Shown: positions 1 to 32,695 of the stretch, piece by piece
Numbering within the stretch: position 1 is the first letter of the stretch
How the letters are laid out: each line of letters opens with the position of its first letter
NCBI GenBank assembly: GCA_002687795.1
Contig: NZBG01000010.1
Location: forward strand, 1 to 32,695
Direction: 5' to 3'
Length of the DNA: 32,695 bases
Source of the DNA: Candidatus Woesearchaeota archaeon
GTDB taxonomy: Archaea > Nanobdellota > Nanobdellia > Woesearchaeales > GCA-2687795
Notes under the pieces: model-generated
Databases searched by the model: none
Seen by the model: the letters and a program-made list of their open reading frames with translations, nothing else
Told to the model about the DNA's origin: nothing
Position numbers and translations under genes: made by a program

Positions 1-126
1 ATATAAAAAATTTAGCAGAATTGTTATAAATCTTAAACCTTAATCCAGGAACTTACTCGTTCCTAAAATCAAAACTCCCGTTAACTTAACAATGCACTAA
101 AACTATAATCTCAGAGAATTCTTTAT

Positions 127-744
127 TTATTCAGAAGGCAAAGGAAATATTTGCAGATAGGTATCCAGCATTATGTCATAGATATCCCTGCTTTCAGGGC
201 CAGCAGGCCTTAGGCCCTCCTCAAACATTCCCTCAAACCTTTGCTCAACATTTCCTAAGATTTCTGCTAGCACAAGATCTTTTAGTTCCCATATGCTCAG
301 CTCTTCTATTACAGCCGTGTCAGCTGTGCCGTCCATTGTTCCTGGGTATCTTGGATGAAAGCCGTCTATGAAAGCATGGACATATTTAGACTCAAACAGC
401 CCGTAATTAAACAGGCCGACAAAGATGCGCTCTCCAAACTTTTCGCTTGCTGAGAATTGAAGGATGAACCTCTCATATCTTTCTTCACCAATATAGACTT
501 TGTATTTTTCTAACCTGTAATCTGTTCTTTCTTCATGCCCATAACGAGTAGTAATTTCAACTGTTTTCGGCTTTTCCTTTTTCAGCCTTTCAACAAGGGA
601 TTCGAGCCTGGGGTCAACAACTTCTTCCGGCTTTTCTATTCTCGGTCTTTCAATAAGAGAGTCAAGCATAGGGTTAGCATTTGAAAAGAATTTAAGCAGC
701 AAACAAAAGCCAGTTGCTACAGTTCTTTTTATTCTATTCCTCAT
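127..744 (-). CDS. Hypothetical protein
   Basis: I do not recognise this 205-residue protein. The N-terminus (RIKRTVATGFCLLLKFF) is basic then weakly hydrophobic, not a convincing signal peptide. Residues about 25-65 hold two similar charged segments (LDSLIERPRIEKPEEV and LESLVERLKKEKPKTV), a short imperfect internal repeat. The rest is a mixed alpha/beta-looking domain rich in aromatic and acidic residues. The ATG at 744 is preceded on the minus strand by an AT-rich TATA-like stretch around 765-775, consistent with a leaderless start. It is divergent from the LamG gene at 836, and the two share a 91-bp intergenic region. Coding support is the long ORF without a competing frame; function is unknown. 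Confidence 0.65.
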   Translation of the reverse strand: MRNRIKRTVATGFCLLLKFFSNANPMLDSLIERPRIEKPEEVVDPRLESLVERLKKEKPKTVEITTRYGHEERTDYRLEKYKVYIGEERYERFILQFSASEKFGERIFVGLFNYGLFESKYVHAFIDGFHPRYPGTMDGTADTAVIEELSIWELKDLVLAEILGNVEQRFEGMFEEGLRPAGPESRDIYDIMLDTYLQIFPLPSE

Positions 745-804
745 ATATCAAAAGAATTCCGATAATAAATAAAAAGGTATTGTTTAAATGCGCTTTTGAG
801 AAAG

Positions 805-814
805 TTTTATATAA
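805..814 (+). promoter_or_regulatory. TATA element for LamG gene
   Basis: TTTTATATAA is centred about 26 nt before the ATG at 836, the spacing expected for an archaeal promoter giving a leaderless or nearly leaderless mRNA. A GGAG at 826-829 could act as a ribosome binding site if transcription starts further upstream. Confidence 0.55.
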
Positions 815-835
815 TATCAATAATAGGAGCATAAC

Positions 836-1786
836 ATGAAAAAAGAGGTTATATTTCTGTTAATATTTCTTTTTATTAGCAGCTGCGCTCAGAAAGAGGC
901 TGAAGAGATGTCTGTAACATCTGAAACTCTTGAAGAGCCTGTTGTTGAGACTCCTGAAGAAACCACTCCAGAAGAGCCTGAGACACTTCTTGGGGCTCTT
1001 GAACCAGAAGCTGAAGAACCAGAAACATATGATGCAGTAACCCAAGCAACTCCTGTTTCCCCAAATCTGATTGCTCATTGGAAATTTGAGGGAAATGCAA
1101 AAGACTCTATTAATGATCATGATGGCACAATCTTTGGAGATGCTATATTTGATACCGGAAAAAAGGGAAAAGCGATTTCTTTTGATGGTGTTGATGATTA
1201 TGTTGAGTTTTCACAGAGTACAGTGGATGAATTTGGAAGCCTTAGTAAGGGAACAATTGCATTCTGGTTTAAGTTTGAATCTTTGCTTGATACTCAAACA
1301 GTTATGCCTATTTTCTATTTTGGAAATGATAAAGCTAAAACAACTCAGGAGGATATATATATTATTGAGATAGGGCATTTTGATGAATCATCCTTTGATG
1401 CTGTGGCAACTCCGGACCCTAATAATAAAAAGATTTATTCCACATGGATGAATAATAATAGAGACCCTTTCTTATGTTTTGATTCAAATAAGAATTTAGA
1501 AGAAGATAAATGGCATCATTATGCTGTTGTTGTTGGGGCTGATGGCAATACAGGATATTTGAATGGTGTAGAATTAACGAACAGGCGTTACAATTTTGGG
1601 AATAAGAATGACAAATCATTCTTGAATTCTATTTCAGCAAAGGAAAGATTGATCCTTGGCTATGGAAGAAGCTCTTATCTGCTTTCCCCTGAGTTTATTT
1701 ATTTTAAGGGAACCCTTGATGATTTTAGGGTTTATGATAAGGCTTTGAGTACGGATGAAGTTAAGGAATTAGCTTCATTATCTTAA
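836..1786 (+). CDS. LamG-domain lipoprotein-like surface protein
   Basis: Exported protein of 316 residues. Residues 1-18 form a hydrophobic signal segment ending in a lipobox-like FISSC, so Cys17 may be lipid-modified. Residues about 20-75 are a Glu/Pro/Thr-rich linker that would hold the domain off the membrane. Residues about 78-316 match the LamG/concanavalin A-like jelly-roll fold: an opening LIAHWKFEG, then GKAISFDGVDDYVEF, GTIAFWFKF, KWHHYAVVV and the closing LDDFRVYDKALS. Such domains usually bind carbohydrate or protein ligands outside the cell; the ligand here cannot be inferred. A TATA element at 805-814 lies about 26 nt before the ATG. Lipidation is inferred only from the motif. 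Confidence 0.85.
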   Translation: MKKEVIFLLIFLFISSCAQKEAEEMSVTSETLEEPVVETPEETTPEEPETLLGALEPEAEEPETYDAVTQATPVSPNLIAHWKFEGNAKDSINDHDGTIFGDAIFDTGKKGKAISFDGVDDYVEFSQSTVDEFGSLSKGTIAFWFKFESLLDTQTVMPIFYFGNDKAKTTQEDIYIIEIGHFDESSFDAVATPDPNNKKIYSTWMNNNRDPFLCFDSNKNLEEDKWHHYAVVVGADGNTGYLNGVELTNRRYNFGNKNDKSFLNSISAKERLILGYGRSSYLLSPEFIYFKGTLDDFRVYDKALSTDEVKELASLS

Positions 1787-1838
1787 AAACATCGCTTCAC
1801 ATCAGAAAGAACATTAAGAATAAGGTTTGGGTTATAAG

Positions 1839-2720
1839 TCAATCTAATTTAGAATTGAACCATTCTCTAAATACATGAACAAAAACATTAATCATTTGCT
1901 CTGAAACTTCCCTTTTTCTTAGATTTTGTATAGTCTCCCTTACTAAATCAACAAATTCAGGTCCGTTCACGAATCTGGTATCTATTTGGGGATGCTGAGT
2001 TAAAATACGCTTATCATATGCCTCCTTAACCTTAACTTTAACTGCATTGAAAACAGCTTTTCCCCATGCCAGTGTTATTCCAGTTGAGATTTCTCCTGAG
2101 GATATTTTATCCATTCTTTTTTGCATAAGTCTAAGAAGCCTTTTTTCCTTAGCATCCATGGACTTAATGACTTTTTCTCTTTTGACTAACGCTACAAATA
2201 TGTCATGAAATTCATCTACATCATACATTTGATTCAAGACTTTCCTTTCCATAGTTAATTCTGATGTTAAAAGGCCAACCAACTTTCTATATTTTCTTAT
2301 ATCCTTATTCTTTTCAAGCTTTTCCAATAAATGCCATTCTGACTTTAAGATTACATAAAGATGGCAAAGCAGGTAATAGATATACTTATCATGTGATTCA
2401 ACATATCCTAAACAAGCCTCTAACCTCTTAATCCGTTTCATCCTTTTGGAATGTTCTAGAGACTCAATATTCTTTATCATATCATTTTCTTCTTTCTTTG
2501 TCACTTGAATATCAACTATCTCTAAAGTAAGTAATTGCTTTAATCTTCTCAAAGGAGCACTCCTTTCGTCAAAAGCGTAAGGTAGTTTTGCTATAATCTT
2601 TTTTTTCTCAGGAATAGTGTCTATATAATCCTCCCACTTCTTTAGAATTATGTCACCTTCCTTTATTTCATTCTCTGCAATAGCTTCAACAGAACCAAAA
2701 ATGCGATTTATATAAGTCAT
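1839..2720 (-). CDS. Hypothetical alpha-helical protein
   Basis: A 293-residue protein I cannot assign. It is strongly helical and charged (many Lys/Glu/Arg/Leu), with no signal peptide, no convincing membrane helix and no Cys pair suggesting metal binding. Heptad-like Leu/Ile spacing in the middle (about residues 80-150) suggests helical bundles or coiled coil. The ATG at 2720 follows a TATA-like GTTTATTAAG about 27 nt upstream on the minus strand, so a leaderless start is likely. It converges with the LamG gene and lies downstream of the DEAD-box helicase on the same strand, with 64 nt between the reading frames and its own promoter. Function unknown. Confidence 0.65.
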   Translation of the reverse strand: MTYINRIFGSVEAIAENEIKEGDIILKKWEDYIDTIPEKKKIIAKLPYAFDERSAPLRRLKQLLTLEIVDIQVTKKEENDMIKNIESLEHSKRMKRIKRLEACLGYVESHDKYIYYLLCHLYVILKSEWHLLEKLEKNKDIRKYRKLVGLLTSELTMERKVLNQMYDVDEFHDIFVALVKREKVIKSMDAKEKRLLRLMQKRMDKISSGEISTGITLAWGKAVFNAVKVKVKEAYDKRILTQHPQIDTRFVNGPEFVDLVRETIQNLRKREVSEQMINVFVHVFREWFNSKLD

Positions 2721-2784
2721 ATACTAGAAATAGTAGTTTTCTTAATAAACATTTCGCATCAGGAATGGCAAAGCCCTCACTTTT

Positions 2785-4005
2785 TTAACGCCTTCCGCGC
2801 CCATATCTCTGCCCACCTGAAAACCTTCTTCTCTGGGGTTGTCTTCTACCGCCCCAGCTTCTCCTTTCATCTCTTCTTTCTTCAACCTTGGCAGCCATTA
2901 CCATTTTTACATAAGGCTTCTGGAGTTTTTCAATGTTGAAGTCATAGTCTCTTAAGATTCTTGAGAAGTTGTCATGGTCAAGGTCGCAGAGAAGGTTTAT
3001 TACAATGCCTTCTTCGCCTGCCCTTGCAGTCCTTCCTATTCTGTGCACATAATCGTTTGCATCTTTTGGGAGGTCATAGTTGTAGACATGGGACACATTG
3101 TCAATGTCAAGGCCTCTTGCAGCAACATCTGTGCATACTAAGACCCCTACTTTTGCCCCATTGAACATGCTGATAGTCTTGTTTCTTTTGTTTTGGGTTA
3201 ACCCGCCATGGATAGCTATTGCATTGATCCTGTTCTTTTTAAGGTTTTTTTCAACAAAGTCGGTCATTCTTCTTGTGTTGCAGAATACCATCACAAGCCC
3301 TGACTTTTCGTTTTCCAGGAGATGAACTAATAGGGATAACTTCATGTTCCTTGGAACATCATAGTATACCTGTTTTAGCTTGCTTGGGTCAACATGCCTT
3401 TTTGCCATGACTGTTGTCGGCTCAACCATGTATTGGCTGGCTAATTCTTTAACTCTTGAAGAGATTGTGGCTGAGAAGAACAGTGTCTGCCTTTTTTCCG
3501 GGCATGCTCTTATGATCTGCTCCACATCCTCTATGAAGCCCATCTCAAACATCCTGTCAGCTTCGTCTAAGACCAGTATGTTAACTTTTGAAGTGTCAAT
3601 TGTCCTTCTGCCGAGATGGTCTAACATCCTGCCGGGAGTGGCAACAACCACATCCGCTCTTGGCAGATCATCTATCTGAGGGCCTATTGAGACACCTCCG
3701 TATATTGCAATTATATTTAGGTTTGGCGATAGCTGTTTTAGAACATCTTTTACCTGCTCTGCAAGCTCCCTTGTCGGGGTTAGTATCAATGCCTGCAGGC
3801 CTTTTCTTGGCATTACCTTTTCAGCTATAGCGCTGCCAAAGGCTAATGTCTTGCCTGAGCCTGTTGCTGACTCTCCTATTACATCCTTCCCTTCTGTTAT
3901 GTGCGGGATGGATAATGCCTGAATTTCAGTTGGCTCAGTAAAGCCTAATCCTTTTATTGTTGCTTGTAATTCATGGCCTAAGCCAAGATTTTCAAATACA
4001 TTCAT
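2785..4005 (-). CDS. DEAD-box ATP-dependent RNA helicase
   Basis: Unwinds RNA duplexes with ATP in the cytoplasm, typically in RNA decay, ribosome assembly or cold adaptation. The 406-residue protein carries the family motifs in order: Q-motif region (GFTEPTEIQ), Walker A ATGSGKT, PTRELAEQ, ATPGRMLD, DEAD box VLDEADRM, SAT, then in the second RecA domain GLVMVFCNTR, TDVAARGLDI and HRIGRTARAG. The last 30 or so residues are an Arg/Gly-rich basic tail that probably binds RNA. The track ORF begins 19 codons upstream, but the ATG at 4005 is preferred: GAGGT sits about 8 nt before it and the Q-motif domain begins there. A leader of about 90 nt after a TATA element near 4115 is unusual here. A cold-shock unit lies just upstream. 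Confidence 0.95.
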   Translation of the reverse strand: MNVFENLGLGHELQATIKGLGFTEPTEIQALSIPHITEGKDVIGESATGSGKTLAFGSAIAEKVMPRKGLQALILTPTRELAEQVKDVLKQLSPNLNIIAIYGGVSIGPQIDDLPRADVVVATPGRMLDHLGRRTIDTSKVNILVLDEADRMFEMGFIEDVEQIIRACPEKRQTLFFSATISSRVKELASQYMVEPTTVMAKRHVDPSKLKQVYYDVPRNMKLSLLVHLLENEKSGLVMVFCNTRRMTDFVEKNLKKNRINAIAIHGGLTQNKRNKTISMFNGAKVGVLVCTDVAARGLDIDNVSHVYNYDLPKDANDYVHRIGRTARAGEEGIVINLLCDLDHDNFSRILRDYDFNIEKLQKPYVKMVMAAKVEERRDERRSWGGRRQPQRRRFSGGQRYGRGRR

Positions 4006-4054
4006 TCTTTTATACCTCGTACAGCACTTATTCAGAAAAAGCAAAATGTTCGTT

Positions 4055-4081
4055 TTAAACAAGTGCTCTCTCTTTCTTCAT
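4055..4081 (-). CDS. Possible leader-peptide uORF (MKKERALV)
   Basis: Inside the long helicase leader there is a complete 9-codon ORF, ATG to TAA, encoding MKKERALV, starting about 10 nt after the predicted transcription start. It could regulate helicase translation, but an ORF this short can arise by chance and no ribosome binding site supports it. Low confidence. Confidence 0.2.
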   Translation of the reverse strand: MKKERALV

Positions 4082-4110
4082 GCTTTCTTGTAGTTTATGC
4101 TATTAATATC

Positions 4111-4122
4111 TAGTATATAAAC
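4111..4122 (-). promoter_or_regulatory. TATA element for DEAD-box helicase
   Basis: On the minus strand GTTTATATACTA is a good archaeal TATA element. Transcription from about 4090 would give a helicase mRNA with a leader of roughly 85-90 nt, in contrast to the leaderless arrangement of many neighbours. Confidence 0.5.
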
Positions 4123-4178
4123 CTTTCGATATTTTAACTACTAATTGGTGAATAAGAAGAATGGAGAGTAAAGCAGCT

Positions 4179-4385
4179 TTACTCTTTCTGTTCTTCGTCT
4201 TTTGCTACATTAGTTGCCCTAGGGCCCCTGTCTCCTTGTTCTACATCAAATACAACAGCATCATTGTCCTGTATAGTGACTCCTTCTTTTAGACCTGTCT
4301 TGTTGACATAGTACTCTTCTCCGTCTTCAGCTACTATAAACCCAAATTCTTTGTCCGGGTTAAAAAATTTCACTTTTCCTTTCAT
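4179..4385 (-). CDS. Cold-shock domain protein (Csp family)
   Basis: A 68-residue single-domain nucleic-acid chaperone. MKGKVKFFNPDKEFGFIV is the family's beta1-beta2 RNP1 region (usual form KGFGFI; here KEFGFI), followed by an acidic stretch and GPRATNV, a typical C-terminal strand. The usual RNP2 motif VFVH is replaced by EYYVNKT, so the second RNA-binding motif is altered. The track ORF starts at 4427, but ATG 4385 is correct: it has a strong AGGAGGT at the right distance and matches the family's N-terminus. That start overlaps the stop of the upstream zinc-ribbon ORF as ATGA, implying translational coupling. It probably acts with the adjacent DEAD-box helicase in RNA remodelling, by inference from context. 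Confidence 0.9.
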   Translation of the reverse strand: MKGKVKFFNPDKEFGFIVAEDGEEYYVNKTGLKEGVTIQDNDAVVFDVEQGDRGPRATNVAKDEEQKE

Positions 4386-4519
4386 TCTTGTACCTCCTGG
4401 TAGTTTTGCTTGAATTTTGACTGGCAATCATCACAGTAATTCTTTTTGGCTTCATCTTTATTGACAACATACCTTTTTTTGCATAATCTGCAGTGTTTGA
4501 CTATTTTGTAGTTTATCAT
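4382..4519 (-). CDS. Small zinc-ribbon protein, coupled to Csp
   Basis: Absent from the ORF track because of its length. The frame ATG 4519 to TGA 4382 encodes 45 residues: MINYKIVKHCRLCKKRYV, then a basic segment and YCDDCQSKF. Two CxxC knuckles (Cys10/13 and Cys29/32, 15 residues between) give a treble-clef or zinc-ribbon-like zinc site. The stop overlaps the cold-shock start (ATGA) and the Csp Shine-Dalgarno sequence lies inside this frame's last codons, strong evidence that it is translated. A TTTAAA TATA element about 35 nt upstream (near 4555) could drive the pair. No family name can be given. Function may be nucleic-acid binding, inferred from the zinc site, basicity and partner. Confidence 0.75.
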   Translation of the reverse strand: MINYKIVKHCRLCKKRYVVNKDEAKKNYCDDCQSKFKQNYQEVQE

Positions 4520-4607
4520 TTTTTTTAGAAAAAGCCTAGACAATTTTGTTAAGTTTAAATCCTCATTATCTTACTATAAATAAAGCTGCCTTTTTAAATG
4601 CTTCTAT

Positions 4608-5024
4608 TTATACAACCTTTATCTTGAATGTAAGGGTCTTTCCTGCCAGTGGATGGTTGAGGTCAATGGTTATGTCATTGTCGCCTACTTCAGTTATTCT
4701 TGCAGGTATCTGCTGGCCGTCCGGTGTGCCCAATGCAAGCACCATGCCTGGTTTTGGATCCTGGCCCTGGGGAAGCTTGTCTTTTGGCACTTTCTTTACC
4801 AGTTGAGGGTTAGGATCTCCATAAGCATCTTTTGGCTCAAGCTTGATCTCTTTTTCCTGGCCTTTTTCCATGCCTATTACAGCATCGTCAAAACCTTTTA
4901 TGATCTTTCCTGCGCCTACCTCAAATTCTAAGGGAGGCTTGCCTTCTGATGTGTCGAAGACTTTTCCGTCTTCTAAGGTTCCTGTGTATTCAACCTTTAT
5001 TTTGTCTCCTTTCTTGATTGGCAT
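4608..5024 (-). CDS. FKBP-type peptidyl-prolyl isomerase
   Basis: Catalyses cis-trans isomerisation of Xaa-Pro bonds and often acts as a cytoplasmic folding chaperone. The 138 residues fit the short SlyD-like FKBPs of archaea: KKGDKIKVEYTGTLEDGKVFDTS at the N-terminus, FEVGAGKIIKGFDDAVIGM (central active-site region), then an insert-in-flap segment from EPKDAYGDPNPQLV to ARITEVGDNDITIDLNHPLAGKTLTFKI, the signature NHPLAGK closing strand. There is no His-rich metal-binding tail as in bacterial SlyD. A TATA-like ACTTAAATAATATAG lies about 30 nt upstream of ATG 5024. It is a monocistronic-looking gene, divergent from the CxxC zinc protein at 5191. Confidence 0.95.
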   Translation of the reverse strand: MPIKKGDKIKVEYTGTLEDGKVFDTSEGKPPLEFEVGAGKIIKGFDDAVIGMEKGQEKEIKLEPKDAYGDPNPQLVKKVPKDKLPQGQDPKPGMVLALGTPDGQQIPARITEVGDNDITIDLNHPLAGKTLTFKIKVV

Positions 5025-5153
5025 ATTAGGGTGTAGATAGACTATATTATTTAAGTGTTTGGTTTAAAGAGTAAGCTTTATAAAGGGGAGAACATTATCC
5101 TATGTAATAGCATATAAGAAATCATTTCTTTTATGTTTATTATTAGATAATAG

Positions 5154-5171
5154 GCATTAGGATTCTAATGC
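5154..5171 (+). other. Leader hairpin before CxxC zinc protein gene
   Basis: GCATTAG-GATT-CTAATGC forms a perfect 7-bp stem with a 4-nt loop ending about 6 nt before the Shine-Dalgarno sequence of the next gene. A weaker AAGAAA/TTTCTT stem lies at 5116-5130. Together they could control access to the ribosome binding site, but no regulator or ligand is implied by the sequence. Confidence 0.45.
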
Positions 5172-5190
5172 AGACGAGGAGGAAACAAGA

Positions 5191-5364
5191 ATGGGAGAAT
5201 TCGAAGAAGGCGGTTTCCAGGGCGGAGGCTTTGGAGAACGTGAGAAGCATAAAGCAACATGTTCTGAGTGCGGCAAGGAATGCGAAGTTCCGTTTAAGCC
5301 AACACCAGGCAGAGAAGTTTTCTGCACAGACTGTTGGAGGAAGAGAAAGCCTAGAAGGTTCTAG
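5191..5364 (+). CDS. CxxC-x17-CxxC zinc-binding domain protein
   Basis: The track lists a different frame here (5168-5437); the real gene is ATG 5191 to TAG 5364, 57 residues. It has an excellent ribosome binding site, GAGGAGG, 7 nt upstream. A Gly/Glu/Phe-rich N-terminus (FEEGGFQGGGFGE) leads into CSEC-x17-CTDC with exact spacing, the mark of the CxxC-x17-CxxC small zinc proteins found across DPANN archaea and candidate-phyla bacteria. Cys31 is an additional cysteine. The basic end WRKRKPRRF suggests nucleic-acid contact. In this family the domain often sits next to cold-shock or RNA-related genes, as here, but its biochemical role is not established. A long T-rich tract follows the stop. 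Confidence 0.9.
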   Translation: MGEFEEGGFQGGGFGEREKHKATCSECGKECEVPFKPTPGREVFCTDCWRKRKPRRF

Positions 5365-5365
5365 A

Positions 5366-5397
5366 GCTTTTTTTATTTTTTTCTTATTATTTTTTTG
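5366..5397 (+). terminator. T-rich terminator
   Basis: Directly after the stop at 5364 the sequence is GCTTTTTTTATTTTTTTC followed by another T run. Archaeal RNA polymerase terminates at such T tracts without needing a hairpin. Confidence 0.6.
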
Positions 5398-5422
5398 TAT
5401 TACTTTTATAACTATTTCTTTA

Positions 5423-5463
5423 GTCCTGACATTTTAGGACGACAAGCTCTTTTCAAGAGCTTG
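5423..5463. other. Tandem intergenic hairpins
   Basis: Two stems follow each other: GTCCT/AGGAC (5423-5440) and a perfect 9-bp CAAGCTCTT-TTC-AAGAGCTTG (5443-5463). They sit beyond the T-rich terminator of the CxxC gene and before the promoter of the next gene. They could be a backup terminator, the core of a small RNA, or a cruciform-forming site; the sequence does not decide. Confidence 0.45.
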
Positions 5464-5488
5464 GTGAATTATACTACTCAAGGATAGA

Positions 5489-5504
5489 AATCTATATATA
5501 GATT
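5489..5504 (+). promoter_or_regulatory. Palindromic TATA element
   Basis: AATCTATATATAGATT is a perfect 16-bp palindrome centred 48 nt before ATG 5545. It doubles as a TATA box; transcription about 25 nt downstream would leave a short leader containing the GGAGGGAT ribosome binding site. The symmetry also makes it a candidate repressor site. Confidence 0.5.
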
Positions 5505-5544
5505 AAACTTAGAGATTTAGTAATTACAATATGGAGGGATAAAA

Positions 5545-6021
5545 ATGGGCTGGTTTAAAAAAAAAGTTTCTTTGAAGACGTTCCCAAATCTAGATGATTA
5601 TTTGGCGAATAATAGTGAGGCGCTTGAGCAACTTCAACGGGAAGATTCGCCTCTTTATTGGATGACTCAGGGAGTGAAATTCGACCCTGAAGACCAAAGA
5701 GCAGCAGTTGACAGGCCAGCTCCCTCAGAAGATACGACTTTTCCTTTGGATGGTTATGTTAACAAGTTTATTGGCCTAAATAGGGATAGGCTCCAGAGAG
5801 CGTTTGAGCTTGCAGCTGAGTCTGATGAAGCAGGGCAGCGAGTTAATAAGCAGCTTCATGTAGGGATGGTTAACCTTCTTGTTGGCTACTTTCGCCAAAA
5901 GAAACAAGAGGCAGATAAAACAGGCTCTTCAACTAAAAGGTATTTCCAGACCTTGAAAAGCGACATTGAAGGAACTATTGAGAAAATAGAAAAGATTGAT
6001 GTTGGGAAGTATAGGAATTGA
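5545..6021 (+). CDS. Hypothetical cytoplasmic protein
   Basis: 158 residues, not recognised. No signal peptide or membrane helix and no cysteines. It has an N-terminal basic patch (GWFKKKVSLK) and a predominantly helical C-terminal half, with amphipathic helices around residues 75-115 and 125-155. The ATG is well supported by GGAGGGAT about 6 nt upstream and the palindromic TATA element at 5489. It converges with the gene at 6046. Possibly a small adaptor or structural protein; no function can be claimed. Confidence 0.7.
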   Translation: MGWFKKKVSLKTFPNLDDYLANNSEALEQLQREDSPLYWMTQGVKFDPEDQRAAVDRPAPSEDTTFPLDGYVNKFIGLNRDRLQRAFELAAESDEAGQRVNKQLHVGMVNLLVGYFRQKKQEADKTGSSTKRYFQTLKSDIEGTIEKIEKIDVGKYRN

Positions 6022-6045
6022 TTGGAAAAGGTTTAAAGAAGCATT

Positions 6046-6450
6046 TTAATCAACATATTCCAGGCTTTCTACTTTACCAAGGCTAACCTCTCTCAATTCA
6101 CTGATTCCTTCAGGAAGAGGCAACATTGGCACCTTTACTTTCATATCTATCACTTCACCTGCTTTAACAGCTTGTTCTACATTTGCTAGGTTAGAGTCTG
6201 TTTCTGCAATAAGAACCGCCAGGTTTTTGGTTATTCTTAGCTCCCCTTTTCCATCATAGAATAAAACATAAGGACTTTCTGTATCCGGGAGATAAAAATA
6301 AAATACTGATTTCTGGTTTCTTATAATTACCGGGTTTTTTTCAGGATCATGAGACTCGCCTAAATAAACAGAAACAGGTTTATTTTGTTCAACTCTTTCC
6401 AAAAGTTCTTCAATTGGAAAGGGTTTTCCAAATCCATTATAATCGCTCAT
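6046..6450 (-). CDS. Hypothetical protein
   Basis: 134 residues with no recognised family. It reads as a soluble, beta-rich domain: alternating hydrophobic strands such as PVSVYLGE, SVFYFYLPD, YVLFYDGKGELRI, then a helix (NLANVEQAVKAG) and a Pro-rich strand (VPMLPLPEG). No membrane segments or metal-binding motif. The start at 6450 has a textbook AGGAGGT about 10 nt upstream, and a TATA-like TTTTTAAATAAAAA lies near 6500, so the leader is about 25 nt. It converges with the preceding gene with a 24-bp gap, and points away from the acyltransferase. Confidence 0.7.
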   Translation of the reverse strand: MSDYNGFGKPFPIEELLERVEQNKPVSVYLGESHDPEKNPVIIRNQKSVFYFYLPDTESPYVLFYDGKGELRITKNLAVLIAETDSNLANVEQAVKAGEVIDMKVKVPMLPLPEGISELREVSLGKVESLEYVD

Positions 6451-6608
6451 TTTTATTATATACCTCCTGAATAAGAGAGTAAAACAGGTTTTTATTTAAA
6501 AAGGTTTTGGGGTTTATTACTTAAATAAGGTGACAGATTTAAACCATTAGCTCAGCCGCAGTCTTTAGAATTTCTAAGCGTTTTTATGTTAAGAAGTTTA
6601 TGGGAATA

Positions 6609-6617
6609 TTTATAATA
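6609..6617 (+). promoter_or_regulatory. TATA element for acyltransferase gene
   Basis: TTTATAATA is centred about 28 nt before ATG 6641, with no ribosome binding site between. This fits a leaderless transcript. Confidence 0.5.
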
Positions 6618-6640
6618 AATCCTGTATTAGCGTTTACAGG

Positions 6641-7537
6641 ATGGATAGCCTGGAAGATATTAAAGCGCTTCATAAGGTTCATAGGGATTTTGAGCTTACA
6701 TTGGGGAGAGGTTATAGCCTGAGGATTCATGATTTTGAGAATGCTGAGGGTTTAGGTTCTAAAGCATTGTATGCTGCAAACCATTTTCATTACTTTGACC
6801 CTTTCTTTGTGGGTTATGCTGTTTCTAAGAATAAGGATATATGGATACATTATATTGCGAAATCTGAGCTTTTTCATATGCCTTTGATTGGGCCTTATGT
6901 AAGAAATAGCAGAGCCATTGAGATTGTGAGGCCTTATGATGTTGTAAAACATGAGGATGGAACAATTGAAAGAGTGCCTAATGATGAGAAAGAAAAGCAG
7001 TTTAAGGGAAGCATTCGTGCTACCCAGAGAGAGATTGCAGATATGCTTAAGGAAGATCATTCCATATGTTTTGCATTAAGCGGCACAAGGACAAGGAATT
7101 ATGGGCTTGATGATGCAAGCAGGGAGAACGAGCTGATGTATTTGGAGGATGGTGAAATGCATGAAGAGAAAAAGAGCTTGATCTCTATGACTATATTGCC
7201 TGAAAAGAAATCTGGTTATGATATATTCATTGTTCCTGTTGCAGTTGAAACATATCAGAAGGATTCCAAGAAAGTGATTATCAAAGGAGTGCAGGCTCTG
7301 CTGAAGAAATATAATCCTTTATTAAGATTGTATGAGCCTAAGAATAAGGTTCCTGGGGATATTATGTTCGGCACTCCTGTGCATGTAGGGGAATTTCTTT
7401 CTTCAAGGAAAAGAAAAACAGGCAAGCAGGATCTGGCGGAGAAGCTTAGGGATGATATCTGGGAGATGAGGAGAAGGCTGGCAAATATTAATGAAGGTGA
7501 TTCGGAACGTTCGCTTTCAAAGCATTCTGGGGCTTAG
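6641..7537 (+). CDS. PlsC-like glycerolipid acyltransferase family protein
   Basis: 298 residues related to glycerolphosphate/lysophosphatidate acyltransferases. Family blocks are visible in order: NHFHYFD at 47-53 is the catalytic NHx4D (His48, Asp53); NSRAIEIVRP corresponds to block II; SICFALSGTRTRN is a variant of block III, in which the usual FPEGTRS has ALSGTRT; FIVPVAVE matches block IV. The conserved block III glutamate before GTR is therefore Ser, which could alter substrate binding. There is no clear membrane helix. Archaeal membrane lipids are ether-linked isoprenoids, so the acceptor and acyl donor are uncertain. The 3' end overlaps the convergent nuclease gene by 50 bp. The ATG is leaderless-type. 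Confidence 0.8.
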   Translation: MDSLEDIKALHKVHRDFELTLGRGYSLRIHDFENAEGLGSKALYAANHFHYFDPFFVGYAVSKNKDIWIHYIAKSELFHMPLIGPYVRNSRAIEIVRPYDVVKHEDGTIERVPNDEKEKQFKGSIRATQREIADMLKEDHSICFALSGTRTRNYGLDDASRENELMYLEDGEMHEEKKSLISMTILPEKKSGYDIFIVPVAVETYQKDSKKVIIKGVQALLKKYNPLLRLYEPKNKVPGDIMFGTPVHVGEFLSSRKRKTGKQDLAEKLRDDIWEMRRRLANINEGDSERSLSKHSGA

Positions 7538-8177
7538 CCCAGCTGCAGTATTCGCAGTTTTTTTCTGGTTTTGGTATGGTTGCTTTAAGAATTTCTAAGG
7601 CTTCTTTGAAGATTCTTTCTGCGTTTTTTATGTTAATGTTTATTTTTATTAAGTTAGTGTTGAAAACAACATCACCGTTTGGGTTTAGTTTCTTTGGATG
7701 GTAGAATAAGAGGTATGCATAATCTTCAGTTTGATGGTTATTTTTCCTTAAGAGAAGGTTGTAAATGTCCATCTGGTCCTGGTAATGCTCATGAGTGTCT
7801 TCTTTTAATGGATAGCCTCTTGTTTTGTAGTCTAAAACAATAAGTTTGTTTCCTTTTACTAAGAGGTTGTCTATTGCTCCCCTGAATAGATTGCCTTCAT
7901 CATCTTTCCATTGAATTCCTTTGAAGTTGTTTCTCCAGGTTTGTAATTGCTCTTTATCATTGAATAGTTTTAGGTCTTTGCATTCATTTAGCTCTGGAGG
8001 AAGTTCACCTTTCTCCATGAATGAGTCAAAGTGAATCTTTAGTATCTTATCCATGCCGCTTGGCAATGATGGGAAGATTCCTTGCGGCCTTTTGATTCCT
8101 TTATTGAACTGAAGCCAGAAGCATCTGGGGCAGTCTTTTAGTAAGCTTAGGCTTGATGGAGAGAATTTGTATGTCAT
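7488..8177 (-). CDS. PD-(D/E)XK nuclease family protein with Cys cluster
   Basis: 229 residues of the RecB/Cas4-like nuclease superfamily. The core is visible: GAIDNLLV (Asp103), then KLIVLDYKTRG (Asp116 and Lys118, the D-x-K motif), then QMDIY (Gln135, Tyr139), the QxxxY motif of RecB-type nucleases. Two cysteines at the N-terminus (CPRC, 16/19) and two at the C-terminus (CEYC, 208/211) could hold an Fe-S cluster or zinc clamp, as in Cas4 and AddB, although Cas4 normally uses one plus three cysteines. It opens with YKFSPSSLSLLKDCPRCFW, typical of this group. There are no Cas genes or CRISPR repeats nearby, so a general DNA-repair or defence role is likelier. ATTTAAAC near 8200 is the probable TATA element. 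It overlaps the acyltransferase 3' end by 50 bp. Confidence 0.88.
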   Translation of the reverse strand: MTYKFSPSSLSLLKDCPRCFWLQFNKGIKRPQGIFPSLPSGMDKILKIHFDSFMEKGELPPELNECKDLKLFNDKEQLQTWRNNFKGIQWKDDEGNLFRGAIDNLLVKGNKLIVLDYKTRGYPLKEDTHEHYQDQMDIYNLLLRKNNHQTEDYAYLLFYHPKKLNPNGDVVFNTNLIKININIKNAERIFKEALEILKATIPKPEKNCEYCSWAKPQNALKANVPNHLH

Positions 8178-8215
8178 GACTGGGGATAAGAGGATTTAGT
8201 TTAAATATGTTGCGC

Positions 8216-8264
8216 GGGGTTGGCCAGTGGCCAGTAGGTTAGGGGGTATTTTGGGGTTAGGGGG
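8216..8264 (+). other. G-rich island with quadruplex potential
   Basis: Within 8178-8341 the plus strand has four runs of four or five G (8216-8219, 8242-8246, 8253-8256, 8260-8264), plus a tandem TGGCCAG repeat. This is unlike the AT-rich surroundings and lies at the edge of the fic unit. A quadruplex is possible but the first loop is long (22 nt). Confidence 0.35.
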
Positions 8265-8295
8265 CTTGTGGAGGAGGAAGCACTGGTCAAAACAG

Positions 8296-8323
8296 AGAAA
8301 ACAAAAAGTATATAAAGAAGGTG
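8296..8323 (+). repeat. Direct repeat, left copy (flanks fic)
   Basis: This 28-nt segment recurs at 9324-9351 with one mismatch (G against C at position 13). It begins AGAAAACAAAAA and ends TATATAAAGAAGGTG, so it also contains a TATA-like element that would point antisense into the 3' end of fic. Confidence 0.75.
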
Positions 8324-8365
8324 ACCACAGATTTAGGCCCATTATGATTCTGTGGTCACCTTCTT
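8315..8365. repeat. 17-bp inverted repeat over fic stop codon
   Basis: AAGAAGGTGACCACAGA (8315-8331) and its exact complement (8349-8365) are separated by 17 nt that contain the fic stop codon. The right arm encodes the last residues of Fic (KKVTTES). The stem could be a transcription terminator or one end of a mobile unit. Confidence 0.75.
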
Positions 8366-9241
8366 AAGAGTCTTTTTGAATTGGCTTATTAGCAGCCTTA
8401 ACATAGGTTTAATATCATGCAGTTTATCATACTCACGCAAAGCCTTATAGTATTCTGTCCTGTCTTCAAGTGTTATGTTTATTGGAGGATACCTTTTTTT
8501 TATTAATACATAATTAAGCAGAAGCCTCCCAATTCTTCCATTGCCATCCTGGAAAGGGTGTACATGCTCAAACTGGTTATGAACAATCGCTGCAAGCGCT
8601 AATGGCCTGAACTTATTCTTGTTTTCTTTATACCATAAGACAATATCCTGAACAGCTGGTTTTACCTCTTTTGCAGGAACACCTTGGTGGATAACTTCTC
8701 CTTTAGGGTTCCTTATCACAACCTCAACATCCCTTAATTTTCCTGCGAAATGTTTTGAGCTTTCAAAACAAAGCTTATGAAGCTTCAGGACTAGTTTGAG
8801 GGAAAGCTCCTCTTTCGTGCCCCTTATGAACTCAACAGCTTTTGCAACGCCTTTTGTTTCAGTTTCGTCTTTATTAAGGCCTTTTTCTTTTTTTAATATG
8901 CCAGGAACTTCCTCTCTGCGGACAGTTGAACCTTCTATTGCGTTTGTGTTATATACAAAGTCTTCTGTAAACCTTTGCCATTCTTTTGCATTAAGATGCG
9001 CTATTTTGATCTTATCATTGTACCTGTTAAGCTTTTCAAGCTGGGCTTTGGTTAATGAGAAAAAGAAAACCTCTGTGCTCTGCTCTCTGATAATGTTTGA
9101 GATAGCTTCTTTTGCTTTCCTCTTTGTTTCTTCTTTTGGCGGGTTTAACCCTAAGTATTTTCTTATCTTTCTTACCTTTCCATCTTCCCTGTAGGAATGT
9201 ACAAGGTAATATTTCCCGTTTTTCCTTTTTTCAATGTACAT
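8342..9241 (-). CDS. fic: Fic family AMP-transferase
   Basis: Fic enzymes transfer AMP or related groups from nucleotides to hydroxyl side chains of target proteins. This 299-residue protein has the complete active motif HPFQDGNGR (228-236), followed by IGRLLLNYVL. TNAIEG at 99-104 is the inhibitory (S/T)xxxE(G/N) motif placed before the Fic core, as in self-inhibited class II enzymes, so a separate antitoxin may not be needed. Residues 1-35 (IEKRKNGKYYLVHSYREDGKVRKIRKYLG) are a basic lead domain that resembles the N-terminus of some transposases. A TATA-like ATTTAAAAA near 9268 gives a leaderless start at 9241. The gene is bracketed by inverted and direct repeats, suggesting it moved as a unit. 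Confidence 0.93.
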   Translation of the reverse strand: MYIEKRKNGKYYLVHSYREDGKVRKIRKYLGLNPPKEETKRKAKEAISNIIREQSTEVFFFSLTKAQLEKLNRYNDKIKIAHLNAKEWQRFTEDFVYNTNAIEGSTVRREEVPGILKKEKGLNKDETETKGVAKAVEFIRGTKEELSLKLVLKLHKLCFESSKHFAGKLRDVEVVIRNPKGEVIHQGVPAKEVKPAVQDIVLWYKENKNKFRPLALAAIVHNQFEHVHPFQDGNGRIGRLLLNYVLIKKRYPPINITLEDRTEYYKALREYDKLHDIKPMLRLLISQFKKTLKKVTTES

Positions 9242-9263
9242 ATTAATATTAAAGGTTTCCTTG

Positions 9264-9272
9264 TTTTTAAAT
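9264..9272 (-). promoter_or_regulatory. TATA element for fic
   Basis: ATTTAAAAA on the minus strand is centred about 27 nt before ATG 9241. A copy of the GGTGACCACA motif lies about 15-25 nt further upstream and could serve as an operator. Confidence 0.5.
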
Positions 9273-9283
9273 GTTTCTTATTT

Positions 9284-9295
9284 TGTGGTCACCTT
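9284..9295. repeat. Right 12-bp inverted repeat of fic unit
   Basis: TGTGGTCACCTT is the exact inverse complement of AAGGTGACCACA at 8318-8329. The two copies face inward around fic and enclose about 978 bp, like short terminal inverted repeats. Confidence 0.65.
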
Positions 9296-9323
9296 TGTTT
9301 CAGTAAAGAAAGATAGTTTCATA

Positions 9324-9351
9324 AGAAAACAAAAACTATATAAAGAAGGTG
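9324..9351 (+). repeat. Direct repeat, right copy; promoter of next gene
   Basis: This segment matches 8296-8323 at 27 of 28 positions. Here its TATATAAA part lies about 25 nt before ATG 9367, so it is the probable promoter of the exported repeat protein gene. Confidence 0.75.
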
Positions 9352-9366
9352 TTCTTTAGAAAGCTT

Positions 9367-9813
9367 ATGAAGAAACTTTTTATGGCATTGGCTATTGTGT
9401 TAATAGTTGGCGTTGTGTTTGTTTTTGCGCAGAATAAGTCCTGGTATGGTCATAAAGGTTGGAAAAAGGGCGGAGAGCATAATTTTGATAAAAGCGTTTG
9501 GTTAGAGAAGCTGGGGCTTGATCCTGATGCGAGTGAAGAGGAGATTATTGAAGCTAAGAAAGCGCTTTGGGGTAAGGAAGAATGGCAAGGCAAAGCAGGA
9601 CATATATGGGGAAAAGATAAAGCAGCTTGGGGAGAAGGCAAAGAAAACCATAACTGGGAAGAAGAGAAAGCAGCCTGGTTAGAAAAGATGGGGTTACCTG
9701 CTGATGCGAGTGAAGAGGAGATTATTGCGGCGAAGAAGGAGTTATGGGGAGATAAAGAGTTCTATCATGGTGGATGTTCTGAGTGTCCTTTTAGGAAGTG
9801 TGGGAAGGATTAG
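9367..9813 (+). CDS. Exported Trp-rich tandem-repeat protein
   Basis: The track start (GTG 9349) falls only about 10 nt from the TATA element, so ATG 9367 is preferred, giving 148 residues. Residues 1-22 form a signal peptide ending VFVFAQ. The mature part contains two copies of a block reading WLEKLGLDPDASEEEIIEAKKALWG and WLEKMGLPADASEEEIIAAKKELWG, 59 residues apart. They share an exact 27-nt DNA repeat (9524-9550 and 9701-9727), a sign of recent duplication. DASEEEIIEAKK resembles part of a J-domain helix but the HPD motif is absent. The segment between is rich in Trp, Lys and Glu. The C-terminus CSECPFRKC has three cysteines that could bind metal. Family not recognised. Confidence 0.8.
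   Translation: MKKLFMALAIVLIVGVVFVFAQNKSWYGHKGWKKGGEHNFDKSVWLEKLGLDPDASEEEIIEAKKALWGKEEWQGKAGHIWGKDKAAWGEGKENHNWEEEKAAWLEKMGLPADASEEEIIAAKKELWGDKEFYHGGCSECPFRKCGKD
9524..9727 (+). repeat. Exact 27-nt intragenic repeat pair
   Basis: A 27-nt sequence starting CTGATGCGAGTGAAGAGG occurs at 9524-9550 and again at 9701-9727, in the same reading frame and 177 nt (59 codons) apart, within the exported repeat protein gene. Confidence 0.85.
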
Positions 9814-9879
9814 TTCTTAAAAAGCGATAAGTTTATACAGATTGAGTTCTATAATCTAATTTATGGGGTGTATGCTAAA

Positions 9880-10377
9880 ATGAGGATAGGAAAAACATTA
9901 ACAATCTGTGCAATAGTAATTATTTCTGTTATCGCTGTTTTTGTTTATACATCTAGCCGTAATGGGAACTTTACAGGGTTTGCAATAACTAACCCTATAA
10001 AAACTTGTAAAGAAGTTCAAGTTCCATATCAAGATACAGAAGAATATCAGGCTCCATTAAAATATACTGTAATGGAAGCATATGATAAAGGTGACATAAG
10101 GGGGTTTGATTATAAGGTTAAAGGTATAGTTAAAATCAAGAATGTTGATTCTGAAACAGGAAAGTTTACTGTTAAGATGTCTTTCACTACACTTAATAAA
10201 GGAACAAGAACATTAAGTTCTTCCAAATATATTATGCCTGGAGAAGTAATAGAGTTTAATGAATATTATGATGTTAACCTTGGAGAAGATGTTAATTTTG
10301 ATTACAGTATTGTTCCTGGAGAAAAAACACTAACAAGAACGGTAACTAAGTATAGAACTGAAGAGAAATGCTCTTAG
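9880..10377 (+). CDS. Membrane-anchored protein with TGFAIT motif
   Basis: The ATG at 9880 has GGGGTG about 10 nt upstream; the track's GTG 9868 lies in that motif and is less likely. The protein has 165 residues with one N-terminal helix (TLTICAIVIISVIAVFVY) and then SSRNGNFTGFAITNP, a TGxAx motif that recurs after membrane helices in this window. The rest is a beta-rich extracellular domain with an early and a late cysteine (KTCKEV and EEKCS) that may pair, and two similar segments VPYQDTEEY and LTRTVTKYRTEE. It resembles in style the many single-anchor envelope proteins of Woesearchaeota. No enzyme motif. Function unknown. Confidence 0.72.
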   Translation: MRIGKTLTICAIVIISVIAVFVYTSSRNGNFTGFAITNPIKTCKEVQVPYQDTEEYQAPLKYTVMEAYDKGDIRGFDYKVKGIVKIKNVDSETGKFTVKMSFTTLNKGTRTLSSSKYIMPGEVIEFNEYYDVNLGEDVNFDYSIVPGEKTLTRTVTKYRTEEKCS

Positions 10378-10413
10378 TATGAAGCCATTCTTAAAGAAGA
10401 TTGTTTAAATATT

Positions 10414-11025
10414 TCATTTTGTCTTTTTCTTATGTTTTTTTAATTTTGTGAATGCCTTTGAGAATCCTTTCTTACTCTTTGCCTGGCTTCTATTTAACAA
10501 TCTTTTATGTAAAAAATCATATTCATATAAAATTATTTTACCTTTTAGAAGCGTAGCTCTCATTACATGGTTTGTAAATATTAATCTTGGTTTTAATTTC
10601 ATATAAAGCCAGATTCTAAGAAACCTAAATAATCCCATTCTTAGAGCTATTGTAGTATGTGGTTTGAAAGGCCTGTTTATGTTTTTAATACAACAATAAG
10701 ATTTTATTGTCTTTAATAGCTCTTTTCTAAATTTAAGTAATTCATCACCTGGTTTTACTTTAGCAAAAACAACAAAGAAAGGAAAAGTTCCGATTCCATC
10801 AACTGTGAATTTCATTGATTTATAATTAGAACATACCTTCTTAAAATCTGATACCAACCATTTCTGTCTTTTCGTTGTAAATGGTTGTATAAGAGTTATA
10901 TGAGGAACTTTATGTCCTTTTTTGAGCCTGAATTTGTTACCAACTTCATTAATAAGACTCTTTATCCGATGTTTTGCTTTACCAAAATATCTTATCTCTA
11001 TGAAATAATTTGTTCTTTTAGTCAT
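10414..11025 (-). CDS. 2H phosphoesterase / 2'-5' RNA ligase-like protein
   Basis: 203 residues of the 2H phosphoesterase superfamily, which hydrolyses or forms 2'-5' or 2',3'-cyclic phosphodiester bonds in RNA or nucleotides. The two catalytic HxTx motifs are present at the expected spacing: PHITLIQP (His42, Thr44) and PHTTIAL (His123, Thr125). A basic C-terminal tail (about residues 170-203, many Lys) is an extension beyond the usual domain and may bind RNA. The start at 11025 is one base after the stop of the upstream membrane protein gene, so they are probably one transcript. The gene is AT-rich with A/T-ending codons, as are its accessory neighbours. Confidence 0.88.
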   Translation of the reverse strand: MTKRTNYFIEIRYFGKAKHRIKSLINEVGNKFRLKKGHKVPHITLIQPFTTKRQKWLVSDFKKVCSNYKSMKFTVDGIGTFPFFVVFAKVKPGDELLKFRKELLKTIKSYCCIKNINRPFKPHTTIALRMGLFRFLRIWLYMKLKPRLIFTNHVMRATLLKGKIILYEYDFLHKRLLNRSQAKSKKGFSKAFTKLKKHKKKTK

Positions 11026-11026
11026 T

Positions 11027-11770
11027 TTAATTCACAATAAAGAAATCATCCATTTCTTTCATAGTATCTTTAAAACTTCCTTCCATTATTTCATCTGGAT
11101 CCTTCCCACATACTGTTTTAACAAAGTTCATATTTTCATCATAAATATTAGAAAATGATTTCATGATTGTATCTCCAATTGTTCCATCAGTATTAATTAA
11201 GGTTTTTTGTATTACCCCATAATCTGCATTTTCTCCCCAAGTCACATATAAGTCTCCACAATACCAATAATCAGAATTCTCTCCTTTTTCATCTCCTTTA
11301 TAGCAATGTATTGTTGATAATCTATATCCCCTTACATTCCACCCCTCATGTTCTTTGACATCTAAAACATACGGTCTATATGAACCAGAGCCTACTCTTG
11401 TGATTGGATAATCCAACTGGGGACAATTATTTGGGACAGTGGTGGGCAGCATATTTTTTATTGAATCAAAGATATTTCCCATATTTACACTATTATTTTG
11501 AGAATTTGTATAAACTGTTTTATTCGCTTCGTTTAATTTATCTCCTATTTTTTTAAGAGTTCCATCATTCGGGAATCTTAAAAAGAGTAAAATTATAATC
11601 AATATAACTATTATTGTAATAAGAGTAGATTTAGTCGTTTCCTTTTTCGGTCGGTTAATCCATTTTTTATACTCCCCTTTGAATTCTTTGGTGGATTCTG
11701 TATCCCTAAATTTTTCATCCCCTGTGTAAACAAATTCCTTTGTGCCCCCTGTATTGACTCTTTCAACCAT
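11027..11770 (-). CDS. Single-pass membrane protein, unknown
   Basis: The track ORF begins at 11830, but ATG 11770 (MVERVNTGG) is preferred: a TATA-like TTTTTATACT lies about 28 nt upstream, fitting a leaderless start. This gives 247 residues: a charged N-terminal cytoplasmic part of about 45 residues, one strongly hydrophobic helix (STLITIIVILIIILLFLRF), and an external domain with four cysteines (NNCPQ, IHCYKG, WYCGD, TVCGK) that may form disulfides. YRPYVLDVKEHEGWNVRGYRLSTIHCYKG is a distinctive stretch I cannot assign. It sits directly before the 2H phosphoesterase gene in an apparent operon, but no functional link is evident. Confidence 0.65.
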   Translation of the reverse strand: MVERVNTGGTKEFVYTGDEKFRDTESTKEFKGEYKKWINRPKKETTKSTLITIIVILIIILLFLRFPNDGTLKKIGDKLNEANKTVYTNSQNNSVNMGNIFDSIKNMLPTTVPNNCPQLDYPITRVGSGSYRPYVLDVKEHEGWNVRGYRLSTIHCYKGDEKGENSDYWYCGDLYVTWGENADYGVIQKTLINTDGTIGDTIMKSFSNIYDENMNFVKTVCGKDPDEIMEGSFKDTMKEMDDFFIVN

Positions 11771-11875
11771 TTTTTTTATTAATAATGAAAATAGTATAAA
11801 AATATTTGCACTTTTATAGTGAGTTACCACCTCTTGTAATAAACCTATTTAAACTTCTTTTAGCTTAATTCAATT

Positions 11876-12046
11876 ATGAACCCCTCCCTCCTCCTCTTCG
11901 AAAAGAAATGGAAGGAAAAGATCAAGACCGCCCCTTTATTCTATGCATATGAGCGTAAAGTCTTCATCGAGTCTTTGTTCAAAGACTTAGAAGCAATTCA
12001 GAACAAAAGCTTGAAGGATTACATAATCCCTTCACCTAAAACTTAG
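11876..12046 (+). CDS. Small hypothetical protein (56 aa)
   Basis: Too short for the ORF track. ATG 11876 to TAG 12046 encodes 56 residues, MNPSLLLFEKKWKEKIK through an amphipathic helix to IIPSPKT. A TTTAAAC element lies about 25 nt before the ATG, a leaderless arrangement like that of its neighbours. It is Lys-, Leu- and Phe-rich without cysteines or membrane segment. The last 19 nt of the gene and 11 nt beyond recur at 13485-13514, where a short frame again ends LPSPKT, suggesting a second, decayed copy. Function unknown. Confidence 0.5.
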   Translation: MNPSLLLFEKKWKEKIKTAPLFYAYERKVFIESLFKDLEAIQNKSLKDYIIPSPKT

Positions 12047-12057
12047 CCAAAAACATA
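12028..12057 (+). repeat. Repeat shared with 13485-13514 (copy 1)
   Basis: CCCTTCACCTAAAACTTAGC and 10 further bases match 13485-13514 at about 27 of 30 positions. The match spans a TAG stop codon in both places. Confidence 0.6.
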
Positions 12058-12079
12058 ATTTAATTATTAAAAACAAAGA

Positions 12080-12412
12080 TTACTGTTTTCCCAACTCTTT
12101 CTTCATTTCTTCAAACTGTTTCTTTGAAATCTCACCTTTAACATATCTAGTTTTTAAGAGATCCATAGAATCAGAGCTTTTATGCGTGTCTTTATGGCTA
12201 CCATGACCCATCATACCACACATACCTCCATGTTTGCCCATCATAACTACCATCATAATAATACAAATAACAATAAAAAAACCAGGAAACATCACCCATG
12301 ATCCCCCCATTGGGCCCCATGCGCCGCTAGTGTTACCCCTAAAACCGAACCCTATAAAAATGAGCATTATACAAATTGGTATGAACATCCAAACTGGAAA
12401 CTTTTTCATCAT
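12080..12412 (-). CDS. SHOCT-domain membrane protein with His/Met-rich segment
   Basis: The TATA element near 12440 fits a leaderless start at 12412 better than the track start 12433, which is only about 7 nt from it. This gives 110 residues: a hydrophobic N-terminus (PVWMFIPICIMLIFIGFGF), a second helix (WVMFPGFFIVICIIMMVVMM), then GKHGGMCGMMGHGSHKDTHK, rich in His, Met and Cys and able to bind copper or another soft metal. The C-terminal 30 residues (SMDLLKTRYVKGEISKKQFEEMKKEL) are a clear SHOCT motif, a short helical pair common at the ends of small membrane proteins and thought to mediate oligomerisation. Metal binding is inferred from composition only. Confidence 0.82.
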   Translation of the reverse strand: MMKKFPVWMFIPICIMLIFIGFGFRGNTSGAWGPMGGSWVMFPGFFIVICIIMMVVMMGKHGGMCGMMGHGSHKDTHKSSDSMDLLKTRYVKGEISKKQFEEMKKELGKQ

Positions 12413-12490
12413 ATTGACTATTAATAAATTCATTTAATATAAACTTTCCTGTTTACAAGTTCCTTGACCAAACATACAACCTCTTCCAAA

Positions 12491-12500
12491 ATATTTAAAT
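12491..12500 (+). promoter_or_regulatory. TATA element for small membrane protein gene
   Basis: ATATTTAAAT is centred about 27 nt before ATG 12524, with no ribosome binding site. It is divergent from the SHOCT gene promoter near 12440. Confidence 0.55.
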
Positions 12501-12523
12501 ACAACCTGAATTAAAATAAAAAC

Positions 12524-12721
12524 ATGAACAAAACTAAATGCAAACAAGATTTCAGTAAAATGCGCAAAGGAAGCGGAATTTACTTCTTTGGTTTCATTGG
12601 CGCAGCAATATATTACATCTCCACCGCCACCAGCTTTTGGAACGGGGTTTTAGGCTTCTTTAAAGCTCTTGTCTGGCCAGCCTTTGTTGTTTATGAAGCA
12701 TTGAAGTTCTTAGGGATGTAG
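12524..12721 (+). CDS. Conserved small membrane protein (65 aa)
   Basis: 65 residues that I recognise as a widespread small hypothetical family in archaea and candidate-phyla bacteria, recalled from its conserved core GSGIYFFGFIGAAIYYI...SFWNGVLGFFKALVWPAFVVYE.LKFLG. Two hydrophobic segments (residues about 19-33 and 41-62) flank a short polar turn. The N-terminus is basic with one cysteine. The role is not known. It is preceded by a TATA element and is leaderless. It converges with the toxin-antitoxin pair downstream. Confidence 0.82.
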   Translation: MNKTKCKQDFSKMRKGSGIYFFGFIGAAIYYISTATSFWNGVLGFFKALVWPAFVVYEALKFLGM

Positions 12722-12748
12722 GAAGCAAGAAAGCTGATTAACCCCTTT

Positions 12749-13126
12749 TCACATTGCAATATCTACCCTTAACTTATCACAATCAAAAACCGGCTTTATC
12801 TTATAACCTCCATTAACAGATACCTTTTTTGTGTCTATTAAGCCATATTTCTCAAGAATGTTAATATCCACAGCAACACTCTTAAAATCCCTATTAGTTA
12901 ATTTTGCTAATTTATAGATAGATCCTGGTTGTTTATGCTTAATAACCTTCAATAATTCAATCCTTCTTGGAGTAAAGAATTCTCTGAAAGATTCTACACT
13001 GCCAAAGCTTAGGCCTTCTTTAGGCTTAACAGGCCTTCCTTTCTTAATCTCTTCCATAACCCCTGCAGCTTCTTTCAAAACATCTTTGAGAGGCTTTATT
13101 TCAACTATAATGTTTTTTATTTTCAT
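12749..13126 (-). CDS. HVO_A0114-like winged-helix antitoxin/regulator
   Basis: 125 residues. The centre (RRIELLKVIKHKQPGSIYKLAKLTNRDFKSVAVDINILEKYGLI) is a winged-helix DNA-binding domain of the HVO_A0114 type, in which 'GS/PxSIYxLA...RDxxxVxxDxxxLxxxGLI' is characteristic. The N-terminal 45 residues, with an amphipathic helix, probably dimerise or hold the partner toxin. The start overlaps the upstream TumE-like gene as ATGA, so the two are translated together. In this family arrangement the regulator normally neutralises the toxin and represses the operon. An inverted repeat at 13413-13429 lies at the operon's promoter and is a plausible binding site. Confidence 0.85.
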   Translation of the reverse strand: MKIKNIIVEIKPLKDVLKEAAGVMEEIKKGRPVKPKEGLSFGSVESFREFFTPRRIELLKVIKHKQPGSIYKLAKLTNRDFKSVAVDINILEKYGLIDTKKVSVNGGYKIKPVFDCDKLRVDIAM

Positions 13127-13407
13127 TTTAATTCACCTTTTGTGATTTTCTCGGTATCCTTTTGGAAATCTTCAATAAGTTTCCATTCATCCACAAACTC
13201 ATAAGGTAATTCTCTGTTTCCTCTGTGAATATGATGGCCTTTTCGTTCATGGTTATCATATCCTAATATTCTTTTTCCTTCTTTAATCAATACAAGTGAA
13301 TACTGAAAGCCTTCTGGATGAGACTCATTCTTCACCACTTTGTAAATCTTAATTTCAATAGTATATTTGCCTTCTTTATGCTTATGCTCAAACACAGGCT
13401 CTATCAC
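13123..13407 (-). CDS. TumE-like toxin (DUF6516 family)
   Basis: 94 residues matching the TumE/DUF6516 toxin-like family: a beta-rich start (YTIEIKIYKV), LVLIKEGKRILGYDN, then GHHIHRG, a His-rich motif conserved in the family, and PYEFVDEWKLIEDFQKD. Biochemistry of the family is little known; an RNA target has been suggested for toxins of this sort, but the sequence here does not show it. The only in-frame start near the promoter is GTG 13407, about 25 nt after a TATATA element near 13432, so a leaderless GTG start is likely. It is the first gene of a two-gene operon with the overlapping HVO_A0114-like regulator. Confidence 0.8.
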   Translation of the reverse strand: MIEPVFEHKHKEGKYTIEIKIYKVVKNESHPEGFQYSLVLIKEGKRILGYDNHERKGHHIHRGNRELPYEFVDEWKLIEDFQKDTEKITKGELK

Positions 13408-13412
13408 ACCAC

Positions 13413-13429
13413 ATGGTAGAGTATACCAT
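13413..13429. promoter_or_regulatory. Operator-like inverted repeat of toxin-antitoxin operon
   Basis: ATGGTA-GAGTA-TACCAT lies exactly between the TATATA element (about 13430-13436) and the GTG start at 13407. A dimeric regulator bound here would block the transcription start, as expected for autoregulated toxin-antitoxin pairs. Confidence 0.55.
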
Positions 13430-13484
13430 ATATAAAAACTTTTGCTTTTGAAAAAGAAAATTCATCTGCAAAGCAGACTAAACT

Positions 13485-13514
13485 CCCTTCACCAAAAACT
13501 TAGCCTAAAAAATA
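13485..13514 (+). repeat. Repeat shared with 12028-12057 (copy 2)
   Basis: It matches the end of the 56-residue ORF at about 27 of 30 positions. The in-frame reading (13444-13503) gives AFEKENSSAKQTKLPSPKT before TAG and has no start codon, so this looks like the decayed 3' end of a related gene. Confidence 0.5.
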
Positions 13515-13552
13515 AAGAAAAACTTCAGATTATTATTAAAAATAAAAAACTA

Positions 13553-13741
13553 TTAAAAAACAAAAACTTCATCAATCTTTGCTTTCAAAGCCTTTGCAAC
13601 ATCATGCGCTAGCTGGAGAGAAGGGTTATACTTGCCTTTCTCTAAGAAAACAATGGTTTCCCTTCTGACTCCAACCTTTCTTGCTAAATCTTCCTGGGTA
13701 AGGTCATACCTTGCTCTGAACTCTTTGATGCGGGTTTTCAT
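13553..13741 (-). CDS. XRE-type HTH regulator (YgzD-like)
   Basis: 62 residues that are almost entirely one helix-turn-helix: [48 protein letters not shown], the Cro/CI-XRE family pattern with the 'TQEDLA...[16 protein letters not shown]' signature of the YgzD-like group. It ends IDEVFVF, also typical. The start overlaps the stop of the DUF2178 gene as ATGA. Such regulators are usually encoded with a small membrane protein that may sense envelope state or control regulator activity. A perfect palindrome in front of the operon (14182-14205) is its likely operator, an inference from position. Confidence 0.93.
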
Positions 13742-14151
13742 AGTTCCCTCTTATTATAATAAGCCCAAAACACTGCAAACAAGATAGCCATCCCGCCTAC
13801 TGCAACGCTTGTTGCCTGTGAAATATCCCTAAACTTAATCAGCTTGTCAGACAATAAGCCAATAGCTATTAAAAGGTAAAGAGACACATAGAACGCTTTG
13901 GAGCTTGCCTTCTCCAGAACTTTTCTGCTTCTTTCATCCTTCAGGGGAAAGCCTTTCTTAAGATCCTCGTTTCCTCTCTTGAAGACAAACACAGCAAATA
14001 TTACTATAATTATTGCAATAATAGTCCCTAAAACAGCTCCTGCAATCTTCCCTTGCATAAAGGAGTTGTATGCAAACAATGTGCCTGTTGCTATCACAAG
14101 CATGCTTATTATGGCTATGACCGCCAATCTTATTCTTTCATTTGTTACCAT
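13738..14151 (-). CDS. DUF2178 membrane protein
   Basis: 137 residues with four hydrophobic segments (about residues 8-27, 37-57, 85-102 and 112-130). The cytoplasmic loop [36 protein letters not shown] is the hallmark of DUF2178, seen mostly in archaea and Gram-positive bacteria beside a YgzD-like HTH gene. The role is not established; by context it may hold or sense something for the regulator encoded directly after it (ATGA overlap). A TTAAATATAAC element about 25 nt upstream of ATG 14151 fits a leaderless start, and a stronger TATATATAA lies further up near 14210. Confidence 0.88.
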
Positions 14152-14181
14152 TTTCTCACATTTTGTTAGTTATATTTAACA

Positions 14182-14205
14182 TTATGTTAGAAATAGATAA
14201 CATAA
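14182..14205. promoter_or_regulatory. Operator-like palindrome before DUF2178-HTH operon
   Basis: TTATGTTA-GAAATAGA-TAACATAA is a perfect 8-bp inverted repeat with an 8-nt spacer. It sits between two TATA-like elements (about 14170-14180 and 14206-14216), where a bound HTH dimer could repress. Confidence 0.55.
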
Positions 14206-14212
14206 CTTATAT

Positions 14213-14364
14213 ATAAACTTTTCTGTTTAGAAAAGTTTATGCTCAGAAATCACTTTACGTGGTACAAGAAATACGTAGTATTTCTAAGTATCTATGATTT
14301 CTGTTGTATAAATGTTTCGAAAACAGAATGTTTTAGAAGCCCAAAAATCCTTTTAGGATTTTTT
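14213..14364. other. Hairpin-rich intergenic region, candidate ncRNA
   Basis: No ORF with coding character is seen here, but there are four strong inverted repeats in 150 nt: an 11-bp stem (14213-14223 with 14230-14240), an outer 9-bp stem CAGAAATCA/TGATTTCTG (14244-14252 with 14295-14303) enclosing an inner 8-bp stem AGAAATAC/GTATTTCT (14267-14274 with 14278-14285), and an 8-bp AAAAATCC/GGATTTTT stem with a trailing T run. A TATA-like ATATATAA precedes the stretch on the plus strand. The strand is uncertain; function unknown. Confidence 0.45.
14343..14364 (+). terminator. Hairpin plus T-run terminator
   Basis: AAAAATCC-TTTTA-GGATTTTTT forms an 8-bp stem followed by T residues, similar to an intrinsic terminator. 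It would end a plus-strand transcript from the structured region; being nearly symmetric it could also act on the minus strand after the gene at 14374. Confidence 0.5.
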
Positions 14365-14373
14365 ATGTTTCGG

Positions 14374-15093
14374 TTAAGGGGAGACAAGAGCAGACCATCT
14401 TTTTTGGTCGCCGGTAACAGTGTTCCCAATTTCTCTTGAGTATAGTGCAGCTAATTGCTGTTTCCCATAATCTCCCAGGATCTCTGACCTTAATCTTGCG
14501 TCTGTTAACAGCATATCAAGGTCGATAAATGGAAGCTTTCTTTCAAATTCAAAAGCTTCTATTATTTGATAAGCCTCGGCTGGCTGGTCCATCCCTCTGG
14601 ATTGAAGGGTTTCTCTGGCTAAATCAGCATGGACTTCCAACACCTCAAAGAATCTCACTTCATCTTCCAAAACAGAAAGATTCGGGATTCCTGAATGCAC
14701 ATATATACCGGAGGAGAGCATCTTCTTAAAGACCTCATCTGCTTTTGGAGGCAGATGTTGAATTTTAGCAAGCTCTTTTCTATGCCCTACCCCTTCTATA
14801 GAGGAGTGATACACATTTTCTTCTGATCTGCGAATCCTTTCACTGTACATCTCCCTGTCAATTAAATCCTGCCCCATTACGTTGATGTTGTGTTGAGGGA
14901 AAAGAAGATAAGCAATTTGGTGTTTTCTAAATAATAAAAATGCATCTAGGATTGTATTCCTACCATAATGTTCCTCCCTCCTGGGCAATCTACCTATTTT
15001 TCCTTGGTGAATCCCATCTAAATATAGATATACATCAGCTTCCTCACCAGCACCAATTAACACTCTCTTTCCTTTAAGAGAATCTTCTATCAT
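14374..15093 (-). CDS. Hypothetical protein with kinase-like N-terminus
   Basis: 239 residues, family not recognised. The first 40 residues (VLIGAGEEADVYLYLDGIHQGKIGR) look like a Gly-rich loop, then VY and Lys, as in the N-lobe of protein-kinase-like folds. No HRD or DFG-like catalytic motif is evident, so it would be inactive or the likeness is chance. The remainder is helical and charged. No signal peptide or membrane helix. ATG 15093 follows a TTTTATAATA element about 26 nt upstream, a leaderless arrangement. It lies downstream of the truncated receiver-like gene on the same strand but has its own promoter. Confidence 0.65.
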   Translation of the reverse strand: MIEDSLKGKRVLIGAGEEADVYLYLDGIHQGKIGRLPRREEHYGRNTILDAFLLFRKHQIAYLLFPQHNINVMGQDLIDREMYSERIRRSEENVYHSSIEGVGHRKELAKIQHLPPKADEVFKKMLSSGIYVHSGIPNLSVLEDEVRFFEVLEVHADLARETLQSRGMDQPAEAYQIIEAFEFERKLPFIDLDMLLTDARLRSEILGDYGKQQLAALYSREIGNTVTGDQKRWSALVSP

Positions 15094-15158
15094 TACAGAT
15101 TGAAGTCAGGAGAATATTATAAAATTTATGGAAATAATTGAAAGGTATATGGCTGAAA

Positions 15159-15410
15159 CTATCTTCCAAGTGAATTCCTAACAAGCCCAAGGTAAGCAGT
15201 TAATCCAGAAGTATTATGAAGAGCATATGACCTGTCCTTTCCCTTTTCCAAAAGTCCTGCTAAGCCTGAAATATCATTTCCTTCCTCATAAGATAAGCAT
15301 ACTCTTGTTTTAGGGTTTTCTCCTTTAACAAGCTCAAGAAAAGTAAGCGCATCTTCAGGAGGTTTGCAGTCCAGAACAAGAACATCAATATATTCAAGGT
15401 TATAGGGCAT
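15159..15410 (-). pseudogene. Receiver-like domain fragment, 5'-truncated
   Basis: The ORF from ATG 15410 has 83 residues, but the same frame stays open upstream to about 15470 with protein-like sequence (LELNDNIYHSALDEM). IDVLVLDCKPPEDALTFLELVKGENPKTRVCLSYEEG resembles the phosphoacceptor strand and following helix of a response-regulator receiver domain, with the Asp in VLD the candidate phosphorylation site. The N-terminal third of such a domain, with its acidic pocket, is missing, and there is no ribosome binding site or TATA element before ATG 15410. I therefore read it as the 3' part of a gene cut off at the 15.4-15.5 kb junction. The domain call is tentative. Confidence 0.5.
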
Positions 15411-15493
15411 TTCATCTAAAGCAGAATGATAAATATTGTCGTTTAGCTCTAACCTGCACCAGGGATTCTGTTAGCGATCCTTTTGATGGAAGG

Positions 15494-16699
15494 ATGTTTG
15501 CTAAATGGATAGCTTATGATAATGCAGGGAATATGATGATTTATCCTGATATTGATAATTTCAATGGCACCAGCTATTATCTTGATGTTGATAATATTGC
15601 GCCTGGCAAGGTTCTTGATCTGGAAACTTCTATACCTTCAGCTGCTAATAAGGTTACCCTTAACTGGACTGCTGTGAGCGATAATGGTTATGATCCTGGA
15701 GGTGCAAATGAGGTTGACAGGTATATTATCAGGTATTCTGAATCGCCTATTTCGAGTGAAGAGGATTTTGAGAGCGCTAATAATGTGAGCAATACTGCAG
15801 AGGATACCTGCTATCAGCTTGTGGCTGGCAATTCAGTGTATATTATTGAGCCAGGTGAGGAGCAGGTCTGCAATGTTACCACTGGCATGGTTTTGGATAA
15901 TCATTCTTATTATTTTGCTGTTAAGGCTGTTGATCATGTTGGAAATGAGGGCGAGAGGTCTGATTCCGTTGAAGGAAAGACTGGTTATTTTGATATTGAG
16001 TTGTTATGGACAAACCTTACAATGCTTAAGAATGGGAAGATGTATAATGACAGCGGTAATACTATTTATCAGTATGACCTTATTAATGTTACAGGAGAGT
16101 TCATGAATAATGGGAATAGGGAAGAGGAAGTTCTTGTTAGGTTAGGGGAAGAGGGTTATTATATCATGAACCAAACCGTTAATCTTACGCCTAATGAAGT
16201 GAAGAATGTAAGCTTTATTTATAATTCAACCCTTAATGACTATTATATCCCATTATTATTATCAGGCTTTTTACCGCAGTATGGACCAGATATGAATGCA
16301 ACCAATGATTATAAGAATTGGGTTATTAGTAGTTGGAGTGTTAAGGATAATGTGAATCTTATTTGGTATATGGATGATTTTGTTCCAGCTCCTACAGGAA
16401 TACTCTCTGATGAAAGGTTCCTTGTTTATTCTAATCTAACTAAAAAATATGTGGATACATTTTATGATTTAGAATTAACTGTCAACATAAATGATACCTT
16501 TACTATTAATGGAACAGATGCATCTATTTATTGTAATGGGCTTAATGAAACATGTTATGGAAACTTTACGGGTGGGCTTTATGGATTTTACTGGTGGATT
16601 AACCCATTACCAGCAGGAGATTATGAAGTATCAGTTACAGCAGGATCTTATCCAGAAGACCAATCAGTTATTTATAGGAATATTACCATTTCTCCATAA
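15494..16699 (+). pseudogene. Surface protein fragment with FN3 domain, 5'-truncated
   Basis: 401 residues from ATG 15494, but no signal peptide, promoter or ribosome binding site is seen, and the frame continues upstream with a protein-like CTRDSVSDPFDGR from about 15455. The start lies inside a domain (AKWIAYDNAGNMMIYPD). Then follow a fibronectin type III-like domain (about residues 35-165; APGKVLDLE, VTLNWTAVSDNG, YYFAVKAVDHVGN), a CARDB-like strand-rich domain (about 168-260) and a terminal beta domain ending YRNITISP. There are many NxS/T sites, suiting a glycosylated cell-surface protein. No C-terminal anchor is present. It is probably the 3' part of a larger adhesin-like gene. Frames remain intact downstream, so the truncation is recent or an assembly artefact. 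Confidence 0.65.
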
Positions 16700-16710
16700 T
16701 TCAAGAAAAG

Positions 16711-16720
16711 ATTTAAATAT
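16711..16720 (+). promoter_or_regulatory. TATA element for 1114-aa surface protein gene
   Basis: ATTTAAATAT is centred about 29 nt before ATG 16745, immediately after the stop of the FN3 fragment at 16699. Confidence 0.55.
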
Positions 16721-16744
16721 ATCACTTTTTAGATAGGATTTATC

Positions 16745-19700
16745 ATGAAAAAAGAGCTGGTATTAGTTGTATTCTTATTGTTTTTTGTTAAAATGAGCTA
16801 TGCTGATGTCTGCGGAGGTGATATTAGCTTTAATTCTTATCCTACTGAGCCATCTTGTGGTTCTTTTACATTAAGATTAAGAGATATCAGCACTCTTTGT
16901 AACCCTTTAGATGAATGTTGGGATGGCTATACATCAGCTTCTTTAGCCTTACCAGAAGGCTTATCAACTCCTAATCCTGCAGATTTAGATAAGACAATTG
17001 TCTCAAATATAAACCTCTATGAATATCCAATAACTTGCTCTATTGCTCAAGACTATGAAGTAATCCTAACCTTATCAAATGGAAGCACATGCGAAGAAAG
17101 CATTTCATTAAACTTCGCCCCAGTTGCCCCTTCCCTAGCCCTCTCAATAACCGCTCCTTCCTCTATAACCAAAGACATCCCAACTGATTTCACAGTTGAA
17201 GTCAATAATGACGGCACTGTTGATGTTGATAGCGTGGAGCTTTTATGGGAGGTCAGCCCTCCTGATTATACAGCAACTCCTCTTTCCGGAACTCTCTCTT
17301 TTGGCAAAATCACTGTTGGCCAGACCAAGTCAGACACTGTTTCAGTCACAGGCACTTCTCTCACAACAGATACCTTACCCACCTTTACTGTTGATGTAAC
17401 TAACCCAACATCATTGTCCTCAGTCACTGCCTCAGAAACCTTCTCAGTCACAGACGCCCTTTCAGTCTCCTGCACTAACCCTCTTGCTTTTAGCAAAGAT
17501 GATGAGATGATTCTTACCATTCCTGATGTATGCACTTCTGAGGATGGAGTAGCCTGGACAGCTACAGGTAATGCAGATATGGCAGCTGCAGTTGTTGGCA
17601 CAACAGTCATATTAACAACATCCTCCGGCTGGACCGGCACAGCAGATATAAACATGACAGCTTCTAAAGAGAGTCAAGAAGCTTCTGATTCTTTCACAGT
17701 TACTGTTTTAGAGCCAGGGGATATCCCCTGCGGCCAGACTGGCTATGTTGAGAGCGTATGCGATTATGACCAGGATGGCTCGTTCAGTAAACTCAGAACC
17801 TGCGCTCCAGGCTCTGTCTGCAATGACTGCAATGATGATAACAGGTATATCCATCCCAGGATGAATGAAACCTGCGATGGCATTGACCAGAACTGCAACC
17901 TTAGGTATGATGAGGATTTTGATGAGGACGCTGACGGCTTTACAAGCTGTGGAACAAGGACAGACGGCTCTGATAAGATTAAGGGCACAGATAAAAGTGA
18001 TCCCAGCTGGGACTGCAATAATACAAATGAGTTTATCTTCCCAACTAATGAAAACCCTTACTGTGATTGCGATAACACTAACAAGAGCCAAAGCAAGAGA
18101 GAGAGCATCTCTGACGGGGAGTGCGAGGATAATCTTGATAATGACTGCGATGATTTGACCGATGATGAGGATCCTGACTGCGACCCCTGCAATATCTTCG
18201 ATGATTTCAACCCTTTCCCGGAAATCATCATTACAAGGCCTGAGAGAACAGAATTGTTCATAGACGACCTGATAACGTTCAAGGCAGATGTTGACAGGGA
18301 GGAGTATATTGACAAGAAGAATATTTTATGGGAGTTCGGGGATGGAGGCATGGCTTACCGATTATTGGCAAATTATTCTTATGAAGAAGCAGGAACATAT
18401 ACTGCTAAAGTCAGCATAAGGGATAAGAAGGATTGCCATACAAGCTTTGACACTATAGAGCTAACCATCACTGAGTGTAAAGAAGATACAGATTGCGGGA
18501 ATAGCAGTTTTTGCTGCGATAACCTCTGCAAGGCGCCTGAGTGTATAATAGACCTGGATTGCGAGCAGGAAGACCCTTTGATTACAGATGAATTGTGCGA
18601 GAATAAGGGCTGCGATGCCTTTTGCTCCAGGGGTAATTGCACTATTAGCTGCACCGATGATGAGGATTGCAATGATCTGGATGATTCAACCATTGATAAG
18701 TGCGGCAACCCTGGCTCATGCGGCTCAAGATGCCTGCATAAGAAAGAAGAATTACAAATAAACATAGTTTCTCCTAAAGAGGGTGAGAGATACCCGGATA
18801 ATTTTGTTATGCTTGAGTATTCCACTAACATGGATGTTGAGTGTGAATACCAGCTGAATTATGGCAATAAGCAAAAACTCTACACAAACAAGTTTGAGAT
18901 ATGGGCAAGGCCGGGTGATAATGTTCTGGAGCTGTTCTGCAATGGCAAGAAGGCAGCTGTTAAGTTTGCTGTTGAAGGCGAGGCTAATTTAATAGGGGAT
19001 ATCGCAGGAGAGAGTGATGAGGAGTCCAGCCTGTTTGATTTCCTTAAGAAGAAAGAGCCGCTGATTAAGGTTTCTGAGGAGGAAATTACAACTTTGTTGG
19101 GCAGAGTGATCAAGGATGAGGGTGTTGGCTATGAACTTAAGAGAGAACTTAGCCTTAAGGGCAACCAAAGCACTATCAAGTTAGGGTTAAAGAACATTAA
19201 AACCTTTTTGGCGCTGAAGAATGTTGAGCTTACTGTTACAATCCCAAAGTCTATTGCAGAGAATGTTGACCAGATAAGGAGCGAGCCTGCGTTCACCGTG
19301 GTTGAGGCCGACCCTGTTGTGAGGCATGCTATACCTAACATCGGTACGGGAGGCTTGGAGAGTGTTTCTTATTCTATAGATAAGGAAATCACAGAGGAGC
19401 TGCTTAACCAGATAGCTGCAGAGGTAAATATAGCAGAGGTTACTGATGAGGATATTGAGGAGGTTAAGGATAAGATTGAGGAGACCCAGGATGCAACAGA
19501 GATCACAAAGAGGATAGTGAAAGAGGCTGGTAAGACAACGGTTACTACTACTATTGTGCCTAAAGGGGTCTTGAAGGATACAAAGGTTTTCCTTGAGATC
19601 CCGAAGTGCATGGCTGAGAAGCTGAACGAGGTTGCTTTTAAGAATAAGAATTTTAAGGTTATTTCTGATGACCCTTTGATTGTATGGCATTTTACAGAGC

Positions 19701-20089
19701 TGTCTGATAAGCTGGATCTGAGCTATGAGGTTTCCAAGGATATCAGCGTTGAGGATTGCGAAAGGCAGTCAGTTATTTTAGCATTAGCTGAGCAGATTGA
19801 GGCTATGGAGGTGGGCTCTCCGGCAGCGTCTTATTGGAGGCTGATCCTGGCAGCCTTAGTTGTTCCTGTTGTTGGCTTTGGGGTTGTTTATTTCCATAAA
19901 ACCGGCGGCAAGTCTCCGGATGATAAAAAGCTGGATGATGTTATTGATAAGACTGTAGCTTCTATCAAGGATGCTATGGCAAAGGGGTATTATAAGGAAG
20001 AGAGTTCTTTGAATAACCTTAAGCTTGAGCTTTATAAGAACGGCTGGGATGCCAAGTCTATTGAGAAGCTGTTTAAGAGGATTAAATAA
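16745..20089 (+). CDS. Large modular cell-surface protein (MopE-like, PKD)
   Basis: 1114 residues, exported and anchored. Signal peptide 1-20 (LVLVVFLLFFVKMSYA). Residues about 130-235 resemble a CARDB-type Ig fold. About 330-480 are Asp/Cys-rich repeats, CNDCNDDNRYIHPRMNETCDGIDQNCN and CEDNLDNDCDDLTDDEDPDC, of the MopE/putative metal-binding type that likely bind calcium. About 485-577 form a PKD domain (ILWEFGDGG, YSYEEAGTYTAKVSI). About 578-668 are Cys-rich, disulfide-bonded modules. About 760-1030 hold two related beta domains (LKNVELTVTIPKSI and LKDTKVFLEIPKCM). One helix (LILAALVVPVVGFGVVYF, about 1032-1050) anchors it, with a helical cytoplasmic tail ending SIEKLFKRIK. The stretch from about 17100 to 17700 uses noticeably more C-ending codons than the rest, hinting at a mosaic origin. 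Confidence 0.9.
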   Translation: MKKELVLVVFLLFFVKMSYADVCGGDISFNSYPTEPSCGSFTLRLRDISTLCNPLDECWDGYTSASLALPEGLSTPNPADLDKTIVSNINLYEYPITCSIAQDYEVILTLSNGSTCEESISLNFAPVAPSLALSITAPSSITKDIPTDFTVEVNNDGTVDVDSVELLWEVSPPDYTATPLSGTLSFGKITVGQTKSDTVSVTGTSLTTDTLPTFTVDVTNPTSLSSVTASETFSVTDALSVSCTNPLAFSKDDEMILTIPDVCTSEDGVAWTATGNADMAAAVVGTTVILTTSSGWTGTADINMTASKESQEASDSFTVTVLEPGDIPCGQTGYVESVCDYDQDGSFSKLRTCAPGSVCNDCNDDNRYIHPRMNETCDGIDQNCNLRYDEDFDEDADGFTSCGTRTDGSDKIKGTDKSDPSWDCNNTNEFIFPTNENPYCDCDNTNKSQSKRESISDGECEDNLDNDCDDLTDDEDPDCDPCNIFDDFNPFPEIIITRPERTELFIDDLITFKADVDREEYIDKKNILWEFGDGGMAYRLLANYSYEEAGTYTAKVSIRDKKDCHTSFDTIELTITECKEDTDCGNSSFCCDNLCKAPECIIDLDCEQEDPLITDELCENKGCDAFCSRGNCTISCTDDEDCNDLDDSTIDKCGNPGSCGSRCLHKKEELQINIVSPKEGERYPDNFVMLEYSTNMDVECEYQLNYGNKQKLYTNKFEIWARPGDNVLELFCNGKKAAVKFAVEGEANLIGDIAGESDEESSLFDFLKKKEPLIKVSEEEITTLLGRVIKDEGVGYELKRELSLKGNQSTIKLGLKNIKTFLALKNVELTVTIPKSIAENVDQIRSEPAFTVVEADPVVRHAIPNIGTGGLESVSYSIDKEITEELLNQIAAEVNIAEVTDEDIEEVKDKIEETQDATEITKRIVKEAGKTTVTTTIVPKGVLKDTKVFLEIPKCMAEKLNEVAFKNKNFKVISDDPLIVWHFTELSDKLDLSYEVSKDISVEDCERQSVILALAEQIEAMEVGSPAASYWRLILAALVVPVVGFGVVYFHKTGGKSPDDKKLDDVIDKTVASIKDAMAKGYYKEESSLNNLKLELYKNGWDAKSIEKLFKRIK

Positions 20090-20197
20090 TCCCTACAGTA
20101 CACTCTATAAGTCGCAAAGTATTTAAATGATTTTGTATCTCCTACACTGATATAAAATTAAAAGGGGTTGATTGAAAAATATTTTTTATGTATTTTG

Positions 20198-21232
20198 GTG
20201 ATTAACATTAAGAAATTAATACTACTGATTATTTTGGTTTTATTGTATTCTTTTTCTGCGTCAGCTTCTAAGCTTTTGATTACAGACCTTGATGTTGATG
20301 TGGGTGATAAGACTGATAAGAACCTGCAGGAAGGTGATACTATCAGCGATGAGGCTGCGCCTGAGTCAGAGGTGAGCTTTGAGATAGAAGTAATGAATAA
20401 TTTTACAAGAACAGAGGATATTGAGATTGAGGATATTACTGTTACTGTGTATATAAGGAATATTGATGATGATGATGACCTGGAAGAGGAGAGCGATGAG
20501 TTTAACCTGAAGGCTGATAAGGATAAGAAGGTTACAGTGGATTTTTCCCTGCCTCTGGAGGTTGAGGAGGACAGCTACACTGTTGATATAGAGATTGAGG
20601 GAAAGGATGAGAACGGCACAAGCCATACAGTTTCCTGGGCTTTGTATCTGGATTTAGATAAGGAGAGCCATCTTTTGAAGCTGATTAAGGCGGATTTGGA
20701 GGAGAGTTCGCTGGTGTGCCCTGATTCTACATATCTTAGCATAGAGATTGTCAATATTGGAGCGAATGAGGAAGAGGATGTTGAGCTGTCTGTCAGTAAC
20801 AGTGATTTGGATATAAATGAAAACAGGGTGTTTACCCTCACCGAGGATCCTTATGACAGCGACAGCACATATGAAGAGAAGCTGTTTATTGATATACCTA
20901 ATGATGTTGATGGGGGCAGTTATATTTTAAGGCTGAAGGCAGCTTATGGCAGCAGGGTGCTTGAGCAAAGCCTTGATTTAAACGTGTTGTGCGGGAATGA
21001 AGAAGAAGAAGAAGAGGAGGAGGAAGAGGCTGAAGCTCCTGAGCAGGAGGAGGAAGAGGAAACCGGGGGTATGGAGAGCATCACAACCACTGCAATCCAG
21101 CCAATTTCTGTGAGGCCAGATTCTTTTATAGAAAGATATAAATATGTAATTGCTGTAGTTCTTGCTTATCTTGTTGTTTTTTCAGCATTGGTTGTTTTTG
21201 CTGTTAAGATATTCAGAAAGAGAAGCTATTAA
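20198..21232 (+). CDS. Acidic cell-envelope protein with C-terminal anchor
   Basis: The track starts at TTG 20168; GTG 20198 (MINIKKLILLIILVLLYSFSASAS) is preferred because it gives a compact signal peptide. This makes 344 residues: signal 1-24, two beta-sandwich domains (about 30-150 and 160-265) resembling CARDB/NEW3 folds (VSFEIEVMNNF..., YLSIEIVNIGAN...), a low-complexity linker of about 25 residues rich in Glu (codons GAA/GAG), and a C-terminal helix (YVIAVVLAYLVVFSALVVFAV) with a short basic tail. The ectodomain is very rich in Asp and Glu, as in S-layer-like archaeal proteins. It follows the large surface protein and precedes a putative regulator by 11 nt, so it is probably cotranscribed with it. 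Confidence 0.82.
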   Translation: MINIKKLILLIILVLLYSFSASASKLLITDLDVDVGDKTDKNLQEGDTISDEAAPESEVSFEIEVMNNFTRTEDIEIEDITVTVYIRNIDDDDDLEEESDEFNLKADKDKKVTVDFSLPLEVEEDSYTVDIEIEGKDENGTSHTVSWALYLDLDKESHLLKLIKADLEESSLVCPDSTYLSIEIVNIGANEEEDVELSVSNSDLDINENRVFTLTEDPYDSDSTYEEKLFIDIPNDVDGGSYILRLKAAYGSRVLEQSLDLNVLCGNEEEEEEEEEEAEAPEQEEEEETGGMESITTTAIQPISVRPDSFIERYKYVIAVVLAYLVVFSALVVFAVKIFRKRSY

Positions 21233-21243
21233 AAGAGGAATGA

Positions 21244-21717
21244 ATGAAGAATACAATCTCAAAGGATACTCCGCTTGCTGAGATAGTTCTGAGAAGGTAT
21301 GAGAAGCCGGATTCTTTTTCTGATAGAGAATTGATAAGAAAATTATGCTTGTCCATAGGATTGCTGCAGCCGGGTGATTCAAGGGATATTGTTGTTGATG
21401 TTTTTTATGTCATGCTTAAGAACAAGGGTAAAGAATTATCCTCAGAAAATATCAAAGAGTTAGTGATAAAGAACAGGAAAGAGTATAATCTTGTCCTGTT
21501 AGGCATTGCTTCTTCTAATATAAGGAGGCAGCTGAAGCGGCTGAGGGATATTTTCCTTATTGAGAAGGTTGCTAACAGCTACAGAATATCTGAGAATTCA
21601 ATGCTTTCGGATATTTTTAAGGAGAAGCTGGAGAGGTTCTTGTTTCCTTCCATTGTTAACAGGGTGAGTGAGTATTTTAAGGTTGTGGATGAGAAGTTTT
21701 ATGGGGAGAGTGAGTAG
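21244..21717 (+). CDS. Putative helical DNA-binding protein
   Basis: 157 residues, Lys/Leu/Ile-rich and predicted fully helical with no membrane segments. NIRRQLKRLRDIFLIEKVANSYRISENSMLSDIF in the C-terminal half has the layout of a winged helix: recognition helix, then a beta turn with a 'wing' (VANSYRIS). The N-terminal part (DSFSDRELIRKLCLSIGLLQPGDSRDIVVDVFYVML) looks like a conserved dimerisation or sensor helix bundle. The gene starts 11 nt after the surface protein's stop, suggesting one transcript, and its product may regulate the envelope genes. I recall similar orphan proteins in Woesearchaeota but no name. The function is an inference from fold-like features. Confidence 0.65.
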   Translation: MKNTISKDTPLAEIVLRRYEKPDSFSDRELIRKLCLSIGLLQPGDSRDIVVDVFYVMLKNKGKELSSENIKELVIKNRKEYNLVLLGIASSNIRRQLKRLRDIFLIEKVANSYRISENSMLSDIFKEKLERFLFPSIVNRVSEYFKVVDEKFYGESE

Positions 21718-21766
21718 GCATTTCCACAATATTTAAATATCCTTTCCGTTTAAGGTATTCTTTAGT

Positions 21767-22516
21767 ATGAATAAAACAAAGATAGCTATATCTATTGACC
21801 AGCCTTTGCTTGAGCTGATTGATTCAAAGGTGGATGGCTCTATTATCAGGAGCAGGAGCCAGGCTATTGAGTTCTTCCTGAGGAAAGGGATTGGTGAGCA
21901 GACTATCAAGGATGCTGTGTTATTAGTGCATAAGAAGGATTTTGGCATGCTGCTTGAGGAGTTCCAGGGGAGCAGGCTGATTGTGAAGCATCTGAAGTTC
22001 CTGATTGAGAACGGCATCAATAATGTTTATCTTGTTACACAGCCGAATGATAAGATCAATGAGATTAATAAGCTGATTTCCGGGCTTAAGGTAAAGGTGA
22101 ACTATGTTTATGAGAAGAATCCAAGGGGAACAGCTTCTGCTTTAAATCTTGTCAGGGATTATCTGAAGGAGAGCTTTGTGGTTATTAACGGGGATACTTA
22201 TAATGAGTTTAACCTAAGAAAGATGATGAATAAGCATGTTAAGTCTAATAAGGTTGCTACAATAGGGCTTATTACCAGCAAAGCGCCGCATAATTACAGC
22301 TCTGTTACGCTTGAAGGGGATAATGTGATTTTTTTCAAGGATAAGGAGAGGACAGAGTCTTTTATTATCAATGCGGGCATCTATATCTTTAAGCCTGATG
22401 TTTTTAATTATCTTAAGGATATCAGCTCATTGGAGAGAGAGGTTTTTCCAAATCTGACGCAGATTAATGAGCTGCAGGGCTATTTTACTTATGGAGTGTA
22501 TAAGCATTTTAGTTAG
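21767..22516 (+). CDS. RHH domain fused to degenerate sugar nucleotidyltransferase
   Basis: 249 residues in two parts. Residues 1-45 (KIAISIDQPLLELIDSKVDGSIIRSRSQAIEFFLRKGI) are a ribbon-helix-helix DNA-binding domain of the CopG/NikR kind. Residues about 48-249 follow the nucleotidyltransferase (NDP-sugar pyrophosphorylase) fold: NPRGTASALNLVRDYL, then FVVINGDTYNEFNL (Asp143 equals the metal-binding Asp of the GD motif) and FIINAGIYIF. The usual GGxGTRLxPLT loop is absent; the region reads AVLLVHKKDFGMLLEEFQG. The domain could still bind a sugar nucleotide as an effector while the RHH part binds DNA. A TATTTAAATAT element lies about 30 nt upstream. No other gene of nucleotide-sugar metabolism is adjacent. 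Confidence 0.85.
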   Translation: MNKTKIAISIDQPLLELIDSKVDGSIIRSRSQAIEFFLRKGIGEQTIKDAVLLVHKKDFGMLLEEFQGSRLIVKHLKFLIENGINNVYLVTQPNDKINEINKLISGLKVKVNYVYEKNPRGTASALNLVRDYLKESFVVINGDTYNEFNLRKMMNKHVKSNKVATIGLITSKAPHNYSSVTLEGDNVIFFKDKERTESFIINAGIYIFKPDVFNYLKDISSLEREVFPNLTQINELQGYFTYGVYKHFS

Positions 22517-22525
22517 TATTCTTAT

Positions 22526-23398
22526 ATGAAGATGAAAAAATATATCAAAATTCTGATTATAATAATAATACTAATTATTATAACATTAATAGCAATAAAT
22601 GCAGAATATACGGGAAGTAAAGTAAAAAGCATAATTATTAGTTCTTCTGTTGATGATTCTCCTGGTGATGCACCTAAAAATACATTCCCATTGATATTAT
22701 TCCATGGATTCAATCCAACATATAGTCCGCGACTCTCAGAATTTATATTAAGAAGTATGCAGAATAAATTATCTCAGGATCTCGATTATAGGAATAAGGG
22801 ATTATTTACATCCGAAACAACATGCGCAGAGTTACGATATTCAAAGATTCCTATAATAATTCGGGCTACATACCTCAAACAATTCGAATTACTTGAGATT
22901 GAAGATTATAGTAAAAATGTTGATAAGATAATTTTAAAGGTTAAATACTGTACAGGAGCTGATAAAGTTGATGTTATTACATATTCTATGGGGGGTATTG
23001 TAGTTCGTTATTATATCAAGAATATCGATAATTCATCTATAAGAAGACTAATTCTGTTGGGAACTCCAAACCATGGAGGGCTTTATAATATTGGATGGTT
23101 TGCGAATTATCTCGTTGAAGATGGAAAATCAAGGATAAACCTAGATTTTATTGAGCTTTCAGAAAACCATGATTTTATGAAATCTTTGAATAGTGGAGAT
23201 GAAACTATTGGAGATATTGAATATTATACTATTGCAGGGGAGATTGATCAGAAAGGAGATGGCCTTATTTTATCTGAATCAGTTAGCTTGGATGGTGAAA
23301 ATGCTCATCTGGTTGTTCCATGCAGACATTCCCTAATGAATTTGCCCTTTATATGTCCTGATGCATACACGTTTATTAAAGAAGTGTTCAGCTCATAA
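22526..23398 (+). CDS. Membrane-anchored lipase-like alpha/beta hydrolase
   Basis: 290 residues, with an N-terminal helix (YIKILIIIIILIIITLIAI) serving as signal anchor. The external domain fits a lipase/PGAP1-like alpha/beta hydrolase: LILFHGF (residues 57-62; oxyanion region His60-Gly61), VDVITYSMGGIVVRYYI with the nucleophile Ser154 (the elbow reads YSMGG rather than GHSMGG), then an aspartate in KGDGLI and a His in PCRHSLMNLP. LGTPNHGG is also typical of this group. The substrate is unknown and may be a lipid or ester outside the cell. Codons favour ATA/ATT and AGA more than those of its neighbours, a sign of possible transfer. It starts 10 nt after the RHH fusion gene. Confidence 0.85.
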   Translation: MKMKKYIKILIIIIILIIITLIAINAEYTGSKVKSIIISSSVDDSPGDAPKNTFPLILFHGFNPTYSPRLSEFILRSMQNKLSQDLDYRNKGLFTSETTCAELRYSKIPIIIRATYLKQFELLEIEDYSKNVDKIILKVKYCTGADKVDVITYSMGGIVVRYYIKNIDNSSIRRLILLGTPNHGGLYNIGWFANYLVEDGKSRINLDFIELSENHDFMKSLNSGDETIGDIEYYTIAGEIDQKGDGLILSESVSLDGENAHLVVPCRHSLMNLPFICPDAYTFIKEVFSS

Positions 23399-23486
23399 GC
23401 AAGATAATTGTATTCTTATAATCCTTATTTCCCAAACTATAGTTTGCAGAACAAAAATATTTATATATAGGTCATTCTAAGAAATT

Positions 23487-23501
23487 ACCACATATTGTGG
23501 T
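23487..23501. promoter_or_regulatory. NrdR box 1
   Basis: ACCACA-TAT-TGTGGT is a palindrome close to the NrdR consensus (ACACwATATwTAGTGT type). Its centre is about 30 bp from box 2, roughly three helical turns, the spacing usual for paired NrdR sites. It lies upstream of the TATA-like TTATAATA at 23509-23516. Confidence 0.75.
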
Positions 23502-23508
23502 TTTCAAT

Positions 23509-23516
23509 TATAATAT
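23509..23516 (+). promoter_or_regulatory. TATA element of nrd operon, between NrdR boxes
   Basis: TTATAATA lies between the two NrdR boxes, so a bound NrdR oligomer would cover it. A second, stronger TTTATATATA is at 23459-23468 further upstream. Confidence 0.5.
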
Positions 23517-23532
23517 GCACAATATGTTGTGG
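23517..23532. promoter_or_regulatory. NrdR box 2
   Basis: GCACAATATGTTGTGG (arms CACAA/TTGTG) matches the NrdR box pattern well and follows the TATA element by one base. Confidence 0.8.
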
Positions 23533-23568
23533 TTAACCTAAAGTAGTAAAAACTTATATTTTGCACAA

Positions 23569-24030
23569 ATGATCTGCCCTTACTGCCATAATGAAGATAC
23601 AAAAGTGCTGGATAAGAGAGAGACTGAGGATGAAAAGGTCACAAGGAGAAGGAGGGAATGCTTAAAGTGCGGGAAGAGGTTTACAACCTATGAAAGGATT
23701 GAAGACCTTAATTTAGTGGTTGTCAAGAAGGATGATAAAAGGGAGCAGTATGACAGGCAGAAGCTAAGGTCGGGAATCTTAAAGTCATGCGAGAAGCTTC
23801 CTATCCCAACAGAGAAGATTGATAAGCTGGTTGATGATATTGAGGCTGAGCTGAAAAGCAAGGCGACTAATGAGATTAAGAGCGTAGAGGTTGGCAATCT
23901 TGTTATAAAGAAGCTGAAAAAGCTCAATAAGGTTGCGTATATAAGGTTTGCATCTGTTTATCAGGAGTTTGCTGATTTGAAGGAGTTCGAGGAAGAGCTG
24001 CATAAGCTGCTGAAGAAAGGGAAGAGGTGA
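23569..24030 (+). CDS. nrdR: Transcriptional repressor NrdR
   Basis: 153 residues, the usual NrdR length. MICPYC (Cys3/6) and CLKCGKRF (Cys31/34) form the zinc ribbon that contacts DNA, with RRRRECLKCGKRFTTYERIE typical of the family. Residues about 46-136 are an ATP-cone (VVVKKDDKREQYDRQKLRSGILKSCEKLPI...), which senses ATP/dATP. It represses ribonucleotide reductase genes when dATP is high. It is the first gene of the operon whose promoter carries two NrdR boxes, so it is autoregulated. Such an arrangement is best known in bacteria; NrdR is patchily present in archaea. Nine bases separate it from nrdD. Confidence 0.97.
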   Translation: MICPYCHNEDTKVLDKRETEDEKVTRRRRECLKCGKRFTTYERIEDLNLVVVKKDDKREQYDRQKLRSGILKSCEKLPIPTEKIDKLVDDIEAELKSKATNEIKSVEVGNLVIKKLKKLNKVAYIRFASVYQEFADLKEFEEELHKLLKKGKR

Positions 24031-24039
24031 ATAGTATAA

Positions 24040-26163
24040 ATGATTAAGAATATCAGAAAACGGGATGGAAGGATTGTAGAGTTTACAGAAGAAAAAATTG
24101 TCAATGCAATCTTCAAGGCTGCTGAGTCTGTTGGCGGCCATGACAAAGAGACTGCTGAAAAGCTTGCGAATAAGGTTACAACCATCCTTGAATATAAGCA
24201 TGATAATAATGATACTCCTACTGTTGAAGAGCTTCAGGATGTTGTTGAAAGAGTGCTTATTAAGAGCGGCCATGCAAAGACTGCCAAAGCTTATATCTTA
24301 TATAGGAACCAGCATAAAAAGTTAAGGGAAGCAAAGTCAACCTTTATTGATGCTCAGAACACTATTAATTCTTATTTAAAGCAGGATGACTGGAGGGTTA
24401 AGGAGAACAGCAATGAAGCTTATTCCTTCTCAGGATTATTATTATACACTGCAGGCAAGGTTATGGCTCATTATAACCTTAATGAGATGTACACAGAGGA
24501 TATAAAGAATGCTCATGTTAATGGATATTTCCATATCCATGATCTGTCCCATGGGGTTATTGGCTATTGCGCGGGATGGAGCCTTAAGAACCTTTTGTTG
24601 AAAGGCTTTGGAGGCATACCTAATAAGGTTGACTGCAAGCCTGCAAAGCATATGGGCACTGTTGTGCATCAGATGGTTAATTATATTGGCTGCCTGCAGA
24701 TGGAGTTTGCGGGTGCGCAGGCATTCAGCTCTGTTGACACTTTATTATCTCCATTCGTGAAGACTGACAACTTAACTTATAAACAGGTAAAGCAGGCTGT
24801 GCAGCAATTGGTTTTTTCTTTGAATATCCCTTCAAGATGGGGAGCGCAGTATCCTTTTTCTAACCTTACTTTTGACTGGGTCCCGCCAAAGGATATGAAA
24901 GACCAGAAAGCCATAGTTGGCGGCAAGGAGCAGGATTTTACATATAGCGACTGCCAGGAAGAGATGAATATGATAAACAAGGCTTTCCTTGAGGTTATGA
25001 TTGAAGGGGATGCAAACGGCAGGACTTTCTCATTCCCTATTCCTACTTATAATCTTACTAAAGATTTTGACTGGAATAATGAGAACGCAAAGCTGCTTTT
25101 TGAGCTTACAGCCAAATACGGCACTCCTTATTTCCAGAATTATATTGGAAGTAACCTTGACCCTAGCTCAATAAGGGCTATGTGCTGCCGCCTTAATCTT
25201 GACCAGAACGAGCTTATGAACAGGCCCGGAAGCATGTGGGGTCCTGGAGATAGTACAGGTTCTATAGGCGTTGTCACAATAAATGTCAACAGGCTTGCAT
25301 ATGAAGCTAAGAACCAGGAAGAGTTCTTTGCAAGAATAAAGCATTATATGATTCTTGCGAAAGAATCTCTTGAGATAAAGAGAGAGGTTGTTGAAAGAAA
25401 TCTTAAGAACGGCTTGATGCCTTACACCAAGGGTTATTTAGGAACTTTTAAGAACCATTTCTCCACAATTGGATTGTGCGGCATGAACGAAGCAAGCCTT
25501 AACCTTATAGGAAAGGATATCAGCACAGAGGAAGGCAAGGAATTAACAATAAACACCTTAAAGTCCATGAGGGATACCATAAAAGAGCTCCAGGCAGAGA
25601 CAGGTAACCTGTATAATCTTGAGGCAACGCCTGCAGAATCCACAGCTTACAGGCTTGCAAAGTTTGACAAGAAGTTCCATCCTGACATCATTACTGCAGG
25701 AGAGGATGCGCCCTATCTTACTAATTCCACACACCTTCCTGTTGGTCTTACAGATAACGCGATTGAAGCTATAGAGCACCAGAATGATATCCAGCCGTTG
25801 TATACTGGGGGCACAATTTTCCATACTTTCCTTGGTGAGAAGATGTGCTCAGGAGAGAGCTGTAAAAGGCTTGTTAAGAAGATAGCCCATAATACAAGGC
25901 TGCCTTATTTTTCAATAACACCTACCTTCAGTGTTTGCAAAACGCATGGCTATATTAAGGGCAAAGAACTTAACTGCCCTGAGTGCGGAGAGGAGACTGA
26001 GGTGTTCTCAAGGATAGTGGGTTATTACAGGCCTATAAAGAACTGGAATATTGGTAAGAAGGAAGAGTTCAAGGACAGAAAGGAGTATCTGGAAAAGAAG
26101 TCATTGGAACATCCCTTTAAGACAGAATTGTCAAGTTTTGCTCAAAATGATCAAAAGCTATAA
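24040..26163 (+). CDS. nrdD: Anaerobic ribonucleoside-triphosphate reductase NrdD
   Basis: 707 residues of class III ribonucleotide reductase, which makes dNTPs from NTPs by glycyl-radical chemistry under anaerobic conditions. An N-terminal ATP-cone (about 1-95; IRKRDGRIVEFTEEKIVNAIFKAA) gives allosteric control. The catalytic barrel shows SIRAMCCRLNLDQNEL, TIGLCGMNEA and YNLEATPAESTAYRLA. At the C-terminus a zinc site (CKTHGYIKGKELNCPEC) precedes the glycyl-radical loop SRIVGYYRPIKNWNIGK. Enzymes of this group use either formate or a thioredoxin-type protein as reductant; the redoxin gene overlapping its 3' end points to the latter. That gene's start lies 17 nt before the nrdD stop. The sequence contains no sign of damage. 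Confidence 0.98.
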   Translation: MIKNIRKRDGRIVEFTEEKIVNAIFKAAESVGGHDKETAEKLANKVTTILEYKHDNNDTPTVEELQDVVERVLIKSGHAKTAKAYILYRNQHKKLREAKSTFIDAQNTINSYLKQDDWRVKENSNEAYSFSGLLLYTAGKVMAHYNLNEMYTEDIKNAHVNGYFHIHDLSHGVIGYCAGWSLKNLLLKGFGGIPNKVDCKPAKHMGTVVHQMVNYIGCLQMEFAGAQAFSSVDTLLSPFVKTDNLTYKQVKQAVQQLVFSLNIPSRWGAQYPFSNLTFDWVPPKDMKDQKAIVGGKEQDFTYSDCQEEMNMINKAFLEVMIEGDANGRTFSFPIPTYNLTKDFDWNNENAKLLFELTAKYGTPYFQNYIGSNLDPSSIRAMCCRLNLDQNELMNRPGSMWGPGDSTGSIGVVTINVNRLAYEAKNQEEFFARIKHYMILAKESLEIKREVVERNLKNGLMPYTKGYLGTFKNHFSTIGLCGMNEASLNLIGKDISTEEGKELTINTLKSMRDTIKELQAETGNLYNLEATPAESTAYRLAKFDKKFHPDIITAGEDAPYLTNSTHLPVGLTDNAIEAIEHQNDIQPLYTGGTIFHTFLGEKMCSGESCKRLVKKIAHNTRLPYFSITPTFSVCKTHGYIKGKELNCPECGEETEVFSRIVGYYRPIKNWNIGKKEEFKDRKEYLEKKSLEHPFKTELSSFAQNDQKL

Positions 26164-26416
26164 GCTGTTTTTCACGCCAATGTGCCCTAACTGCCCTTCT
26201 GTTAAGGAGTTTATGAAAACTCAGGGCATGGAAGGCAAAGAGATTGATGCAACCTCTGATGAAGGCATAGAGGAGGCAAGGAAGTATGAGGTTATGAGTG
26301 TGCCGACTGTTTTGTTTTTTGATGAGAAAGGAGAATTAATAGGGAGAGCGAATAACATAGAGGAAGTAAAAAGGCTGATTGAGAATAAGAGCTTGGCAGA
26401 TGTTGGAAAGGCTTAA
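26147..26416 (+). CDS. Glutaredoxin/thioredoxin-like redoxin of nrd operon
   Basis: The track ORF begins at 26051 in a shadow of nrdD; the real start is ATG 26147, giving 89 residues. KLFFTPMCPNCPSVKEFM is a redox-active CxxC (Cys13-Pro-Asn-Cys16) at the head of the first helix, followed by VMSVPTVLFFDEKGELIGRANNIEEV with the conserved cis-Pro, a thioredoxin fold. It overlaps nrdD by 17 nt and ends 25 nt before nrdG, an order that suggests it supplies electrons to NrdD, like NrdH for class I enzymes. A dedicated reductase is not seen in the window. The name is by function inference; no formal symbol is assigned. Confidence 0.92.
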   Translation: MIKSYKLFFTPMCPNCPSVKEFMKTQGMEGKEIDATSDEGIEEARKYEVMSVPTVLFFDEKGELIGRANNIEEVKRLIENKSLADVGKA

Positions 26417-26441
26417 AAGTTATTTCAGTTTCTTTGTACAA

Positions 26442-27137
26442 ATGTTAAACATAAAAGGCTTCCAGAAGACTTCTTTAATAGATTACCCTGATAAGGTTTC
26501 TTCAATCATATTTCTCTCTGGATGCAATATGAGATGCCCTTACTGCCAGAATAGGGATTTGGTGGTTAATCATGAGAAATTGCCTGATATTGAGGAAAAG
26601 GATGTGCTTGATTATCTTAAGGCCAAGAGTAAATGGCTGGATGGGGTTGTGATTACAGGTGGTGAGCCCTCGCTTCATGATGGTTTAAAGGAGTTCATTA
26701 GGAAGGTAAAACAGCTAAACTTCCTTGTAAAGCTTGATACAAATGGCACTAATCCTGGGGTATTAAAAGAATTAGTTGATGAGAATCTGCTGGATTATGT
26801 TGCTATGGATATAAAAGCGCCTTTGGAGAGATATGATGAGGTTGCTAAGGTGAAGATAAACAAAGAAGATGTACAGAGGAGTGTGGATATTATCAGGAGT
26901 TCTGATGTTGATTATGAGTTCAGGATGACCTGCACGCCTTCCTTAATTAAGAAAGAGGATATCATTAAGATAAGAGAATGGCTTAAGGGAAGTAAAAGGT
27001 TCATTTTCCAGCAGTTTAGCAATAAGACAACGCTTGATAAGAGTTTTGAGAAGGAAAAGGCTTATTCTAAGGAAAAGCTAAACATGTTTAAAGATATGCT
27101 AAAAGCTGATATAGAACATACTGAAGTGAGAGCTTAA
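26442..27137 (+). CDS. nrdG: NrdD-activating radical SAM protein NrdG
   Basis: The track start at 26379 adds a non-conserved extension inside the redoxin gene; ATG 26442 (MLNIKGFQKTSLIDYPDKV) matches the family start, giving 231 residues. CNMRCPYC (Cys28, 32, 35) is the radical SAM CxxxCxxC that binds the 4Fe-4S cluster; ITGGEPSLH is the GGEP motif contacting SAM; LDTNGTNP is also typical. The enzyme uses SAM to generate the glycyl radical of NrdD. It is the last gene of the nrd operon. Its 3' end overlaps the convergent PfkB gene by 4 bp. Confidence 0.95.
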   Translation: MLNIKGFQKTSLIDYPDKVSSIIFLSGCNMRCPYCQNRDLVVNHEKLPDIEEKDVLDYLKAKSKWLDGVVITGGEPSLHDGLKEFIRKVKQLNFLVKLDTNGTNPGVLKELVDENLLDYVAMDIKAPLERYDEVAKVKINKEDVQRSVDIIRSSDVDYEFRMTCTPSLIKKEDIIKIREWLKGSKRFIFQQFSNKTTLDKSFEKEKAYSKEKLNMFKDMLKADIEHTEVRA

Positions 27138-28093
27138 CTCCTACTTATCTTCCCAGGCTTTCTTTTTATAATCCTCATTGCTTCATTCAATGTTAGCAGC
27201 TTGTTCTTAGTGCCATAATGTGTTATCACTGACTCTGCTTCCGCTAATCCAAGCTGGAGTGCAAATTCAATGTCATTCTTTCTTATGACCCCAGCTAAGA
27301 ACCCTGCTCCAAAGCTATCACCCGCGCCGGTTGCTTCAAGAACCTTAACCCCATGCGGCTTTAGGAAATAATTATCTTTCCCATCATAAGCATAAACTCC
27401 ATGCTTTCCATCAGTTATTACAACAATCTCAGGCCCTTTTTTATGCAAATCATGGAGAAGGCTGCTTATAGATTTTTTATTAATAAGCAAACCAGCCTCT
27501 TCTTTGTTTAGAACAAGTATATTGGTTCTAGTCAAGATACTCCTGATATACCCCACGCCTTTCCTTGCTAAGTAAGAGCTTGGATTAAACAATATCTTTA
27601 TGCCCTTTTTCTCTGCAAAAACAGCTAATTTCTTTTGTGTTTCAAAGGATTTCCCCATCATTGATGAGAAATAGAACCATTTTGTTCTTAGCTTGCTTTT
27701 TATGATATCAGAGTATAATAGGTCATCATTAGAGCCTTTAAAAGCAAGGATTGTTCTGTCATGCCCTTTTGCATCAAGTATTACAGAGAAGCCTGTTCTT
27801 GTGTTTTCCCTTGATATTAAAGAAAGGTTAACATTCTCCTTTTTTAATAAAGCAATAATTCTCTGGCTGTTTGTTCCCATACCAATCTTCCCAATGTAAC
27901 CTGTTCTAAAGCCAAGCCTTGAGAACGCAACTGCGCTGTTTGTGCCTCCCCCGCCTATGTCAAACTTCAGCTCTTTGATAAGAATCTTGCTGCCGAATGG
28001 CACATGTACCCTTTTTTTGCCTATGAAAAGCTTGTTCTCTGTATTAACAAAGGCGTCAACTGTTGCAGAGCCTACAGTGATTATATCATACAT
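27134..28093 (-). CDS. PfkB family carbohydrate/nucleoside kinase
   Basis: Transfers the ATP gamma-phosphate to a sugar or nucleoside. The track start 28114 adds seven residues; ATG 28093 (MYDIITVGSATVDAF) matches the family start, giving 319 residues. FDIGGGGTNSAVAFSRLG is the substrate-side GGxxxN motif; LEATGAGDSFGAGFLAG (near the C-terminal quarter) is the PfkB signature with the catalytic Asp and anion hole; ITDGKHGVYAY lies before it. Sugar specificity cannot be told; ribose, adenosine or fructose are all possible, and a ribokinase-like role in nucleoside salvage would suit a small genome. It overlaps nrdG by 4 bp tail to tail. Promoter elements are weak. Confidence 0.92.
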   Translation of the reverse strand: MYDIITVGSATVDAFVNTENKLFIGKKRVHVPFGSKILIKELKFDIGGGGTNSAVAFSRLGFRTGYIGKIGMGTNSQRIIALLKKENVNLSLISRENTRTGFSVILDAKGHDRTILAFKGSNDDLLYSDIIKSKLRTKWFYFSSMMGKSFETQKKLAVFAEKKGIKILFNPSSYLARKGVGYIRSILTRTNILVLNKEEAGLLINKKSISSLLHDLHKKGPEIVVITDGKHGVYAYDGKDNYFLKPHGVKVLEATGAGDSFGAGFLAGVIRKNDIEFALQLGLAEAESVITHYGTKNKLLTLNEAMRIIKRKPGKISRS

Positions 28094-28151
28094 AAGACTA
28101 GATTTAGTAAACATTAGTTAAAAAGCTTTATTTTAACTTTAGGATAGTAAT

Positions 28152-28640
28152 TTAAATTCCTCTTGGCATCCTTGGCTGGTAAGGCTTGAATATTGGCTTT
28201 TTCTTCATTTTTATCTGCGCAAGGTTAACCTTCTTTTTGCTTACCATGTTTTTGATATAATCAAGGTCCTCTTTTATTGCCTGTATCTCCCTTTCAGCTT
28301 TCCTGTTTATATGGTAATCATATTCCGCTCTTACCCTGTCCCTTTCAGTCTGCCTGTTCTGGCTCATAAGGATAACTGGAGCCTGGTAGGCTGCTAAACC
28401 TGAGAGAACGAAGTTAAGCAGTATAAAAGGATATGGATCCCATCTGTTGAGCACCATATAAACATTTAACATTACCCATATCATCAGGAAAATTGATAAG
28501 CCTATAATAAAGCCCCAGCTTCCAACCCACTTGGTAACAGAGTCAGCAGATTTCTGGCCAAATGTTGGCTTTGTCTTCAGGACTGGATGAGAGCTGTTTT
28601 TCTTGTGGAATAAGCGAGAATTATTTTTTTTATTATTCAT
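28152..28640 (-). CDS. DUF1003 membrane protein
   Basis: 162 residues. Two closely spaced membrane helices (GFIIGLSIFLMIWVMLNVYMV and PFILLNFVLSGLAAYQAPVILM) separated by LNRWDPYP, then QNRQTERDRVRAEYDYHINRKAEREIQAI, a clear DUF1003 signature. The helical C-terminus is basic (LAQIKMKKKPIFKPYQPRMP). The role is unknown; members are widespread in bacteria and archaea. A TTTATATATAATA element is centred about 27 nt before ATG 28640, so it is leaderless, and the gene is divergent from the RecA-like gene at 28731 with back-to-back promoters. Confidence 0.9.
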   Translation of the reverse strand: MNNKKNNSRLFHKKNSSHPVLKTKPTFGQKSADSVTKWVGSWGFIIGLSIFLMIWVMLNVYMVLNRWDPYPFILLNFVLSGLAAYQAPVILMSQNRQTERDRVRAEYDYHINRKAEREIQAIKEDLDYIKNMVSKKKVNLAQIKMKKKPIFKPYQPRMPRGI

Positions 28641-28700
28641 GATGCAAACCTTAGGTTATATTATATATAAAGGTTTTTAATTTGCTAACAACAATAAACT

Positions 28701-28710
28701 TTATATATAC
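28701..28710 (+). promoter_or_regulatory. TATA element for RecA-like/TGMVIG gene
   Basis: TTATATATAC is centred about 26 nt before ATG 28731. The opposing promoter for the DUF1003 gene is near 28667, so the two transcripts diverge from a 90-bp region. Confidence 0.55.
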
Positions 28711-28730
28711 ATTCTTTTATTAACAGCAGT

Positions 28731-29642
28731 ATGCTTGACATTAATAAAGAGCTTGAGTCAAACCCTGTGATTCTGTCAATCTTCTCTTCCAGTTATTATA
28801 ATGAGTCTATAGGAGAGCTGATGAAGAATATACAGACAAAGAGGGTCTGTTATGTTACATTAAATAAGACAACAAATTCTTTGATGAAGAAGTTCAAGTC
28901 AGAGGGTATTAAGACTGATAAGGTCTTTTTTATTGATGCGGTTACATCGTATATAACTCCAAACCAAACGTATGATAATTCTATTATGGTTTCATCTCCC
29001 AGCGCATTGACAGAGATATCTATAGCTATCAGCGAGGCGTTGAGGTCAGAGGCGTTTGATGTTATTGTTTTTGACTCTTTGTCAACCCTTAATGTTTATA
29101 GCAGCGTGCTTAAGAGGGCTGGGAAGTTTACATTCTATATTATCAATAAGATAAAATCACAGAAGAATAAGGGGATTTTTACATGCATTGAGGAGGATGA
29201 GAAAACTGATTTAATAAAAGAATCGTTTATGTTTGTTGATAAGGTTATAAGGTTCAGGAATGAGAGCAGGGAGCACCAGAGCACCATGCTTGCTTATACC
29301 TTTGCTATATTGCTGCTGGGGCTGTCTTCTCTTCTTATCATAAAGCCTAATATAACAGGCATGGTAATCGGAGATAACATGGTTCCTGCCTCTGCAAATA
29401 GCTTTCTCCTGCCCTTTTTTGTTGGGATGTTCCTGCTGGCAGGCATAATTATCTATAAGAAGATGCGCTTTTCCAAGCAGGAGGAGGTTTTTGTCCCGGA
29501 AGGAAGCGCTTACAGGAAAAAACTCTCTAAGAAGAAGCCGTCTTTCAAGAAGGAGACAGGCTCTGTTAAGCTGAGGAAAAGCTTTAGGAATAAGATATAT
29601 AACTGGTTTAAGAAAACGGAAAAACCCTTGCCTAAATCATAA
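28731..29642 (+). CDS. RecA/KaiC-like domain protein with TGMVIG membrane anchor
   Basis: 303 residues. Residues about 1-185 look like a RecA/KaiC-type core: strands VILSIFSSSYY, RVCYVTLNKT, VFFIDAVTSY, then FDVIVFDSLSTLNVY (the Walker B-like D-S-L-S-T of KaiC-like proteins) and FTFYIINKI. No Walker A GxxxxGKT is present; the first loop reads SSSYYNES, so ATP hydrolysis is unlikely. Then come a first helix (YTFAILLLGLSSLLII), the motif KPNITGMVIG, a second helix (FLLPFFVGMFLLAGIIIY) and a very basic cytoplasmic tail (KKLSKKKPSFKKE...). Genes for small membrane proteins follow at once on the same strand. It may act as a membrane-bound signalling or scaffold protein, by inference. Confidence 0.78.
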   Translation: MLDINKELESNPVILSIFSSSYYNESIGELMKNIQTKRVCYVTLNKTTNSLMKKFKSEGIKTDKVFFIDAVTSYITPNQTYDNSIMVSSPSALTEISIAISEALRSEAFDVIVFDSLSTLNVYSSVLKRAGKFTFYIINKIKSQKNKGIFTCIEEDEKTDLIKESFMFVDKVIRFRNESREHQSTMLAYTFAILLLGLSSLLIIKPNITGMVIGDNMVPASANSFLLPFFVGMFLLAGIIIYKKMRFSKQEEVFVPEGSAYRKKLSKKKPSFKKETGSVKLRKSFRNKIYNWFKKTEKPLPKS

Positions 29643-29660
29643 AAAAAGAGGTGAATTAAA

Positions 29661-30038
29661 ATACCGGAAGAGTACTATATATTCCTGCTGAAGATAGTTT
29701 TTGTGATAGTATTAATAATCTTTACCATGTACTATCGGCTGAAGGCTATGAGGATTCTTGAGCTTTTGATTAACGAAATAGGCAAAAAGACAAAGCTTAT
29801 TAAAAAAGATGAAATAAAAAAAGGGCTTATAAGCTCCCAGTATTCATTAGGCTTTGCATTGGTTACCATTTCATGGCTGATGTATATAAGGCTGTTTAAG
29901 CTGCCTTACCTATGGGCGGATATCGTAACGCTGATTGGGTTTTTGCTTTTCTCTGTTTATGCGTTTGAGCTTTACAGGCATTTTAAGAAAGCTATTTATC
30001 TTAAAAAATATGCGGAGAACACCAAAAGCAAAAGATGA
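29661..30038 (+). CDS. Small three-helix membrane protein, possible AUA start
   Basis: The track begins at GTG 29703, which would cut the first helix. In frame upstream, ATA 29661 (IPEEYYIFLLKIVFVIVLIIFTMYY) lies 6 nt after a perfect GAGGTGA and restores a full-length helix, giving 125 residues. Either AUA is used as a start or an ATG has mutated or been misread. Helices are at about 7-25, 58-75 and 80-98, with a basic loop (IGKKTKLIKKDEIKK) between the first two. The stop overlaps the next gene's ATG as ATGA. It is downstream of the RecA-like gene (18 nt gap), so the three genes probably form an operon. Unknown family. Confidence 0.65.
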   Translation: MPEEYYIFLLKIVFVIVLIIFTMYYRLKAMRILELLINEIGKKTKLIKKDEIKKGLISSQYSLGFALVTISWLMYIRLFKLPYLWADIVTLIGFLLFSVYAFELYRHFKKAIYLKKYAENTKSKR

Positions 30039-30529
30039 TCCTTAAGTGCCCAAAATATGTTCTTAACAAGCTGGTGCTGCCGGCCAGAAGATGGCGGAAA
30101 GAGCATTTCCCTCCGGAAAGGATAGAGAAAATCAAGCTGGTTCTAAGTTTCATAGCTCTCATCATCCTTGTTATCTGTTTTGTTTATTTGGAGCTGAGGC
30201 ATGCTGGGAACGTTTCCGGGGTGGCGAAGATTTTTATCATAGCTTCTGCGCTGTTAATATTCTCAACATTGGTTATTATCCCTGAATATGCCCCTTATGC
30301 CAGCCTTAGTATCTTTACATTCGGGCTGGTGGTGATAACGCTTTCGGTTATAAGGTTCCTTGTGTTTAGGGATCTTGGTGATATTGCTATAGTTAAGTTT
30401 GTGAGCGGGGCTGTTCTTGTTATTGCAAGCCAGTTCTTCAGGGTAAAGGACTGGTCTTTTTTTAAGCAGGATAAAAAGTTGCTTTATCATAGAAATCCGC
30501 CTAAATCTGGATTATCATCCAGAGTTTGA
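30035..30529 (+). CDS. Four-helix membrane protein, unknown
   Basis: 164 residues with a basic N-terminus (PARRWRKEHFPPERIEKIK) and four hydrophobic segments (about 34-52, 63-82, 88-107 and 118-137), then a basic C-terminal tail. It starts within the stop of the preceding gene (ATGA overlap), indicating translational coupling. No motif points to transport or enzymatic function. The last codons take part in a 13-bp inverted repeat that spans the end of the gene (30490-30560). Family not recognised; likely a partner of the two genes before it. Confidence 0.72.
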   Translation: MILKCPKYVLNKLVLPARRWRKEHFPPERIEKIKLVLSFIALIILVICFVYLELRHAGNVSGVAKIFIIASALLIFSTLVIIPEYAPYASLSIFTFGLVVITLSVIRFLVFRDLGDIAIVKFVSGAVLVIASQFFRVKDWSFFKQDKKLLYHRNPPKSGLSSRV

Positions 30530-30560
30530 TTGCTAATTTAATATTACAGGCGGATTTCTA
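30490..30560. repeat. 13-bp inverted repeat with inner hairpin
   Basis: TAGAAATCCGCCT (30490-30502) pairs exactly with AGGCGGATTTCTA (30548-30560). Between them a 7-bp hairpin TCTGGAT-TATC-ATCCAGA (30506-30523) lies over the gene's last codons. It could protect the mRNA 3' end or terminate transcription. Confidence 0.6.
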
Positions 30561-30599
30561 GGGTCCCAGAAAAAGATAATGTCCCAAAAAGATAAAAAG

Positions 30600-30610
30600 C
30601 TTTTTATATA
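30600..30610 (+). promoter_or_regulatory. TATA element for two-helix protein gene
   Basis: CTTTTTATATA is centred about 27 nt before ATG 30633, consistent with a leaderless start. Confidence 0.5.
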
Positions 30611-30632
30611 TCCTTTTTTCTAATAGATAATT

Positions 30633-30860
30633 ATGGCTGCAAGAGCTAAGAAAACCAATAAGAAGGATTCAGGGGATAGATTAGTTCTGGCTCTTATTCT
30701 GCTCTCGCTTGCATTTCTCTCAATTTCTATTTTTGACCCGAGCATAATAACTTTTGCTGTTGTTGAGGAGATACCTGAGATGAACCAGTACTTTCCGCTT
30801 GTTTTAACAGGGATATTTTTCCTGGCGGCAATGATAATTTATAGAAGATCGCATTACTGA
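30633..30860 (+). CDS. Small two-helix membrane protein
   Basis: 75 residues: a basic N-terminus (AARAKKTNKKDSGDR), helix one (LVLALILLSLAFLSISIF), a loop with ITFAVVEE, and helix two (FPLVLTGIFFLAAMIIY) ending RRSHY. The two helices and loop resemble the C-terminal anchor of the RecA-like protein encoded at 28731 (for example LTGIFFLAAMIIYRR against FVGMFLLAGIIIYKK), so it is a stand-alone version of that module. It has its own TATA element and is leaderless. It converges with the Mth938-like gene with a 14-bp gap. Function unknown. Confidence 0.75.
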   Translation: MAARAKKTNKKDSGDRLVLALILLSLAFLSISIFDPSIITFAVVEEIPEMNQYFPLVLTGIFFLAAMIIYRRSHY

Positions 30861-30874
30861 GCAAAAAGCTCTGT

Positions 30875-31216
30875 TCAGCATGTAGAATGAATGATAGCAG
30901 CCACTTTTTTGTTCTCTTTGAGCAGCTTGTTGTATTCATCGCATGCTTCTGCAGAGGGCTTGATCACCAATTTTATGTTCTTTTGCTCAGCTAGTTTTAT
31001 AACTTCATCCTCTACTTTCACCAGGCCTGAAGCGCCGGTGCCTATAACAATAACCTCAGGGTTGGAATCAGTAATCTCTGTTATGTCCTGGACTGTGACA
31101 GTATGGTGCTTTGTGTATTGCCAGCCTATTACCTTCTCACCGATTATTTTTATATCTTCATGCTTTATGCCTTTGATTAGTATTGAACCAAATGAATATG
31201 ATTCTATTTCAGGCAT
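30875..31216 (-). CDS. Mth938-like domain protein
   Basis: 113 residues, the full domain length. ILIKGIKHEDIKIIGEKVIGW, then HHTVTVQDITEI, NPEVIVIGTGASGLVKVEDEV and the closing EACDEYNKLLKENKKVAAIIHSTC follow the Mth938/AAMDC pattern, named from a Methanothermobacter protein of known structure. Molecular function is not established. The ATG at 31216 is only 8 nt after the stop of the winged-helix gene, suggesting that the two are cotranscribed. No membrane segments. Confidence 0.93.
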   Translation of the reverse strand: MPEIESYSFGSILIKGIKHEDIKIIGEKVIGWQYTKHHTVTVQDITEITDSNPEVIVIGTGASGLVKVEDEVIKLAEQKNIKLVIKPSAEACDEYNKLLKENKKVAAIIHSTC

Positions 31217-31224
31217 TTTTAGAA

Positions 31225-31491
31225 TTATAATGTGTTCCTGATACTGTCTATATTTTCAGCTATATCCGAGCCCATCTTTGTTAGTGTCAACAGTTTTAAC
31301 CTTCCCTGTTTCTCAAAGTTAATAAGCCCTGATTTCTGCATCTCCTGTAGTATCTTAACAACATGAGAATAAGTGCAGTCGATAGACTTTGCCAAGGAGG
31401 AAGCATATACTTCAGACTTAGCGTTCTTTAACCCTACTAACATCATTGTTGGTTTCTCTCTAAAGAGAACATTAAACATTTTCTTATTCAT
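31225..31491 (-). CDS. Winged-helix transcriptional regulator
   Basis: The track's GTG 31506 lies within 10 nt of the TATA element; ATG 31491 is preferred, giving 88 residues. SSLAKSIDCTYSHVVKILQEMQKSGLINFEKQGRLKLLTLTKMGSDIA is a complete winged helix of the MarR/HTH_27 sort, with recognition helix YSHVVKILQEM and a wing. KPTMMLVGLKNAKSEVYASSLAKS is the helix before it. It probably regulates neighbouring genes, including the Mth938-like gene downstream. TATATAAA at about 31510-31517 lies 23-24 nt before the start. Confidence 0.85.
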   Translation of the reverse strand: MNKKMFNVLFREKPTMMLVGLKNAKSEVYASSLAKSIDCTYSHVVKILQEMQKSGLINFEKQGRLKLLTLTKMGSDIAENIDSIRNTL

Positions 31492-31621
31492 AAAAACTAC
31501 CCCCACATTTATATACTCTTAAATAGCTATTAGATTATTTATATTGAATATTTATCTTCTATAACAAAGAGGTTACAATAAATATTTAAACTTTACTATT
31601 ATGAACCTTGTAAATGCCCTT

Positions 31622-32446
31622 TTATAGAGGGGTTATTGCTTCTTTTGTGTTCATGTAGAAATATATCCTGTTGTGTGCTGTGATGAGGTATATTATTATT
31701 AGCGTGATTATTGTGAATGCCCTGACGTATATAGGGAGATATCTTAAGGCATTCTGGGGGAGGGTGCTTTTTAAGAGTAATGCAAAAGGATAATAGATTA
31801 TAATGTATGCAATGAAAAAGAGCAATGAGATAATGTATATTTTATAGTATGAAGATAATCTTCTGAACGTCTTTTTCAGGCTGCTTTTTAGTGTGCTCTT
31901 GATTGAGCCTGGCTTTAGCATGAAGTATGAGTGGGAGAAGTTGAGGAATGAATAGGTTATAAGCGCTAAGAGAACAAGCACTATTAAGGTGGTTATCTGA
32001 AGATACTGCTTTTTTATTGCCAGGGAGATAATGATTGTTATTGCAAGAAATATTATAAAAACAGATGCAAATATTATAAGGTTTAAGAGGAAAAACCTGC
32101 CAAATCTTCTGAAGCTGAACCCTGTTTTTTCTGTCATTGATTTGATTATGTCAAGGATGCAGTATTTGAAGAATGAATATATTAAGATAAGCAGGCAGAT
32201 ATATGTTATGGAGAATAAGAGCAGGGATATGATGGTTAATGACGGTAGTGTGAAGAATGTTGCTATTTGTTCTAGATTGGCTCCTATTAATGAGCTCAAA
32301 AGCTGGCTGAATAGGTATAAGCTGATAAGGAACAGTAAGTCAAAGACCAATGTTAATAGAAAGGGCTTTTTGTTTAGCTTGATTAGCTTTAAGACCCTGA
32401 AAAATAAGGAGTTCTTGAGTTTTTCTATTATTTCTTTTTTGTTCAT
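31622..32446 (-). CDS. Polytopic membrane protein, unknown
   Basis: ATG 32446 (MNKKEIIEKLKNSLFFRVL) is preferred to the track's TTG 32452. The 274 residues include about six hydrophobic segments and long Leu/Ile/Phe-rich stretches, with charged loops FKYCILDIIKSMTEKTGFSFRRFGRF and GSIKSTLKSSLKKTFRRLSSYYK, the latter amphipathic. The layout recalls the membrane domain found in DUF4013 and glycerophosphodiesterase-linked families, but I cannot assign it. It has no enzyme signature. The gene is AT-rich and monocistronic-looking, followed upstream by the CxxC mini-ORF. Confidence 0.75.
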   Translation of the reverse strand: MNKKEIIEKLKNSLFFRVLKLIKLNKKPFLLTLVFDLLFLISLYLFSQLLSSLIGANLEQIATFFTLPSLTIISLLLFSITYICLLILIYSFFKYCILDIIKSMTEKTGFSFRRFGRFFLLNLIIFASVFIIFLAITIIISLAIKKQYLQITTLIVLVLLALITYSFLNFSHSYFMLKPGSIKSTLKSSLKKTFRRLSSYYKIYIISLLFFIAYIIIYYPFALLLKSTLPQNALRYLPIYVRAFTIITLIIIYLITAHNRIYFYMNTKEAITPL

Positions 32447-32496
32447 AATCAAGAAAAGGTGTGGTTTGCAAGATAGTTATAATTGAAGATGGGCAA

Positions 32497-32541
32497 TCAC
32501 CCACCTCCTCCTTCATCTCCTTCGCATTCTCCGCATCCCAT
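32497..32541 (-). CDS. 14-residue CxxC mini-protein ORF
   Basis: Far below the ORF track limit. ATG 32541 to TGA 32497 encodes MGCGECEGDEGGGG. A GAGGTGA ribosome binding site lies 6 nt upstream and a CTATTTAAATAAAG TATA element about 50 nt upstream, so the full set of signals for a small gene is present. The product, a CxxC followed by Asp/Glu/Gly, could bind a metal ion. It may alternatively be a leader peptide for the membrane protein gene downstream (51 nt further). Coding support is signal-based only. Confidence 0.45.
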   Translation of the reverse strand: MGCGECEGDEGGGG

Positions 32542-32627
32542 GTTTTTCACCTCGTGCTGAGTTTATGAATAAAGTGAAAGGCTTTATTTAAATAGTTTTT
32601 GAATTCCAGAATAGGCTCTGGTGAAAC

Positions 32628-32636
32628 CCTTATATA
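32628..32636 (+). promoter_or_regulatory. TATA element for window-edge gene
   Basis: CTTATATAG is centred about 27 nt before ATG 32659. An imperfect hairpin (AAAGGGCT...AGCCCCTTT) follows at 32638-32657. Confidence 0.5.
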
Positions 32637-32658
32637 GAAAGGGCTCTTAGCCCCTTTT

Positions 32659-32695
32659 ATGTTCCGCAAGGACAAAAAAGAGGTGAGCCCCATGG
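32659..32695 (+). CDS. Start of a gene cut by the window edge
   Basis: From ATG 32659 the frame reads MFRKDKKEVSPM and runs off the window. ATG 32692 in the same frame has GAGGTGA 5 nt upstream and is an alternative start. TATA position favours 32659 as a leaderless start. The product cannot be inferred. Confidence 0.45.
   Translation, partial: MFRKDKKEVSPM

Follow-up and report, generated by a model that had tools for sequence, protein, structure and literature searches.

Genes at the locus

The window, i.e., the whole stretch of DNA that was analysed (32,695 bases), is the complete contig C10 of a 925-kb, 39-contig metagenome bin, which is estimated to be 76% complete. The features of the window that are relevant for the discussion below are as follows.

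13556–14223, minus strand: HTH gene and gene for a DUF2178 membrane protein with the upstream region, compared with contig 16 of the same-genus genome G001
14374–15093, minus strand: orphan ORF of 239 aa that adjoins the minus-strand fragment; no family or relative established
15159–15450, minus strand: orphan ORF fragment of about 97–99 aa, predicted to be 5'-truncated, frame open to 15470; defined by the open frame, coding potential and bin-typical codon usage
15446–15463, no strand: very likely breakpoint interval, where minus coding switches to plus coding with no intergenic DNA; defined by the hexamer switch and by the start at 15449 of the tblastn alignment with genome G148
15449–16699, plus strand: 5'-truncated gene for a putative FN3-containing surface protein; homologues in several genomes, alignment with G148
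16745–20089, plus strand: gene for a surface protein of 1114 aa (PKD, MopE-like motif), homologues of which come after the FN3 homologue in G148

From stop to stop, the minus frame is open at 15159–15470 and the plus frame at 15347–16696, i.e., both cross the stretch between ATG 15410 and ATG 15494. An original prediction, made for this stretch, described it as a junction of two gene bodies into which both frames run open, rather than a divergent promoter region.

The putative surface-protein gene on the plus strand

Besides its own genome, homologues of the plus-strand gene were found in 11 of the 335 sampled genomes of the order. These proteins are long and surface-protein-like, and nearly all of them are encoded by much longer open frames. 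The closest homologue is a protein of 606 aa in G148, which belongs to another genus of the order, and begins MKGIIWFIFLLVMSFAVF. This FN3/Ig-like surface protein aligns with the window copy from position 15449 to the end (tblastn, 28% identity, E 3e-29) and is followed by the same next gene, but the window copy is short of about 211 of the N-terminal residues found in G148, including the signal-like start. The residues encoded ahead of ATG 15494 (TCTRDSVSD...DGR) are collinear with the G148 homologue, and this ATG falls within a domain. When aligned alone, the stretch between the breakpoint and the FN3-like part is placed at the collinear position, with a score that was reached in 31 of 2000 shuffles. 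No Pfam FN3 match was obtained for the protein; the FN3-like stretch matches NCBIfam TIGR00868 with an E value of 8e-7, far below the family cut-off. To judge from the alignment, the plus-strand gene is truly beheaded, because its G148 relative continues for about 211 residues upstream of 15449.

The minus-strand fragment

Searches with the minus-strand fragment gave only chance-level matches among 60 genomes, and the same was seen with PHROGs and with PDB sequences; there was no match in Pfam or NCBIfam. A comparison of the fragment and its 239-aa neighbour with 378 genomes of the class yielded one marginal match, to the neighbour (E 0.002). No relative of the 239-aa ORF was found among the 335 genomes of the order, and scanning 84,980 species genomes by pattern turned up neither ORF. 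AlphaFold single-sequence models of the two ORFs reached a pLDDT of 39 (fragment) and 36 (neighbour). By these comparisons the fragment is an orphan.

The fragment had been called receiver-like. This putative identity (REC), a reading of shape, is not backed by Pfam, PHROGs, NCBIfam or the sequences in the PDB, and the fold is predicted with the low pLDDT given above. An N-terminal loss had been proposed for both genes; for the plus-strand gene it is borne out by homology to the G148 protein, while for the minus-strand ORF, for which no homologue was found, we infer it from coding potential only.

Position of the coding switch

A hexamer coding-potential model was trained on long ORFs taken from the bin itself. 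Its scores are positive for the minus frame as far as about 15445, and for the plus frame from about 15446 onwards. The optimal switch point is found at 15452–15454, and the range within about 2 log units is 15446–15463; practically zero non-coding DNA separates minus and plus coding at the switch. Among 51 divergent pairs from the part of the bin that was compared, the pair at 15450 has the highest summed coding score. Its modelled gap is 8 nt, and forcing a gap of at least 40 nt changes its score by −3.4, which is the largest loss among the 51 pairs. Gaps of 3 nt or less were found in three other pairs of this set, so a short gap alone is not decisive.

Taken together, the interval 15446–15463, to which the earlier 83-nt stretch is hereby narrowed, is very likely a breakpoint where two gene bodies abut head to head, one of the minus-strand gene and one of the plus-strand surface-protein gene. 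Each flank is a genuine gene body, the cut falls at one point for both, and both genes would here lack their 5' parts, starts and promoter; on the plus side this is indicated by homology and on the minus side by coding potential.

Promoter features

The 50 nt that precede ATG 15494 have an A+T content of 52%; a TATA-like box is absent both from these 50 nt and from the predicted plus start. For 20 other gene starts of the window, the A+T content is 70–80% in 18, 68% in one and 52% in one, and a TATA-like motif is present at 16. A non-coding, A+T-rich spacer with a TATA box, as in a normal divergent promoter, was not found at the junction, and Rfam and tRNA scans of the window gave no matches. 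That the stretch joins two gene bodies is thus upheld by the homology reaching about 211 residues further upstream in G148, the sharp coding switch and the lack of a TATA box before ATG 15494.

These data also bear on another explanation, i.e., that both ORFs are genuine short genes that start at ATG 15410 and ATG 15494 and share an unusual, compact divergent promoter. Such compact pairs do exist in the bin, as noted above, and the motif GGAAGG immediately precedes ATG 15494, though with zero spacing. However, coding potential extends upstream of both ATGs and homology extends upstream of the plus-strand one, the A+T content before the latter is low and no TATA-like box is seen there, and the surface protein would be devoid of a signal peptide. 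Full-length homologues that begin at ATG 15410 and ATG 15494 with a conserved spacer were looked for and not found, and a full-length relative with more N-terminal sequence, that in G148, was found instead. Genuine starts at these two positions are therefore very improbable.

Gene order in the flanks

The right flank shows native gene order, as judged from sequence comparison, because the homologues of the 16745–20089 gene also come after the FN3 gene in G148. Pattern scans of the 84,980 species genomes revealed no relatives of either side of the junction. The exact junction sequence was not found in a scan of IMG/VR.

The left flank also looks like DNA of this genus. The product of the HTH gene (13.56–13.75 kb) is 90% identical in amino acids, and the upstream DNA 90% identical in nucleotides, to contig 16 of G001; for NrdR/NrdD in the right flank the identity to G001 is 89–92%. 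Strong G001 orthologues are absent over 1–13.5 kb and 15.4–23.4 kb of the window, where for the latter range about half of G001 was compared at the protein level, in addition to a DNA search. This absence shows no switch at the junction.

Composition of the two sides

Codon usage differs neither between the left side and the bin's own genes (p=0.28), nor between the right side and these genes (p=0.65), nor between the two sides (p=0.64). Between left and right the tetranucleotide distance is 0.208, where the null 95% limit is 0.193; in tetranucleotides as well as in codon usage, either side is in keeping with the bin. A foreign origin of the left half was considered, being hinted at by the absence of G001 orthologues over 1–13.5 kb and by the slightly high tetranucleotide distance. 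Codon usage is no different, however, the HTH product is 90% identical in amino acids to that of G001, and the stretch devoid of strong G001 orthologues runs across the junction to 23.4 kb, all of which speak against this origin. With codon usage alike on the two sides, there is no support for a join to foreign DNA. Nor do the likeness of the HTH locus and of NrdR/NrdD to G001 and the fit in codon usage point to a join between different organisms, though strong G001 orthologues are lacking over the two ranges given above.

State of the assembly

The assembly is interrupted at 32 ends of a single mobile element. Among the contig ends of G000 (L038–L113), sixteen open with AATGAACCTCCCCGCACTAAAGTGCGGGG and sixteen with TCATTACATCTAAAGGATACCTTGGGCTTTAGCCC. 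The two probably represent the hairpin-bearing termini of an IS200/IS605-like element that is present in about 16 near-identical copies. These element ends do not occur at the junction, so the junction is not regarded as a footprint of this element. Blocks of scattered single Ns are found in C1, C2 and C4 (L076, L077 and L079), as many as 88 runs within a single 4-kb contig end, and their spacing is partly three, which suggests that the blocks are the consensus of merged, divergent strain sequences. There is no N anywhere in the window and no repeat at the junction. The junction words are shared by no other contig end, which speaks only to joins through shared words within the bin. The missing halves or a reciprocal junction were sought in the bin using as queries the window's own fragments as well as the G148 N-terminus and upstream genes, and only generic matches were obtained; the plus-strand N-terminus was thus searched for with a distant homologue, in an incomplete (76%) bin.

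Origin of the junction

The original prediction offered two causes, a rearrangement or a chimeric assembly, and both stand. We consider an assembly misjoin the likeliest cause, with a probability of about 0.5. In this scenario, assembly or contig merging in the metagenome bin would have joined two real but non-neighbouring flanks, probably from the same population. The G148 homologue continues for about 211 residues, while the window homology stops at 15449 and the coding switches at the same place. Neither frame is decayed up to this point, as expected if no event took place in the cell, and the order of the right flank is conserved, leaving only the join odd. Further, the bin is fragmented (39 contigs, 76% complete) and breaks at the 32 mobile-element ends, and because the N blocks look like a consensus of divergent strains, the assembly steps appear to have merged non-identical sequences. 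Against a misjoin speak the window free of Ns, the point free of repeats and the lack of a contig end with junction words, i.e., no graph branch in the form of another contig ending in the junction sequence was seen, as well as the composition of both sides, which fits the bin, and the failure to find the missing halves in the (incomplete) bin. The abrupt switch, the two cut genes, the lack of intergenic DNA and the fragmented, N-containing bin resemble chimeric contigs of metagenome-assembled genomes; the difference is that here no foreign composition was seen on either side and no word shared at a repeat was found.

A real deletion or inversion, taken jointly, has a little less than an even chance. 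As the frames are undamaged right up to the point, such an event must be very recent, if there was any. A deletion could have removed a divergent promoter region together with both 5' parts and left two abutting pseudogenes; this single step accounts for both the head-to-head orientation and the two 5' losses. It is also in line with the equal codon usage on the two sides, the likeness of the left HTH locus and the right NrdR/NrdD to same-genus G001, the bin search, which did not find the missing halves, and the large number of near-identical copies of mobile elements, which points to recent activity. Yet the point bears no footprint, be it a mobile element, a repeat or another trace, the undeleted order is seen in none of the relatives, and the gene that precedes the FN3 homologue in G148 is co-directional with it, so that divergence is not the known order there. 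We therefore regard a deletion as unlikely.

More doubtful still is an endpoint of an inversion or translocation, where the missing 5' halves would now be fused together or attached to different DNA in another part of the genome. The order of the left flank does differ from that in G001: there apt is next after HTH-DUF2178, and in the present genome apt sits on C13 behind unrelated DNA. On the window side, however, this C13 break is some 1.1 kb away from the point and is hence a separate event, and the 76%-complete bin yielded neither a reciprocal junction nor a missing half. Known prokaryotic breakpoints of deletions or inversions with truncated pseudogenes share with this locus the loss of 5' ends from two divergent genes and differ in that here neither a mobile-element or repeat footprint nor a reciprocal fragment was found; such a footprint is not obligatory for illegitimate recombination.

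Implications for the use of this contig

The junction mainly represents a quality flag: the gene predictions at 15410 and 15494 are not to be treated as complete, and in this bin 15450 is a limit beyond which no gene or neighbourhood ought to be followed. A real junction would amount to an ordinary gene-breaking rearrangement. A recently fixed rearrangement that beheaded the surface-protein gene beside an orphan gene, as part of a turnover of surface genes with recently active mobile elements, is improbable. The junction marks either an error of assembly or an ordinary rearrangement of recent date, not new biology.

Other differences from relatives

In the comparison of window 13556–14223 with L022 1–704 of G001, the DUF2178 gene is only 34% identical, between the conserved HTH gene and upstream region, a pattern that would be expected from a replacement of the membrane-protein gene with both flanks retained. 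The apt-metK block is preceded by HTH-DUF2178 in G001 (L022 1–764) and by unrelated DNA on C13 here (L049 1–800), a context that is a second gene-order difference near this locus. In G001, 47 bp (L126 6267–6315) are found where the window has 1.7 kb (21707–23430), and the ribbon-helix-helix and nucleotidyltransferase fusion (21767–22516) and the lipase-like gene (22526–23398) are missing from that place. At its right end (32612–32695) the window runs into the beginning of a second insertion sequence, 84 bases being identical to the head of C22 (L130 16–99); a copy of this insertion sequence on C1 (L076 1710–1822) bears a transposase-like ORF of 321 aa.
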